This document shows positions 1 to 61,491 of a stretch of DNA of 61,491 bases, in pieces. The translations under genes and the position numbers were made by a program. The DNA is from Psychromarinibacter sediminicola. GTDB lineage: Bacteria > Pseudomonadota > Alphaproteobacteria > Rhodobacterales > Rhodobacteraceae. The stretch spans positions 1 through 61,491 of the forward strand of contig NZ_JARGYC010000025.1 in assembly GCF_029168335.1 (NCBI RefSeq), given 5' to 3'. The notes beneath the pieces are model-generated. The model saw only the letters and a list, made by a program, of their open reading frames with translations. It was not told the DNA's origin and ran no database searches. Position 1 is the first letter of the stretch; every line of letters begins with the position of its first letter.

Positions 1-1
1 T

Positions 2-631
2 ACGTCGCCATCCATGAGACACCTCCTGCTGTGCAGGTGTCACCTCGGACGAAAAGGTGCCTCAAACAACGAGGGTGATGGCCCGGCGCTTACCCACGTT
101 GAGGTAGACGGAGCCTACTTTGGCGGTCACGTCCGCCCGGAGAACCGCAAGGAAGACCGGAAGGACCGCCGCCTGAAAGAGCATCAGACCGGCAAGCGCC
201 GCGTCGTCGTCGCCTTCCGTCAGCGCAAGGGCCGCACCCTGCCGTTCGTTACCCGGACCGAAGCCGAAGGCGTGGCGCTGGCGAACGAGAACGTGGACCG
301 CATGGCGTCCATGTCAGCGGACGAGGCCAGCCATTGGGATATGCTGCACGCGGGCTGGGCCGTGAACCGCATCAACCACTCGCTGGCTTACAGCGCCGAT
401 GGCGCCTGCACCAACCAAGCGGAAAGCTACTCCTCCCGCCTGCGCCGGATGGTCGAAGGCCAGCACCACCACGTCAGCCCACAGCACCTTCACCAGTACG
501 CGAACCAAGCCGCGTGGCTGGAGAACAACCATCGCCTGTCCAACGGCGCGCTGGCCCGCAAGGTGGTCGCGAACGCGATGGATGCGCCGGTTAGCCGGAA
601 CTGGAAGGGGTATTGGCAGCGGGCGGCCTAA
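2..631 (+). mobile_element. IS1595-family (ISXO2-like) transposase, 5' end cut by window edge
   Basis: The frame is open to the left edge, with a possible ATG at 14. From about residue 30 the protein matches the DDE domain of IS1595/ISXO2 transposases: VEVDGAYFGG carries the first acidic residue, an ADE motif follows, then the TNQAESYSSRLRR block with the catalytic Glu, and a C-terminal APVSRNWKGYWQR signature. The usual N-terminal zinc-binding and helix-turn-helix part (roughly 100 residues) is not seen. The first 30 residues do not resemble the family, so the gene is either truncated or frameshifted here, or its start lies outside the window. Its TAA overlaps the TAG of the facing small gene. 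The family call is firm. Whether it is active cannot be judged. Confidence 0.8.
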
Positions 632-783
632 GCTGCTTCCTTTTCCCGACCGGGGATAGCGTCACACAGATCGCGCGCCGCACGCTCAAGATCCTCATCG
701 GGGACATCTTGTCCGAAGCGCTCCTTCATGATGCGCTGAATAAACTCTTGCGAACGTTTGATATTTTCTTGTGATTTTGTCAT
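628..783 (-). CDS. Small hypothetical protein (51 aa)
   Basis: A 51-residue charged, apparently soluble protein starting MTKSQENIKRSQEF. It looks helical and has no membrane segment. I chose the ATG at 783 rather than an upstream in-frame start because it lies 4 bases after the stop of the preceding gene, giving a tight three-gene operon with the 101-aa and 106-aa proteins. The stop codon overlaps the transposase stop in the opposite direction. I do not recognise the family. The stretch is more AT-rich than the core genes. It could be cargo of the adjacent IS1595-type element or residue of an older island. Confidence 0.5.
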   Translation of the reverse strand: MTKSQENIKRSQEFIQRIMKERFGQDVPDEDLERAARDLCDAIPGREKEAA

Positions 784-787
784 TCGT

Positions 788-1093
788 CTACTCCCTTTGC
801 TCCATGTGGTCCCACGCTCGATCCACGAGAAGATCGGCAAAATCTCTGATCCAGTATTTAGCACGAAGCTTCTGCGCATTGCGATAGTCTTTGAAGTCTT
901 CGTGAACCTCTAAGACCGGAACGAGCGCTTTCGCCACATCGTCTCGGCGGATCAACGCGCCGTCTGGAAATTGGTTCACAATGAACTCACGGGTTTCTCT
1001 GACTACCGCGATCCACGTGGCCCTATCTTCCTCAAAAAATGCGGTGACACCTACGTCCTCCATCCGCTGCTCAGCTTCAAGGGTCAGGCCCAT
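788..1093 (-). CDS. Hypothetical protein (101 aa)
   Basis: A 101-residue soluble protein, rich in acidic residues and Arg, starting MGLTLEAEQRMEDVG. It has no signal peptide, transmembrane segment or motif I recognise. Its ATG overlaps the TAA of the upstream membrane-protein gene as TAATG, a strong sign of translational coupling, and the 51-aa gene follows after a 4-base gap. The product may therefore act with the membrane protein. Base composition is lower in GC than the chromosomal genes to the right, consistent with acquisition. Function unknown. Confidence 0.55.
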   Translation of the reverse strand: MGLTLEAEQRMEDVGVTAFFEEDRATWIAVVRETREFIVNQFPDGALIRRDDVAKALVPVLEVHEDFKDYRNAQKLRAKYWIRDFADLLVDRAWDHMEQRE

Positions 1094-1413
1094 TATCTAA
1101 TCTCCTTCACCGAAATGTACGCAGCCCATAGAACGCCAAGAAGAGAAAGAGCCAATAGCGCAAACGCGCAAGCTGCCAACGCTCCTGAGTTCATCCAATC
1201 CGCGATTATGGAGAATATTGCTGCAGCAATGGCCACAAGCAGGCTCGCGAAAGCGACATGGGCGCGCCATTTGTACTTACCCACTACAGCGCGTCGCTCC
1301 TGTGGTTGATAGGCCTCAAAGGCAGACGACGTTGCGCCCAAGAAAACTAAAATTAATCCGGCAGTCGCGCTTGCAGCGCCAGTCACTTGCCCAACGATAT
1401 CTATGGCCGCCAC
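1093..1413 (-). CDS. Small membrane protein, about three TM helices (106 aa)
   Basis: Three hydrophobic stretches are visible: about residues 8-32 (rich in Gly, Ala and Val), 50-70 (AHVAFASLLVAIAAAIFSII) and 75-100 (ALAACAFALLALSLLGVLWA). A charged loop (YQPQERRAVVGKYKWR) separates the first two. The protein ends in a short basic tail. It is the first gene of a minus-strand trio and its stop codon overlaps the start of the next gene (TAATG). I do not recognise a family. A small membrane protein coupled to small soluble partners is an arrangement seen in some toxin, immunity and defence modules, but nothing in the sequence proves this. Confidence 0.55.
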   Translation of the reverse strand: MAAIDIVGQVTGAASATAGLILVFLGATSSAFEAYQPQERRAVVGKYKWRAHVAFASLLVAIAAAIFSIIADWMNSGALAACAFALLALSLLGVLWAAYISVKEIR

Positions 1414-1438
1414 TTGTTAATGTCCTCCCGAGGGGAGA

Positions 1439-1852
1439 CTAGGCCATAATTACCCCCTTGTTGGCAAGCCTCCACGCCCGCCCCTCTCGCACCACCCTCC
1501 CCGACCGCTTTAACCTCGCCAGACAAAGCGACGTGCGCCGGTACGCGTCCCACTCGCTGAGGTCCGGCCGCCGCGCGGCCACATGGGCCGTTACCCCGCT
1601 CTGTGTGCTGTGGCCGGCTTGCAGAGCCTCTATGATCATGCGCGCCATGACGCCCTTACCGGCCACGTCCGGTTTTCTGGCGGGCGACAGACGAGGAATG
1701 GGGACACCGCGCAGGGATAGCAGCGCCTCAACGTGATCCATGCCGTCCAGGTTGTCCCTGTCGATCTGCCGCCGCAGCGCCAGCAGCGCGTTGTTGATCG
1801 TCTTGTCCTGCATGGGCCTGTGTATGGATGCTATCTTGAATATACGAGCCAT
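1439..1852 (-). CDS. Hypothetical protein with winged-helix-like C-terminus (137 aa)
   Basis: The C-terminal half (from GKGVMARMIIEALQAG to VREGRAWRLANKG) has the look of a small winged helix-turn-helix: a helix, a short variable helix containing THVAARRPDL, a recognition-type helix with RRTSLCLARLKRSG, and a beta wing ending VVREGRAWRL. The N-terminal half is helical and charged and contains MQDKTINNALLALRRQID. The start at 1852 gives MARIFKIASIH; an internal ATG 13 codons later is also possible. It lies upstream of the unknown trio on the same strand and could regulate it or be a separate island gene. The domain call is from shape only. Confidence 0.45.
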   Translation of the reverse strand: MARIFKIASIHRPMQDKTINNALLALRRQIDRDNLDGMDHVEALLSLRGVPIPRLSPARKPDVAGKGVMARMIIEALQAGHSTQSGVTAHVAARRPDLSEWDAYRRTSLCLARLKRSGRVVREGRAWRLANKGVIMA

Positions 1853-1931
1853 ACCTTAGCCTGTCGCACGTCACGCAGGTATAATTCAGTTGGTGCGTTT
1901 GCTACATAAGGCCGAAAATATCCCGGGGAGC

Positions 1932-1951
1932 GCGAGGGGCTGGCCCCTCGC
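1932..1951 (-). terminator. Hairpin downstream of grpE
   Basis: GCGAGGGG and CCCCTCGC form a perfect 8-bp stem around a CTGG loop, about 35 bases past the grpE stop. On the minus strand it is followed by a short T-rich run (TATTTTC) after a GC spacer, so it is a plausible but weak intrinsic terminator of hrcA-grpE. It marks the junction between the core block and the accessory strip. The rest of 1853-1985 holds no gene that I can support. Confidence 0.5.
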
Positions 1952-1963
1952 TTCCGCGGCCGA

Positions 1964-1979
1964 TGTCACACGTGAAACG
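1964..1979. other. Degenerate parS-like sequence
   Basis: TGTCACACGTGAAACG matches 13 of 16 positions of the parS palindrome TGTTTCACGTGAAACA seen twice further right. The right half is nearly perfect and the left half carries two mismatches. It is intergenic, just past grpE. It may be a decayed or weak ParB site, or chance. Confidence 0.3.
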
Positions 1980-1985
1980 CGCCGG

Positions 1986-2552
1986 TCAGCTCGCCGGCGT
2001 CGAGCTCACGCCCACCTGCGCCGGCCGCAACAGCCGGTCGTGGATCATGAAGCCCACCTGGCTGACCTGGATGATGTCGCCGGCCTTGGTGTCCGGCACC
2101 GGCGCCTCGTACATCGCCTGGTGCAGCTGCGGGTCGAACTTGTCGCCCACCGCCGGCTGCACGATCTCGATGCCGTGCTTCGAGAAGACGTTGAGCAGCT
2201 CCTTCATGGTCAGCTCGATCCCCTCGATCAGCGCCTTCTTTTCGGCGCGCGTCGCCTCGTCCGCCGCCTCCAGGGCGCGTGCGAGGTTGTCGTAGACCGG
2301 CAGCATGTCGCGCGCCAGCTTGGATCCGCCGTATTTCTCGGCCTCGCGCCGGTCGCGCTCGCCGCGCTTGCGCGCGTTCTCGGCATCCGCCAGCGCCCGC
2401 ATGAAGCGCTCGCGCATGTCGTCGCGCTCGGCCCGCAGCTGGTGAAGCTCGTCGGCGGCGACAAGCTCATCCTCGTGGGGCTCTTCGGCCGCCAGTTCGT
2501 CCAGCGTGCTCAGGTCCTCGTCCGGCATATCGTCGCGTTTCTGCTCTGCCAT
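1986..2552 (-). CDS. grpE: GrpE nucleotide exchange factor
   Basis: 188 residues, the usual length for alphaproteobacterial GrpE. An acidic N-terminus (about 1-35) leads into the long dimer-forming helix (QLRAERDDMRERFMRALADAENARKR), then the C-terminal beta domain with the family blocks GIELTMKELLNVFSKHGIEI, KFDPQLHQAMYE and GDIIQVSQVGFMIHDRLLRPAQVGV. The protein releases ADP from DnaK in the DnaK-DnaJ chaperone cycle in the cytosol. It lies 9 bases downstream of hrcA, so the two form a heat-shock operon. dnaK and dnaJ are not in the window. Identification is secure. Confidence 0.97.
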   Translation of the reverse strand: MAEQKRDDMPDEDLSTLDELAAEEPHEDELVAADELHQLRAERDDMRERFMRALADAENARKRGERDRREAEKYGGSKLARDMLPVYDNLARALEAADEATRAEKKALIEGIELTMKELLNVFSKHGIEIVQPAVGDKFDPQLHQAMYEAPVPDTKAGDIIQVSQVGFMIHDRLLRPAQVGVSSTPAS

Positions 2553-2561
2553 GTTACCCTC

Positions 2562-3635
2562 TTACCCGCGGTCGGAAATCAGTCGCCCGACCAGTTGCGC
2601 CGTATAGTCCACGATCGGCACGATGCGCCCGTAATTCAGCCGCGTCGGCCCGATCACGCCAACGGCGCCGATGATCTTTCGGTCAGCGTTCATATAAGGA
2701 GACACCACCAGAGAGGAACCCGAAAGTGAGAAAAGCTTGTTCTCCGAGCCGATAAAAATGCGCACACCCTCGCCTTCGTCGGCCAGTTCGAGGAATTCGG
2801 CGATGTCGCGTTTCCGCTCCAGGTCGTCGAACAGGTTGCGGATGCGCTCCAGGTCCTCGGCCTCCTGTTCCTCGCCCAGCAGATTCGCCCGCCCGCGCAC
2901 GATCAGCCGCTCGTAGCGGTCGCCCTCGTTCTCCCAGATCGCCAGCCCGTTCTCGACCAGATCGCGGGCCAGGTCGTTCAGCTGCTGCCGGCGCTTGACG
3001 ATCTCGGCTTCGAACCCCGCGCGCAGCTCGGTCAGGGTCCGCCCCTCGGCGATCGCGTTCAGAAAATTCGCCGCCTCGCGCAGCGACGACGGGGTCTGGC
3101 CCACCGGCGGATGGAACACGCGGTTCTCCACATGCCCGTCGGCGAAGACCAGCACGACCAGCGCCCGGTCGGGCTGCAAGGACACGAACTCGATATGCTT
3201 GATCGGTGCCTCGTGCTTCGGCGCCAGCACCAGGCTCGCGCCGCTCGTCACGCCCGACAGCGCGCTGCCCACCTTGTCGAGAAGCGCGGTCACGTCCTGT
3301 TGATTGGAACCGAGCGTCGAGTCGATCTTGTCGCGCACGTCCGAATCCAGCTCGCCGACCTCCAGAAGCCCGTCGACGAACATGCGCAGCCCCGTCTGCG
3401 TCGGAATCCGCCCGGCCGACACATGCGGGCTGTCCAGCAGGCCCAGATATTCCAGGTCCTGCATGACGTTGCGAATCGTCGCGGCCGAGACCTTTTCGCT
3501 CATCGTCCGCGTCAGCGTCCGCGATCCCACCGGCTCGCCGCTTTCCAGATAGCCTTCGACCACCCGGCGAAAGACTTCGCGGCTGCGGTCGTTCATCTCG
3601 GAAAGGATACGCGATGTGTCCGTCATCTCGGTCAT
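2562..3635 (-). CDS. hrcA: Heat-inducible transcription repressor HrcA
   Basis: 357 residues. The N-terminal winged helix (about 1-80) contains [15 protein letters not shown] and [19 protein letters not shown], followed by the [18 protein letters not shown] signature. The C-terminal GAF-like domain ends with [19 protein letters not shown]. HrcA binds CIRCE operators and represses groESL-type genes until heat stress. No CIRCE inverted repeat is seen in this window, so the operon may not be autoregulated here. The start at 3635 gives MTEMTDTSR; Met-4 is an alternative. Divergent from rph across 108 bases, co-transcribed with grpE. Confidence 0.97.
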
Positions 3636-3743
3636 GTCGAGGAACCGTCGGTATTAAAGGGGATTGCGGCGCCGCGTCAATCGGGCTTGCGTCTCGTCAT
3701 GGGCCACAGGTAAGCATCGCCCGACCCGAATGGAAGGAACCGA

Positions 3744-4454
3744 ATGCGACCCTCTGGCAGAGCGCTCGATCAGATGCGCGAGATAACCATCGAAACCGAT
3801 TACACGCGCCATGCCGAAGGATCCTGCCTGATCTCCTGCGGCGCCACCCGCGTGCTCTGCACCGCCTCGCTGGAAGAGCGCGTTCCGCCCTTCCTGAAGA
3901 ATACCGGCCTCGGCTGGGTCACGGCGGAATACGGGATGCTGCCGCGCGCGACCAACACCCGGATGCGGCGCGAGGCGAAGAACGGTCAGTCGGGCCGCAC
4001 GCAGGAGATTCAGAGACTGATCGGCCGCGCCCTGCGCGCCGGCGTCGACCGCGTCGCGCTGGGCGAGCGGCAGATCACCATCGACTGCGACGTAATCCAG
4101 GCCGATGGCGGCACCCGCTGCGCCTCGGTCACCGGCGGTTGGGTCGCTTTGCGCCTTGCCGTGAACAAGTTAATGAAATCGGGAGATGTGATCTCCGACC
4201 CGCTCACCGATCACGTCGCCGCCGTCTCCTGCGGCATCTATGCCGGCCAGCCGATCCTCGACCTCGACTATCCCGAGGACAGCGAGGCCGGGGTCGACGG
4301 CAATTTCATCCTCACCGGATCCGGCCGGCTGATCGAGGTGCAGATGGCGGCCGAGGGGGCGACCTTCTCCACCGAGGAGATGGGCGAGCTTTTGGGCCTC
4401 GCATCGAAAGGCGTCGGCGAGCTGGTGGCGGCGCAGAAGGCAGCCGTCGCCTGA
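3744..4454 (+). CDS. rph: Ribonuclease PH
   Basis: 236 residues, full length for the family. It opens with the signature [14 protein letters not shown] and has the phosphate-binding basic region [18 protein letters not shown], then [18 protein letters not shown] and [16 protein letters not shown]. It trims the 3' ends of tRNA precursors phosphorolytically. An AAGGAA Shine-Dalgarno precedes the ATG. The stop TGA overlaps the rdgB ATG (TGATG at 4452-4456), so rph and rdgB are coupled. Divergent from hrcA, as in many alphaproteobacteria. Confidence 0.97.
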
Positions 4455-5062
4455 TGCGCCGGTTCGAGGGCGACAAGCTGGTGATCGCCTCGCATAACGC
4501 CGGCAAGATCCGCGAGATTCGGGCGCTCCTGGAGCCGTTCGGGGTAGAGGTCGCCTCCGCCGCCGATTTCGGCCTGGACGAGCCGGAAGAGACCGAAGAC
4601 AGCTTTGCCGGCAACGCCCGGATCAAGGCGCATCATGCGGCGAAAGGCTCCGGCCTTCCGGCCCTCTCCGACGACAGCGGCATCACCGTCGATGCGCTCG
4701 ACGGCGCCCCCGGCGTGCATACCGCCGACTGGGCCGAAACCGGGAACGGCCGCGACTTCCCGATGGCGATGGAAAAGGTCTGGACCCTGCTGGAAGAGCG
4801 CGATGCCCCTACCCCGCGCCGCGCCGCCTTCAATTGCACGCTATGCCTTGCATGGCCCGACGGGCATGACGAGATGTTTGAGGGCAAGGTCCGGGGCCAG
4901 GTCGTCTGGCCGATGCGCGGCGATCAGGGCTTCGGCTTCGATCCCGTCTTCCTGCCCGATGGCGAAACCGAGACTTTCGGCGAAATGGACCCCGCCCGCA
5001 AACACGCGATGAGCCACCGTGCCGACGCTTTCCGCAAACTTGTCCACGCCTGTTTCGCCTGA
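4454..5062 (+). CDS. rdgB: dITP/XTP pyrophosphatase (RdgB/HAM1)
   Basis: 202 residues. It has [14 protein letters not shown] at the N-terminus (substrate loop), [18 protein letters not shown] (metal-binding DDSG) and [21 protein letters not shown] with [11 protein letters not shown] at the end. The enzyme hydrolyses dITP and XTP to monophosphates, keeping damaged purines out of DNA. The frame is open far upstream, but the ATG at 4454 overlaps the rph stop and gives exactly the family N-terminus ([15 protein letters not shown]), so it was chosen. It overlaps the GTG start of hemW by 44 bases. Confidence 0.96.
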
Positions 5063-6212
5063 GCCCTGGCAAGAGGGCGGCTTCGGGCTCTATATCCACT
5101 GGCCGTTCTGCCAGTCGAAATGCCCCTATTGCGACTTCAACTCGCATGTGGCCGAGCGTATCGACCAGACCCGCTGGCGCGATGCCTATATCTCGGAAAT
5201 CCGCCGCGCGGGCGCCGAAACCTCCGGCCGCGTTCTCGGCACCGTGTTCTTCGGCGGCGGCACGCCCAGCCTGATGCAGCCGGATGTCGTGGCCTCGGTG
5301 CTGGAGGCGATCTTCGATACCTGGACCCCGGCGAATGATATCGAGATCACGCTGGAGGCCAATCCCGGTTCCGTCGAGGCCGCCCGCTTCCGCGGCTTCC
5401 GCGAGGCCGGCGTCAACCGCGTCTCTCTCGGTGTCCAGGCGCTGAACGACCCGGACCTTCGCGCCCTCGGCCGCCTGCACTCCGTCGCCGAAGCGCGCGC
5501 GGCGCTCGACATTGCGCGCGCCACCTTCGAGCGCGTCAGCTTCGACCTAATCTATGCCCGCCAGAACCAGACGCTCTCCGGCTGGCAGGCCGAGCTGACC
5601 GAGGCGCTATCGATGGCCGCGGACCATCTCTCGCTCTACCAGCTTACCATCGAGCCCGGCACCGCCTTCGGCGCCCGCCACGATCGCGGCCTGCTGCGCG
5701 GCCTGCCCGACGACGATGTCGCTGCCGACATGTACTTTGCCACGCAGGATATCTGTGATGCCGCCGGCCTGTCCGCCTACGAGACCTCCAACCACGCCCG
5801 TCCGGGCGCAGAGAGCCGGCACAACCTGATCTACTGGCGCGGCGGGGATTACATCGGCATCGGCCCCGGCGCGCACGGCCGCATGACCTTCTCCGGCACG
5901 CGCTACGCCACCGATACGCCGCTCGCGCCCGGGGCGTGGCTGGATCGGGTCGCGCGCACCGGCAGCGGCGAGGCCAATCGCGATGTCGTGCCGCCCAACG
6001 AGCAGGCCCTCGAATACGCCATGATGGGATTACGGCTGTCCGAGGGGATCGACCGCGACCGCTATCGCCGGATCGCCGGGCAGGATATCTCGGACACGGC
6101 CCTCGCCCGCCTCGCGGAGCTCGACCTGATCGAGACGTCGGACGCGACGCTGCGCGTCACCCGCAAGGGCCGGCCGCTCCTGAACGCGATCCTTCGGGAA
6201 CTGCTCGCCTAG
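5019..6212 (+). CDS. hemW: HemW heme chaperone-type radical SAM protein
   Basis: 397 residues, formerly called HemN-like coproporphyrinogen oxidase. It has [19 protein letters not shown] with the radical-SAM cysteines at 31, 35 and 38, [21 protein letters not shown] and [10 protein letters not shown], followed by the HemW-type C-terminal domain. Family members bind heme and insert it into respiratory proteins rather than acting as the coproporphyrinogen dehydrogenase. The start is GTG at 5019, inside the 3' end of rdgB; a TTG at 5040 is also possible. Convergent with parB, with overlapping stop codons. Confidence 0.93.
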
Positions 6213-7102
6213 CGTCCCCGCGACAGGACACGGCACAGCTCGTCCAGCTCGTCGAGCGACCCGTATTCGATCGTCACCCGCCCGCTTTCGCCGCCGGACT
6301 TGTGGTCGATCCGCGTCTTCAGCCCGATGGCCGCCGAGAGATCCTGTTCCAGCGCCTTGGTATCCGCGTCCTTCTCCGTCGCCGGAGCCGCGGGCTTCTT
6401 CGGCGCCGGGTGCTCGACCTTCCGCGCCAGCTTTTCGGTCTCGCGCACCGACAGGCCCTTGGCCACGACCGTCCGCGCCAGCTCCAGCGGCTTTTCCGTC
6501 GTGATCAGCGCGCGCGCATGCCCGGCGGTCAGCTTGCCCTCGCCCAGCATCTCCTGCACTTCCTCCGGCAAGGACAGCAGACGCAGGGAGTTCGCGATAT
6601 GGCTGCGGCTCTTGCCCAGCGCGTCTGCGATCTTCTCCTGGGTATGGCCGAACCGGTCCATCAGCTGGCGATAGCCGGTCGCTTCTTCGACCGGGTTCAG
6701 GTCCGCCCGCTGGATGTTCTCGATGATCGCGACTTCCAGGACCTCGGTGTCGTCGTATTCGCGGATCAGCGCGGGCACTTCGTGCAGCCGCGCCATCTGG
6801 GCCGCGCGCCAGCGGCGTTCGCCGGCGACGATCTCGTACATCCCGTCATCCACCGGCCGTAGGATCAGCGGCTGGATGATCCCCTTTTCCTCGATGGACT
6901 GCGCCAGTTCCGATAGCCGCTCCTCGGCGAATTGCCTCCGGGGCTGGTTCGGGTTCGGCCGGATCTGCTCGACCGGCACCATGCGGTCCGGCGCCGGCGG
7001 CCGCGCCGGGGCGTCCGAGTCCGCCGGGGCGGTCGGGACATCCGCCATCAGCGCCGACAGACCCCGCCCCAATCCGCGCCGTTCGGCCTTTTTCTCCGAC
7101 AT
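6209..7102 (-). CDS. parB: Chromosome partitioning protein ParB
   Basis: 297 residues. It begins with a RGLGRGLSALM motif, then the ParB/Srx CTPase domain (VPVEQIRPNPNQPRRQFAEE, EIVAGERRWRAAQMA and ENIQRADLNPVEEA), the helix-turn-helix (FGHTQEKIADALGKSRSHIANSLRLL) that reads parS, and a C-terminal dimerisation domain after a Lys/Pro/Ala-rich linker. It is a CTP-dependent DNA clamp that spreads from parS. It follows parA after 12 bases. Two perfect parS sites lie 1.4 and 3.3 kb away in rsmG and mnmG. The stop overlaps that of hemW on the other strand. Confidence 0.97.
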   Translation of the reverse strand: MSEKKAERRGLGRGLSALMADVPTAPADSDAPARPPAPDRMVPVEQIRPNPNQPRRQFAEERLSELAQSIEEKGIIQPLILRPVDDGMYEIVAGERRWRAAQMARLHEVPALIREYDDTEVLEVAIIENIQRADLNPVEEATGYRQLMDRFGHTQEKIADALGKSRSHIANSLRLLSLPEEVQEMLGEGKLTAGHARALITTEKPLELARTVVAKGLSVRETEKLARKVEHPAPKKPAAPATEKDADTKALEQDLSAAIGLKTRIDHKSGGESGRVTIEYGSLDELDELCRVLSRGR

Positions 7103-7114
7103 TCCCTGACCCTT

Positions 7115-7916
<802 letters not shown>

Positions 7917-7924
<8 letters not shown>

Positions 7925-8543
7925 GCGAGATGTCTCCGACAACGAGAATCGCAGATCCGGGATGGGTGGGGCTTGGTCTGTTTTCGACCGAGAACCGGAA
8001 GGTTTCAAGCGCTTCTTCGACTTCCGCGCGCCAGGACTCGCCTTTCAGGAAGATCGCGCGGCCGTCCGGCACCAGGTGGCGCAGCGCGTGGTCGAGGAGG
8101 CGGTGCAACGGCGCGAGCGCGCGGGCGGAAACGATTTGCGCCTGTTGCGGCGGTGCGTCCTCGATGCGGCGCGACAGGATATGGAACGGCGTTCCGACGG
8201 TGGCGCTGAGGCTTCGCAGAAAGCTGGCCTTGCGCAGATCGGCCTCGATGCAGGTGACCTTGAGGTCTGGCGCCTTCTCCTGCGCCAGGATCGCGACAAC
8301 GGCGCCGGGGAACCCGCCGCCGGTTCCTAGGTCGACCCATGCGCCGTCTGATTGGTTCGCGGCCTCGAAGGCGGCCGCGGATTCCAGGAAATGCCGCGTC
8401 CAGAGCTCGGGCAGCGTCGAGGCCGCGACGAGGTTGATCGTCGGATTCCATTTCTCTAGGAGCGCAGCGTAGGCTGACAGCTTGTCCAGTGTTTCACGTG
8501 AAACACTCACCCGGTCGCAGAACGCCTCGATGCCGGACATCAC
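7917..8543 (-). CDS. rsmG: 16S rRNA (guanine-527-N7)-methyltransferase
   Basis: 208 residues. It has [21 protein letters not shown], the SAM-binding [29 protein letters not shown] and [16 protein letters not shown], all typical of RsmG (GidB). It methylates G527 of 16S rRNA; loss gives low-level streptomycin resistance in other bacteria. Codons 13-19 (SVSRETL) are encoded by a perfect parS site, so protein and centromere share sequence. The start overlaps the mnmG stop by 4 bases and the 3' end overlaps the parA GTG. Confidence 0.96.
8488..8507. other. parS: parS centromere site inside rsmG
   Basis: The 16-mer TGTTTCACGTGAAACA (8490-8505) is the canonical chromosomal parS sequence with no mismatch, and the flanks extend the palindrome to 20 bp. 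It lies within the 5' part of rsmG, about 570 bases from the parA start. It is expected to load ParB clamps and organise the origin region. Confidence 0.95.
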
Positions 8544-10417
8544 GCCGACTTCTGGCGCTGGCCTTGCCGGATCTTCGCCAGGATCAATGTCATTGCGGCC
8601 GGAGTCATCCCATCCACGCGCCCCGCCTGCGCCAGCGTCTCGGGTCGCGTCGCTTTCAGCTTGGCGCGCAGCTCGTTGGACAGGCCCTGCAGGTTGTCGT
8701 AGCCGAAATCTCGCGGAATCTCCTTTTCCTCATCCCTCTGGATCGTTTCGACGTCCTTCTTCTGCCGCTCGATATAGTTGGCGTACAACGCATCCCGCGC
8801 AAGCTGCTCGCGGATCTCCGGCGCGATCTCGGCTATCCCGTCATCGACGGCGATCAGATCCTCGAAAGAGATGTCCGGAAAGGCCAGAAGTTCGAACCCG
8901 TTCCGGCGTCGACCGTCCTGCCCAACCGGCAGGTTCCGCTTCCGCGCCTCGGACGGCGACAAGTCGAATTGCTCCAACGTCTTCCGCCCATTCTCCAGCG
9001 CATCCATCTTCGTCTGAAAGCCGATCCGCCGGTCCTCCGACACGCATCCCAGCTCCAGCCCGAGCGGGGTCAGGCGCTGATCCGCGTTGTCGGCCCGCAG
9101 CGACAGCCGGAATTCCGCCCGAGACGTGAACATGCGATAAGGTTCCGAAACGCCGCGCGTCACCAGGTCATCGATCATCACGCCGATATAGGATTGCTCG
9201 CGCCCAAGGCGCACCGGACCCAAACCGCGCGTAGCGCGCGCGGCATTCAGCCCGGCGACGAGCCCCTGCCCCGCCGCTTCTTCATACCCCGTCGTGCCGT
9301 TGATCTGCCCGGCCAGATACAGCCCCGGCACATCCCGGACCTCCAAGGTCCGATCGAGGGCGCGCGGATCGACGTAGTCGTATTCGATGGCATAGCCCGG
9401 CTGCAGGATCCGCGCATTCTCCAGCCCGCGGATCGACCGAACATAGGCCTCCTGCACATCCACGGGCAGCGAGGTCGAAATGCCGTTCGGATAGACCGTC
9501 GTGTCGTTCAGACCTTCCGGTTCCAGAAAGATCTGGTGCGATGTTTTGTCGGCGAACCTAACCACCTTGTCCTCGATGGAGGGGCAATACCGTGGACCGA
9601 CGCCGTCGATGCGCCCGCCATACATCGCGGACTTGTCCAGGTTCGCGCGGATCAGATCATGCGTCCGCGCATTGGTATGGGTGATCGCGCAGGAGACCTG
9701 CGGCACCTGCGGACCCTTGGACAGGAAGGAGAACATCACCGGCGCATCGTCGCCGGGTTGCTTGTCGAGGATGCTCCAATCGATGCTCTCCCCGTCCAGC
9801 CGCGGCGGCGTGCCGGTTTTCAACCGCCCCATAGGCAGACCGAAACCGTCGATCCGTTCGGCAAGACGCACCGACGGCTTGTCGCCGATCCGTCCGCCGG
9901 GACGCGACTCCTCGCCCATGTGAATGACGCCGCGCAGGAAGGTGCCCGTGGTCAACACGACCGCACCGCATGCGATGCGGCTGCCGTCGGCGAGTTCGAG
10001 ACCTGTCACGTGATTATCCGTCATCAACAGGTCCGTCGCTTCGCCATAGACGAGCGTGAGGTTCTCCTGCCGGTCCACAGCAGACTGAATGGCCGCGCGA
10101 TACAGCTGCCGGTCCGCCTGCGCCCGCGGCCCCTGAACCGCCGGCCCCTTGCGCCGATTGAGCAGCCGGAACTGGATGCCTGCCGCATCCGCGGCCCGGC
10201 CCATGATCCCGTCCATGGCGTCGATCTCGCGGACCAGGTGCCCTTTGCCCAGCCCACCGATCGCCGGATTGCAGGACATCACGCCGATCCCGTCGCGGGT
10301 CAGCGACACCAGGACCGTACGCGCCCCCGAGCGCGCAGAGGCCAGGGCGGCTTCGACACCCGCATGGCCTCCGCCTATCACGGCAACGTCGATGTCAGAA
10401 TGTTTCACGTGAAACAC
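8540..10417 (-). CDS. mnmG: tRNA uridine-5-carboxymethylaminomethyl modification enzyme MnmG (GidA)
   Basis: 625 residues, full length. It has the FAD-binding [20 protein letters not shown], then [48 protein letters not shown] and the C-terminal helical domain that contacts MnmE and tRNA. With MnmE it installs cmnm5 on the wobble uridine of certain tRNAs. The start is GTG at 10417; its first codons (MFHVKHSD) are written by a perfect parS palindrome, a known arrangement in this order. Three bases separate it from mnmE. Confidence 0.97.
10401..10416. other. parS: parS centromere site overlapping the mnmG start
   Basis: A second perfect TGTTTCACGTGAAACA. It overlaps the GTG start codon and the next codons of mnmG (encoding FHVKH), so ParB bound here would sit on the translation-start region of mnmG. 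It lies about 1.9 kb from the rsmG site and about 3.2 kb from the putative origin. Confidence 0.95.
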
Positions 10418-10420
10418 CCC

Positions 10421-11701
10421 TCACTTTCCAAGACAGAAGTTCGCGAAGATCTCGTCGAGTATATGCTCCACGTCAACGCGCCCGACAAGGGAATCCAACG
10501 CAACAATCGCCAACCGCATTCGTTCCGCCGCCATATCCGCCGTTTCGATCCCCGAACTCAACTCCGCCATCGTCCCATCCAGAAAGGCCACCGCCTCCGC
10601 CAAGGCGCGCCGGTGCCGATCCCGTATCGCCACGCCCACGCCGGAGGCCCGACGCTCCAACACCGACGTTATCCGGTCGACCAAGCCGTCCACGCCGGCC
10701 CCCGTCTTACCCGAAACGTCGCCCACGCCCGAATCCGATTTCCCGACCACCACGATATCGTCCCCTTGCGGAGACAGGCCCGGCTCCTCGCCCGGAGCGG
10801 ACAACAGGAAAACCCGCAGGTCCGCCCGCTCCGCCCGCTGCCGCGCCCGGTCGATTCCCAGGGTTTCCACGACATCCGTGGTCTCGCGCAGCCCGGCGGT
10901 ATCCAAAACCGTCACCGGCAGGCCCTTCAGGTCCATCCGCACCTCGATCACATCGCGCGTGGTCCCGGCCACCTCCGACGTAATCGCCGCGTCCCGCCCC
11001 GCAAGGCGGTTCAGCAAGGTCGACTTTCCGGCATTCGTCGCGCCGACGATCGCCACCTCGAACCCGTCCCGGATCCGCTCGGCGACTTGCGATCCGTCCA
11101 GCTCCTCCCGCAAGGACGCCCGAACCTCGGCCAGCAAGGCCGACACTTCCGGCGTGACGTCTTCGGGAACCTCTTCATCCGCAAAATCTATCGTCGCCTC
11201 GATCAAGGCCGAGGCCCGGATCAGCTTGGCCCGCCAGGCTTCCACCTTCTCGCCGAGCGCCCCGGAGAACACCCGCATCGCCTGCACGCGCTGCGCCTCG
11301 GTCTCCGCCTCGATCAGGTCCGACAGCCCCTCGACCCGGGCAAGGTCCAGCCGGTCGTTTTCCAGCGCGCGGCGCGTGAATTCGCCCGGCTCCGCCAGCC
11401 GCAGCCCGTCGAACTCCCCCAATCGCCGCAGGACAGACGCAACTATGGCCGGGCTTCCGTGCAGATGGAATTCCGCCACCGCCTCGCCGGTAAAGCTGTG
11501 CCCCTCGGCGAAGACGAGAATCAGCGCCTCGTCCACCAGCGCCCTGTCGCCGTCGCGGACCGCGCGGATCGACGCCTGGCGCGGCGGCGGAACGTCGCCG
11601 CACATCGCTTCGACCACGGCAAAGGCGCGCGGGCCGGACACGCGCACCACCGCAACGCCCGCCTTCCCGCGCGCCGTTGCGAGGGCAAAGATCGTATCCA
11701 T
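10421..11701 (-). CDS. mnmE: tRNA modification GTPase MnmE (TrmE)
   Basis: 426 residues: an N-terminal folate-binding domain ([24 protein letters not shown]), a helical domain, an inserted G domain ([17 protein letters not shown] for G1, GTTRD for G2, DTAGLRET for G3) and the invariant C-terminal FCLGK. Partner of MnmG in cmnm5U34 synthesis. The G4 position, usually NKxD, reads GKSD ([11 protein letters not shown]), and the sequence is compact thereafter. The start at 11701 has a GTTGATCC context. Rho follows upstream, in the same direction, after 28 bases. Confidence 0.96.
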
Positions 11702-11729
11702 GGATCAACTCATTGTTCGAAACAACAAG

Positions 11730-13001
11730 TCAGGTGTTCATCGAATCGAAGAACTCGCCGTTGTTCTTGGTCTGCTTCAACTTGGACAGCAGGAACTCGA
11801 TGGCATCCGTCGTCCCCATCGGGTTCAGGATTCGCCGCAGGACATAGGTCTTCTGCAGGTCCTTGCCTTCCACCAGCAGATCCTCTTTCCGGGTTCCGGA
11901 CTTCAGAATGTCCATCGCCGGATAGACCCGCTTGTCCGCGACCTTGCGGTCCAGCACGATCTCGGAGTTGCCGGTGCCCTTGAATTCCTCGAAGATCACC
12001 TCGTCCATGCGCGAACCGGTGTCGATCAGCGCCGTCGCGATGATGGTCAGCGAGCCGCCTTCCTCGATGTTCCGCGCCGCGCCGAAGAACCGCTTCGGCC
12101 GCTGCAGTGCATTGGCGTCGACGCCGCCGGTCAGCACCTTGCCCGAGGACGGCACGACGGTGTTGAACGCCCGGCCCAGGCGGGTGATCGAGTCCAGCAG
12201 GATCACGACGTCGCGCTTGTGCTCGACCAGACGCTTCGCCTTCTCGATCACCATGTCCGACACGGCCACGTGGCGCGACGCCGGCTCGTCGAAGGTCGAG
12301 GAAATCACCTCGCCCTTCACCGAGCGCTGCATGTCGGTCACCTCCTCGGGACGCTCGTCGATCAGCAGAACGATCAGGTAGCACTCCGGGTGATTCGCCT
12401 CGATCGAATGCGCGATGTTCTGCAGCAGCACCGTCTTGCCCGTCCGCGGCGGCGCCACGATCAGACAGCGCTGGCCCTTGCCGATGGGCGAGACCAGGTC
12501 AATGACGCGGGCCGATCGGTCCTTGATGGTCGGGTCGTCGATCTCCATCCGCAACCGTTCGTCCGGGTAAAGCGGCGTCAGGTTGTCGAAGGCCACCTTG
12601 TGCCGCGCCCGCTCCGGCTCTTCGAAGTTGATATCCTCGACCTTGGTCAGGGCGAAGTACCGCTCGTTCTCGGACGGTCCGCGGATCACGCCCGACACGG
12701 TATCGCCGGTGCGCAGCGAGAATTGCCGGATCATGTCGGGAGACACATAGATGTCGTCCGGCCCGGGCAGATAATTGGCCTCGGGCGACCGCAGGAAGCC
12801 GAAGCCGTCCTGCAGCACTTCCAGCACGCCGTCGCCGCCGATCTCCCATCCGTCCTCGGCCTGCTCGCGCAGGATCTGGAACATCATGTCGCCCTTGCGC
12901 ATGGTCGAGGCGTTCTCGATCTCCAGCTCCTCGGCCATGGACAGGAGGTCCTTCGGGCTCTTCGCCTTCAGGTCGGACAGGTTCAGACGTTCTATGCTCA
13001 T
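11730..13001 (-). CDS. rho: Transcription termination factor Rho
   Basis: 423 residues. The start at 13001 gives [20 protein letters not shown], the normal N-terminus; an upstream in-frame ATG adds 27 unrelated residues and was rejected. It has the RNA-binding cold-shock-like domain ([34 protein letters not shown]), the P-loop [34 protein letters not shown] (Walker B) and the Q-loop region [20 protein letters not shown]. It is a hexameric RNA-dependent helicase that ends transcription. hemJ lies 128 bases further upstream on the same strand. Confidence 0.98.
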
Positions 13002-13129
13002 GGGAATACATCCATCGGACCGGCCGCAGGGCGGCGCACGGTCAGGTGTCGGGTGGGAGATGCGATGCAGCCGGACGGCCACGCTTGGCGGTCACATAAG
13101 GAAGCGATGCGGCGAAGTCAATCGCCGCG

Positions 13130-13585
13130 TCAGAACGGGCGAGCGATGACCGAGACCACGATGACGATCAGGAGCAGCGTCGGCACTTCGTTCATCATGC
13201 GAAAGGTCCGGCCGGTCCGGCTATTGGCGCCGCTAACGAAGTCCTTCCGCCGGTAGCCCAGCCAATGATGAAACCATGTCATCACCAGCACCGCGGCCGC
13301 CTTGGTCCAGGGCCAGACCGCGCTCCAGTCGACGATGCCGGGGGTGAAGACCAGCATCAGCCCGAAGACCCATGTCGCGATCATCGCCGGGTTCATGATC
13401 GCCCGAAGCAGCCGCCGCTCCATGGTCTGAAACATCTCGTCGGTCCCCGACCCGGCCTCGACCTGTTCGGTGTGATAGACGTACAGGCGGGGCAGATAGA
13501 ACAACCCCGCCATCCAGGCGATGACCGAGATCACGTGCAGGCTCTTGGTCCACGGGTAGAACCAGAACAGGAAATCGTAAATCAC
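13130..13585 (-). CDS. hemJ: Protoporphyrinogen IX oxidase HemJ
   Basis: 151 residues and four membrane helices (about 7-27, 57-80, 86-104 and 131-150). It has the family blocks KSLHVISVIAWMAGLFYLPRLYVYH, ERRLLRAIMNPAMIATW and TWFHHWLGYRRKDF with the conserved His and Arg residues. HemJ oxidises protoporphyrinogen IX in the inner membrane and is the usual form in alphaproteobacteria lacking HemG/HemY. hemE, often adjacent in this group, is not next to it here. The gene starts at the edge of the putative origin. Confidence 0.93.
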   Translation of the reverse strand: MIYDFLFWFYPWTKSLHVISVIAWMAGLFYLPRLYVYHTEQVEAGSGTDEMFQTMERRLLRAIMNPAMIATWVFGLMLVFTPGIVDWSAVWPWTKAAAVLVMTWFHHWLGYRRKDFVSGANSRTGRTFRMMNEVPTLLLIVIVVSVIARPF

Positions 13586-13996
13586 GTGGTCGCCTCCTTG
13601 GTCCGGGCCCCCTTCATAAGAAAATATATAGAAAAGAAAAGTTGATGTGTTTGTAGGGGCTGGGGATAGTGGGGATTATTGGTTTATTCACCCTGTTATC
13701 CCCTGGGGGAAACTCGTCCAGCCCGCCCCGGATCAACGCTGTGTTGTGCGGAAAGAGTCAAATGTTTTCAGATAGTTAAACCTTAACCTGCCGCTACGGA
13801 AGTCTGTGAACAACTCTGGGTAATACTCGATACCGAAGCCGCAATCCCCAGCACCCCGAACTGCGTTGCGCACGTTGAAGAACGAGGGGGCTGTGCCGGC
13901 GAACCCGCCCGGTCTTCCCGTGACACGCCGTCACGCGGCTGTTACCCAAACCCCGTCCCCTGCGTCACACACGTGTCATCCACATAATTGCCCCCA
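13586..13996. other. oriC: Candidate chromosomal replication origin (oriC)
   Basis: A 411-base gap without a plausible gene, the longest in the core block, between divergent hemJ and maf. It contains an A+T-rich tract at 13612-13650 (AAGAAAATATATAGAAAAGA) suited to unwinding, and 9-mers close to the DnaA box TTATCCACA: TTATTCACC at 13684, TTATCCCCT at 13696, TTGTTCACA on the minus strand at 13805-13813, and TCATCCACA at 13976 (8 of 9). GTTAAACCTTAACC at 13775-13788 has two TTAA half-sites of the CtrA type but with a 3-base spacer. Two parS sites are within 5.5 kb. Assigned from context and motifs, not from skew. Confidence 0.65.
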
Positions 13997-14596
13997 ATGC
14001 CGCAACCGATCATTCTTGCCTCGGGTTCCGCGATCCGCCGCCAGCTGCTGGAAAACGCCGGCGTCCCGTTCGACGCCGATCCGGTCCGCGTGGACGAGGA
14101 CACGATTCGTGACACCATGCAGGCCGACGGCGCCGCGCCCCGCGACATCGCGGATGCCCTCGCCGAAGCGAAAGCGCGCCGCGGCAGCGCCCGGCACCCG
14201 GATGCGCTGGTGATCGGATGCGATCAGGTGCTGAACTTCGACGGCCGTCTTCTGACGAAACCGGACAGCCCGGCCGAGGCCCGGGCCCAGCTGGACGCGC
14301 TCGCCGGCAAGCGTCATCAGCTTCTTTCCGCGGCCGTGATCTACGAGAACGGCGAACCGCAATGGCGCCATATCGGCGTGGTAAGAATGCAGATGCGCCA
14401 GCCGTCGGAGACGTACCTGGACGACTATGTCGCGCGAAACTGGGAAAGCATCCGGAGCTCCGTCGGCGGATACAAGCTGGAAGAGGAAGGCATCCGCTTG
14501 TTCACCCGGGTCGATGGCGATTATTTCACCGTGCTGGGGCTGCCACTCATCGAAATCCTGGGCTATCTGACGACTAGGGGGATTCTTCCGGGATGA
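13997..14596 (+). CDS. maf: Maf-type nucleotide pyrophosphatase
   Basis: 199 residues from ATG 13997 (MPQPIILASGSAIRRQLLE). An upstream TTG would add three residues. Family features are the substrate loop LASGSAIRRQLLENAGVPF, ARHPDALVIGCDQVL with the catalytic Asp region, LTKPDSPAEARAQLDALAGK and GGYKLEEEGIRLF near the end. The YhdE/YceF-like family hydrolyses modified or canonical pyrimidine NTPs. A TCATCCACA box lies just before the start. It overlaps aroE by 4 bases, beginning the maf-aroE-coaE-dnaQ operon. Confidence 0.93.
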   Translation: MPQPIILASGSAIRRQLLENAGVPFDADPVRVDEDTIRDTMQADGAAPRDIADALAEAKARRGSARHPDALVIGCDQVLNFDGRLLTKPDSPAEARAQLDALAGKRHQLLSAAVIYENGEPQWRHIGVVRMQMRQPSETYLDDYVARNWESIRSSVGGYKLEEEGIRLFTRVDGDYFTVLGLPLIEILGYLTTRGILPG

Positions 14597-15429
14597 CTGA
14601 CCTGCAACGCATACCGCTGGCCGGGGTGATCGGATCGCCCGTCGCGCACAGCAAGTCGCCGGTGCTGCACGCGCACTGGCTGCACCGCTACGGGCTGCAG
14701 GGGCATTACATCCCCATGGACATCGCCCATGCCGACCTGAACGAGGCGGTGCATCTGCTGCCCCGGCTCGGGTTCGTCGGCGTCAACGTCACGATCCCGC
14801 ACAAGGAGCTGATGCTCTCGGTCGCCGATCTGGTCACCGACCGCGCCGCGCTGATCGGGGCGGCGAACACGCTGATCTTCCGGCATGACGGCAAGATCCA
14901 CGCCGACAACACCGACGGCTACGGCTTCATCGAAAACCTGCGCCAGAACGCACCGCACTGGAACCCGCGCGGTGGCCCGGCCGCCGTCATCGGCGCCGGC
15001 GGCGCCGCCCGTGCCGTCGTCGCCTCGCTGATCGAGGCCGGCGCGCCCGAGATCCGCATCACCAACCGCACCCGCACCCGCGCCGATGCGCTGCGCTGCG
15101 ATTTCGGCAACAAGGTGACGGTCTTCGAATGGGTGCAGGCCGGCAACATCCTCGAAGACGCCGCGACCGTGGTGAACACGACGTCGCTCGGCATGGTGGG
15201 CAAGCCGGAGTTCCGTGTGCCGCTCGACGCGCTCGCCCCGGACGCCGTGGTCAACGATCTCGTCTACAACCCGCTGGAAACGACGTTCCTGCGCCGCGCG
15301 GCCGATATGGGCTGTGTCACGGTCGACGGGCTGGGGATGCTCCTGCACCAGGCCGCGCCTGCCTTCGAGCGGTTCTTCGGCGTCCGCCCCGAGGTGGACG
15401 AGGAAGCGCGGCAGGTCGTTCTGGCGTGA
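14593..15429 (+). CDS. aroE: Shikimate dehydrogenase (NADP+)
   Basis: 278 residues. The substrate domain has [19 protein letters not shown] and [14 protein letters not shown] with the catalytic Lys, then GAANTLIF and ADNTDGYGF; the cofactor domain has [17 protein letters not shown] and [11 protein letters not shown], ending [22 protein letters not shown]. It reduces 3-dehydroshikimate in the aromatic amino acid pathway. Starts inside the maf stop (ATGA) and its TGA overlaps the coaE GTG, so the operon is translationally coupled. Confidence 0.97.
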
Positions 15430-16052
15430 AACCCTTCGTCATCGGCCTCACCGGCTCGATCGGCATGGGCAAGACCACGACCGCGAAAATGTTCGCGGAT
15501 CAGGGCGTGCCGGTCTGGGATGCCGATGCCGCCGTGCATCGGCTGTATGCCGAGGGTGGCGACGCCGTCGAGCCGATCCGCGCGCTCCGCCCGCAGGCGA
15601 TCCGCGACGGCGCCGTCGACCGGCTCGCGCTGAAGGACTGGATCGCCGAGGACCCCGACGCGCTGCGGCAGATCGAGGCCGTCGTCCACCCGCTCGTCGC
15701 CCGGGACCGCCAGCGGTTCATCGCGGACAGCGACGCGCCCATCGTGCTCGTCGATATCCCGCTCCTGCTCGAAGGCGGCGGCGAGGCGAGGGTCGACACG
15801 GTCGTCGTCGTCTCCGCCCCGCCCGAGGTCCAGCGCGCCCGCGTGCTGTCGCGCGGGACGATGACAGAGGCGCAATTCGAGACGATTCTCGCCAAACAGA
15901 TGCCCGATGCCGAAAAACGCGCCCGCGCCGACCACGTCATCGAGACGCGGACTCTTGAAGACGCGCGCGCGCAGGTGCAAACCTGTCTGCGGGACATCCG
16001 GAGGCAGGCCAATGCGGGAAATCGTGCTCGACACGGAAACGACGGGGTTTGA
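15426..16052 (+). CDS. coaE: Dephospho-CoA kinase
   Basis: 208 residues from GTG 15426, overlapping the aroE stop (GTGA); the frame is open upstream but the P-loop [20 protein letters not shown] must be near the N-terminus. It also has [12 protein letters not shown] (substrate Asp), [24 protein letters not shown] and [20 protein letters not shown] with the lid Arg. Last step of coenzyme A synthesis. The C-terminus overlaps dnaQ by 41 bases, so the last dozen residues ([13 protein letters not shown]) are probably nonessential. Confidence 0.95.
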
Positions 16053-16704
16053 ACCCGATACCGGCGACCGGATCGTGGAAATCGGCGGCGTGGAACTGTT
16101 CAACCACGTGCCGACGGGCCGCACCTATCACCAGTACATCAACCCCGAACGCGACATGCCCGACGAGGCGTTCCAGGTTCACGGCCTCTCGACCGAATTC
16201 CTCTCCGACAAGCCGAAATTCGGCGAGATCGGCGACGCCTTCATCGACTTCGTCGGCGACGCCAAGCTGGTGATCCACAACGCGCCCTTCGACATGAAAT
16301 TCCTCAATGCCGAGCTGCACTGGATGGGCCGCGCGCCCCTGCCGCTGGATCAGGCGATCGACACCGTGATGATGGCGCGCAAGAAGTTTCCCGGCTCGCC
16401 CGCTTCGCTCGACGCGCTCTGCCGCCGCTTCGCCATCGACAACTCCGCCCGCACGCTGCACGGCGCACTGCTGGACAGCGAGATCCTGGCGGAGGTCTAT
16501 CTGGAGCTGATCGGCGGCCGGCAGCCCGGCCTCGTGCTGGCCTCCGGCCCGATGCGCGGCGCCGACGGGGGCGACGGCAGTGCCTGGCGCCCGCGCCCGC
16601 GGCCCGAGCCCCTGCCGCCGCGGATCACCGAGGCCGAGGCCGCCGCGCACGCGGCCTTCATCGAGGCGCTGGGGCCGGAGTCCGTCTGGTCGAAATACAA
16701 GTGA
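16012..16704 (+). CDS. dnaQ: DNA polymerase III epsilon subunit (3'-5' exonuclease)
   Basis: 230 residues from ATG 16012. ExoI is [14 protein letters not shown] with the metal-binding Asp and Glu, Exo[16 protein letters not shown], and Exo[21 protein letters not shown] with the HxxxxD of the DEDDh class. The C-terminal Pro/Arg-rich linker is followed by a short tail ([14 protein letters not shown]) that binds the alpha subunit. It is the proofreading exonuclease of the replicative polymerase. Last gene of the maf operon; the start is inside coaE. Convergent with secB. Confidence 0.96.
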
Positions 16705-16714
16705 CGCGGCCCAC

Positions 16715-16741
16715 CGCATCCCGGAGCGGATCCGGGACGCG
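16715..16741. terminator. Hairpin between convergent dnaQ and secB
   Basis: TCCCGGA and TCCGGGA form a perfect 7-bp stem with a GCGGA loop (16719-16737), extended by CGC/GCG after one mismatch. It lies 11 bases past the dnaQ stop and 15 bases past the secB stop, so it can serve both strands. There is no T-run, so a factor may be needed. Confidence 0.45.
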
Positions 16742-16755
16742 GACTCGCCCGGCCG

Positions 16756-17283
16756 TCAGCTCGGCTGCTGCTCGCCCTGCGACTGCTGCGCCGCCATCCG
16801 CTGCTGCAGCTGCTGACGGTAGAGCGCCACGAAATCCACCGTGTCCAGGTTGACGGGCGGGAACCCGCCGTCGCGGGTCATGTCGCTGACGATCCGCCGC
16901 GCGAACGGGAACAGCATCCGCGGGCACTCGATCATCAGGAACGGGTGAAGTTGGTCCTCGGGCACGTTGTCCACGTGGAACAGACCGGCATAGTCGATCT
17001 CCAGCACGAACAGCGTGTCGTCCGTGCCCTGGTTCTTCGACGTCACCGTGTACTTGGTCGAGACCTCGTACTGATGCTCCTGCTGACGCTTCTTGGCGTC
17101 CAGGCCCACCTGCACCTGGACCTGCGGCTTGACCTCGCCGGACAGGCCCTTCTGCGACAGGATGTTCTCGAAGGACAGGTCGCGCACGAACTGCGCCAGG
17201 ATGCGCATCTGCGGCCCCGACTGTTGCTGCTGCGGCGCGGCCTCGCCGTTACCTGCGGGGGCGTTGTCGCCGGTCTCCGCCAT
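16756..17283 (-). CDS. secB: Protein-export chaperone SecB
   Basis: 175 residues from ATG 17283 (MAETGDNAPAGNGEAAPQQQ); an upstream in-frame ATG adds an unlikely 18 residues. The core has RILAQFVRDLSFENILSQ, VEVSTKY-like EVSTKYTVTSKN, YAGLFHVDNVPEDQLHPFLMIECPRMLFPFARRI and GFPPVNLDTVDFVALYRQQL. It is a tetrameric cytosolic chaperone that delivers unfolded preproteins to SecA. Both ends are Gln-rich low-complexity tails. Same strand as fxsA but with 57 bases between. Confidence 0.96.
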   Translation of the reverse strand: MAETGDNAPAGNGEAAPQQQQSGPQMRILAQFVRDLSFENILSQKGLSGEVKPQVQVQVGLDAKKRQQEHQYEVSTKYTVTSKNQGTDDTLFVLEIDYAGLFHVDNVPEDQLHPFLMIECPRMLFPFARRIVSDMTRDGGFPPVNLDTVDFVALYRQQLQQRMAAQQSQGEQQPS

Positions 17284-17340
17284 GTCGTCTCTCCTCGGGT
17301 AAAAAGGCTCGGTGCCCATTAGCACCTTGCCATGCAAGCC

Positions 17341-17838
17341 TCAATGCCGCGTCCAGCCCGAGTTGCCGGGCCGCGAGGGGCGCCCGGTCTCCGGGGTCAC
17401 GTCTTCGTAATCGCCGTCGATGACCGGTCCGCGCGTCCCGGGCCGCGGCGGACGCCGGGCCGGATCGGCGCCGCGAACCTCGAAGTGCTGCACCTTTACG
17501 CGGGCTCGGATGAACCGATAGACGGCCGCGCGCACCGGCGGCGCCAGAAGCGCGAAGCCGACGGCGTCGGTGAAGAACCCCGGCGTCAGCAGCAGCGCGC
17601 CCGAGAACAGGATCATCGCGCCATGCGCCAGCGGTTCGGACGGATCGTCAAGCTCGTTGAAGGAGCGTTTCACGTCATTCAGCGCACGCACCCCCTGCTG
17701 CCGCACCAGCCATGTGCCCAGCAGCGCGGTGATCACCACGATGGCCAGCGTCGGCCACAATCCGATCAGCCCGCCCACCTGGATGAACAGCGCGATTTCG
17801 ATCAGGGGAACCGCGACGAAAAGCGCGAAAAGCCACAT
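17341..17838 (-). CDS. fxsA: FxsA family membrane protein
   Basis: 165 residues from ATG 17838 (MWLFALFVAVPLIEIALFIQ); upstream codons look non-coding. Three to four membrane helices lie in the first 110 residues, with the family blocks GTWLVRQQGVRALNDVKR and AHGAMILFSGALLLTPGFFTDAVGF. The C-terminal tail is Pro/Arg-rich and cytosolic. In E. coli FxsA counteracts exclusion of phage T7 by F; its normal role is unclear. Divergent from the Tim44-like gene across about 100 bases. Confidence 0.9.
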   Translation of the reverse strand: MWLFALFVAVPLIEIALFIQVGGLIGLWPTLAIVVITALLGTWLVRQQGVRALNDVKRSFNELDDPSEPLAHGAMILFSGALLLTPGFFTDAVGFALLAPPVRAAVYRFIRARVKVQHFEVRGADPARRPPRPGTRGPVIDGDYEDVTPETGRPSRPGNSGWTRH

Positions 17839-17944
17839 GATATCCTCGTGTACCAGCCCGTTGCTGCGGTGGACTTGCCGACCGCCAGCCCTTACATATG
17901 TCCGACATGTGGCGAATGCCACCAGCGCTCACGAAAGAGGTCCG

Positions 17945-18604
17945 ATGAGTTCCGCCATCATTCAGCTTCTGGTCCTGGCCGGTATCGCGGTTTTCCTCAT
18001 TCTGCGTCTGCGCAGTGTGCTGGGGACCCGCGAAGGCTATGAGAAGCCCCCGGCCCCGGTTTCCAGCACCGAGCGTCGCCAGGTCCCCGACCTCGAAGTG
18101 ATCGAGGGCGGCCCGGACCGCGACATCACCGACCATGTCGAGGACGATTCCGACGATGCCCGCGCGCTGGCCGCGATGAAGCTGGTCGAACCCGGCTTTT
18201 CCGTGACCGAATTCCTGCAGGGCGCGCGCGGCGCCTACGAGATGATCCTGATGTCCTTCGAGCGGGGCGAGATCGAGCAGGTCGCGCCGTTCCTCTCGGA
18301 TGAGGTTCACCAGGCCTTCGTCGACGTCATCGGCGAGCGCGAGGATCAGGGCCTGACGATCGAGGCGAATTTCGTCGGCGTCCGCGATGTCGCGCTGACC
18401 CACGCCTCCTTCGACCGCGACAGCCAGGAGGCCGAGATCACCGTGCGTTTCGTCGGCGAGCTGACCTATGTGGTCCGCAACAAGGCCGGCGAGATCATCG
18501 AGGGCGATCCCAACCAGATCAAGCGCCAGAAGGACAGCTGGACGTTTGCCCGCGTCATGGGCGCGGACGACCCCAACTGGAAACTGGTCGCCACCGGGGA
18601 ATGA
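17945..18604 (+). CDS. Tim44/TimA family membrane adaptor
   Basis: 219 residues from ATG 17945, preceded by GAAAGAGG. One N-terminal membrane helix (IIQLLVLAGIAVFLILRLRSVLG) is followed by an acidic linker and the Tim44 C-terminal fold, with FLQGARGAYEMILMSFERGE, FLSDEVHQAFVDVI and VRFVGELTYVVRNKAGEI. Bacterial homologues of the mitochondrial import subunit Tim44 are found in alphaproteobacteria; their exact role is uncertain but envelope-associated. Its TGA overlaps the mltA ATG (ATGA). Confidence 0.9.
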   Translation: MSSAIIQLLVLAGIAVFLILRLRSVLGTREGYEKPPAPVSSTERRQVPDLEVIEGGPDRDITDHVEDDSDDARALAAMKLVEPGFSVTEFLQGARGAYEMILMSFERGEIEQVAPFLSDEVHQAFVDVIGEREDQGLTIEANFVGVRDVALTHASFDRDSQEAEITVRFVGELTYVVRNKAGEIIEGDPNQIKRQKDSWTFARVMGADDPNWKLVATGE

Positions 18605-19641
18605 CCGGTCTTGCCCGGGTGCTGGCCGTCGTCGCGGGTCTCGCCGTGACGGAACCCGCCCGGGCGGCGGACGACCCGAGCTATACGGTCCTCAGCTTCG
18701 ACGAGCTGAAAGGCTGGGAACACGACGACCACGCCGCCGCGCTCGACGTGTTCAAGGAAACCTGCCCCGACATGCGCGACCCCGACTGGCTATCGCTCTG
18801 CGCCCTGGCCACCAACCAGAAGAACGCCCGCACCTTCTTCGAGCTGTTCTTCCGCCCCGTCCTGATCGAGGACGGCACCCCCACCCTCTTCACCGGCTAT
18901 TACGAGCCCGAGTTGAACGGCTCGCGCGAGAGGACGGACAAATACCGCTATCCGCTCTACCGCAAGCCCGACGAGCTGAACGGACAGCTCTACTACACCC
19001 GCCGCGAGATCGAGGAGGACGGCGTGCTCGACGACAAGGGGCTGGAGATCGCCTGGATCGACGACCCCGTCGACGTGTTCTTCCTGCACATCCAGGGCTC
19101 CGGCCGCGTGAAGTTCGAGGACGGCAGCTACCTGCGCGTCGGATATGCCGACAAGAACGGCCACGATTACCGCTCCGTCGGGCAGGAGCTGGTCCGCCGC
19201 GGCATCTACACCCGCCACCAGGTCTCGGCCCAGGTCATCCGCAACTGGGTGAAACGCAACCCCGAGGCGGGGCGCAAGCTCCTCTGGCACAACCCCTCCT
19301 TCGTGTTCTTCCGCGAGGTCAGCCAGGTGCCACCCAGCCGCGGCCCCCTCGGCGCGATGAACCGCTCGATCACCGCCATGCGCTCGCTCGCCGTCGATCC
19401 CGATTACGTGCCGCTCGGCGCCCCCGTCTGGATCGAAAAGGCCGGCGACACCCCGATGCGCCGCCTGATGATCGCGCAGGACACCGGATCGGCCATCAAG
19501 GGCGCCCAGCGCGCCGACATCTTCTTCGGCACCGGCGACGACGCCGGTATCGACGCCGGCAAGACGCGCGATCCGGGCCGCATGGTCGTGCTCCTGCCGA
19601 TCCAGCGTGCCTATGCCCTTGCGCCAGAGGGGGCAGGATGA
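18601..19641 (+). CDS. mltA: Membrane-bound lytic murein transglycosylase A
   Basis: 346 residues with a signal peptide (MTGLARVLAVVAGLAVTEPARA) and no lipobox Cys at the cleavage site. The MltA barrel (FTGYYEPELNGS, KYRYPLYRKPDEL, IAWIDDPVDVFFLHIQGSG, VGYADKNGHDYRSVG) is followed by the 3D domain with AQDTGSAIKGAQRADIFFGTG, carrying catalytic Asp residues. It cleaves the MurNAc-GlcNAc bond to 1,6-anhydro products in the periplasm. Starts inside the Tim44-like stop and overlaps the Smr gene. Confidence 0.95.
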   Translation: MTGLARVLAVVAGLAVTEPARAADDPSYTVLSFDELKGWEHDDHAAALDVFKETCPDMRDPDWLSLCALATNQKNARTFFELFFRPVLIEDGTPTLFTGYYEPELNGSRERTDKYRYPLYRKPDELNGQLYYTRREIEEDGVLDDKGLEIAWIDDPVDVFFLHIQGSGRVKFEDGSYLRVGYADKNGHDYRSVGQELVRRGIYTRHQVSAQVIRNWVKRNPEAGRKLLWHNPSFVFFREVSQVPPSRGPLGAMNRSITAMRSLAVDPDYVPLGAPVWIEKAGDTPMRRLMIAQDTGSAIKGAQRADIFFGTGDDAGIDAGKTRDPGRMVVLLPIQRAYALAPEGAG

Positions 19642-20228
19642 CGAAACGCCCGCGCAAGCTGACCGCGGACGAACAGGCCCTCTGGAACCGGATCGCAGAC
19701 CAGACGGCCCCCCTCCACCCCAAGCGCAAGACGCAGACCGCGGCCGAGGCCGTGGAACAGCCCAAGCCGCAGCCGCAAACCAACGGCATCCCCGCCTTCC
19801 GCATCGGCGAGAAACGCACCGACACCGCCCTGCCCCACGACCTCGCCCCCGGCATCGGCGAGCATCTGCACGCACAGCCCGTCCGCATGGACCGCAAGGC
19901 CCACACGCGGATGCGGCGTGGCAAGCTGGAGCCCGAGGCGCGGATCGACCTGCACGGCATGACGCTCGATCGCGCGCATCCGGCGCTGACCCGCTTCATC
20001 ATGAACGCCCACGCGCAGGACCGCCGCCTTGTCCTGGTGATCACCGGCAAGGGCCGCTCCGGCGGCGCCGACGGCCCGATGCCAGAGCGCCGCGGCGTGC
20101 TGAAACACCAGGTTCCGCAATGGCTGCACGCCCCGCCGCTGCGACAGCTCGTCCTTCAGGTCACCGAGGCGCACATGAAACACGGCGGCACCGGGGCCTA
20201 TTACGTCTATCTACGCCGGCGCCGGTAG
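19638..20228 (+). CDS. Smr/MutS2 C-terminal domain protein
   Basis: 196 residues from ATG 19638 (ATGA overlap with mltA). The N-terminal half is charged and low-complexity (HPKRKTQTAAEAVEQPKPQP). The C-terminal Smr domain has RIDLHGMTLDRAHPALTRFI, LVLVITGKGRSGG, GVLKHQVPQWL and AHMKHGGTGAYYVYLRR. Smr domains are nucleases acting on nucleic acids, and some cleave mRNA at collided ribosomes. The 3' end overlaps the convergent MFS gene by 18 bases. Confidence 0.93.
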   Translation: MTKRPRKLTADEQALWNRIADQTAPLHPKRKTQTAAEAVEQPKPQPQTNGIPAFRIGEKRTDTALPHDLAPGIGEHLHAQPVRMDRKAHTRMRRGKLEPEARIDLHGMTLDRAHPALTRFIMNAHAQDRRLVLVITGKGRSGGADGPMPERRGVLKHQVPQWLHAPPLRQLVLQVTEAHMKHGGTGAYYVYLRRRR

Positions 20229-21443
20229 CGTCCGCCGCGCGCGGGTCACGCCCACCCAGACCAGCACCGACGCCGCGATGTGATAGCCCGCGATCCACGG
20301 CATCTGCTGCTCGAAGTCCATCCCGAAGTCGATCAGCCACCCCGACAGCCCCGGCCCCAGCGCCGAGCCCAGGACGCCTGTCGCCACGATCGCCGCCTTG
20401 ATCGAGCCCAGGTGACGGGTGCCGTAGAATTCGGCCCCGAACCCGGTCTGAATCGTGTTCAGCGACCCTTGCGTCATGCCGAACAGCGGCATCGCGAAAG
20501 CCGCGAGCCACGGCGTCGTCACCGCCGACATCAAAAGGAAGAACGCCGCCAGCGGCAACTGGTAGAACGGCAACAGCCGCCCTGCCCCGAACCGGTCCAT
20601 CAGCCAGCCGACGACGAAGACGGTCACGATGGCGGTCACCGTGTAGATCGGGAACAGCGCCACAAGCTCCATATGCGCCCAGCCCTTCACCCCGGCCAGA
20701 TGCACCTGCTGGAAGATGAACGCCGTGCCGAAGGCCGGCGGCCCCAAAAGCGCGGGCACCATCATCCAGAACAGCGGATGGCGCAGCGCCTCGCCCCGGG
20801 TCCAGAACCGCCCGTGCATCCCGACCGCCGGGCTTTCCGACGCGATGGATTGCGGCGTGCGCTCCAGCTTCAGGAAATGCCGCAGCGCCGGGATCGCCGC
20901 CAGCGGCAGCACCGCCGCCAGCACCCACAGCCAGCGCCAGTCGACCACCGTCATCAGCGCCACGAAGGACACCGGCAGCACCGCCTCGCCGAAGGAAAAC
21001 CCCAGCGCCGCGATGGCGATGGCCCGCCCCCGGGTCGCCACGAACCAGCGGGCCATGGCGACGAAGGCGATATGGCTCATCATCCCCTGCCCCAGGAACC
21101 GCAACAGGAAGATCGACAGAACCAGCGTCCAGACCGCCGGCGACGCCGCCATGATCAGGCAGGCCAGCACCAGCAGCGCCAGCATGAAGGGCCCCAGCCC
21201 GCGCACCCGGAACCGGTCGGTCAGCCCGCCGGCCCACAGCATCACCGCGGCGGAGCACATCGTCGCCACCGAATAGATGCCGCCCCAGGCCCCGTGGCTC
21301 AGGTCATAGGCCGCGCGGATCTCGCCCGCGAAGACCGACACGAAGAAGGTCTGCCCGAAACTGGAACAGAATGTCAGGATCGCGCCGGCCCCGAGGAAGG
21401 GCGCGTTGGTGCGCAGGAATGTCAGCAGGCTCATGTGCGCCAC
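20211..21443 (-). CDS. Major facilitator superfamily transporter
   Basis: 410 residues with about 12 hydrophobic helices and the MFS loop signature AGGLTDRFRVRGLGPFM between helices 2 and 3, repeated weakly as VVGWLMDRFGAGRLLPFY in the second half. Gly-rich helix 5 reads AIAIAALGFSFGEAVLPVSF. The substrate cannot be told. It lies downstream of the alpha/beta-hydrolase gene on the same strand, with a terminator-like hairpin between them, so it probably has its own promoter. Confidence 0.9.
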   Translation of the reverse strand: MAHMSLLTFLRTNAPFLGAGAILTFCSSFGQTFFVSVFAGEIRAAYDLSHGAWGGIYSVATMCSAAVMLWAGGLTDRFRVRGLGPFMLALLVLACLIMAASPAVWTLVLSIFLLRFLGQGMMSHIAFVAMARWFVATRGRAIAIAALGFSFGEAVLPVSFVALMTVVDWRWLWVLAAVLPLAAIPALRHFLKLERTPQSIASESPAVGMHGRFWTRGEALRHPLFWMMVPALLGPPAFGTAFIFQQVHLAGVKGWAHMELVALFPIYTVTAIVTVFVVGWLMDRFGAGRLLPFYQLPLAAFFLLMSAVTTPWLAAFAMPLFGMTQGSLNTIQTGFGAEFYGTRHLGSIKAAIVATGVLGSALGPGLSGWLIDFGMDFEQQMPWIAGYHIAASVLVWVGVTRARRTLPAPA

Positions 21444-21468
21444 TGATCGCTCTACCGCGCGAAAAAGG

Positions 21469-21488
21469 AAAGCCCCGAATCCGGCTTT
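21469..21488 (-). terminator. Intrinsic terminator of the alpha/beta-hydrolase gene
   Basis: On the minus strand AAAGCC and GGCTTT pair around an 8-base loop, followed by CCTTTTT (T-run at 21462-21466). The hairpin overlaps the hydrolase TAA. Stem of 6 bp with a U-tract: a moderately strong intrinsic terminator. Confidence 0.65.
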
Positions 21489-22572
21489 ATTGCGCCAGCG
21501 TCGTGATCGGCGACAGGATGATCTCGGTGGCGTCCTGCACCGTCAGCACCGTGCCCGACAACAGGCCCGTACGCCCCGCGCTGTCGCCCCGGAACGCCGC
21601 TTCGAAATTGCCGGCATTGCGGAACAGCGAAATCAGCGCCGGCGAATCCCCGGCCGTGAAATGCCCGGCCCCGGAGGAAAAGTCGGTGACGTCGACCAGC
21701 GTCACCTCCAGATCCGAGACCTCGGCGGCGCTCGCCCGGCCAAGCCGGTTCCGCTGCCCCGTCAGCCGGGCCGAGAGCTGCAGCGCCCGGTCGCGTTTGG
21801 ACACGAAGATGCCGAACGGGTCGGGAAGCCTGTCGATCCGTTGCGCCTGGGTGCGGAACAGCTGGACGTCGATATCGGGCGAGATCAGGACGACGCCGTC
21901 GATGTCGCGAGAGACCGAGCCGGGCTCGGCGATGGCGCGTTGCCGCAGGGTCTCCATCACCAGATGCGAGCCGACGGAATGGGCGACGATGATGATGCTC
22001 TCCGCGCCCGCGGCCTTCAGTTCCGAAATCAGCTGGTCCATCCCGTCGCGCGAAAACAGCACGCTGTCGCGATCGTAGGCATAGCCGAACACGCTTCCGG
22101 CGCTGGGCCAGGAATAGTGGACCGGGACGCCGCGGATCCCGAAATCCTGGGCCAGCTGCGCGATTCGCAGCACGCCTTCGTCGAAGGTGTTGTTGAACCC
22201 GTGGACATAGACGATCGCCTCGCGCACCTCCTCCTCGCGCAGCGCGCCGCGGACCGCTGTCCGGAAATCCGCCGACTTCGGATAGATGTGCCGGCCCTTG
22301 GCCAGGAATTGCGTCTCGGGGTCCAGCTCGGCGCCGGGATAGGTGACCGAGCCGATCTCGCGCTTGGGCGGGATCGACAGGTCGTAGCTCAGGAACAGCG
22401 GCGCGGTCGACCGCCCGTCGCCAAAGCTGCCGCCCTCGATCTCGCGCGTGGTCACGACGAAGATCGACCGTGTCGGCAGGTCGGCCGCCATCTCGGGGGC
22501 AAAGATCAGCTTGGCCCGCGGGGCACAGGCCGAGAGCGTCACGAAAAGGCAAAGAAGAATCAGGCGGCGCAC
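21487..22572 (-). CDS. DUF900 alpha/beta-hydrolase lipoprotein
   Basis: 361 residues. The N-terminus MRRLILLCLFVTLSACAP is a lipoprotein signal with the lipobox Cys at 16. The DUF900 hydrolase fold shows IVYVHGFNNTFDEGVLR (oxyanion region), VHYSWPSAGSVFGYAYDRDS, the nucleophile elbow IIIVAHSVGSHLVME and DGVVLISPDIDVQLF. Substrate unknown; such proteins are exported and predicted to act in the periplasm or outer membrane. It stands alone between a hslU terminator and its own terminator. Confidence 0.88.
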   Translation of the reverse strand: MRRLILLCLFVTLSACAPRAKLIFAPEMAADLPTRSIFVVTTREIEGGSFGDGRSTAPLFLSYDLSIPPKREIGSVTYPGAELDPETQFLAKGRHIYPKSADFRTAVRGALREEEVREAIVYVHGFNNTFDEGVLRIAQLAQDFGIRGVPVHYSWPSAGSVFGYAYDRDSVLFSRDGMDQLISELKAAGAESIIIVAHSVGSHLVMETLRQRAIAEPGSVSRDIDGVVLISPDIDVQLFRTQAQRIDRLPDPFGIFVSKRDRALQLSARLTGQRNRLGRASAAEVSDLEVTLVDVTDFSSGAGHFTAGDSPALISLFRNAGNFEAAFRGDSAGRTGLLSGTVLTVQDATEIILSPITTLAQ

Positions 22573-22747
22573 AGGACTATCCCTCGGTCTGCGACAGACG
22601 CTACAGCGCGCGCCCGGCCCGTTCCAGTCAACTTCGCGTTCGCGCGGCCGCAGCCCCGGAAGGCCAGGTCAGGTTCCGTCGCGGCGTCGTGGTCGGACAG
22701 CGCGGACGGATCGGTCCAGTTAGCGCTATCGGTAATAAAATCAACAA

Positions 22748-22765
22748 GTTGGACCCCCGTCCAAC
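22748..22765 (-). terminator. Intrinsic terminator downstream of hslU
   Basis: GTTGGAC and GTCCAAC form a perfect 7-bp stem with a 4-base loop, 9 bases past the hslU stop on the minus strand. TTGTTGATTTTATT follows, giving the U-rich tail. This closes the hslV-membrane protein-hslU operon. The rest of 22573-22747 holds nothing else that I can support. Confidence 0.75.
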
Positions 22766-22774
22766 CTTGGACAC

Positions 22775-24082
22775 CTACAGCACGTACCGGCTCACATCCA
22801 CCGAGCGGGTCAATTCGCCGAGGTTCTCCTCCACGAAATCCCCATCGACGGTCACGGTCTCTCCGGCCCGGTCCGGCGCGTGGAAGGACAGCTCCTCGAA
22901 CACCCGCTCCATCACCGTATAAAGCCGCCGCGCCCCGATATTCTCGACCGACTGGTTCACGTCCGCCGCGATCTTCGCCAGCGCCGCGATCCCGTCCTCG
23001 GTGAAGGCGACGCTCACCTTCTCCGTCTCCATCAGCGCGGTGTACTGCCGGGTAAGCGCATTGTCCGTCTCGGTCAGGATCCGCACGAAGTCCTCCTCGG
23101 TCAGCGCCCGGAGTTCCACCCGGATCGGCAGCCGCCCCTGAAGCTCCGGCAACAGGTCCGACGGCTTCGCGATGTGGAAGGCCCCCGAGGCAATGAACAG
23201 GATATGGTCCGTCTTCACCGGCCCGTGCTTCGTCGAGACCGTGGTTCCCTCGATCAGCGGCAGCAGGTCCCGCTGCACGCCCTCGCGGCTGACATCCCCG
23301 CCCCGCGCGTCGCTCTTGGCGCAGACCTTGTCGATCTCGTCGAGAAAGACGATCCCGTTCTGCTCCACCGCCTGCAGCGCCGCGTGCTTGACGGCCTCGT
23401 CGTCCAGAAGCTTGTCGGCCTCTTCCCCGATCAGCGTCTCGTAGCTCTCGGCCACGGTCATCTTCTTGCGCACCGTACGGCCGCCGAACGCTTTCCCGAA
23501 CAGATCCCCCAGGTTCATCGCCCCCATGTTCATCCCCGGCTGGCCCGGGATTTCGAACTGCTGCATCGGGTTCGAATTGTCGGCGATGTCCAGCTCGATC
23601 ACCGTGTCGTCCAGCTCTCCCCGCTTCAGCTTGTTCCGGAACATCTCGCGCGTCTGCTCGCGGGCGTTCTCGCCGGCAATAGCCTCGATCACCCGGTCCT
23701 CCGCCCGTTGATGCGCGGCCGACTTCACCTCTTCGCGCATATACTCGCGGACCTGCACCATCGCGGAATCCATCAGGTCGCGCACGATCTGCTCGACATC
23801 CCGCCCGACATAGCCGACCTCGGTGAACTTCGTCGCCTCGACCTTGATGAAGGGCGCGCGCGCCAGCTTCGCCAGCCGCCGCGAGATCTCGGTCTTGCCG
23901 ACGCCGGTGGGCCCGATCATCAGGATGTTCTTCGGATAGACCTCTTCCTGCAGCTCGGGATCCAGCTGCTTGCGCCGCCAGCGGTTGCGCAGCGCCACGG
24001 CCACGGCGCGCTTGGCGTCCTTCTGGCCGATGATGAACCGGTCCAGCTCGCTGACGATCTCGCGGGGGGTCAGGTCGGTCAT
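22775..24082 (-). CDS. hslU: HslU, ATPase subunit of the HslUV protease
   Basis: 435 residues, standard length. It begins [34 protein letters not shown] (as overlapping short blocks), with Walker [17 protein letters not shown], the pore loop [17 protein letters not shown], Walker [13 protein letters not shown], sensor motifs [11 protein letters not shown] and [17 protein letters not shown], and the C-terminal SRYVL that inserts into HslV. It is an AAA+ unfoldase. It is not next to hslV: a membrane-protein gene intervenes, whose TGA directly abuts the hslU ATG. Confidence 0.98.
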
Positions 24083-25168
24083 TCAGAGCCCTTCTTGATG
24101 AGCGGGTGGAAGATAGGCGCGCAGCCCGCCAAGCGGCAGCAGGCGCAACAGGCCGGCCCGGATCCGCGCCCAGAACGCGCCCAAGAGCACCAGGAACACG
24201 CCCAGCGCCAGGATCAGCCAGCCGAAGTTGCCGCCCTCGGTGATGGGATACAGCGTGGTGATCACGCCGACCACATAGGCGATGGCGGCCAGCAGGAAAG
24301 ACCGCCGGTCGATCACCACGGCGATCAGCGCGAAGCCGCCCATCAGGACAAGGATCGTGGTGTTCGCCCCGTCCGCCTCGGACGACAGCAGCGACAGCGC
24401 CACGGTGTTGATGATCATCGGCGAGGCGACGAGGTGCAGCCAGAAGCCCTGCGACGCGCGGCGCGTCACCCGATGCGGGTCGCTCGCGTCGAAGGCCATG
24501 GCGACGGCGAAGGTGACGAGCCCCAGCGCCAGGGTGATCCAGCCGAAGCCGCTGCCCTCGGACAGCAGGAAGATGTCCTCGATGCTTTCCGGCGTCCCGC
24601 TGCGCGTCGCCGCCGCCAACAGCGCCGTCGCGAACAGCCCCAGCGCCACCACGGCCAGCGCGAAGGGCACCTTGAACCGCAGCCAGAACACCAACACCGC
24701 CGCCGTCGCCAGCAGCCCCGGCGCGATCAGGCTTTCGTAATCCTCCTGCGCGATCATGAAGACCTGCGCCAGCCAGTTGCCGAAGCCGAAGGCCGCGACC
24801 GCGGCGAACATGCAGGTCAGAAGCATCGCCGGGCCGACCATGCGGCGGTGGCGGATGAAATACTCGGCGAAGAGCCAGACGAAGCCGGCGGTCGCGATGC
24901 TGACCCACAGAAGCGTGGTCTGCCAGGTCTCCATCCGGCCGCCGATGAAGAACGCGACGACCGCGACATAGCCGACGCCCAGGATCACGAGACCCACCAT
25001 GATGAAGATCTCGTTGAACCCGCGGAACAGCTCGAACGGCTCGTCGCCGACGGACAGCTCCTCGCGCGCGCCGCGGCGGCTGTGGGCCAGCGCCGTCAGC
25101 GCGGCCGCCTGCCGCTCGGTCAGAAGACCGGAATTGACGGCGGCGCGGATGTCGTCGGGTCCGATCAA
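24083..25168 (-). CDS. Multi-spanning membrane protein between hslV and hslU (DUF2157-like)
   Basis: 361 residues. A short soluble N-terminus ([20 protein letters not shown]) resembles the start of DUF2157 proteins, which is how I place it, weakly. About ten hydrophobic helices follow from residue 50 onward, with short loops, and a basic C-terminus ([11 protein letters not shown]). There is no enzyme motif. It starts inside the hslV stop (4-base overlap) and ends flush with the hslU ATG, so it must be co-expressed with the protease. Function unknown; it could be a passenger or a membrane-stress partner. Confidence 0.85.
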
Positions 25169-25719
25169 CTGAGCGTTTCCACGGTCAGGCTGCCATTGGT
25201 GAAGACACAGATATCGGCCGCGATGGCCATCGACCGCCGCGCGATCTCTTCGGCCGACATGTCGCTGTCCATCAGCGCGCGGCCGGCCGCCAGCGCATAG
25301 TTGCCGCCCGAGCCGATGGCGGTCACGTCATGTTCGGGCTCCAGCACGTCGCCCGCGCCGGTGATGACGTACATCTGCTTGCCGTCCGAGACGATCAGCA
25401 TCGCCTCCAGTTTCTGCAGGTACTTGTCGGTGCGCCAGTCCTTCGCCAGCTCCACCGCCGCGCGCTGCAGTTGCCCCGGCGTCGCCTCGAGCTTGGCCTC
25501 AAGCCGCTCCAGCAGGGCGAAGGCGTCGGCCGTCGACCCCGCGAACCCGGCCAGGACGTCGAACCCGCCGGGGCTGATCCGGCGCACCTTGCGGGCGGTG
25601 CCCTTGATCACGGTATTGCCCAGGCTCACCTGGCCGTCGCCCGCGATCACCACCTCGCCGCCTTTCTTGACGCCGATGATCGTGGTGCCGTGCCAGCCGG
25701 GGAACTCCTCTTGCGCCAT
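25165..25719 (-). CDS. hslV: HslV, peptidase subunit of the HslUV protease
   Basis: 184 residues. The N-terminal propeptide [11 protein letters not shown] precedes the catalytic Thr (GTTIIGVKK). It also has [18 protein letters not shown] with the catalytic Lys/Asp region, [24 protein letters not shown] and [16 protein letters not shown]. It is a Ntn-hydrolase dodecamer that degrades substrates unfolded by HslU. A GGAGG Shine-Dalgarno precedes the ATG and a heat-shock-like promoter lies upstream. Leads the hslV-membrane protein-hslU operon. Confidence 0.98.
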
Positions 25720-25745
25720 GGGGGCCTCCTTTTTGGTCCGCCCTC

Positions 25746-25774
25746 ATATGGAAGCCGGGCCGGAGAAGGGCAAG
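25746..25774 (-). promoter_or_regulatory. RpoH-like heat-shock promoter of hslV
   Basis: On the minus strand CTTGCC (25774-25769) and CCATAT (25751-25746) are separated by 17 bases. This resembles alphaproteobacterial sigma-32 promoters (CTTG about 17 bases before a C-rich TAT box). The -10 lies about 27 bases ahead of the hslV ATG, and the trxA terminator is immediately upstream, so hslV needs its own promoter here. Confidence 0.5.
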
Positions 25775-25788
25775 CCCGCCAAAGCAAA

Positions 25789-25808
25789 GGGGCGCCCGAA
25801 GACGCCCC
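25789..25808 (-). terminator. Intrinsic terminator downstream of trxA
   Basis: On the minus strand GGGGCGTC and GGCGCCCC form an 8-bp stem (one G-U pair) capped by a stable TTCG tetraloop, followed by TTTGCTTT. It begins 26 bases past the trxA stop and separates the addAB-trxA transcript from hslVU. Confidence 0.8.
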
Positions 25809-25833
25809 GTGCCATCCGGATCGGTCCCGGTGA

Positions 25834-26154
25834 TCAGACCGAATCGTCGATCCAGCCCTTCAGCGCGGCCTTCGGCGCGGCACCGGTCTTGTTCGACACC
25901 ACCTGGCCGCCCTTGAACAGGAACAGCGCCGGGATGCCGCGCACGCCCAGCTGCGCCGGCGACGACGGGTTCTCGTCCACGTTGACCTTGGCGATCTTGA
26001 TCTTGTCGCCGTACTCCTCCGCCAGCTCTTCCAGCGCGGGGCCGATCTGTTTGCAGGGGCCGCACCATTCGGCCCAGAAGTCCACGACGACCGGGACGTC
26101 GGAATTCACGACCTCGGTCTCGAACGTGTCGTCGGTGACGGCAACGGTAGCCAT
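25834..26154 (-). CDS. trxA: Thioredoxin
   Basis: 106 residues from ATG 26154 ([15 protein letters not shown]); a longer in-frame extension was rejected as unlike the family. It has [20 protein letters not shown] with the redox cysteines 31 and 34, [22 protein letters not shown] with the cis-Pro, and a final helix. A cytosolic disulfide reductant. It follows addA by about 60 bases on the same strand and ends at a strong terminator. Confidence 0.98.
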
Positions 26155-26213
26155 GCCTGTTCTCCTTGGCATCTGAAGTTCAGCGTGGAAGGTATGCAGG
26201 CGCCCGGGAAGGG

Positions 26214-29200
26214 TCAAGATGTGGCGTAGGAATGCAACGATTCCCTCACGATATCGCGCGGTAGCGGCATCAGGCTCGGGCGGCTTGTCCAGAGAATCGC
26301 CACTTCGACGGTGCGGTCGGGGTAGATCCGGGCGAGGCCTTCCTCGTAGGCGGCCATCTGGCGGAGCAGGCCCTCGGGCACGTCCTCGGGCCGGTCGGGG
26401 ACCAGGCGGTTGGTCTTGAAGTCGACGGCCAGCACCCGATCGGGTTCAACGAGCAGCTTGTCGATGGTCCCGTGGATGCGCTGGCCGTTGAGGGCGGGCA
26501 GGGCGGCGGACATGTCGACCTCGGACAGCACGCCGGGCGCGAAGAGCCAGTCGAAGGCGTGCCCCTTGATGATCCGGCTCGCGTCGTGAAGAAGCGTCTC
26601 TAACTCGGCCTCGTTTGCGGCGTCCTCACCCTCTGCGAACAGCGCGCCGGCGATGGCGGGCCAGTCCGCCTCCGGCGTTCCGGGCAGGTGTTCGAACAGC
26701 AGGTGCATCTGCCGACCACGCCGCAGCGCCGCCTCGGTGTCGCCGTCGCTTTCGCCCGGCAGAACCTTGGCGCCGCCGAGATCGCTGGGGCTCAGCACCG
26801 TGGTCTTGTCCGGCGCGGGCAGGTGCCGGTCGATCCACGAGGGCAGAGCGGGCGTGGCGGCGTCTTCCGCATCCGCCCCGGTCAGCGGCCCTGCGTCCCA
26901 GTTGCGATAGGCGTGGCGCAGTCCTTCGCCGACCGGCGTTTCCAGCGGCAGGGCGCCGAGCCGTTCCATCCCCTGCCGCACGAGGTCGTGCCAGCTGTCG
27001 CCCGCCTCTCCCACCTCCCCGGCAGCGGCCACGATCAGCCAGGTCTCCGCCCGTGTCATCGCGACATAGAGCAGCCGCAGCGCCTCGTCCGCCTCGTCCG
27101 CTTTCCGCCGGTCCAGAGCCTGTTTCATGACATCGGGCTGCGCCCCGGCGGAGGTTCTCCAGACCGCCTGGCCGTTCTCCAGCGTTACGATTTCGCCGCC
27201 CGGGAGCGGCCGGCGCTTGGCCGTGTCGGGCAGGATCACGATGGGCGATTCCAGCCCCTTGGCGCCGTGGACGGTCATCACGCGGATCTGGTCGCCCGCG
27301 CTGTCCATCTGCCGCTTCACCTCGACGTCGTCGGTTTCCAGCCATGTCAGGAACCCCGTGAGGCTGGGCACCTCCATCCGCTCATAGGCCAGCGCCTGAC
27401 CCAGCAGCGAATCGATCCCGTCCTCCGCCTCGGCCCCCAGCCGCGCGAGAAGGCCGCGGCGGCCGTCGTGGCGGGACAGGATGCGCTCGATCAGGTCGTA
27501 GGGCCGCAAGTAGTCCGCCTGCCCGCGCAGGTCGTCGAGGATGGTCATCGTCGCCGGCCAGTCCCCGGCCCGGTCGCGCAGGGTCTGCCAGAGATAGCGG
27601 TCGCCGCGCCCGGCGGCGAGATCGTAGAGGTCGGCCTCGGTCCAGCCGAAGAGCGGCGAGCGCAGCGCCGCGGCCAGCGACAGGTCGTCCTCCGGCGTCG
27701 CCAGGAAGGACAGGACGGCGGCCAGATCCTTCACCGCCAGCTCGCCGCCCAGCTTCAACCGGTCGGCCCCGGCCACCGGCAGCCCCTGGGCCTTGCAGGC
27801 GCGGATGATCTCGGCGAACAGGTCCGACCGTCGCCGCACAAGGATCAGGACATCGCCCGGCGTGACCCTGCGCCGCCCGTCCTCGGCCGTCGGAATCGTC
27901 TCTGATGCGACCATTCTGCGGATATCCGCCGCGATCTTCCGCGCCAGAACCACGTCGCAGTCGCTCTCGCGCTTGATGTCGACGGGGTCGTACCAGTGCG
28001 GCTTGTCCGCCGGCTCGGCCTTGGGGACGGGCGGCCACAGGTCCACCCGGCCCGGCATCTCCTCGCGGAACGCCCGGTGCGCCGCGTCGATCTCCATCCG
28101 CGCCTCGGGCACGTCGCCGAAGACGGTATCGACCAGCCGCAGCACCGCGTCCGACGACCGGAACGAGTATTCCAGCTCCAGCCGCTGCAGCTGTCCCCCC
28201 GCGCCCTCCAGCCGGTCGCGGAAGTGGTCGCGCATCCGGTCGAACTCGCGCGGGTCGGCGCCCTGGAAGGAGTAGATCGACTGCTTCTTGTCACCCACCA
28301 CGAAGATCGTGCGCACCGTCTCGTCGCGGGCGCCCAGCCCGGCGGTAAACTCCTGCGCCAGCCGTTCGATCACCTGCCATTGCACCGGGCTGGTATCCTG
28401 CGCCTCGTCCACCAGGATGTGATCGAGCCCGCCGTCGAGCCGATATAGCACCCAGTCCGCCACCTTCGGGTCTGACAGCAGGGCCAGCGTCTTCAGGATC
28501 AGGTCGTCGAAATCCAGCCAGCCATGCGCCAGCTTGCGGGCCTCGTAGGCGGGCAGGAAGGCAGCGGCGAAACGGTGCAGCGCGGCGGTCTTCTCGGCGG
28601 CGTTCAGCGCGACCTCGATCGCGCGCGCCTCGGCCACGCGGTCCATGAAGGCGTGCAGTTCGGGCAGGATAGGCTCGAATGCCTCTACTGCCTTCCTGTG
28701 GTTCGACTGCGGGAAGTTGACCGACTTCGACTGGCCTTGCTTGTCGCCGGATGCATAGAGAAACAGCCTGCAAAGCTCGCGATAGACCTCCTCGCCGGGC
28801 TCCTCCAGGTCAAGCGCCGCCAGCGTCCTGCCGAACTCCGCGTAAGTCTTGGATTGGCTTTCGGCGAGAGGCAGCAGCCGCGCGACAAGGTCCGGCTCGG
28901 TGCCGTCGCAAGCCGTCGCCACCACGTCGTCGAAACCCGTATCCGGCGCCAGCCCGAACCAGTGGAGAATGTCTTGCCACTCCGCCGGAGGCCGAAATGC
29001 GGCCTGGCTTGCCACAACCGCGCGGGTCAGAGCCCCCAGGTCGTCGCCGGAATAATGGGCGGCCACGGCGTCCACCGCCGCCACGTCCCCGCCATCGGCG
29101 AGGTCCTCTACCACGGCTTCGCGCAGGCGGTCGGCGGCGCGGTCGTCCATCTCGACGAAGGAGGGCGAGACGCCGGCCTCCAGCGGAAAACGCCGCAACA

Positions 29201-29588
29201 GGGACGAACAGAACGAATGGATCGTCTGGATCCGCAGCCCCCCGGGCGTCTCGATCGCCCGCGCGAAGAGCCGCCGCGCCTCGGCCAGCCGCTCCGGGGC
29301 GCCGATGTCGGTCTCGCCCATCTTCTGCAGCTGCTCGGCGAGTTTGCCGTCGGGCATCATCGCCCAGTCGCCCAGCCGCCGGAACAGCCGGTTCTGCATC
29401 TCGGACGCGGCGGCCTTGGTGTAGGTCAGACAAAGGATGTTCTGCGGCGACACGCCCCGCAGCAGGAGCCGCGCAACCCGGTCGGTCAGCACCCGCGTCT
29501 TGCCGGACCCCGCGTTGGCCGACAGCCAGGTGGACGTGCCCGGCGCGGCCGCCTGGTTCTGGCGGATCGTGGCGGCGTCGAGCTTCAT
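26214..29588 (-). CDS. addA: Double-strand break repair helicase AddA
   Basis: 1124 residues from ATG 29588, whose ATGA overlaps the addB stop. It is a UvrD-type SF1A helicase: Walker [17 protein letters not shown] (24-31), [17 protein letters not shown] (Ia), [14 protein letters not shown] (II), [16 protein letters not shown] (III), [12 protein letters not shown] (V) and [12 protein letters not shown] (VI). A C-terminal RecB-like nuclease domain has [18 protein letters not shown]. With AddB it resects DNA ends to load RecA, the alphaproteobacterial replacement for RecBCD. Confidence 0.97.
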
Positions 29589-32536
29589 TCGCCGACCTCG
29601 CCCGGTGCCGGTTCGTCGCTCTGGTCCCATTCCCCGAACCGGGCGAGGTGGTCGTAGTCGCCGCCGAACCGCTGCTGCTCTACCGCGCGGCGCGAGACGT
29701 AGCCGCGCGACCGGTCGCGGTAGGAGGCGATCAGCCTCTCGAACCCGGCGCGGACCTCGGCAATATCGTCACTGATCCAGCCTTTCGTCTCGATCTTCGG
29801 GGTGGTGCCCAGCCCGATATAGGCCGTCTCGCCCACCGTCGCGGCGGGCACATCCGTCACCGCGCCCTGCTCCGCCATCATCGCGGCTAGCGCGAGCTGC
29901 TTGTCGAAATGCTCCTGGACGTCGCGGGTGGGGGGATTGCCGGTCTTGTAGTCGTAGATCGCCAGCGCCCCGTCGGGCAGCCGGTCGATCCGGTCGATCT
30001 TGCCCTTCAGCGTCATCGGCAGATGCGGGAACTCCATCCGGGCGCGGCGCTCCAGCGCGACCACCTCGCGCTCCGCCTGCCGCGCGAACTCGCCCTCCAG
30101 CAGCCAATCCGCCACGCGCAGCATCCGTGCGCGCCAAATCCGTTGCGCGGCGGGCCACGGCGCTGTGTCCGCCAGCACGCTGTCCGTCACCTCCATCAGC
30201 TGGCGCCGGGCGCTGTCCATGTCCTCCAGCGGCCCGTCCTCTATGAACCGCTCCAGGATCTTGTGCAGGATCGTCCCCCGCAGAGGTGCGTCCGGCACCT
30301 GTCGCAGCGGGTCCAGCCGGCGCAGCCCCAGCACGTGGCGGGCGTAGATCGCGTAAGGGTCGCGGATCAGTGTCTGAATCTCGGTGATCGACAGCTCTGC
30401 GGGCCGCGCGTCCAAAGGCGGGCGCGGCGCGGGGCGCGGGACAGGGGGCGTCGCCGTGCGCATCTCCTCGGTCGGGGCATCCAGCCTGCGGGACAGTGCG
30501 CACCACCGGGCCCCGCGGGCCTGCATCGCCTGCAACGCCGCGGCGCTCTCGCCCTCCAGCCCGTCCATCAGGTTCGTCAGGCGGTTCAGCCATCGGGCCG
30601 GCACCGTCTGCGCCTCGGCATCGCGGATGCTGCGGGTCAGCACCACCTCGGGCGCGGCGACAGCCTGCTGGAAGTCATGCGCGGCCAGCCCCACCTGCCG
30701 TTCCGGCAAGAGAAGGCCGGCGTCGTGGCGCATCCGGCGGTTCAGCCACGGGTCGGGGCTGGGCATCTCGGGCCAGGTGCCTTCGTTCAGGCTGCCCAGG
30801 ACGACCACGTCGGCGCCCTGAACCCGGGCCTCCAGCGTGCCCCAGATCATGATGCCGGGATGCGTGCCGACAGCCTCGCGCACCTCGCCCCTCTGCAGAA
30901 CGGCGTGAATCAGGGACTGATAATCGCCGGCGGACAGCGTGCCGCCGTGTTCGGCCTCTCGCGCGACCGCATCCATCCAGCGCCGCGCCTCGCGCCCGGC
31001 CTCCTCCTCCCACAGCGCGCCGGTGCCTTCGCCCAGCGGTCCCGCGGCCAGCGCCTCGGCCAGCCGGATGTGATCCTCCACATGCGCCCGAAGGCTGCGC
31101 GTCCCCACATGTTCCGGCCCGTCCAGCAGCCCGCCGAGCCAATCGGCCCAGGCGCGCCGCTCGGCACTGCCCTTGGAGGCCCATGCGAGGAGGTCCGCGC
31201 GGCCCGGGAAGGGCGGCCCGTTCCGGCGCAGCGACAGTTCCAGGTCCCGGGTATGCAGCAGGTGCGGGCCGCGCGCCCCGGCGCCGGAATTCGTCAGCGG
31301 GTGTTTCAGCAGGGTCAGCAGCGCCTCGGCGGTCAGTTTCTCGCCGAACAGGGCCGCGACGTGGCGCAGGAACCGGCCCGGAGCGGTCAGGGGCAGGGGG
31401 CGCCCCGCGCTGTCGTCGGGAATGATGCCCCAGCGGTCCAGCGCGGCTGTCACCTGCCGGGTCAGCATCCGGTCGGGCGTGATCAGAGCCGCGTGTTTGC
31501 CCCGTTCGGCCGCATCGCGGAGGATCAGCGCGATGGCGCCGGCCTCTTCCCGCGAGGACTGCGCCTCGACCAGCGTCATGGCCTCGGTGGCGGTGCCGAT
31601 CCCGGTCAGCGCCGCGCCCTCGGTCATCCACTGGTCGGTGACGGGCGCCGGTCGCAGCGCGAGCGAGACGAGGCGGTTTCGGGGCGGGTTAGGCTCTGTT
31701 TCCGCCGTCCAGGATCGCACCTCGGCCGGCGTGCTTTCCAGGTCCCGCATCAGCCTGGCGAAGCGGAACTGCGGGTGATCCTCGGCGCTCATCGGATCGC
31801 GCAGCATGTCCCAGACGGCGCCGGGCAGGTCGAAGTCGAAGCCGGGCAGGATCAGCGCGCCCTGCGGAAGCCCGGCGACGGCGCGCATGAAGGCGGCGGT
31901 GGCGCCGCGGGACCCGGTGGAGCCGGCCACGATCACCGGGTGACCCGGCGGCGCATCCCGCCACCGGGCGGCGAGGCGTTCGACGACCATGCGCTGCCGG
32001 GCCTCGGTATCGGGCGCGTCGGTGTCGGCCTGCAGGAACCGCTCCACCAGCGTCACGAAGGCGAGACTGCGCTGCCAGTGGCCGGATTGGTCCGACACGT
32101 CCAGCCCTTCCAGCGCCTCCGGCGTCACCCCCTCGCCCTGCATCTCGTCCATCAGCCGGGCAAGACTGTCGGCGAGGTCGAACAGCGCCGCCCGCGGCGC
32201 CAGATCGGGCTGCCGGTCCAGCAGGGTGGAGACGAGCTGTGTCAGCTCCAGCCGCCGTCGGAGCGGCGGCACGGGTGGCGGCACATCGGCCATCGAGACG
32301 TCGCGGGCGAGGTCGGTGACAAGCCGGATGCAGGGCAAGAGCATCGCCGGCCCCTCGTCGAACAGCGCCTTCATCCGCCGCTGCATCCGGCGGGTGTTCA
32401 CGAAAACCTCGACTCGCGCCATGTCCTCGGGCGGTCGGCCCCGCATCCGCTCGGTCAGCCCCGCCACCACCGCGCGCGGGAAGTCGGCGCCGGGGGGCAG
32501 GCCGAAGACGCGCGGGCCGTCGGCCGGCTCAAACAC
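29585..32536 (-). CDS. addB: Double-strand break repair nuclease AddB
   Basis: 983 residues from GTG 32536 (FEPADGPRVFGLPPGADFPR), overlapping the nucleotidyltransferase stop as GTGTTTGA; a longer in-frame extension lies wholly inside that gene. It matches the alphaproteobacterial AddB type: a degenerate helicase-like half and a C-terminal PD-(D/E)XK nuclease (SITEIQTLIRDPYAIYARHV, GTILHKILERFIEDGP, KGKIDRIDRLPDGALAIYDYKTGNPP). Only two cysteines are present, so the four-Cys iron-sulfur site of Bacillus AddB is absent. Coupled to addA by a 4-base overlap. Confidence 0.93.
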   Translation of the reverse strand: MFEPADGPRVFGLPPGADFPRAVVAGLTERMRGRPPEDMARVEVFVNTRRMQRRMKALFDEGPAMLLPCIRLVTDLARDVSMADVPPPVPPLRRRLELTQLVSTLLDRQPDLAPRAALFDLADSLARLMDEMQGEGVTPEALEGLDVSDQSGHWQRSLAFVTLVERFLQADTDAPDTEARQRMVVERLAARWRDAPPGHPVIVAGSTGSRGATAAFMRAVAGLPQGALILPGFDFDLPGAVWDMLRDPMSAEDHPQFRFARLMRDLESTPAEVRSWTAETEPNPPRNRLVSLALRPAPVTDQWMTEGAALTGIGTATEAMTLVEAQSSREEAGAIALILRDAAERGKHAALITPDRMLTRQVTAALDRWGIIPDDSAGRPLPLTAPGRFLRHVAALFGEKLTAEALLTLLKHPLTNSGAGARGPHLLHTRDLELSLRRNGPPFPGRADLLAWASKGSAERRAWADWLGGLLDGPEHVGTRSLRAHVEDHIRLAEALAAGPLGEGTGALWEEEAGREARRWMDAVAREAEHGGTLSAGDYQSLIHAVLQRGEVREAVGTHPGIMIWGTLEARVQGADVVVLGSLNEGTWPEMPSPDPWLNRRMRHDAGLLLPERQVGLAAHDFQQAVAAPEVVLTRSIRDAEAQTVPARWLNRLTNLMDGLEGESAAALQAMQARGARWCALSRRLDAPTEEMRTATPPVPRPAPRPPLDARPAELSITEIQTLIRDPYAIYARHVLGLRRLDPLRQVPDAPLRGTILHKILERFIEDGPLEDMDSARRQLMEVTDSVLADTAPWPAAQRIWRARMLRVADWLLEGEFARQAEREVVALERRARMEFPHLPMTLKGKIDRIDRLPDGALAIYDYKTGNPPTRDVQEHFDKQLALAAMMAEQGAVTDVPAATVGETAYIGLGTTPKIETKGWISDDIAEVRAGFERLIASYRDRSRGYVSRRAVEQQRFGGDYDHLARFGEWDQSDEPAPGEVGE

Positions 32537-33215
32537 GCGCGCCCTCCAGCATCGCCTCGGCGAGCGCGATGCTTTCCGGCCGGCCCACGTCGCACCAGCC
32601 GCCGCCATGGATCACGCCGTGCAGCGTGCTGTCGGCCAGCATCTGGCCCCAGACCCGGTGCATGCTGAAAAACGTCTCTATCTCGTCCCGAAACGGGCCG
32701 GTCTTCAGGATTTGCAAACCGGTATAGACAAGGTCGGTCCCCGGCTTCAGCCGTCCCTTGGCGTCCATCGAGAAATCCCCGTTGCCGCCATGCCCGGCCG
32801 CCGCGTCGCGCGGGACCATTACCATCAGCCCGTCCATCACGCCGGGATCCCAGGCATGACAGAGCGTTTCCACCGGGTTCGTGCCGGTCCACACCGCGTC
32901 GGTGTTCAGCGTGATCGCCGGCCCGGGCCTGAGCAGCGGCAGCGCCGCCTTCAGCCCGCCGCCGGTGTCGAGAAGCTCGGGCTCTCGGCTCTCGGCCACG
33001 CCGTTTCGCGCCAGATGGGCCGCCATCCGGTCGGCCAGGTAATGCGTGTTCGCTACAATGGTCCCGATCCCCGCCCGCCGAAGCAGATCGAGGGCGTGGT
33101 CGAAGAGCGGCCGCCCCGCCACCTCCACCAGCGGCTTCGGCACGGTGTCGGTAAGCGGCCGCATCCGGAGGCCGAGACCGGCGGCGAAGAGAAGGGCGGA
33201 GTCAGGCCGGGACAT
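32529..33215 (-). CDS. murU: MurU-like nucleotidyltransferase (N-acetylmuramate-1-P uridylyltransferase)
   Basis: 228 residues. The nucleotidyltransferase core reads LLFAAGLGLRMRPLTDTVPKPLVEV (G-x-G-x-R-M and the Lys), then LDTGGGLKAALPLL, TLNTDAVW (metal-binding Asp) and HGGGWCDVGRPESI. In Pseudomonas MurU turns MurNAc-1-phosphate into UDP-MurNAc in cell-wall recycling. The AmgK-type kinase gene that supplies the substrate is immediately upstream (14-base overlap), which supports this over a generic sugar-nucleotide enzyme. The specific substrate is inferred from context. Confidence 0.85.
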   Translation of the reverse strand: MSRPDSALLFAAGLGLRMRPLTDTVPKPLVEVAGRPLFDHALDLLRRAGIGTIVANTHYLADRMAAHLARNGVAESREPELLDTGGGLKAALPLLRPGPAITLNTDAVWTGTNPVETLCHAWDPGVMDGLMVMVPRDAAAGHGGNGDFSMDAKGRLKPGTDLVYTGLQILKTGPFRDEIETFFSMHRVWGQMLADSTLHGVIHGGGWCDVGRPESIALAEAMLEGARV

Positions 33216-34212
33216 GTGGCTTCAGTCTATTCAATAGAGGTTCCGTGGGCTCAGGCACAACGTCGGCCAGCGCGCCGGAAAGGTCCGACAGGGCAAGGTG
33301 GGCGAGGCAGGTTTGCAGGTGGTCCCAGACGCGCGGCAGGAACGCCAGATAGCGCGTCTTGCCGAATTGCAGCGACAGGCGGCCGAAGATGCCGATGATC
33401 CGCAGGTGGCGCTGGGCGCCCAGCGCCGCCATGCCCGCGCGAATTGCTGCGGGATCGGAACCGCTCGCCGAAACGTAGCGGTCGATCATCCGGTCTGTCA
33501 GTGCCGCCGGCAGATCCCGCCGGGCATCCTGCAGCAGGGAGACGACGTCATAGGCCGGATGCGCGGCGACAGCGTCCTGGAAATCGAGGATCCCGACCCG
33601 TGCCATGCCGTCGCGCTCCGGCAGCCAGATCAGGTTCTCGGCATGGCAGTCGCGCAGGCACAGAACCGTCTCTGCGTCGACGCACTCGGCCAGTGCTACT
33701 TGCAGCGCGTCGCGGATCGCCTGTCGTTCCGCCTCGGGCACGGTCCGGCCCGTCGGCGCGACATACCAGTCGAGGACGGGGTCGATCATCCCGGCCATAT
33801 GCTCCGGCGTGAAGGTCACGAGACCGTCGGGCACCGGCACGTCGCGCAGCGCGACCAGCATGTCGATCGCGGCGGAATAGAGACCGTCCTCGACCGAGGC
33901 ATCCGTCTCTATCAGCCGCGCGAAGACGGCGTCCCCCAAGTCTTCCAGCAGGAGCAACCCGGCGGCGTCGTCGGCGGCAAAGACCTCTGGCGCGCTGAGG
34001 CCCGCGGCGCGCAGATGGCCGGCCAGGTGCCGGAACGGCCGCACGTCCTGCCCGGCCTCGGGCGACGCGTCCATCAGCACGGCGCTCTGGCCCTCGGACG
34101 CAAGCCGAAGGTATCGCCGCGCCGACGCATCGCCGGCCAGGGGCAGACGGTCCGCCGCGCCCCAGCCCGCCCTGTCGAGGAATTCCTGTATCAGGGCCGA
34201 CCGATCAGCCAT
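33202..34212 (-). CDS. amgK: AmgK-like amino-sugar kinase (aminoglycoside phosphotransferase fold)
   Basis: 336 residues. It has PLAGDASARRYLRL near the N-terminus, LLLLEDLGDAVF, the catalytic CLRDCHAENLIWLPERDG (Brenner-like D-x-H-x-x-N) and VGILDFQDAVAAHPAYDV (metal-binding Asp). AmgK phosphorylates the anomeric carbon of MurNAc/GlcNAc for recycling to UDP-MurNAc with MurU. Sits between tsaE (8-base overlap) and murU (14-base overlap), an arrangement common in alphaproteobacteria. Not an antibiotic-resistance gene by context. Confidence 0.85.
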   Translation of the reverse strand: MADRSALIQEFLDRAGWGAADRLPLAGDASARRYLRLASEGQSAVLMDASPEAGQDVRPFRHLAGHLRAAGLSAPEVFAADDAAGLLLLEDLGDAVFARLIETDASVEDGLYSAAIDMLVALRDVPVPDGLVTFTPEHMAGMIDPVLDWYVAPTGRTVPEAERQAIRDALQVALAECVDAETVLCLRDCHAENLIWLPERDGMARVGILDFQDAVAAHPAYDVVSLLQDARRDLPAALTDRMIDRYVSASGSDPAAIRAGMAALGAQRHLRIIGIFGRLSLQFGKTRYLAFLPRVWDHLQTCLAHLALSDLSGALADVVPEPTEPLLNRLKPHVPA

Positions 34213-34705
34213 CGACGCGATCCGCGAGAAGCGGGGCCAGCCGGTCCTGCCAGGTGCTGTCGGCGCTCTCGAACGTGGCGAACCGGACCCCCGGATCGTC
34301 GGTCATCCGCAGCCCGACACGAAGCGCGCCGCTCGGTCGCAAGTCCTCCAGCCGTTCCGGCCATTCCACCAGGCAGATCGCCCGCGCGAAGGCCTCGTCG
34401 AGCCCCAGCTCCGCCACCTCGTCGGGCCCGCTCAGCCGGTAGAGGTCGCAATGCCAGATCTCCGCTGCGCGGTCGGAATAGACCTGCACCAGCGTGTAGG
34501 TCGGAGAGGGCACGTCCTCGGCCAGGCCGACGGCCGCCAGCCGCGCCTGTATCAGCGCCCGGGCGAAATGCGTCTTACCGGCGCCCAGCCCGCCTTGCAG
34601 CAACAGCGTGTCGCCCGGCACCAGTGCAGGCGCCAGCGCCGCCGCGAAACGCGACGTTTCGGATTCGGATCCGAAACGGACGGTACGGGAAAACGCCGGG
34701 GTCAT
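34205..34705 (-). CDS. tsaE: tRNA threonylcarbamoyladenosine biosynthesis ATPase TsaE
   Basis: 166 residues. Walker A LLLQGGLGAGKTHFARALIQ, then VPSPTYTLVQVYSD, IWHCDLYRLSGPDEVAELGLDEAF and CLVEWPERLEDLRP with the conserved WPE motif. TsaE energises the TsaBDE complex that makes t6A37 on ANN-decoding tRNAs. First gene of the tsaE-amgK-murU-addB-addA-trxA run. In many relatives a PAS histidine kinase lies upstream; here there is an IalB-like gene instead. Confidence 0.96.
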   Translation of the reverse strand: MTPAFSRTVRFGSESETSRFAAALAPALVPGDTLLLQGGLGAGKTHFARALIQARLAAVGLAEDVPSPTYTLVQVYSDRAAEIWHCDLYRLSGPDEVAELGLDEAFARAICLVEWPERLEDLRPSGALRVGLRMTDDPGVRFATFESADSTWQDRLAPLLADRVDG

Positions 34706-34750
34706 GGGCGCAGTCTGGCCCTCCCGGCCATGGGCATCAAGGGCGGCCGC

Positions 34751-35278
34751 CTAGCTGCTGCAGCGCTCCTGCGCCTCTTCGACCGCGGCCGTGAAGCCGT
34801 AGAGCGAGAAGGTGTCCTCGGTCCGCGTCCCGCGCGAGGACATGCCGACCAGAACCGCCTCGGCCCCCGCCTTCATGGCCGCGACGATGCGGGCATCGGC
34901 CGACTCGTCCTTGGCCCAGGCCATCTCGCCCTGGGTGAACAGGTCGAACTCCTCGTCGCCGATGGTCAGCGACACCGTCGAATCCTCGCGGAACGGATAG
35001 CCGCCGGTGAAGGAGACTTGCCCGGCCACGTTGGAATCCGGGATGTAGGACACGAACAGCAGGATATCGCCGCGGCGCACCGCCACGACGCGCCCGTCGC
35101 GGGTGTTCACGGTTTCCTTTGGGCTGGAGACGCTCCAGCACTGGGCGGGATCCTGCGCCTCGAACACGCTCCAGTCGGTATGCGCCGCCACGCGGTTCCG
35201 GGATTCCTGTGCGCCGCTGCTCAGCGGGGCCCAGATCAGGACGGCGCACAGCGCGCCCAGACCAAGACGTGTTTTCAT
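34751..35278 (-). CDS. Invasion-associated locus B (IalB) family periplasmic protein
   Basis: 175 residues with a cleavable signal (MKTRLGLGALCAVLIWAPLSSGAQ). The mature part carries IalB-type features: a WSVFEAQDPAQCWSVSSP block, LLFVSYIPDS, AGQVSFTGGYPF, then LFTQGEMAWAKDESADARIVAAMKAG and a final SSRGTRTEDTFSLYGFTAAVEEAQERC. The two Cys residues (mid-N and C-terminal) may pair. IalB was named from Bartonella erythrocyte invasion, but the family is general in alphaproteobacteria and its role unknown. Probably monocistronic upstream of tsaE. Confidence 0.85.
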   Translation of the reverse strand: MKTRLGLGALCAVLIWAPLSSGAQESRNRVAAHTDWSVFEAQDPAQCWSVSSPKETVNTRDGRVVAVRRGDILLFVSYIPDSNVAGQVSFTGGYPFREDSTVSLTIGDEEFDLFTQGEMAWAKDESADARIVAAMKAGAEAVLVGMSSRGTRTEDTFSLYGFTAAVEEAQERCSS

Positions 35279-35575
35279 CTATCCCACAGCCTCCAGCCGT
35301 TTCTGCCTCTGTCGCTCCGCGCGGGTCATCTCGCGTGACCTTCCGTGGCGGGCCTGCGATCCACAATCGTACAGGGCAACACTAACGGAAATCTGCCGAA
35401 TTGTTAAAGTCCCGGCGGCAAGAAATCGCGCAGGATTGAGGAAGCGGGAAAGGGCAATGCGGAACGGCTGGGTGCGGCCCGGCGCGGCGGGGTCACCGAG
35501 GCGGCGCCGGACCCCGCCGGCGAAGAACCGCTGTAGCCCCGCGGTTGGCGAACGCCGCCTGGGTGATGTGGCATT
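35279..35575. other. Intergenic region upstream of ialB-like gene and downstream of serB
   Basis: 297 bases with no credible gene. It should hold the IalB-like promoter (minus strand, in the AT-richer part around 35360-35420) and the serB 3' end. GGCGGGGTC (35486-35494) and GACCCCGCC (35510-35518) form a perfect 9-bp inverted repeat around a 15-base loop, which could fold in serB mRNA about 60 bases past its stop; there is no T-run. Confidence 0.4.
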
Positions 35576-36460
35576 TCAGGCCGGATCAGTGACGAACTCG
35601 TCGCGCGCGTAGCCCTGCAGGAACAGCAGGGCGCTCAGGTCGCCATGGTTCACGCGCAGCTCGCATTTCTCCTGCACGGTCGGCTTGGCATGCAGCGCCA
35701 CGCCCATGCCGGCCAGCCCAAGCATTCCAAGGTCGTTGGCCCCGTCCCCGACGGCCAGCACATCCGCCTTCGCGATGCCCAGCCGCCCGGTCTGCATCTC
35801 CAGCGCCTCGACCTTCGCGTCGCGTCCCAGGATCGGCTCGGCGACCCGCCCGGTGAGGGTGCCGTCCTCGACGATCAGGTCGTTGGCCCGGTGCGCGTCG
35901 AATCCAAGCGCCGCGGCCACGCGCGCCGCAAAGGCCGTGAATCCGCCCGAGACCAGCATGGCGAAGGCCCCGTGTGCCTTCATCGTCGCCACCAGCACGC
36001 GGCCGCCGGGCATGTAGGTGATGCGATTCGCCAGCACCGTGTCGACGATCGATTCCGGCAGCCCCTTCAACAGCGCGACCCGTTCCCGCAGCGCCCCCTC
36101 GAATTCCAGCTCGCCGTTCATCGCGCGGGCGGTGATCTCGGCCACCTGCGGCCCGATCCCGGCCTCGGCGGCCAGCTCGTCGATGCATTCCTGCCGGATC
36201 AGGGTCGAATCCATGTCCGCCAGCAGCATCCTTTTGCGCCGCCCCTCGGCCGGCTGCACCGCCAGGTCGACGCCCATCCGCTGGCACTCTTCCCAGACCT
36301 CCCAGCGATTCGCCGGCACCTCGGGCAGCTCGAACTCCGCCGCCTCGTCCGGCGACAGCCACTGCAGATCCCCGCCGCCCCAGGCGTTGCGCAGCGAGTC
36401 GCACAGCGCGGGGTCGAGGGTCCGGCGGTCGGGAGAGGCGATGAGGGTGGCGACGTGCAT
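35576..36460 (-). CDS. serB: Phosphoserine phosphatase
   Basis: 294 residues. An N-terminal region (about 1-75, containing [18 protein letters not shown]) precedes the HAD core: [19 protein letters not shown] (nucleophile Asp and acid Asp), [19 protein letters not shown] (motif II Ser), and [21 protein letters not shown] (motif III/IV). It hydrolyses phosphoserine to serine, the last step of the pathway whose other two genes, serC and serA, lie divergently next door. The C-terminus ends [16 protein letters not shown]. Confidence 0.97.
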
Positions 36461-36589
36461 GGCGGGTTCCGGAAATGGTCTGCTTGCGGCTCCCTTACCC
36501 GTCCTGAATTCGATGTGAAAGGCAACGCAGGGGACCGTGTCCGAGAGCTATCGGCTCCCGCTCATAATCATCATGCGCATTTTTCCGGA

Positions 36590-36688
36590 CCGCGGCGCAT
36601 GTGCCGTCTTGCCGGTAGGTCGCGGTGGGCGTATGTCCGGCGGCGGGACACCCCTCCCCAACGAGGGGCGTATATCTGGAAGGATACC
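36590..36688 (+). promoter_or_regulatory. serC-type RNA leader (tandem hairpins)
   Basis: Directly upstream of serC are two abutting perfect hairpins: TGTCC-GGCGGCG-GGACA (36634-36650) and CCCCTC-CCCAAC-GAGGGG (36651-36668), followed after 9 bases by the Shine-Dalgarno GGAAGGA and the ATG. This matches the layout of the serC RNA motif, a conserved alphaproteobacterial structure found 5' of serC in comparative surveys. Placement next to the ribosome-binding site suggests control of translation or of the serC-serA mRNA. I recognised it by layout, not by a covariance search; the 5' limit is approximate. Confidence 0.65.
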
Positions 36689-37846
<1,158 letters not shown>

Positions 37847-37894
37847 TATCCGTCCCGGCGTCCGCGCCGGGGCCCTCCCGAAGAAAGCCATGAG

Positions 37895-37915
37895 GCCCCG
37901 GGCCGGACCCGGGGC
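37895..37915 (+). terminator. GC-rich hairpin between serC and serA
   Basis: GCCCCGGG and CCCGGGGC form a perfect 8-bp stem with a CCGGA loop, 48 bases past the serC stop and 32 before the serA start. No T-run follows, so it may act as a processing or stability element or a partial terminator that lowers serA relative to serC. Confidence 0.4.
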
Positions 37916-37947
37916 GCGCAGTCTCTTATTCGAAGGAATCGCCCGAA

Positions 37948-39537
37948 ATGGCCCCGAAGGTACTCGTTTCCGACAAGCTCTCTGAAACCGCCGTGCAGAT
38001 CTTCCGCGATCGCGGCATCGACGTCGACTTTCAGCCTGATCTCGGCAAGGACAAGGACAAGCTCGCCGAGGTGATCGGCCAGTATGACGGCCTCGCCATC
38101 CGCTCGGCCACCAAGGTGACCGACAAGCTGCTGGAGAAGGCCGACAACCTGAAGGTGATCGGCCGCGCCGGCATCGGCGTCGACAACGTCGACATCCCGG
38201 CCGCGTCCCGCAAGGGCGTGATCGTCATGAACACGCCCTTCGGCAACTCGATCACCACGGCCGAGCATGCCATCGCGATGATCATGTCGACGGCGCGCCA
38301 GATCCCCGAGGCGAACGCCTCGACGCAGGCCGGCAAGTGGGAAAAGTCCCGCTTCATGGGTGTCGAGCTGACCGGCAAGACGCTGGGCGTGATCGGCGCC
38401 GGCAATATCGGCTCCATCGTCATCGACCGGGCGCACGGCCTGCGGATGAAGGTGATCGCCTACGATCCGTTCCTCGGCCAGGAGCGCGCGGACAAGCTGG
38501 GCGTGGAAAAGGTGGAGCTGGACGAGCTTTTGTCCCGCGCCGACTTCGTGACGCTGCACGTGCCGCTGACGGACAAGACCCGCAACATCCTGTCGCGCGA
38601 GAATCTCGGCAAGATGAAGAAGGGCGCCCGCGTCATCAACTGCGCCCGCGGCGGCCTGGTGGACGAGGCCGCGCTTGCCGAGATGATCCAGTCCGGCCAC
38701 ATCGCCTCGGCCGCGCTGGACGTCTTTGCCGAGGAGCCGGCGAAGGAGAACCCGCTGTTTGGCCTGCCGAACGTCGTCTGCACCCCGCATCTGGGCGCCG
38801 CCACCTCGGAAGCGCAGGAGAACGTCGCCCTGCAGGTGGCCGAGCAGATGTCGGATTACCTGCTGACCGGCGCGGTGCAGAACGCGCTGAACATGCCGTC
38901 GGTGACCGCGGAAGAGGCCAAGGTGATGGGCCCCTGGATCAAGCTCGCCGAGTATCTGGGCGATTTCGCGGGGCAGCTCACCGACGAGCCGATCGAGGCG
39001 ATCAACATTCTCTATGACGGCGTCGCGGCCGAGATGAACACCGCCGCGCTGTCCTCCGCGGCGATCGCCGGGATCATGACCGCCACCAACCCGGACGTGA
39101 ACATGGTCTCTGCCCCCGTCGTCGCGAAGGAGCGGGATATCGACATCTCGTCCACCACGCAGACGAAGAGCGGCGTGTTCGATGGCTACGTCAAGCTGAC
39201 GGTGAAGACGCCCACGCGGGAACGCTCTATCGCCGGCACCGTGTTCTCGGACGGCAAGCCGCGCTTCATCCAGATCAAGGGCATCAACATCGACGCCGAG
39301 GTGGGGCAGCACATGCTCTATACCACCAACAAGGACGTGCCGGGCATCATCGGCACGCTGGGTCAGACGCTGGGCACCCATGGCGTGAACATCGCCAATT
39401 TCACGCTCGGCCGGAGGAACGGCGACGCCATCGCGCTGCTGTATCTCGACGAGCAGCCCGACAACGGCGTGCTGACCGCGCTTCGCAACACCGGGCTGTT
39501 CCAGCAGGTGCGCCCGCTGCAGTTCGAGGTGGCTTAG
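37948..39537 (+). CDS. serA: D-3-phosphoglycerate dehydrogenase
   Basis: 529 residues, the long (type I) form. The catalytic domain has VLVSDKLSETAVQIFRDRGI and VIGRAGIGVDNVDIPAASRKG; the NAD site is GKTLGVIGAGNIGSIVIDRA, followed by INCARGGLVDEAAL (catalytic Arg) and CTPHLGAATSEAQENVALQV with the catalytic His. An intervening domain (about 325-450) and a C-terminal ACT domain (GTLGQTLGTHGVNIANFTLG) allow serine feedback. First committed step of serine synthesis. Downstream of serC. Confidence 0.98.
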   Translation: MAPKVLVSDKLSETAVQIFRDRGIDVDFQPDLGKDKDKLAEVIGQYDGLAIRSATKVTDKLLEKADNLKVIGRAGIGVDNVDIPAASRKGVIVMNTPFGNSITTAEHAIAMIMSTARQIPEANASTQAGKWEKSRFMGVELTGKTLGVIGAGNIGSIVIDRAHGLRMKVIAYDPFLGQERADKLGVEKVELDELLSRADFVTLHVPLTDKTRNILSRENLGKMKKGARVINCARGGLVDEAALAEMIQSGHIASAALDVFAEEPAKENPLFGLPNVVCTPHLGAATSEAQENVALQVAEQMSDYLLTGAVQNALNMPSVTAEEAKVMGPWIKLAEYLGDFAGQLTDEPIEAINILYDGVAAEMNTAALSSAAIAGIMTATNPDVNMVSAPVVAKERDIDISSTTQTKSGVFDGYVKLTVKTPTRERSIAGTVFSDGKPRFIQIKGINIDAEVGQHMLYTTNKDVPGIIGTLGQTLGTHGVNIANFTLGRRNGDAIALLYLDEQPDNGVLTALRNTGLFQQVRPLQFEVA

Positions 39538-39543
39538 GGACGG

Positions 39544-40293
39544 ATGCGACGGCTTTATGCCATCGGTGACATCCACGGGCAGCGCGACATGCTTCGCGCT
39601 GCCCACGCGCGTGTCGCGGCCGACCGGAGGCGGTGCGGCGACGTCGACGCGCCGCTCGTCCATCTCGGTGACCTGACAGACCGGGGGCCGGACTCCCGGG
39701 GCGTGATCGAGGATCTGGTGCGCGGCATCGCGGAAGGCGAGCCGTGGCACGTCATCCGCGGCAACCACGATCAGCTGTTCCTCGATTTCCTCAGCTTCGA
39801 GGGCGAGGACGACCCCCGCCGCGACACGGCGCTCTACTGGCTGCGGCCGAATCTCGGCGGCTCCGCCACGATGGCCTCCTACGGCGTCGACCCGGACCCG
39901 CGCCGCGATCTGGAAGCGGTGCAGGCCGATGCCGGCGCGGCGGTGCCTCAATCCCACCGTGCGCTGTTGGAAAACATGCCGTACGTCCATGAGACCGAAG
40001 ACCTGATCTGCGTCCATGCCGGCATCCGACCCGGCATCCCGCTGGACAGGCAGGATCCGGACGACCTGGTCTGGATCCGCTTCGAATTCCTGGAGAGCAC
40101 CCGCGACCACGGCCGGCTGGTCGTCCACGGCCACACGCCGGCCGAAGCCCCGGAAAACCACGGCAACCGGATCAACCTGGACACCGGCGCTGGCTATGGC
40201 CGTCCGCTGACCGCCGCCGTTTTCGAAGGACGCGAGCCTTTCATCCTGACCGACAACGGCCGCACGCGGCTGCCGCTGATCTGGGATCTGTAG
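39544..40293 (+). CDS. Calcineurin-like metallophosphoesterase
   Basis: 249 residues. It shows all PPP-type motifs: AIGDIHGQRDML, VHLGDLTDRGPDSRGVIEDL, VIRGNHDQLFLDFL, CVHAGIRPGIPLDRQ and VVHGHTPAEAPENHGNRINLDTG. The fold is that of serine/threonine protein phosphatases (ApaH/PrpA-like); the true substrate is unknown. Only six bases after serA, so probably co-transcribed. Convergent with the DUF2783 gene, whose stop is 5 bases away. Confidence 0.9.
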   Translation: MRRLYAIGDIHGQRDMLRAAHARVAADRRRCGDVDAPLVHLGDLTDRGPDSRGVIEDLVRGIAEGEPWHVIRGNHDQLFLDFLSFEGEDDPRRDTALYWLRPNLGGSATMASYGVDPDPRRDLEAVQADAGAAVPQSHRALLENMPYVHETEDLICVHAGIRPGIPLDRQDPDDLVWIRFEFLESTRDHGRLVVHGHTPAEAPENHGNRINLDTGAGYGRPLTAAVFEGREPFILTDNGRTRLPLIWDL

Positions 40294-40297
40294 CCGC

Positions 40298-40498
40298 TCA
40301 GCCCAGCGGTGTCTTCCGCGCCAGGGCCAGCGCTTCGCTCAGCACGGTCCGGTCACCGATATGGTTCGCCAGAATCATCACTAACTGGGCGTTCAGAGCC
40401 TGACTCTCCGCCTCGCTCAGCCCCTTATGCGTGGCCAGAAGCTCCTCGTAGAACCCGTCGTGATCGGCCAGGTTCGGCGTGTCGATCAATGCGGTCAT
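40298..40498 (-). CDS. DUF2783 small protein
   Basis: 66 residues from ATG 40498, which overlaps the monooxygenase TGA as ATGA. The sequence MTALIDTPNLADHDGFYEEL, then LSEAESQALNAQLVMILANH and EALALARKTPLG, matches the DUF2783 family, small helical proteins encoded beside FAD monooxygenases in aromatic-degradation clusters. Possibly a subunit or stabiliser of that enzyme; the role has not been established. An in-frame extension upstream was rejected since it lies inside the monooxygenase. Confidence 0.8.
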   Translation of the reverse strand: MTALIDTPNLADHDGFYEELLATHKGLSEAESQALNAQLVMILANHIGDRTVLSEALALARKTPLG

Positions 40499-42045
40499 TC
40501 GCCCCTCCAGATTGCCTCGATGGTGGCCTCGACGGCGGTGCGGTCGACATAGGGCCAGCGCGCCGCGATCACCTGGTCGGGCCGGATCAGATACACGGTC
40601 TTCTCGGCCTCGCCCATGTAGCGGCGGCGAATCTCGTCGGTGATTTCCGGCGTCAGCACCTCGGCGCCCGCCACCTCCGGCGCCTGGCACCCCAGCGCAA
40701 GCACGACCATACGGCCGCCCAGCGCATTCAGCAGCCAGCCGTTGCCCATCGGCGCATCCGGCGCCACGGCGCCCGGCCGCGACACGCGCGGCAGCGCCTT
40801 GTCGTCGGCGCCGTTCACCGGATAGACGCAGGGCACTGACAGCCGGCCGGAATTCACCCAGCTCCGCGCGAAAGGCGCCTTGGCGGCCAGGGCCAGCACC
40901 TGGTCGCGGAACAACCGTTCGGCCCCGTCGGCCGGGGTCATGAAGCGCGTCGACCGGGTCGAATTCAGGATGTTCTCGTCCGTGCCGTAGGTTCGCTCGG
41001 TGTTATACGTCTCTAACAGGCCCGAATCCGCGCGACCCTCCAGCACGGCGGCCAGCTTCCAGCCCAGGTTGTCGACGTCCTGCAGCCCGCCGTTGCCGCC
41101 GCGCGCACCGAAGGGCGACACGACATGCGCGCTGTCGCCCACGAACAGCACCCGGTCATGCACGAAGCGCTCCAGCCGCCGGCACTGGAAGGTATAGACG
41201 CTGACCCAGTCCAGCTTGAAATCCGAATGCCCCACGACCTTCTCGATCCGCGGGATCACCTTCTCGGGCTTTTTCTCCTCGACCGGGTCGGCGTCCCAGC
41301 CGAGCTGCAGGTCGATGCGATAGATGTTGTCCGGCTGTTTATGCAAGAGCGCCGACTGGCCGGGATGGAACGTGGGCTCGAACCAGAACCACCGCTCCGA
41401 GGGCGTATCGGCCGTCATCTCGATATCGGCGATCAGAAACCGCTCCTCAAAGAGCTCGCCCGCGAAATCCAGCCCCATCATCTCGCGGATGGGCGACTTC
41501 GCCCCGTCGCAGGCGATCAGGTACTCGGTTTCGAGACTGTATTCGCCATCCGGCGTCTCGATCCGCACCGTCGCGGCCTCGGCAGTCTGGTCGACCTCCA
41601 CCACCTCGTTCTTGAACCGCACGTCCACCAGATCGTTGTCGAGGGCGGCCCGCACCAGGAACTCCTCGACGTAATACTGTTGCAGGTTCACGAAGGCGGG
41701 CATCTTGTGCCCTTCTTCCGGCAGCAGGTCGAAGTTGAACACCTCCTTGTCGCGGTGGAACGTGCGCCCGACCTTCCAGGTCACGCCCTTCTCGACCGAC
41801 TTGTCGCCGATCCCCAGGCGATCGAGGATTTCCAGGCTCCGCTTCGACCAGCAGATCGCGCGCGAGCCGACCGAGACCACGTTGTTGTCGTCCAGCACCA
41901 CGGACGGCACCCCGTAATTCGCCAGCTCCAGCGCCATCGCCACGCCGATCGGCCCGGCCCCCACGATGACCACCTTGTGCCGCGGCTCCGGCGCGGTCAG
42001 GCCCGGCGGGGCGGTGTAGGGAAAGGGTTGATAGTCATAAGGCAT
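40495..42045 (-). CDS. FAD-dependent aromatic monooxygenase (MhpA-like)
   Basis: 516 residues, class A flavoprotein monooxygenase. FAD-binding GxGxxG is KVVIVGAGPIGVAMALEL, the DG motif EYLIACDGAKSPIREMMGLDF, and the GD motif RVLFVGDSAHVVSPFGARGGN, followed by GLQDVDNLGWKLAAVLEG. A thioredoxin-like C-terminus ends with PYVDRTAVEATIEA. Related to 3-(3-hydroxyphenyl)propionate hydroxylase; the ring substrate here is unknown but the homogentisate genes nearby fit a phenolic acid. Starts inside the small membrane gene. Confidence 0.88.
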   Translation of the reverse strand: MPYDYQPFPYTAPPGLTAPEPRHKVVIVGAGPIGVAMALELANYGVPSVVLDDNNVVSVGSRAICWSKRSLEILDRLGIGDKSVEKGVTWKVGRTFHRDKEVFNFDLLPEEGHKMPAFVNLQQYYVEEFLVRAALDNDLVDVRFKNEVVEVDQTAEAATVRIETPDGEYSLETEYLIACDGAKSPIREMMGLDFAGELFEERFLIADIEMTADTPSERWFWFEPTFHPGQSALLHKQPDNIYRIDLQLGWDADPVEEKKPEKVIPRIEKVVGHSDFKLDWVSVYTFQCRRLERFVHDRVLFVGDSAHVVSPFGARGGNGGLQDVDNLGWKLAAVLEGRADSGLLETYNTERTYGTDENILNSTRSTRFMTPADGAERLFRDQVLALAAKAPFARSWVNSGRLSVPCVYPVNGADDKALPRVSRPGAVAPDAPMGNGWLLNALGGRMVVLALGCQAPEVAGAEVLTPEITDEIRRRYMGEAEKTVYLIRPDQVIAARWPYVDRTAVEATIEAIWRGE

Positions 42046-42187
42046 GGGCCGTCCTCCCGATCAGCCAGATGGTCACGCCGGGCACCACATGCCCGGCGGC
42101 ATAGAAGATCGCGACGAGTCGCAGGAACCGCAGCAGTTGCTCCAGGGGATCCCCCAGAACCGGCGATGCGAACCGAACCAGCACCAT
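42035..42187 (-). CDS. Tiny membrane protein (50 aa)
   Basis: 50 residues from ATG 42187: a short polar N-terminus (MVLVRFASPVLGDPLEQLLR), one hydrophobic helix LVAIFYAAGHVVPGVTIWLI and a short tail (GRTAHAL). It starts 16 bases after the MBL-protein stop and overlaps the monooxygenase start by 11 bases, so it fits the operon tightly. No family recognised. It might anchor the monooxygenase or serve as a small transporter subunit. Real coding is likely but not proven. Confidence 0.5.
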   Translation of the reverse strand: MVLVRFASPVLGDPLEQLLRFLRLVAIFYAAGHVVPGVTIWLIGRTAHAL

Positions 42188-42203
42188 CGTTCCGGCACAG
42201 GGC

Positions 42204-43154
42204 CTAGCCCTGCAACTGCTCCCACAGCTCCGCGTCCCGCTCGGCGGTCCAGATGCGCGGCGTGTCGATGTCGCGCGCCTCGTCATAGGCGCGGGCAACG
42301 TTGAAGGGCAGGCAGTGCTCGTAGATCGCGTAGTCGCTGAACTTCGGGTCGCATTCCGCCCGCACCGCGTCCCACGCTTCCTTCAGCGAGCCGCCGCCCA
42401 GCGCGACCTTGGCCGCCGGCGCATAGGTCGACTTCACGAAATCGGTCGTGGAATCCAGCGCCGCGTTCACCATCTCGGTCCCGACCAGCGCGTCGCCGCG
42501 GCCCGGTGCGATGGCGTCCAGCTCCCAGGCGCGGATGTTCTCGATGGTGCCGGGCCAGTCGTGGAAATGCCCGTCGCCGCAGTAGCAGGCGGACTTGTAC
42601 TCGACGATATCGCCGGTGAACATCACGTTCTGGTCGGGCACGTAGATCACCGCGTCGCCGGCCGTGTGGGCGCGGCCCAGCTGCATGATATCGACCCGCC
42701 GGTTGCCGAGATAGACACTCATCCGCCCGTTGAACGTCGTGGTCGGCCAGGTCAGCCCCGGGATGTCCTCGTGCCCCTGGAACAGGCGCGGGAAGCGCGT
42801 GAACTCGCTGTCCCAGTCCTCCTGCCCGCGCTCGACCACCATCGACCGGGCCTTTTCCGACATGATCATCGTCGGTGCCTGGAACGCCGAGGCGCCCAGC
42901 ACCCGCACCGCGTGATAATGCGTCATGACCAGATGCGTGATCGGCTTGTCGGTCACCGAGCGCACGCATTCGATCACCTTGTTCGCCAGCCGCGGCGTCG
43001 CCTGCGCCTCGACGATCATCACCGAATCGTCGCCGATGATGACGCCCGAGTTCGGGTCGCCCTCGGCGGTAAAGGCGTACAGGCCCTCCCCGATCTGGGT
43101 AAAGCTGACCTGCTTTTCTTCCATGTCGCCTTGCGATGCGAATGCCTTCGCCAT
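42204..43154 (-). CDS. MBL-fold metallo-hydrolase with altered metal motif
   Basis: 316 residues from ATG 43154 (MAKAFASQGDMEEKQVSF); extension upstream rejected. It has the metallo-beta-lactamase strand IGDDSVMIVEAQATPRLANKV, then HLVMTHYHAVRVLGASAF where HxHxDH would stand: the two His (79, 81) remain but Asp and the third His are Val and Arg (HYHAVR). Further parts are GRAHTAGDAVIYVPDQNVMFTGDIVEY and a Cys-rich CYCGDGHFHDWPGT. Members of this family sit in homogentisate clusters. The reaction is unknown. First gene of the minus-strand MBL-monooxygenase-DUF2783 operon. Confidence 0.88.
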   Translation of the reverse strand: MAKAFASQGDMEEKQVSFTQIGEGLYAFTAEGDPNSGVIIGDDSVMIVEAQATPRLANKVIECVRSVTDKPITHLVMTHYHAVRVLGASAFQAPTMIMSEKARSMVVERGQEDWDSEFTRFPRLFQGHEDIPGLTWPTTTFNGRMSVYLGNRRVDIMQLGRAHTAGDAVIYVPDQNVMFTGDIVEYKSACYCGDGHFHDWPGTIENIRAWELDAIAPGRGDALVGTEMVNAALDSTTDFVKSTYAPAAKVALGGGSLKEAWDAVRAECDPKFSDYAIYEHCLPFNVARAYDEARDIDTPRIWTAERDAELWEQLQG

Positions 43155-43210
43155 TCCGGTTCCTTTCAAGTCTCTGGACGCGCGTGTGTTTCGGTGCTTG
43201 CGTGGGCGGC

Positions 43211-43768
43211 ATGACCCGCGCCACGCCATACTGGATCTCGCTTGCCCTGTTTCTCGGGACGGGCGTGATCCTCTATCTGATGGGGCGCGATCTGATCTGC
43301 CCCTGCGGATATGTCGAACTCTGGGCCGGCGACGCGCCGCCCGAGCAAAGCAGCCAGCACATCGCCGACTGGTACACCCCCAGCCACCTGCTGCACGGCC
43401 TTTTGTTCTATGCCGCGCTGTGGCTGGTGGCCCCCCGGATGCCGATTTCGTGGCGCTTCGCCATCGCCATGCTGGTCGAATGCGGCTGGGAGCTCGTCGA
43501 GAATTCCGCCTGGGTGATCGAGCGCTATCGCTCGGTCACCGTATCCTTCGACTATAACGGCGACAGCATCGTCAACGCGCTCGCCGATATCGTGGCGATG
43601 GTCGTGGGCTTCGCCCTGGCGAGAGTCATTCCGGTCTGGGCCAGCGTTGCCCTCGTGATCGGGTTCGAGCTTCTGACGGCCTACCTGATCCGCGACGGGC
43701 TGGTGCTGAACGTCGTCATGCTGCTCTGGCCCCTCGACGCCATCCTGCAATGGCAGCAGGCGGGTTAG
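43211..43768 (+). CDS. DUF2585 (UPF0314) membrane protein
   Basis: 185 residues from ATG 43211 (MTRATPYWISLALFLGTGVI). Helices lie at about 8-28, 64-80, 130-150 and 155-180. Family blocks are GRDLICPCGYVELWAGD, QHIADWYTPSHLLHGLLFY, VECGWELVENSAWVIERYR and VSFDYNGDSIVNALADIVAM. Such strongly conserved polar residues in a membrane protein suggest an enzyme or metal site, but no function is known. Divergent from the MBL gene by 56 bases, convergent with fahA. Confidence 0.88.
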   Translation: MTRATPYWISLALFLGTGVILYLMGRDLICPCGYVELWAGDAPPEQSSQHIADWYTPSHLLHGLLFYAALWLVAPRMPISWRFAIAMLVECGWELVENSAWVIERYRSVTVSFDYNGDSIVNALADIVAMVVGFALARVIPVWASVALVIGFELLTAYLIRDGLVLNVVMLLWPLDAILQWQQAG

Positions 43769-43809
43769 ACCCGCCTGGCCGTTTCCGCGATATGCAGGGC
43801 GCGCGGTCA

Positions 43810-45078
43810 TCAGTCCCGCTTGTAGGGATCGTCCAGCGCGGCAATCACCTTGCCCACGCAATCGCCGAACCCGATCCTGTAGCCGTCGCCCGCGGCCGCG
43901 CCCGACAGGGTCAGCGTGTCGCCGTCCTCGATGAAGTTCCGCGTCTGGCCGCCGGGCAGCTCTATCGGTTCCTTCCCGCCCCAGGAGATCTCCAGAAGGC
44001 TGCCGCGCTCGTCCTTCGTGACACCGGAGATCGTGCCGGAGCCCAGCAGGTCGCCCACATTCATCGGCGACCCGGCGGTGGTGTGATGCGCCAGCTGCTG
44101 GGCGGAGGAGTAGTACATCTCCTTGTAGTTGGTCCGCGACAGCACCGTTTTCTCGCCGTTTTCGGGCTGGATCGCGACGGACAGGGGGATGTCGTACAGC
44201 ATCGGCCCCGGCTCCTGCAGATAAGGCAGAAGCTCGCGCTCGCGCTCCGGCGTGTTGCAGCGAAACGGCTCTAACGCGGCTTTTGTCACGATCCAGGGGC
44301 TGATCGAGGTGGCGGTGGCCTTCGCCTGGAACGGTCCCAAAGGCTGGTATTCCCAGGCCTGGATGTCCCGCGCCGACCAGTCGTTCACCAGAACGTAGCC
44401 GAAGATCATGTCGTCGGCCTCCTGCACCGTCACCGGCCCGTCCGAGGGCACGCCGACGATGGCGCCCATCTCCAGTTCGATGTCGAACCGCTTGCACGGG
44501 GCGAAGACCGGCAGATCCTGATCCGGCGCCTTCAGCTGCCCCCACGGCCGCCGCACATCCGTACCGCTGACCACCACGGACGACGCGCGCCCGTTATACC
44601 CGATGGGGATCGACAGCCAGTTCGGCGGCAGCGCGTTCTCCGCCCCCCGGAACATCGTGCCGACATTCGTGGCGTGGTGCTTGCCCGCGTAGAAGTCGGT
44701 GTATTCCGCCACCACGAAGGGCAGCGCCATCTCGACGTCGGCCTGCGGCACGAGATAGTCGCGATACACCGCCGCATCCGCCGCGCCCTCGCGCAGCATC
44801 TCGACCAGCAGCGTGCGGAAGGCATCCCAGACGGCCGGGCCCATCGCCATGAACTCGTTCCACACGCCCGAGAAGAACACCATCTCCATCTCTTCGGGCA
44901 CGTCGAGAACCTGATCCTCCTCCATCTGCGTGAGGTCCAGGATCATGTCGCCGATCGCCACGCCGCAATGCGGCAGGTCTTCGGGATCGTCATAGAACGA
45001 CCCGTAGGGCAGGTTGTTCAGCGGGAATTCCGTGTCGGGCGCGTTGGCGCTCTCGACCCAGCTGCGCATCAGGGGCAT
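43810..45078 (-). CDS. fahA: Fumarylacetoacetase
   Basis: 422 residues from ATG 45078, with GGAGAG seven bases upstream; Met at 45069 is an alternative. It has PHCGVAIGDMILDL, the catalytic-site DFYAGKHHATNVGTMFRG, VSGTDVRRPWGQLK, FDIELEMGAIVG and VNDWSARDIQAWEYQPLGPF (metal and substrate residues), ending DGYRIGFGDCVGKV. It hydrolyses fumarylacetoacetate to fumarate and acetoacetate in tyrosine/phenylalanine catabolism. Follows hmgA after an 81-base gap containing a hairpin. No maleylacetoacetate isomerase gene is beside it. Confidence 0.96.
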   Translation of the reverse strand: MPLMRSWVESANAPDTEFPLNNLPYGSFYDDPEDLPHCGVAIGDMILDLTQMEEDQVLDVPEEMEMVFFSGVWNEFMAMGPAVWDAFRTLLVEMLREGAADAAVYRDYLVPQADVEMALPFVVAEYTDFYAGKHHATNVGTMFRGAENALPPNWLSIPIGYNGRASSVVVSGTDVRRPWGQLKAPDQDLPVFAPCKRFDIELEMGAIVGVPSDGPVTVQEADDMIFGYVLVNDWSARDIQAWEYQPLGPFQAKATATSISPWIVTKAALEPFRCNTPERERELLPYLQEPGPMLYDIPLSVAIQPENGEKTVLSRTNYKEMYYSSAQQLAHHTTAGSPMNVGDLLGSGTISGVTKDERGSLLEISWGGKEPIELPGGQTRNFIEDGDTLTLSGAAAGDGYRIGFGDCVGKVIAALDDPYKRD

Positions 45079-45110
45079 GTCGTCTCTCCGGTTCGTTGCG
45101 GCGCGCGACA

Positions 45111-45140
45111 GGCGCACCCTACGTCTGTGTAGGGCGCGCC
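45111..45140 (-). terminator. Strong hairpin in the hmgA-fahA gap
   Basis: CCCTAC (45117-45122) pairs with GTAGGG (45129-45134) across a six-base loop, and after one A-C mismatch the stem continues with GCGC-type pairs to 45111/45140, about 10 to 11 bp in all. No T-run follows on the minus strand, so it is better read as an intercistronic stabiliser or a Rho-independent-like pause than a full terminator. Confidence 0.5.
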
Positions 45141-45159
45141 GTCAGCGCATCGCAACCAG

Positions 45160-46521
45160 TCACTTCTTGCCGGGTGTGCCGTCGAACTTCTTCTCCAGGC
45201 TCTCCCAGCAGTCGATGTAGTCGTCCTGCAGCGGCGCTTCGTTTCCGGCGAAGGGGGTCAGATGCTGCGGGAACCGGGTCTCGAACATGAAGGACATCGT
45301 GTTTTCCAGCTTCTCGGGCCCGAGATTGGCGTTGGACGCCCCCTCGAACGCCTCGCGGTCCGGCCCGTGCGGCAGCATCATGTTGTGCAGGCTCAGACCG
45401 CCCGGCACGAAGCCCTGCGGCTTGGCGTCGTACTGGCCATAGATGTTGCCCATCAGCTCGGACATGATGTTCTTGTGGTACCACGGCGGGCGGAACGTGT
45501 CCTCGGCCACCAGCCAGCGCTCGCGGAACAGCACGAAGTCGATATTCGCCGTGCCCGGCACGCCGGACGGCGCGGTCAGCACCGTGAAGATCGACGGGTC
45601 GGGATGGTCGAACAGGATCGCGCCGACGGGGCAGTAGTTGCGCATGTCGTATTTGCACGGCGCGTAGTTGCCGTGCCACGCCACGATGTCCAGCGGCGAA
45701 TGGCCGATCTTGGTGACGTGGAACTGGCCGCACCACTTGATGGTCACGGTCGAGTCGACCTCGCGATCCTCATAAGCCGCCACCGGCGTCTTGAAGTCCC
45801 GCGGGTTCGCCAGGCAGTTGGCGCCGATTGGCCCGCGGCCCGGCAGCTCGAACTTCTGGCCGTAATTCTCGCAGACGAATCCGCGCGCCGGCCCGTCCAC
45901 CAGTTCGACCCGGTAGAGCAGCCCGCGCGGAATGACGGCGATCTCCTTGGGCTCCAGGTCGATGATCCCCAGCTCGGTATAGAACCGCAGACGGCCGTCC
46001 TGCGGCACCACCAGAAGCTCGGAATCGGCCGAGTAGAAATACTCGTCCACCATCGACTCGGTCACCAGGTAGATATGCGATGCCATCCCCACCTGCGTGT
46101 TCACGTCGCCGGCGGTGGTCATCGTCCGCATGCCGGTGATCCAGGTCAGCCGCTCGTCCGTCATCGGCACCGGATCCCAGCGGTACTGGCCCAGCGAGAT
46201 CACGTCCGGGTCCACGCAAGGTGCCGACTTCCAGTACGGCACGTCGATCTTCTCGTAGCGATGCGAATGCTTCACCGACGGCCGGATGCGATAGCACCAC
46301 GTACGCTCGTTCTGGTGGCTGGGCGCGGTGAAGGCCGTGCCGGACAATTGCTCGCCATAGAGACCGTAATTGCACTTTTGCGGGCTGTTCATTCCTTCGG
46401 GCAGCGCGCCGGGCAGGGCCTCGGTTTCGAAGTCGTTGCCGAAGCCGGGCATATAGCCTTCGTGGATGCCGACAGTGCTCGCGGCACGCACCATGTCGCG
46501 GGGTGTGGATTGCTTGTTCAT
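45160..46521 (-). CDS. hmgA: Homogentisate 1,2-dioxygenase
   Basis: 453 residues from ATG 46521, with GGAGGA just upstream; longer in-frame extension rejected. Family blocks: [36 protein letters not shown] and [11 protein letters not shown]. The iron ligands lie in [19 protein letters not shown] (His, Glu) and [11 protein letters not shown] (His). It opens homogentisate to maleylacetoacetate. A likely promoter is at 46582-46611 in the gap shared with the divergent MarR regulator, so induction by pathway intermediate is probable. Confidence 0.97.
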
Positions 46522-46581
46522 CAGATCCTCCGTGCGGCATCGGGGAATCGGGCAGAGGGACAGGCCCCGACGCTTGCGGCA

Positions 46582-46611
46582 CCCATATCGTTGCAGTTGA
46601 AATGAAGTCAA
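46582..46611 (-). promoter_or_regulatory. Putative hmgA promoter / MarR operator region
   Basis: On the minus strand TTGACT (46611-46606) and TATGGG (46587-46582) lie 18 bases apart, about 60 bases ahead of hmgA. The -35 is embedded in an imperfect palindrome TTGACTTCATTTCAA (10 of 15 symmetric), a plausible operator for the divergently encoded MarR protein. Motif-based only. Confidence 0.4.
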
Positions 46612-46652
46612 GGGCCGGCTAGAAAGTTGATCGCGCCCGGCTCCCGTGGAAC

Positions 46653-47111
46653 ATGGCGCATGCAATCAAAGGGCCGCCCATGCTCGACTTCGACCTCAGC
46701 CAATTCCTGCCGTATCAGCTCGCCGTGGTGTCCGAGCGGGTGAGCCGCGAATTCGCCGCCATCTACCGTGCCCGCTATGGCATCAGCCGGGCGGAATGGC
46801 GCGTCCTGGCGCATCTGAGCCAGGCCAAGGCGGTCAGCGTGCGCGACATCAGCGAACAGGCCGAACTGGACAAGCCGAAGGTCAGCCGCGCCGCGACCCG
46901 GCTGGAGAAGGCGGGATACGTGACTAAAAAGGCGAACGAGACCGACAAGCGCCTCGTCTCGCTCGCCCTGACAGACAAGGGCGTCGCGCTGATGGAGGAT
47001 ATGGCCCCGCTCGCCCGCGCCTACGAGGCGAAGGTGCTGGACAGGCTGGGCACCGACGCGCCAACCTTTCTCGCCGCAGTGCAGAAATTGACGCAGGACA
47101 ACGGTGCCTGA
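46653..47111 (+). CDS. MarR-family transcriptional regulator of the homogentisate genes
   Basis: 152 residues from ATG 46653; ATG 46680 ([13 protein letters not shown]) is equally possible and matches relatives. The winged helix has [49 protein letters not shown] (recognition helix) and [19 protein letters not shown] (wing). MarR proteins bind operators as dimers and release on binding small phenolics. Divergent from hmgA across 131 bases and followed by the thiolase, so it probably controls both. The ligand is inferred, not shown. Confidence 0.9.
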
Positions 47112-47147
47112 CCCGCGTATTACGGGCCCCGGACAAAGGAGGAGACC

Positions 47148-48323
47148 ATGGACGATATCGTGATTCTCGACGGCGCCCGCACCGCCATCGGCACCTTCGG
47201 CGGCGCGCTGGCCGGCACCCCGCCGATCCAGCTGGGCGGGACCGTTGCGAAAGAGGCGATGGCGCGCGCCGGGGTCGAGGGCGGCCAGATCGGCCACGTC
47301 TCGTACGGCCACGTCATCAACACCGAGCCTCGCGACATGTACCTGTCCCGCGCCGCGGCGATCGAGGCGGGGATTCCCGACACCACACCGGCGATGAACG
47401 TTAACCGGCTCTGCGGCTCCGGCGCGCAGGCCGTTGTCTCGGTGGTCCAGTCCCTCGCGCTGGGCGACGCCGAGTTCGGCCTTGCCGGCGGGGCGGAAAG
47501 CATGAGCCGCGCGCCCTATATCCTGCCGCAGGCGCGCTGGGGCGCGAAGATGGGCGATATCTCGGCGCAGGACATGATGCTGGGCGCGCTGAACTGCCCG
47601 TTCGGCACCGGGCATATGGGCGTGACGGCCGAGAACGTCGCGGCCGAGCACCAGATCAGCCGCGAAGAGCAGGACGCCTTCGCGATGCAAAGCCAGGACC
47701 GCGCCGCGCGCGCCATCTCGGAGGGTCGGTTCAAGGACCAGATCGTGCCGGTCGAGGTGAAGGTAAGGCGCGACACCGTCGCCTTCGAGACCGACGAGCA
47801 CCCCAAGCAGACCAGCCTGGACAAGCTCGCGGGTCTGCGCCCGGCCTTCCAGAAGGACGGCACCGTGACAGCCGGTAATGCCTCGGGCATCAACGACGGC
47901 GCCGCGGCCATCGTGCTGGCCCGGGCCGACGCCGCGGAGAAGGCGGGGCTGACGCCGAGGGCCCGGGTGCTGGGCTATGCGCATGCCGGCGTGCGGCCCG
48001 AGGTCATGGGGATCGGCCCGGTTCCGGCGGTAGAGAGCCTGCTGGAGAAGACCGGCCTGTCGGCCGAGGATTTCGACGTCATCGAGTCGAACGAGGCCTT
48101 CGCGGCGCAGGCGCTGGCCGTGAACAAGGGGCTGGGCCTGAACCCCGACAAGGTGAACCCGAACGGCGGCGCCATCGCGCTGGGCCACCCGGTCGGCGCC
48201 ACCGGGGCGATCCTGACCGTCAAGGCGCTGTACGAGCTGGAGCGGATCGGCGGCAAGCGGGCGCTGGTGACCATGTGCATCGGCGGCGGCCAGGGGATCG
48301 CGCTGGCCTTCGAGCGCCTCTGA
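47148..48323 (+). CDS. Acetyl-CoA acyltransferase (beta-ketothiolase)
   Basis: 391 residues. Active-site Cys-89 is in MNVNRLCGSGAQAVVS, GHPVGATGAIL carries the catalytic His and TMCIGGGQGIALAFERL the second Cys. It also has DFDVIESNEAFAAQALAVN. BktB/PhaA-like enzymes cleave or form beta-ketoacyl-CoA. Next to the homogentisate genes it could thiolyse acetoacetyl-CoA derived from the fumarylacetoacetase product, though no CoA transferase is seen here. GGAGGAG precedes the ATG. Ends at a hairpin cluster. Confidence 0.95.
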   Translation: MDDIVILDGARTAIGTFGGALAGTPPIQLGGTVAKEAMARAGVEGGQIGHVSYGHVINTEPRDMYLSRAAAIEAGIPDTTPAMNVNRLCGSGAQAVVSVVQSLALGDAEFGLAGGAESMSRAPYILPQARWGAKMGDISAQDMMLGALNCPFGTGHMGVTAENVAAEHQISREEQDAFAMQSQDRAARAISEGRFKDQIVPVEVKVRRDTVAFETDEHPKQTSLDKLAGLRPAFQKDGTVTAGNASGINDGAAAIVLARADAAEKAGLTPRARVLGYAHAGVRPEVMGIGPVPAVESLLEKTGLSAEDFDVIESNEAFAAQALAVNKGLGLNPDKVNPNGGAIALGHPVGATGAILTVKALYELERIGGKRALVTMCIGGGQGIALAFERL

Positions 48324-48330
48324 GGGTCGA

Positions 48331-48401
48331 ACCGCCTTCGGCGGTCCGATCCGCTTGGGGGGGCGACGTCCCCCCTGTCGCCCATTGTGCTTGCACAATG
48401 G
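48331..48401. terminator. Triple hairpin between convergent thiolase and msrA
   Basis: Three successive perfect inverted repeats: ACCGCC-TTC-GGCGGT (48331-48345), six G and six C around CGACGT (48358-48375), and CCATTGTGC-TT-GCACAATGG (48382-48401). All lie within 80 bases after the thiolase stop and before the msrA stop. They can fold on either strand and should insulate the two genes. No long T-run is present. Confidence 0.55.
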
Positions 48402-48456
48402 CGCACCAAGGACGACGCCTCCTGGCGTATGTCCGGCCAGAAAAAGGCGCGGGCGC

Positions 48457-49086
48457 TCAGCCCCCGACGAAAGGCGCGTCGTCGCCCCAGAGCTCGCGGA
48501 CGCGCTGGTCGCGGTTGCAGCCGTCGCGGTAGCGCTCATACGCCTTCTCCTTCGAGATCGGGCCGAAGCGGGACAGGATCAGGTCGCTCTTCTTGTAGTA
48601 GTCCTGATGGTACTCCTCGGCCTTGTAGAACGTCGCGTCGTCGCGGATCGGCGTGACGATCTCCTGGCCCAGCTCTTCCTCGGCCTCCGCCTTCTCCGCT
48701 TCGGCGATGCGGCGTTCCTCCGCGTTAGAGACGAAAATGGCCGTGGTATAGCTTTCGCCCCGGTCGCAGAACTGGCCGCCCGCGTCGGTCGGGTCGATGG
48801 AGCGGAAGAACAGCTCGACCAGCCGCTCATAGCCCACCTTCTCGTCGTCGTAGCGGATCTGCGCCACCTCCAGGTGGCCGGTGCCGCCGCGGGTCACTTC
48901 CTTGTAGGTCGGGTTCTCGACCGTGCCACCGGCGAAACCGGAGACGGCCTCGATCACGCCGTCGACCTTCTCGAAATCGGCCTCCACGCACCAGAAGCAG
49001 CCGCCGGCGAACAGGGCGGTCCTGGTCTCGGCCTGCGCGGCAGCGCCGGCGAGCGTGACCGCGAGGGCTGTCAGAACAAGTCTCAT
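48457..49086 (-). CDS. msrA: Peptide-methionine (S)-S-oxide reductase, exported form
   Basis: 209 residues from ATG 49086. A cleavable signal peptide ([19 protein letters not shown]) precedes the MsrA core [19 protein letters not shown] with the nucleophile Cys, then [48 protein letters not shown] and EYHQDYYKK. It repairs methionine sulfoxide, here predicted in the periplasm. The start with the signal was preferred over longer frames. No msrB nearby. Confidence 0.93.
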
Positions 49087-49180
49087 ATCGGGCCTCCTCT
49101 TTGCGCCCCAGAGTGGCGCATAGTCTCCGTGGGGCAAGGCACGGTCGCGTGATCCGTCACCCGGCGCGGCGGCCGTTCGG

Positions 49181-49951
49181 TCAGACCGGGTAGCCGAACG
49201 TCTCGAAATCGGGCCGAAACAGGGTCTGCACGATCTCGCGCGCCCGCGGGGTGTAATGCGCCTCCAGCTGCGCGGCGGCGTCGGTGCTGGCCGGCCCGTA
49301 GCGACGCTCGCTGGCATATCCCCGGCCGAAGATGCGGCGCGCGATCAGGTCCAGTTCCTCGTCAAGCCGCTCGAACCGGCCGATATGGTCGAAGCGCTCG
49401 GGCGGCAGGACCAGGCCCGCCACCTGCGGCGCCCAGTGGTTGTCGTCGTAAAGCCCGCCCTCGGCGAGATACAGGCAGAACTGCTCGAATGTCGGGGCAT
49501 CGGTCCCGTGCTTGTCGCGCAAGAGCCGAAGCGGCCGCCGGGACTGCCGCTGGCGGCCGACGATCTTGTCGAGATAGGCCGACAGGGTGCGGCTGTAGGG
49601 ATCGCGGACGATGCAGAACTTGAAGCAATCGGCCAGCGCCGCGACGCCCCGACGGCCCAGGAAGACCGGCCGCCCGAAGGCATGCTTCGCCGTCCGGGCC
49701 ATCGCGTCGCCCTGGCCGCCGAACGCATAGTCGTGCAGCATCGCCGTGACGGTCGAGTTGGCGTTCTTCGGCAGGCGGTTGAACAGGAAGCCGTGGCTCA
49801 GGCTGACGGCCACGCGCATATCGACTTCGGTAATCCACAGCGGGCCGCGATACGGATTGGCGCGGTAGAACGGGCTGAGCCGGTTGACCGCGTGATTGAC
49901 CGACCGGCTGAGCGCGTCGACCAGCCGGTTGTCGTACTGCGCGAAGGTCAT
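49181..49951 (-). CDS. Sulfotransferase family 2 protein
   Basis: 256 residues. The PAPS 5'-phosphosulfate loop is [21 protein letters not shown] and the 3'-phosphate site [20 protein letters not shown]. Then come [21 protein letters not shown] and [21 protein letters not shown]. It probably sulfates a surface polysaccharide or lipid. It lies 13 bases downstream of argG on the same strand, likely a fortuitous read-through. Acceptor unknown. Confidence 0.85.
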
Positions 49952-49964
49952 CTGCGGCGCGGCG

Positions 49965-51191
49965 CTAGGTCATGCGCCGCTTGCGATCCGCCAGCAGCCG
50001 CAGGCGCAGCGCGTTCAGCTTGATGAACCCCGCCGCGTCCTTCTGGTCGTAGGCGCCGGCATCGTCCTCGAAGGTCACATGCGCCTCGGAATAGAGACTG
50101 TGCTCGGACCAGCGGCCGACCGTGCGAGCGAGACCCTTGTAGAGCTTCAGCCGGACCGTGCCGGTGACGTGCTCCTGGCTGCGGTCGATCAGCGCCTGCA
50201 GCATCTCGCGCTCGGGCGAGAACCAGAAACCGTTATAGATCAGCTCGGCATAGCGCGGCATCAGCTCGTCCTTCAGATGCGCCGCGCCGCGGTCGAGCGT
50301 GATCTGCTCGATGCCGCGATGCGCCTCCAAAAGGACGGTGCCGCCCGGGGTCTCGTAGATGCCGCGGGATTTCATGCCGACGAAGCGGCCCTCGACAAGG
50401 TCCAGCCGGCCGATCCCGTGCTTGCCGCCCAGCTCGTTGAGCTTCGTCAGGATCTCCGCCGGCGACATCGCCTGGCCGTTGATCGAGACGGGGTCGCCCT
50501 TTTCGAACCCGATCTCGACGTATTCGGGCGTGTCCGGCGCGTCCTCGGGGTTCGTGGTGCGCTGATAGACGTAATCGGGCGCGTCCTGTGCCGGGTCTTC
50601 CAGCACCTTGCCCTCGGACGAGGTGTGCAGCAGGTTCGCATCGACAGAGAACGGCGCCTCGCCGCGCTTGTCCTTGGCGATGGGGATCTGGTGCTGCTCG
50701 GCGAAATCCAGAAGCCTGGTGCGCGAGGTCAGGTCCCATTCCCGCCACGGCGCGATGACCTTGATGTCGGGGTTCAGCGCATAGGCGGCCAGTTCGAACC
50801 GCACCTGGTCGTTGCCCTTGCCGGTCGCGCCATGGGCGACGGCGTCGGCCCCGGTCTCCGCCGCGATCTCGATCAGCCGCTTGGAGATCAGCGGCCGGGC
50901 GATGGAGGTGCCCAGCAGGTACAGTCCCTCGTAAACGGCATTGGCGCGGAACATCGGGAAGACGAAGTCGCGCACGAATTCCTCGCGCAGGTCCTCGATA
51001 TAGATGTTCTCGGGCGCGATCCCGAGCATCTCGGCCTTCTTGCGCGCGGGTTCCAGCTCTTCGCCCTGGCCCAGGTCGGCGGTGAAGGTGACGACCTCGC
51101 AGCCGTATTCCGTCTGCAGCCATTTCAGGATGATCGAGGTATCGAGGCCGCCGGAATAGGCGAGGACGACTTTCCTGGGTGCGTCGGACAT
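49965..51191 (-). CDS. argG: Argininosuccinate synthase
   Basis: 408 residues from ATG 51191 ([20 protein letters not shown]); an upstream in-frame ATG adds unlikely residues. It has the pyrophosphatase loop [49 protein letters not shown], and [22 protein letters not shown]. It joins citrulline and aspartate in arginine synthesis. First of a two-gene unit with the sulfotransferase; divergent from the thioesterase. Confidence 0.98.
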
Positions 51192-51310
51192 GTACGGGCT
51201 CCGTCTGATGGTCGAAGCGCGTTTAACGCGGGGGATGCCGGTCGGCAAGGCGGGGTTGCGGCCGGCGCTGCCCGGTGCTTGGCTGAACCGGGTCAGGACA
51301 GGAGAGGACG

Positions 51311-51736
51311 ATGGGCGACAGGCTGGAGCTGTTTCGCGGGGTGGTGCATCCGTGGCACCACGACCATTTCGGGCATATGAACGTGCGCCACTATGCGCCG
51401 TTCTTCGACGACGCGACCTATCACATGTGGACCCTGCTGGGCCTGGCCTATTCCGAGATGCAGGCCGAGCACGGGGTGCATACCGTGTCGGGCACCGCGA
51501 CCACGACCTTCATCAAGGAACTTGTGGCGGGCGATCTGATCCGGATCGACGGCGCCGTCACCCGGATCGGCGGCAAGAGCGTGACGTTCCACCTGCGGAT
51601 GCTGCACGCGGATACCGGGGCGCTGCACGCGACCTACGATCTCGTGGAGGTGTTCTTCGATCCCGAAACCCGGTCCTCCGCGACGATTCCCCCCGAGGTC
51701 CGCGCCAAGCTGGAAGCGCATCAGCTGACCGGCTAG
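51311..51736 (+). CDS. Hotdog-fold acyl-CoA thioesterase
   Basis: 141 residues. Single hotdog domain with [32 protein letters not shown] (shown as blocks: [12 protein letters not shown] carries the catalytic Asp position), [40 protein letters not shown] and [16 protein letters not shown]. The 4HBT/FcbC-YbgC type hydrolyses acyl-CoAs; substrate unknown. It follows the argG promoter region in the opposite direction and ends 3 bases from the Hpt gene. Confidence 0.88.
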
Positions 51737-51739
51737 CGG

Positions 51740-52072
51740 TCAGGCGGCCGGGAACGCCTGCAGACGCGCGACGAGCGCGGCGCGGGAGTCGGCGTAAAGC
51801 GCTCGCAGGGCGGCGAGGTCGATTCGCTCGGGCTGCCCCGCGGCGGCCAGGCGTTCGCCCTGGCGGCAGATTTCGGCCATCTGCTGAAATCCAAGGTTCA
51901 GCGCGCTGCCCTTCAGGAAGTGAAGACGCTCCTTCAGGCCGTCGGGCCCCTGGCACGTCTCCAATTCGGCCACCACCTCGTCGGATTCCTCGACGAACAT
52001 CTCGACCACCTCCAGGAACTCCTCGGCGCCGATTTCCTGCCGCAACTCGTCGACACGCTGCCAGTCGATCAT
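51740..52072 (-). CDS. Histidine phosphotransfer (Hpt) protein
   Basis: 110 residues. Four-helix Hpt domain: VVEMFVEESDEVVAELETCQ, then KERLHFLKGSALNLGFQQMAE where His-51 is the phosphoacceptor, and ERLAAAGQPERIDLAALRAL. It shuttles phosphate between a hybrid kinase and a receiver. Divergent from the response regulator at 52221, so the two probably form one phosphorelay that ends in the PP2C phosphatase. No kinase is encoded nearby. Confidence 0.9.
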   Translation of the reverse strand: MIDWQRVDELRQEIGAEEFLEVVEMFVEESDEVVAELETCQGPDGLKERLHFLKGSALNLGFQQMAEICRQGERLAAAGQPERIDLAALRALYADSRAALVARLQAFPAA

Positions 52073-52220
52073 CCGCCGCTCCCATATCGATGCGGAGGGC
52101 CACGATACACGGGCCGATTGAGCCTCGGGTTAATCCCGGCGGGCATCTTCTTAAAATGCGCTGCTTATCGGCCTGTTAAGCCGGGCCTGCTTCAACCGCG
52201 GCAAACCGATCGGGCAGAGT

Positions 52221-52739
52221 GTGACCGGCGTGACCGCACAGAACGAAATCCTCCGGCTGGGTCAGCGACCGGCGCCGCCCGCGACCGTGCTGGTCGTGGA
52301 CGACAGCCGCGCGCAGCGGCGCCTGCTGGCGACCTATCTCAAGAAGATGGGTCTGAACGTGGTCGAGGCACCGTCCGGCGAGGCGGCGCTGACCCTCTGT
52401 CAGATCGAACAGCCGGACCTGATCGTCAGCGACTGGGTGATGCCCGGGATGGACGGGCTGGCGTTCTGCCGCGCCTTCCGGGCGATGCGCGGGGACAGGT
52501 ACGGCTATTTCGTGCTGCTGACGTCGAACGACGAAAAGCACGAGGTCGCGGTGGGCCTCGACGCCGGGGCCGACGACTTCCTGACGAAACCCGTGCATGC
52601 GGCCGAGCTGCGCGCCCGGATCCGGGCCGGTCAGCGCGTCCTCCGGATGGAGCGGGAGCTGAACCTGGCGCTGGACGAGATGAAACAGCTGCACGCCGTC
52701 ATCGACCGCGACCTGGTCGAGGCTCAGAAACTGCAGTAA
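52221..52739 (+). CDS. Response regulator receiver, N-terminal part of a split RR-PP2C gene
   Basis: 172 residues from GTG 52221 (GTG 52230 also possible). The receiver has VLVVDDSRAQRRLLATYL (acidic pocket at 27-28), LIVSDWVMPGMDG with phosphoacceptor Asp-71, VLLTSND (Thr/Ser switch) and ADDFLTKPVHAAEL (Lys-123). A helical linker LNLALDEMKQLHAVIDRDLVEAQKLQ (two blocks) then meets TAA at 52737. The same frame continues open into the SpoIIE-type phosphatase, so the stop interrupts a gene that in relatives is one protein of about 415 residues. Confidence 0.88.
   Translation: MTGVTAQNEILRLGQRPAPPATVLVVDDSRAQRRLLATYLKKMGLNVVEAPSGEAALTLCQIEQPDLIVSDWVMPGMDGLAFCRAFRAMRGDRYGYFVLLTSNDEKHEVAVGLDAGADDFLTKPVHAAELRARIRAGQRVLRMERELNLALDEMKQLHAVIDRDLVEAQKLQ
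52737..52739 (+). other. In-frame TAA splitting the RR-PP2C gene
   Basis: The codons around the site read CAG TAA TCC CTC, while the related fused proteins have a Gln-Gln-Ser-Leu run here by my recollection. A single C-to-T change in a CAA codon would explain it. The two halves are in the same frame with only this stop between them. Confidence 0.8.
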
Positions 52740-52745
52740 TCCCTC

Positions 52746-53465
52746 TTGCGCGACCGGGACCGCAGCTTTCCGGGGGTCGACGTGTCCCTCCTCCTGCGGC
52801 CGGCGGGGCGCGTCGGCGGCGACCTCGTCGGCATGTTCGAGGTGAACGCGCGCGAGATCGGGGTGTTCGCGCTGGATGTGTCCGGGCACGGGATCGCCTC
52901 GGCCCTGATGACGGCGCGGCTGGCGGCGCATTTCGCGGGCACCACGCCGGGCACGAATATCGCGATCACCCGCGACCGCGACGGTCAGCCGGTGATGCGC
53001 AATCCCAGCGCGGCCGTGGCGCGCCTCAACGACATCGTCCTGAACCAGATGGAGACGGAGCAGTATCTGACCCTGATCCTGGCCCGGATCGCGCTGGACG
53101 ACGGCCGCGTGACGCTGACCCAGGCCGGCCATCCGCACCCGATGATCCACCGGGCCGACGGCGCGGTGGAGTCTGCCGGCGACGGCGGCATGCCCGTGGG
53201 CCTTCTGCCCGCGGCCGGCTTCTCGGACACCGAGCTGCAGCTTCGGCCCGGCGATCGCATCCTGATCGGCTCCGACGGGATCACGGAATGCATGTCGCCG
53301 GGTCACGAGATGTTCGACGATGCCGGGCTGCGGGCCTTTCTGCGCGATCACGCGATGTCGCGCGGGCAGGCCCTGTTCGACCGCCTGATCGACAGGCTGG
53401 CGGGCCATATGGGGCACAGCGACTTCGCCGACGACGTCTCGGCCATCCTGCTGGATTTCAGCTGA
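52746..53465 (+). CDS. SpoIIE-type PP2C phosphatase domain, C-terminal part of split RR-PP2C gene
   Basis: 239 residues if a TTG at 52746 is used; no strong Shine-Dalgarno is seen and translation may depend on readthrough or reinitiation. The PP2C core has VSLLLRPAGRVGGDLVGMFE (metal-binding Asp), VFALDVSGHGIASALMTARLAAHF, LTLILARIALDDGRVTLTQAGHP, GGMPVGLLPAAGF and ILIGSDGITECMSPGHEMF with DDVSAILLDFS. All expected metal residues are present, so the domain itself looks sound. It probably dephosphorylates an anti-sigma-factor antagonist. Confidence 0.75.
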   Translation: MRDRDRSFPGVDVSLLLRPAGRVGGDLVGMFEVNAREIGVFALDVSGHGIASALMTARLAAHFAGTTPGTNIAITRDRDGQPVMRNPSAAVARLNDIVLNQMETEQYLTLILARIALDDGRVTLTQAGHPHPMIHRADGAVESAGDGGMPVGLLPAAGFSDTELQLRPGDRILIGSDGITECMSPGHEMFDDAGLRAFLRDHAMSRGQALFDRLIDRLAGHMGHSDFADDVSAILLDFS

Positions 53466-53468
53466 GCG

Positions 53469-53903
53469 TCACAGAACCCGCGCCGCAAAGGCCCGGTCGC
53501 CGGAATTCGCCAGCAGCCCCAGTGCGTCGCCGGGGTCCAGCCACCACGCCGTGTGCCCCGCCTCGACCGGCGGGCCGTGGCGGCGCACCGGCCGGGCGAG
53601 GTAGATATGGCAGATCTTCTCGGCCCAGAGGTCGTATTCCGGCATATAGGTAAACCGCCGATAGGCGCCCAGCCGGCGCGGCGCGGCGATGCGCCAGCCG
53701 GTTTCCTCGAACACCTCGCGATGCAGCGCGGCGACCGGCGATTCGCCCGGGTCGATGCCGCCGCCGGGCAGCTGATATTCGGGCCGCGGCTCCACCTGAT
53801 GGGTCACCAGCACCCGGCCGCCGCGCGGCAGCACCGCATAGACCCCGGGCCGCGGCGTATAGCGTATGCCCGGTCTCACTGTCTCGCCGTAACGCGGGAT
53901 CAT
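53469..53903 (-). CDS. Nudix hydrolase
   Basis: 144 residues from ATG 53903 (MIPRYGETVRPGIRYTPRPG). The Nudix box reads GGGIDPGESPVAALHREVFEETGWRI: G, E, then REVFEETG as required. It also has VYAVLPRGGRVLVTHQVEP before the box and EKICHIYLARPV after. Substrate unknown (nucleotide or sugar nucleotide). It is convergent with the phosphatase and divergent from hslO. Confidence 0.88.
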   Translation of the reverse strand: MIPRYGETVRPGIRYTPRPGVYAVLPRGGRVLVTHQVEPRPEYQLPGGGIDPGESPVAALHREVFEETGWRIAAPRRLGAYRRFTYMPEYDLWAEKICHIYLARPVRRHGPPVEAGHTAWWLDPGDALGLLANSGDRAFAARVL

Positions 53904-53982
53904 CGCCGCCCCCTGCCTTTGCTGTGCGGTTGTCGTACCTATATGGACGCGGTATGCCACACGCGAGGCGCAAGGAAACCCC

Positions 53983-54981
53983 ATGACCATTGGATCGCAG
54001 ATCGCCTGGGATGACACCATCCTGCCGTTTCAGCTCGACCGCTCGGACATCCGTGGCCGGGTCGCCCGGCTGGACGGCGTGCTCGACGAGCTGCTGGCCC
54101 AGCACAACTATCCGCGCCCGATCGAGGCGCTGGTGGCCGAGACGGCGCTGCTGACCGCGCTGATCGGCCAGACCATCAAGCTGCGCTGGAAACTGTCGCT
54201 GCAGGTGCGCGGCGACGGCCCGGCCCGCCTGATCGCGACCGACTATTACGGACCGTCGAAAGAGGGCGAGCCGGCCTGGGTGCGCGCCTATGCCAGCTTC
54301 GACGCCGACCGGCTGGACCCCGACGCCGCGCCGTTCTCGCAGATCGGCAAGGGCTATTTCGCCATCCTGATCGACCAGGGCAGCGGCATGGTGCCGTATC
54401 AGGGCATCACGCCCATCGCCGGCGGGTCTCTGGCGGCCTGTGCAGAGACGTATTTCGCGCAATCCGAACAACTGCCGACCCGCTTCGCGCTGGGCTTCGG
54501 CCGCGCACAGGAACCCGGCCAGCCCGACCATTGGCGGGCCGGCGGCGTCATGCTGCAGCACATGCCCAAGGCTTCGCCCTTCGCCACCGGCGGCGGCTCG
54601 GGCGAGGGCGGGCTGTTGGAGGCGCAGGATATCGTCGAGGGCGAGGACGAAGAGAACTGGATGCGGGCGAACACCCTGCTGGAGACGGTCGAGCTGATCG
54701 AGCTGGTCGGCCCCACCGTGCAGTCCACCGACCTTCTGGTGCGCCTGTTCCACGAGGAACAGCCCCGCGTCTTCGATCCGCAGCCGGTGCAGTTCGGCTG
54801 TACCTGCTCGGCCGACCGGGTGCGCGAAAGCCTGTCGATCTACTCGGCCAAGGACATCGGCCACATGACCACGGAGGACGGCATCGTGACCGCCGACTGC
54901 CAGTTCTGCGGCGCGCATTACGAGTTCGACCCCAAGACGCTGGGGTTCGAGGCCGAGGAGTCCCCCGGTGACGGCGAGTGA
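53983..54981 (+). CDS. hslO: Redox-regulated chaperone Hsp33
   Basis: 332 residues from ATG 53983. Family blocks are FQLDRSDIRGRVARLDGVLD, AETALLTALIGQTIKLRW and YQGITPIAGGSLAACAETYF; the C-terminal zinc switch has Cys 273, 275, 306 and 309 (FGCTCSADRV and ADCQFCGAHYEF). On oxidation zinc is released and the chaperone dimerises. CCTATAT about 45 bases before the ATG could be a heat-shock -10. Overlaps the CoA pyrophosphatase GTG by 14 bases. Confidence 0.97.
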   Translation: MTIGSQIAWDDTILPFQLDRSDIRGRVARLDGVLDELLAQHNYPRPIEALVAETALLTALIGQTIKLRWKLSLQVRGDGPARLIATDYYGPSKEGEPAWVRAYASFDADRLDPDAAPFSQIGKGYFAILIDQGSGMVPYQGITPIAGGSLAACAETYFAQSEQLPTRFALGFGRAQEPGQPDHWRAGGVMLQHMPKASPFATGGGSGEGGLLEAQDIVEGEDEENWMRANTLLETVELIELVGPTVQSTDLLVRLFHEEQPRVFDPQPVQFGCTCSADRVRESLSIYSAKDIGHMTTEDGIVTADCQFCGAHYEFDPKTLGFEAEESPGDGE

Positions 54982-55567
54982 CCCGTTCGCCCGGATCGTG
55001 GCGGCCCTGGACGGATCGGGCACGGATTCCTCCGACTTCGACCTGAACCCCGATTTTCGGCCGCCGGCGGGGACGCGATACCGCCCCGCCGGCGTGCTGG
55101 TGCCGCTGATCGACACGCCGCGCGGTCTGCAGGTGATCCTGACCAAGCGGTCCTCTGCGCTGATGCACCATCCCGGCCAGATCGCCTTTCCCGGCGGCAA
55201 GGTCGATGCCGGTGACGCCGATACCAAGGCCGCCGCACTGCGCGAGGCGCGCGAGGAGATCGGGCTCGACCCCGCGAACGTGGAAATCCTGGGACAACTG
55301 CCGGGGCACGAGACGGTGACCGGCTTCGAAATGGTGCCGTTCCTGGGCCGGATCAGAGCCGAATTCGACGCCGTGCCCGAACTGGGCGAAGTCGACGAGG
55401 TGTTCCGCGTGCCGTTCGACCACGTCGCCGACCGCGCGCGCTATCGCATGCAGTCGCGCCGCTGGCAGGGGCGGACAAGGCACTATTACGCCGTGCCCTA
55501 CGGACCCTATTACATCTGGGGCGCCACCGCGCGAATCCTGCGCGGCCTGGCCGAGCGGCTGGCCTGA
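54968..55567 (+). CDS. Nudix CoA pyrophosphatase (NudL-like)
   Basis: 199 residues from GTG 54968, within the hslO 3' end. The CoA-specific motif precedes the Nudix box: VILTKRSSALMHHPGQIAFP and then GGKVDAGDADTKAAALREAREEIGL (split as shown), with REAREEIG the metal-binding part. It also has GHETVTGFEMVPFLG. The family cleaves CoA and oxidised CoA to phosphopantetheine and 3',5'-ADP. One base overlap with the CCA-adding enzyme gene. Confidence 0.9.
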   Translation: MTASDPFARIVAALDGSGTDSSDFDLNPDFRPPAGTRYRPAGVLVPLIDTPRGLQVILTKRSSALMHHPGQIAFPGGKVDAGDADTKAAALREAREEIGLDPANVEILGQLPGHETVTGFEMVPFLGRIRAEFDAVPELGEVDEVFRVPFDHVADRARYRMQSRRWQGRTRHYYAVPYGPYYIWGATARILRGLAERLA

Positions 55568-56718
55568 TGCGGGTGACGGGCGACTGGCTGACGGACCCGC
55601 GGGCGCAGGCGGTGTGCCGGGTTCTGACCGATGCGGGCTACGAGGCGCTGTTCGTCGGCGGCTGCGTGCGCAACGCCTTGATCGGCGCGCCGGTGGACGA
55701 CATCGACATCTCGACCGACGCGACGCCCGAAACAGTCTCTGACCTTGCGGAAAAGGCCGGTCTTAAGGCTGTGCCGACCGGGATCGACCACGGCACCGTG
55801 ACCGTGGTTGCCGAGGGCCAGCCGCACGAGATCACCACCTTCCGCCGCGACGTGGAGACCGACGGCCGCCGCGCCGTCGTGGCCTTCACCACCGAGATCC
55901 GCGAGGACGCGCTGCGCCGCGACCTGACGATGAACGCGCTCTACGCCCGGCCCGACGGCACGGTCGTCGACCCGCTCGGCGGTCTTCCGGACCTTCTCGC
56001 GCGGCGAGTGCGGTTCATCGAAGACCCGGAGGCGCGGATCCGCGAGGACTATCTGCGCATCCTGCGGTTCTTCCGCTTCCACGCCTGGTACGGCGACCCG
56101 CAGGAGGGGCTCGACGCGGACGGGCTGGCCGCCTGCGCCGCGCTGTCGGACGGGCTGGAGACGCTGTCGAAAGAGCGGATCGGGGCCGAACTGCGCAAGC
56201 TTTTGGCCGCGCCGGACCCGTCGCCCTCCGCCGCCGCCATGCAGCACGCAGGGTGCCTGCGCCCGGTGCTGCCCGGCGCCGACACACGCGCGCTGCCGAT
56301 CCTCGTGGCGTTGGAGCCGGAGCTGGCGGCGCGGCCGGAGGCGATCCGGCGGCTGGCCGTTCTGGGCGGCGAAGAAGCGGCCGGGCATCTGCGCCTGTCG
56401 AAGAAGGACGCGCGCCGGCTGGAGCGCCTGCGTGCGGCCGCCACGGTCGACATGGGGCCGGCGGAGCTTGGCTATCGGCTGGGCCTCGCGGAGGCGCGCG
56501 ACGCGGTGCTGATCCGCGCCGCGCTCATGGAATCGCCCCTGCCGCCGGACGCCGCCGGCGACATCGCGCGCGGGGCCGAGGCGGAGTTTCCCGTAACCGC
56601 AAAGGACCTGATGCCGGACTACAAGGGCGCGGCGCTGGGCGAGCGGCTGACCAGTCTCGAAACCAGGTGGATCGCGTCCGGTTTCACCCTCACGCGCGAC
56701 GAGCTTGTTGGCCGATAG
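55567..56718 (+). CDS. CCA tRNA nucleotidyltransferase / poly(A) polymerase-type
   Basis: 383 residues. The class II nucleotidyltransferase head has ALFVGGCVRNALIGAPVDDIDIS with the metal-binding DxD, PTGIDHGTVTVVAEGQPHEI and RRDLTMNALYARPDGTVVDPL; the neck has RFIEDPEARIREDYLRILRFF and RIGAELRKLL. The C-terminal body is shorter than the E. coli enzyme and lacks an HD domain. It completes or repairs tRNA 3' CCA. Adjacent to the Nudix gene and followed by 117 bases before the ABC exporter. Confidence 0.95.
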   Translation: MRVTGDWLTDPRAQAVCRVLTDAGYEALFVGGCVRNALIGAPVDDIDISTDATPETVSDLAEKAGLKAVPTGIDHGTVTVVAEGQPHEITTFRRDVETDGRRAVVAFTTEIREDALRRDLTMNALYARPDGTVVDPLGGLPDLLARRVRFIEDPEARIREDYLRILRFFRFHAWYGDPQEGLDADGLAACAALSDGLETLSKERIGAELRKLLAAPDPSPSAAAMQHAGCLRPVLPGADTRALPILVALEPELAARPEAIRRLAVLGGEEAAGHLRLSKKDARRLERLRAAATVDMGPAELGYRLGLAEARDAVLIRAALMESPLPPDAAGDIARGAEAEFPVTAKDLMPDYKGAALGERLTSLETRWIASGFTLTRDELVGR

Positions 56719-56835
56719 CGCGAACGTCACCGGCGGCGGCCCGCGCCTCGCTTTCCCCGCGACCCGCGCCGGGCTATATGGAGACGCTCCGGTGCACCAC
56801 GTCGGTGGGTCGGCCGGGACGGAACAGGCGGCGGA

Positions 56836-58686
56836 ATGACGTTGAACAGGTTCGCGACATGGGTCTCCGGGCTGATCGACCCGGAACGCCCGGCGTCCGG
56901 CGCCCCGCCGCGGACGCTGCTGGCCTTCATGCGCTGGCTGCTGGAGGGCGCCTGGCTCGGCATCGGCGCCGCCGCCATCGTCTCGGCGCTGGTCGGATCG
57001 TTCGAGGTTCTGAGCGCGCTGATCCTCGGACAGGTGATCGACGCCGCGCTGGCCAGCCCGCCGGGGGACTTCTTCTCGGCCAACACGTCTCTGTTGCTGG
57101 CGGTTCTGGCCTTCTTCCTGCTGATCCGGCCGGTGACCTCGGGCATCTCGTCGGCGCTGCAATCGCTCTGCATCGGGCCGAACGTCAACAACCTCGTCCT
57201 GTCGCGGCTGCATCGCTGGACCATGGGGCAGGCGGTGACCTTCTTCGACAACGACTTCGCCGGCCGCATCGCGCAGAAGCAGATGCAGACGGCCCGGGCG
57301 ATGACCGACACCGTGATCGACATCGTCAGCGCGGTGATCTTCGGGCTCGCCTCGGTGGCCGGCTCGGCGCTCTTGATGCTGTCGATCGGGCCGACCGTCG
57401 CGGCGATCCTGGCCGTCTGGTTCATACTCTACGCCGCCCTGATCCGGGTGTTCCTGCCGCGCATCCGCACGCGCTCGGCCGCGCGGGCCGCGGCGCGGGC
57501 GATGGTCTCGGGGCAGGTCGTCGACACGGTCACGAACATCAAGACGGTCAAGCTCTTCGCCCACCAGGATCACGAGGACCGCGCCGCGCTGAACGAGATG
57601 CGCCGGTTCCGCGAGGCGGCGTTCTCCTTCGGCAAGGCCTCGGCGATGTTCCGGTTCCTGCTGATGACGCTGGCCGGAATGCTGCCGGTGCTGCTGGTCG
57701 GCGCGACGCTGGTGCTGTGGACCAACGGCGCCGCTTCGGCCGGCGACATCGCGGCGACGGGGGCGGTGTCGATCCGGCTGGCGCAGATGACCGGCTGGAT
57801 CAGCAACGCGCTGTTGATGATGTATTCGCATGTCGGCGAGATCGAGGACGGGATGAAGACCCTGACCCCGCCGCACGAACTGACCGACGCCGAGAACGCG
57901 GGCGAGCCGGGTACGAAACCGGTGGTCGAATTCGACGGCGTCAGCTTTGCCTATGGGCGCGAGACGGGCGGCGTCGCGGATATCGACCTGACGATCCACG
58001 AGGGCGAGAAACTGGCCATCGTCGGCGCCTCGGGCGCGGGCAAGTCGACCCTCGTGGCGCTCTTGATGCGTCTCTACGACACCGAAGGCGGGGCGATCCG
58101 CGTCGGCGGGCAGGACGTGCGCGCGGTCACGCAGGAAAGCCTGCGCCGCCGCATCGGGATGGTCACGCAGGAGACGGCGATGTTCAACCGCTCCGCCCGC
58201 GACAACATCAAGTACGGCAAGCCCGACGCGACCGAGGACGAGATGATCGCCGCCGCCGAGAAGGCGCAGGCGCACGAATTCATCCAGGAGCTGAAGGATT
58301 TCAAGGGCCGCACCGGCTATGACGCCTATCTCGGCGAGCGCGGCGTGAAGCTGTCGGGCGGCCAGCGGCAACGCATCGCGCTGGCCCGCGCCATCCTGAA
58401 GAACGCGCCGATCCTAGTGCTGGACGAGGCGACGTCGGCGCTTGATTCCGAGGTCGAGGCCGAGATCCAGGAGGCCCTGCACCGCGTGATGGAGGGCAAG
58501 ACCGTGCTGGCCATCGCCCACCGCCTGTCCACCATCGCCGAGATGGACCGCATCGTCGTGCTGGACCAGGGCCGCATCGTCGAGCAGGGGACGCATAGCG
58601 AGTTGCTGGCGCAGGACGGGCTTTACGCGCGCTACTGGAAACGGCAGTCGGGCGGGTTCATGGGCTATGCCGAGGCGGCAGAGTGA
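56836..58686 (+). CDS. ABC exporter, fused permease and ATPase
   Basis: 616 residues. Six membrane helices lie in residues about 45-330 (with FFDNDFAGRIAQKQMQTARA and LFAHQDHEDRAAL as coupling-helix segments), then a nucleotide-binding domain: Walker A GASGAGKSTLVALLMRLYD, Q-loop VTQETAMFNRSARDNI, signature LSGGQRQRIALARAIL, Walker B ILVLDEATSALDSEVEAEI and H-loop LAIAHRLSTI. A half-transporter of the MsbA/multidrug type; substrate unknown. Coupled to the RNA methyltransferase by a 4-base overlap. Confidence 0.93.
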   Translation: MTLNRFATWVSGLIDPERPASGAPPRTLLAFMRWLLEGAWLGIGAAAIVSALVGSFEVLSALILGQVIDAALASPPGDFFSANTSLLLAVLAFFLLIRPVTSGISSALQSLCIGPNVNNLVLSRLHRWTMGQAVTFFDNDFAGRIAQKQMQTARAMTDTVIDIVSAVIFGLASVAGSALLMLSIGPTVAAILAVWFILYAALIRVFLPRIRTRSAARAAARAMVSGQVVDTVTNIKTVKLFAHQDHEDRAALNEMRRFREAAFSFGKASAMFRFLLMTLAGMLPVLLVGATLVLWTNGAASAGDIAATGAVSIRLAQMTGWISNALLMMYSHVGEIEDGMKTLTPPHELTDAENAGEPGTKPVVEFDGVSFAYGRETGGVADIDLTIHEGEKLAIVGASGAGKSTLVALLMRLYDTEGGAIRVGGQDVRAVTQESLRRRIGMVTQETAMFNRSARDNIKYGKPDATEDEMIAAAEKAQAHEFIQELKDFKGRTGYDAYLGERGVKLSGGQRQRIALARAILKNAPILVLDEATSALDSEVEAEIQEALHRVMEGKTVLAIAHRLSTIAEMDRIVVLDQGRIVEQGTHSELLAQDGLYARYWKRQSGGFMGYAEAAE

Positions 58687-59894
58687 CGCTTACGATCGAA
58701 CGGCTGGGACATCGCGGGGACGGGATCGCGCCCGGCCCCGTCTTCGTGCCGCTGACGCTGCCGGGCGAGGAGGTGGAGGGCGAGGTTTCGGGCGACCGGA
58801 TCGACAGCCCGCGCATCGTGACGCCCTCGCCCGACCGGGTGCGCCCGCCCTGCCGCCACTTCAAGAGCTGCGGCGGCTGCGCCCTGCAACATGCCTCCGA
58901 CGCCTATGTAGAGACGTGGAAGGCCGACATCGTCCGCACCGCGCTGGCCGCCCACGGGCTGGACGCGCCGATCCGCGGCGTGGCGACCTCGCCGCCCCGG
59001 TCCCGCCGGCGCGCCACCTTCTCGGGCCGCCGCACCAAGAAGGGCGCGCTGGTGGGGTTCCACGCCCGCGCCTCCGACACGGTGATCGAGGGGCCCGACT
59101 GCCAGCTCGTGCTGCCGGAGATCGCCGCGCTGCTGCCGGCGCTGACCGAGATCACGAAGGCGGGCGCCTCGCGGCGCGGCGAGCTGTCCCTGTCCGTCAC
59201 CCGGTCCCAGGCCGGGGCGGATGTCTTCGTCTCCGGCGGGCACAAGCTGGACGGCCCGCTGCGGGCCACGCTGGCGCAGATCGCCCAGCAGAGCGGTTTC
59301 GCGCGGCTGGGATGGGACGGCGAGACGGTGGTGGAGATCCACCCGCCGGCCCAGAGTTTCGACGGGATAGAGACGGTTCCGCCCCCCGGCGCCTTCCTGC
59401 AGGCCACCCGCCACGGCGAGGCCGCGCTGCTGGCCGCGGTGCAGGAGGCCGTCGGCAACGCCAAGCGCATCGTCGACCTCTTCGCGGGCTGCGGCACCTT
59501 CGCCCTGCCGCTCGCCCGGACCGCCGACATCCACGCTGTGGAGGCCGGCGCCGACATGCTCGCCGCGCTCGACCGGGCCTGGCGCCACGCGCACGGGCTC
59601 AAGCAGGTCACGACCGAGATGCGCGACCTGTTCCGCCGCCCGTTGCTGGCGGCCGAGCTGGACCGCCACGACGCCATCGTCATCGACCCCCCGCGCGCCG
59701 GGGCCGAGGCGCAGACCGCCGAGATCGCGCGATCCGCCGTCCCCCGCATCGCCGCCGTGTCCTGCAACCCCGCCACCTTCGCCCGCGATGCCGCGATGCT
59801 CGCCGGGGCGGGATACAGCCTGGATTGGGTGCAGGTGGTGGATCAGTTCCGCTGGTCTCCGCATGTGGAGCTTGCGGCGCAGTTCAGCAGATAG
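58683..59894 (+). CDS. Class I SAM-dependent RNA methyltransferase (TrmA/RlmD family)
   Basis: 403 residues. A TRAM-like N-terminus (GHRGDGIAPGPVFVPLTLPG) leads to the 4Fe-4S site CRHFKSCGGCALQHASD (Cys spacing typical of RlmD/TrmA), motif I IVDLFAGCGTFALPLARTAD, DPPRAGAEAQTAEIARS and the catalytic SCNPATFARDAAML with the Cys nucleophile. Installs m5U in rRNA or tRNA; which site cannot be told. It starts inside the ABC exporter stop. The sodium channel gene follows 33 bases on. Confidence 0.93.
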   Translation: MTLTIERLGHRGDGIAPGPVFVPLTLPGEEVEGEVSGDRIDSPRIVTPSPDRVRPPCRHFKSCGGCALQHASDAYVETWKADIVRTALAAHGLDAPIRGVATSPPRSRRRATFSGRRTKKGALVGFHARASDTVIEGPDCQLVLPEIAALLPALTEITKAGASRRGELSLSVTRSQAGADVFVSGGHKLDGPLRATLAQIAQQSGFARLGWDGETVVEIHPPAQSFDGIETVPPPGAFLQATRHGEAALLAAVQEAVGNAKRIVDLFAGCGTFALPLARTADIHAVEAGADMLAALDRAWRHAHGLKQVTTEMRDLFRRPLLAAELDRHDAIVIDPPRAGAEAQTAEIARSAVPRIAAVSCNPATFARDAAMLAGAGYSLDWVQVVDQFRWSPHVELAAQFSR

Positions 59895-59927
59895 CATATC
59901 GCCCGGAACGACAGGGAACGAGGGCCG

Positions 59928-60710
59928 ATGACCTTTCGCGAGAGACTGGCGAGCTGGCTGGCGCAGCCGCGCGTGCGCAACACGATCACCGGCGTCATCG
60001 TGTTCAACGCGATCCTTCTGGGGATGGAGACGTCGGACCAGATCATGAGCCGATTCGGCGCGCTGATCGTCGCGCTGGACCGCGCCTGCCTCGCCGTCTT
60101 CGTGGCCGAGATCGGGGCCAAGCTGGTGGCGCATGGCTGGCGCTTCTTCCGCAACGGCTGGAACAACTTCGACTTCGTCATCGTCGGCATCTCGCTGCTG
60201 CCCGGGGCGCAGACGCTGTCCGTCCTGCGGGCCTTGCGGATCCTGCGGGTGCTGCGCGTCGTCTCGGTCCTGCCGCGCCTGCGCCGAGTGATCGAGGGGT
60301 TCATCACCGCGCTGCCCGGCATGGCCTCGGTCTTCGCGCTGATGGGCCTGATCTTCTATATCGGCTCGGTCATGGCGACGAAGCTGTTCGGCGACGCCTT
60401 CCCGGTCTGGTTCGGCACGCTCGGCCGCTCGGCCTATTCGCTGTTCCAGATCATGACGCTGGAAAGCTGGTCGATGGGCATCGTCCGCCCGGTGATGGAG
60501 CAGTACCCCCAGGCCTGGGCCTTCTTCGTGCCGTTCATCATCGCCACGACCTTCGCGGTGGCGAACCTGATCGTCGGCCTGATCGTGAACTCGATGCAGG
60601 ACGCCCACCACGAGGCCGATGCCGAGGCGACCGGCACCTACCGCGACGAGGTGCTCGCCCGGCTCACCGCGATCGAGGAGAAGCTCGACCGGCAGGATCG
60701 GCACGACTGA
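59928..60710 (+). CDS. NaChBac-type voltage-gated sodium channel
   Basis: 260 residues, six-helix voltage-gated cation channel. S4 (about 97-121) repeats Arg every third residue (RALRILRVLR with Arg 101, 104, 107 and 110). The selectivity filter is TLESWSM (177-183), identical to NavAb, where the ring of Glu selects Na+. S6 (197-222) is followed by a C-terminal helix (226-260) that forms a tetrameric coiled coil. It forms homotetramers in the membrane. Roseobacter-group marine bacteria often have one. Confidence 0.94.
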   Translation: MTFRERLASWLAQPRVRNTITGVIVFNAILLGMETSDQIMSRFGALIVALDRACLAVFVAEIGAKLVAHGWRFFRNGWNNFDFVIVGISLLPGAQTLSVLRALRILRVLRVVSVLPRLRRVIEGFITALPGMASVFALMGLIFYIGSVMATKLFGDAFPVWFGTLGRSAYSLFQIMTLESWSMGIVRPVMEQYPQAWAFFVPFIIATTFAVANLIVGLIVNSMQDAHHEADAEATGTYRDEVLARLTAIEEKLDRQDRHD

Positions 60711-60799
60711 GCCGATCACATCTTCGCGATGGCCCGAATCCTATTCCCGGGATGTTCGATTTTTGATAGTCTGTCCCAAAACCCGTAGAGGCTGGGGAC

Positions 60800-61294
60800 A
60801 TGAAGTTTTCGCGACTGATTCTCGCGCTGGGCGTGCTGTTGGCGCTGGGTGCCTGTTCCTCGAAGTTCAAGACATATCACGGCCCCGAGGTCACGCGCGT
60901 CGTGGTCTACAAGAGCGCGCGGAAGATGCATCTGCTGCATTACGGCGAGGTGCTGGAGAGCTACGATATCGAGCTGGGCTTCGCGCCGCAGGGGCACAAG
61001 CGGTTCGAAGGCGACGGCCGGACGCCGGAGGGCCGCTATTTCATCGACCGGCGCAACCCGAACAGCCGCTTTCACCTGTCGGTGGGCATTTCCTATCCGA
61101 ACGAAACGGATGTGGAGGTCGCCCGCTCCGCCGGACGCCCGCCGGGCGGCGACATCTTCATCCACGGCAAGCCCAAGCCGTTCCGCAAGCGCAAGGGCGA
61201 CTGGACCGCGGGCTGCATCGCCGTGTCGGACCGCGACATCGAATGGGTCTATGCGATGGTCGAGGACGGGACGGTGATAGATATATATCCGTGA
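60800..61294 (+). CDS. L,D-transpeptidase family lipoprotein
   Basis: 164 residues. The N-terminus MKFSRLILALGVLLALGACS ends in a lipobox with Cys-19. The YkuD domain has VVVYKSARKMHLLHYGEVLE, GFAPQGHKRFEGDGRTPEGRY, IFIHGKPKPFRK with His-122 and DWTAGCIAVSDRDIEWVYAM with the nucleophile Cys-139 (H-x-n-S/T-x-G-C pattern). It makes 3-3 cross-links or attaches proteins to peptidoglycan in the periplasm. Small for the family, with no binding domain. Own promoter likely in the 89-base gap. Confidence 0.93.
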   Translation: MKFSRLILALGVLLALGACSSKFKTYHGPEVTRVVVYKSARKMHLLHYGEVLESYDIELGFAPQGHKRFEGDGRTPEGRYFIDRRNPNSRFHLSVGISYPNETDVEVARSAGRPPGGDIFIHGKPKPFRKRKGDWTAGCIAVSDRDIEWVYAMVEDGTVIDIYP

Positions 61295-61402
61295 CCCAGA
61301 GCATGTCGCACAAAAGTGGGAACCGGTTTTGTGCTCTCCGACATGCGAACTCGATAAACCAGAGCGCTTCGCGTGACTGCGACTGAGCGCGACGCGCTCT
61401 AG
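61295..61402. repeat. Alphaproteobacterial palindromic intergenic repeat
   Basis: Two adjacent long hairpins. The first pairs GCATGTCG (61301-61308) with CGACATGC (61339-61346) and CACAAAA (61309-61315) with TTTTGTG (61327-61333), with GTGGGAACCGG in the loop. The second pairs AGAGCG near 61361 with CGCTCT at 61395-61400. The first core resembles the common GCATG...GTGGGAACCGG... repeats of alphaproteobacterial genomes. It may act as a terminator for the transpeptidase gene. Confidence 0.7.
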
Positions 61403-61477
61403 AGCCTCGTGCGGAAAACCAGAGTCGGGGATTCCCATAAGGAAGGGTTTGTGATTCACTATATGTGGAGGTGGATC

Positions 61478-61491
61478 ATGGGAAAACCGCT
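61478..61491 (+). CDS. 5' end of a further gene (possibly an IS630-type transposase)
   Basis: ATG at 61478 follows a good Shine-Dalgarno GGAGG (61467-61471) with proper spacing and gives MGKP before the window ends. The sequence before it (61403-61466) is AT-richer and contains GGGGATTCCC, which could be part of an insertion-sequence end. Many IS630 transposases in these bacteria start MGKP or MGRP, so that is my guess; four residues cannot prove it. Confidence 0.35.

What the first reader, a model, noticed from the sequence alone, without database searches (positions are those of the whole stretch)
52221..53465. In-frame TAA splits a response regulator-PP2C phosphatase
The receiver (52221-52739) and SpoIIE-type phosphatase (52746-53465) are in one frame separated only by TAA. 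The linker on both sides (EAQKLQ, stop, SLLRDRD) reads as one continuous helix. Relatives I recall carry one fused protein of about 415 residues. The phosphatase keeps all metal residues and the receiver keeps Asp-71, so neither half looks decayed. Options: recent null, sequencing error, programmed readthrough, or a true two-protein switch with TTG reinitiation.
Basis: partly seen in the sequence, partly recalled or inferred. Interest (0 to 1): 0.7.

Follow-up and report, generated by a model that had tools for sequence, protein, structure and literature searches.

The report
Stop codon inside an rbaY-type phosphatase
A marine bacterium's gene for a signal-controlled phosphatase, kept as one intact protein by its relatives, carries a single stop codon in the helix that joins its two halves, most likely a recent one-base loss-of-function change or a sequencing error, not a new two-protein switch.

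Summary
A receiver and a SpoIIE/PP2C domain share one frame broken only by TAA at 52737-52739. The 4 other genomes of the genus have no stop, nor do 43 relatives I extracted. A search of 394 family genomes for a stop at this exact place found only the window's own. The column is Gln in 39 of 43 relatives, CAA in 25, so one transition explains the TAA. The gene is of the RbaY type: the only SpoIIE domain in this genome and in each of 4 sisters, with an open rbaV/rbaW-like pair elsewhere. The phosphatase half is not evolving faster, so the stop is recent, or an error, or the half is still used. TTG 52746 has no Shine-Dalgarno pairing; GTG 52782 has a strong one but lies 42 nt on, inside the first strands, and is not conserved. 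No stop-reading tRNA was found, in an incomplete set. Best reading: a recent nonsense mutation that removes or uncouples the phosphatase. A base error is the main rival.

The parts
52221..52739 (+). Upstream product: receiver domain plus linker helix, 172 aa, ending at the TAA. GTG 52230 is an alternative start.
   Evidence: Pfam Response_reg; helix 127-174 in the model
52737..52739 (+). In-frame TAA at residue 173, a Gln column in 39 of 43 relatives
52740..53465 (+). Downstream SpoIIE-type PP2C phosphatase region, open to its own stop
52746..52748 (+).
   Evidence: +0.2 kcal/mol
52772..52784 (+). Possible internal start: GGGGGT (52772-52777) and GTG 52782 (residue 188)
   Evidence: -9.8 kcal/mol; falls inside predicted strand 186-193
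51740..52072 (-). Divergent Hpt-domain gene beside it; possible phosphodonor (inferred)
   Evidence: Pfam Hpt; counterpart beside the same gene in sister G001, 56% identity

Best explanation
This is an rbaY-type gene (receiver - helical linker - SpoIIE/PP2C phosphatase) that has recently taken a one-base nonsense mutation at a conserved glutamine codon in the last turn of the linker helix. Translation ends after residue 172 and gives a receiver with its linker helix but no catalytic domain. Any phosphatase made from a weak internal start would lack the linker which, in related enzymes, passes the signal and pairs the catalytic domains. The expected result is loss or uncoupling of the genome's only SpoIIE-type phosphatase, so that the RbaV-like protein stays phosphorylated and the partner switch stays low. 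Shown: the stop, its absence from the relatives examined, open partner genes, lack of decay. Inferred: loss of function, and its consequence (from rbaY mutants of Rhodobacter capsulatus and from the RsbU/RssB mechanism).
For: 4 of 4 other same-genus genomes fused; 43 of 43 extracted relatives open; no stop at this place in the other 393 family genomes by exact pattern. Gln in 39 of 43 relatives, 25 CAA and 14 CAG: one transition from CAA. The window's terminal branch in the phosphatase half is 0.237 against 0.389, 0.440, 0.143 and 0.125 in the sisters, and its phosphatase/receiver ratio is the lowest of the five, so no long decay. TAA ends 2 of 35 window genes. One SpoIIE domain in this genome and in each of 4 sisters. 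STAS and HATPase partner pair open and overlapping. rbaY mutants of R. capsulatus have less gene transfer agent and lower stationary viability (PMC3999984, abstract and passages).
Against: No reads seen, so a base error fits the same data. The phosphatase half is as well conserved as in fused sisters, which also fits continued use. GTG 52782 has strong Shine-Dalgarno pairing. No expression data. The R. capsulatus protein itself was not aligned.
Confidence: 0.62

Rival explanations
1. Base-call or assembly error: the organism's gene is intact and fused, and the TAA exists only in this 278-contig draft.
For: A single base differs from the commonest relative codon; both halves look fully constrained. 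Draft assembly, reads not available.
Against: 0 of 150 scored ABC ATPase domains have an internal stop, the other 23 matches of the query in this genome have none, and no second credible interruption was found in the window. The site lies about 8.7 kb from the window's end, not at an edge.
Confidence: 0.22
2. A working two-protein form: receiver-linker protein plus a separate phosphatase from an internal start, best GTG 52782.
For: GTG 52782 has the strongest Shine-Dalgarno pairing (-9.8 kcal/mol) of 33 in-frame ATG/GTG/TTG codons tested, about as strong as the best of eight gene starts compared (-10.0). Phosphatase half undecayed.
Against: It starts at residue 188, inside strand 186-193 and after strand 180-183. 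Not conserved: of four sisters two have GTG with weaker pairing (-6.2, -1.7), one has strong pairing but GTT; of 43 relatives 15 have a start-like codon there, none with pairing of -8 or better. The gap is 42 nt; in E. coli 38 nt cut coupled restart by 80-90% in two gene pairs and abolished it in a third (PMC10666635, passages). TTG 52746 has no pairing (+0.2), though one of the eight compared starts (46707, possibly wrongly placed) also has none. No other family genome has a stop here.
Confidence: 0.1
3. Readthrough or suppression of the TAA gives some fused protein.
For: The frame beyond is open and conserved.
Against: No relative examined shares the stop. None of 38 tRNA genes found has a stop-reading anticodon, but the set lacks tRNA-His, -Tyr and -Ile. 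That TAA followed by T terminates well is recalled, not tested.
Confidence: 0.04

Closest known systems
RbaY of Rhodobacter capsulatus (rcc00181; PMC3999984, abstract and passages seen)
   Same: Receiver then PP2C domain in a gene of 1230 bp, located apart from an overlapping rbaV-rbaW pair; homologues reported in other Rhodobacterales
   Different: RbaY is one protein; here a TAA interrupts it. Its sequence was not aligned here.
Pseudomonas aeruginosa RssB (PDB 3eq2, 3f7a)
   Same: Receiver, helical linker, PP2C domain; matched over residues 20-366, E 5e-31
   Different: Uninterrupted; also an adaptor for sigma-S degradation (PMC12143880, passages)
Bacillus subtilis RsbU and B. cereus RsbY
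   Same: Phosphatases of a partner switch; RsbU is activated through a helical linker (PMC12143880, passages)
   Different: RsbU has another N-terminal domain; neither is reported split in the passages seen
Naturally SigB-deficient Staphylococcus aureus isolates (PMC10135042, PMC6748969; search listing and abstract starts only)
   Same: Natural strain-level loss of a partner-switching pathway
   Different: Other phylum and pathway; the lesions were not read here

Membership tests
RbaY-type REC-PP2C phosphatase | N-terminal receiver and C-terminal PP2C (SpoIIE) domain in one frame | tested here: met
   Pfam on both halves; frame shared but interrupted by TAA
RbaY-type REC-PP2C phosphatase | One continuous polypeptide | tested here: not met
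   TAA at 52737-52739; met by 43 of 43 extracted relatives
RbaY-type REC-PP2C phosphatase | RbaV (STAS) and RbaW (HATPase) partners in an overlapping pair elsewhere in the genome | tested here: met
   G000 contig C77, L207 4320-4667 and 4627-5133
RbaY-type REC-PP2C phosphatase | Sequence orthology to R. capsulatus RbaY | not tested
   R. capsulatus protein not fetched; identity rests on domains, length and partners
RbaY-type REC-PP2C phosphatase | Dephosphorylates RbaV-P | not testable with these tools
   Needs biochemistry
Programmed stop-codon readthrough | Stop conserved at the same place in relatives | tested here: not met
   0 of the other 393 family genomes
Programmed stop-codon readthrough | A tRNA able to read the stop | tested here: inconclusive
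   None among 38 found, but set lacks His, Tyr, Ile
Termination-reinitiation gene pair | Start overlapping or very near the stop, with a usable ribosome site | tested here: not met
   TTG 6 nt away without Shine-Dalgarno pairing; GTG with it 42 nt away (distance rule from PMC10666635)

The most novel reading that the evidence does not exclude
The stop is fixed in this species and the gene has become two: a free receiver-linker protein and a phosphatase started at GTG 52782 and released from receiver control, which turns the RbaV-RbaW switch from signal-gated to constitutive.
Probability: 0.07. Interest if true: 0.5.

Novelty: new member of a known kind. Interest (0 to 1): 0.2.

Why it matters
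If real, it is a natural knockout of the genome's only SpoIIE-type phosphatase, in a partner switch that in R. capsulatus raises gene transfer agent production and stationary-phase survival; this genome keeps a GTA_TIM domain without a stop. That is a modest case of strain-level loss of a regulator. A working split would show how a fused signalling protein can come apart, but the evidence does not favour it.

Tried and rejected
TAA recoded as sense: not supported. No stop-reading tRNA among 38 found (no tRNA-His, -Tyr or -Ile in the set), and 0 of 150 scored ABC domains with an internal stop (230 candidates, 80 not scored).

Error-prone assembly: a first scan of sister ORFs against the window flagged many stops because antisense and over-long ORFs were included. 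With the best-scoring row kept per place, 10 of 59 rows held a stop, this one included. Six of the nine others were inspected and lie in over-extended N-terminal parts or out of frame with the real gene. The other three (4843; 13967; 40277-40550) were set aside as shadow or weak rows by strand and score only. The 35 genes were picked by hand without flagged rows, so their zero stops is by construction.

Relaxed selection: not seen on terminal branches. Third-position lengths for the receiver half were saturated and not used.

Restart at ATG 52833 (residue 205): it would lose D201.

Family survey: one search prints only part of its rows, so the exact-place pattern was added. It tests that place only; 101 of 394 genomes had no match at E<=1e-60 and were not studied.

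Rows: the 43 relatives are 4 sisters (L009-L012), 11 of the 80 loci (L036-L045, L050) and 28 (L113-L140). L033-L035 were left out because they seem to be the same genomes as sisters, and the more distant loci were left out too. L036 and L115 seem to be the same gene; both are in the 43, and L115 was dropped for alignment A1 (42 relatives).

Papers: listings show no paper on a split rbaY by title or abstract start; full texts were not searched further. The listing was used only to choose PMC10666635.

Full report
What is there. The frame 52221-53465 holds a receiver domain and a SpoIIE-type PP2C phosphatase domain separated by a single TAA at 52737-52739 (Pfam). The genome is a 278-contig draft of 5.03 Mb, 99.99% complete. 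The closest named records are Maritimibacter and Pseudoruegeria, so the host is a marine member of the Rhodobacteraceae (inference). The divergent neighbour is an Hpt-domain gene.

Relatives. The 4 other genomes of the genus carry the gene without a stop at 68-72% identity. Of 394 genomes drawn from the family, 293 (own included) match at E<=1e-60; each printed match row except the window's has no internal stop, but the print-out is cut. A DNA pattern for a stop (or TGG) at exactly this place matches 2 of 394 genomes: the window's own, and G324, where the codon is TGG and the contig is not that of its phosphatase gene. I extracted 43 relatives and all 43 have one open frame. At the stop column 39 have Gln (25 CAA, 14 CAG), 2 Ala, 1 Leu, 1 Glu (one gene is probably counted twice). 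A single C-to-T change from CAA explains the TAA. In 35 hand-picked window genes CAA is 44 of 410 Gln codons, and TAA is the stop of 2 of 35.

Decay or error? Against four sister genomes, 59 best-scoring rows add up to 57.7 kb of the window; 10 hold a stop, and this is the only one I judge to interrupt a real gene (three weak rows judged by strand and score only). In the whole genome 150 of 150 scored ABC ATPase domains have no internal stop. The assembly is thus not generally error-prone, but one wrong base cannot be excluded. The window's terminal branch is not long in the phosphatase half (0.237; sisters 0.389, 0.440, 0.143, 0.125) or the receiver half (0.128; sisters 0.148, 0.137, 0.036, 0.062), and its ratio of the two is the lowest of the five. 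The phosphatase has not drifted for long, or is still used, or was never broken.

Where the stop cuts. The model built on alignment A1 (42 relatives) has one helix from 127 to 174 between receiver and phosphatase (confidence there is moderate, 75-79 over 151-180). The stop is residue 173. The upstream product keeps the receiver and nearly the whole linker; the downstream half keeps all its predicted strands only if it starts before residue 180. The best solved match over both domains is Pseudomonas aeruginosa RssB (3eq2, E 5e-31). In RsbU, and by structure in RssB, such linkers cross as helices and pair the phosphatase domains, which activates RsbU (PMC12143880; passages). Cutting the link should uncouple the enzyme from its receiver even if the domain were made; that step is inferred.

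Could the second half be translated? TTG 52746 is 6 nt past the stop but has no Shine-Dalgarno pairing (+0.2 kcal/mol); of eight window gene starts compared, energies run from -10.0 to +0.4, so lack of pairing alone is not decisive. GTG 52782, 42 nt past the stop, has the strongest pairing (-9.8) of 33 in-frame ATG/GTG/TTG codons. It would begin at residue 188, inside strand 186-193 and after strand 180-183. Two of four sisters have GTG there with weaker pairing (-6.2, -1.7); of 43 relatives 15 have a start-like codon there, none with pairing of -8 or better. In E. coli, a 38-nt gap cut coupled restart by 80-90% in two gene pairs and abolished it in a third (PMC10666635, passages). A low independent start is possible; nothing shows it was selected.

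Could the stop be read? None of 38 tRNA genes found has a stop-reading anticodon, in a set that lacks tRNA-His, -Tyr and -Ile. No relative examined shares the stop, which argues against a programmed event.

What the gene does. Domain order, length and partner layout match RbaY of Rhodobacter capsulatus, a 1230-bp REC-PP2C gene away from an overlapping rbaV-rbaW pair, whose mutants make less gene transfer agent and survive stationary phase less well (PMC3999984; abstract and passages). This genome has an overlapping STAS/HATPase pair, no second SpoIIE domain (the same in all four sisters), and a GTA_TIM domain without a stop. I did not align the R. capsulatus protein itself.

Verdict. Most likely: a recent private nonsense mutation in a conserved rbaY-type gene (0.62); then a base error (0.22); then a working two-protein form by internal start (0.10); then readthrough (0.04). 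Ordinary in kind, modestly interesting as a natural knockout of a regulatory phosphatase. The odds did not change on checking.

Noticed in passing
window 52737 column in 43 relatives: The Gln codon there is CAA in 25 of 39 Gln-bearing relatives, although CAA is 44 of 410 Gln codons in 35 window genes. The excess of the rarer codon in a GC-rich family is unexplained.
   Followed up: partly
G002:C17:218310-218741, G002:C19:239818-240207, G003:C1:3593427-3593786: Receiver-domain matches in sister genomes with one stop inside (TAG, TAG, TGA); may be broken genes or alignments that run past a gene end.
   Followed up: no
window 51740-52072 (-): Hpt-domain gene divergent from the receiver-phosphatase gene, with a counterpart beside it in sister G001; could supply phosphate to the receiver.
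   Followed up: partly
window 52221-53465 and sisters: The phosphatase half evolves about two to four times faster than the receiver half on the terminal branches of all five genus members.
   Followed up: no
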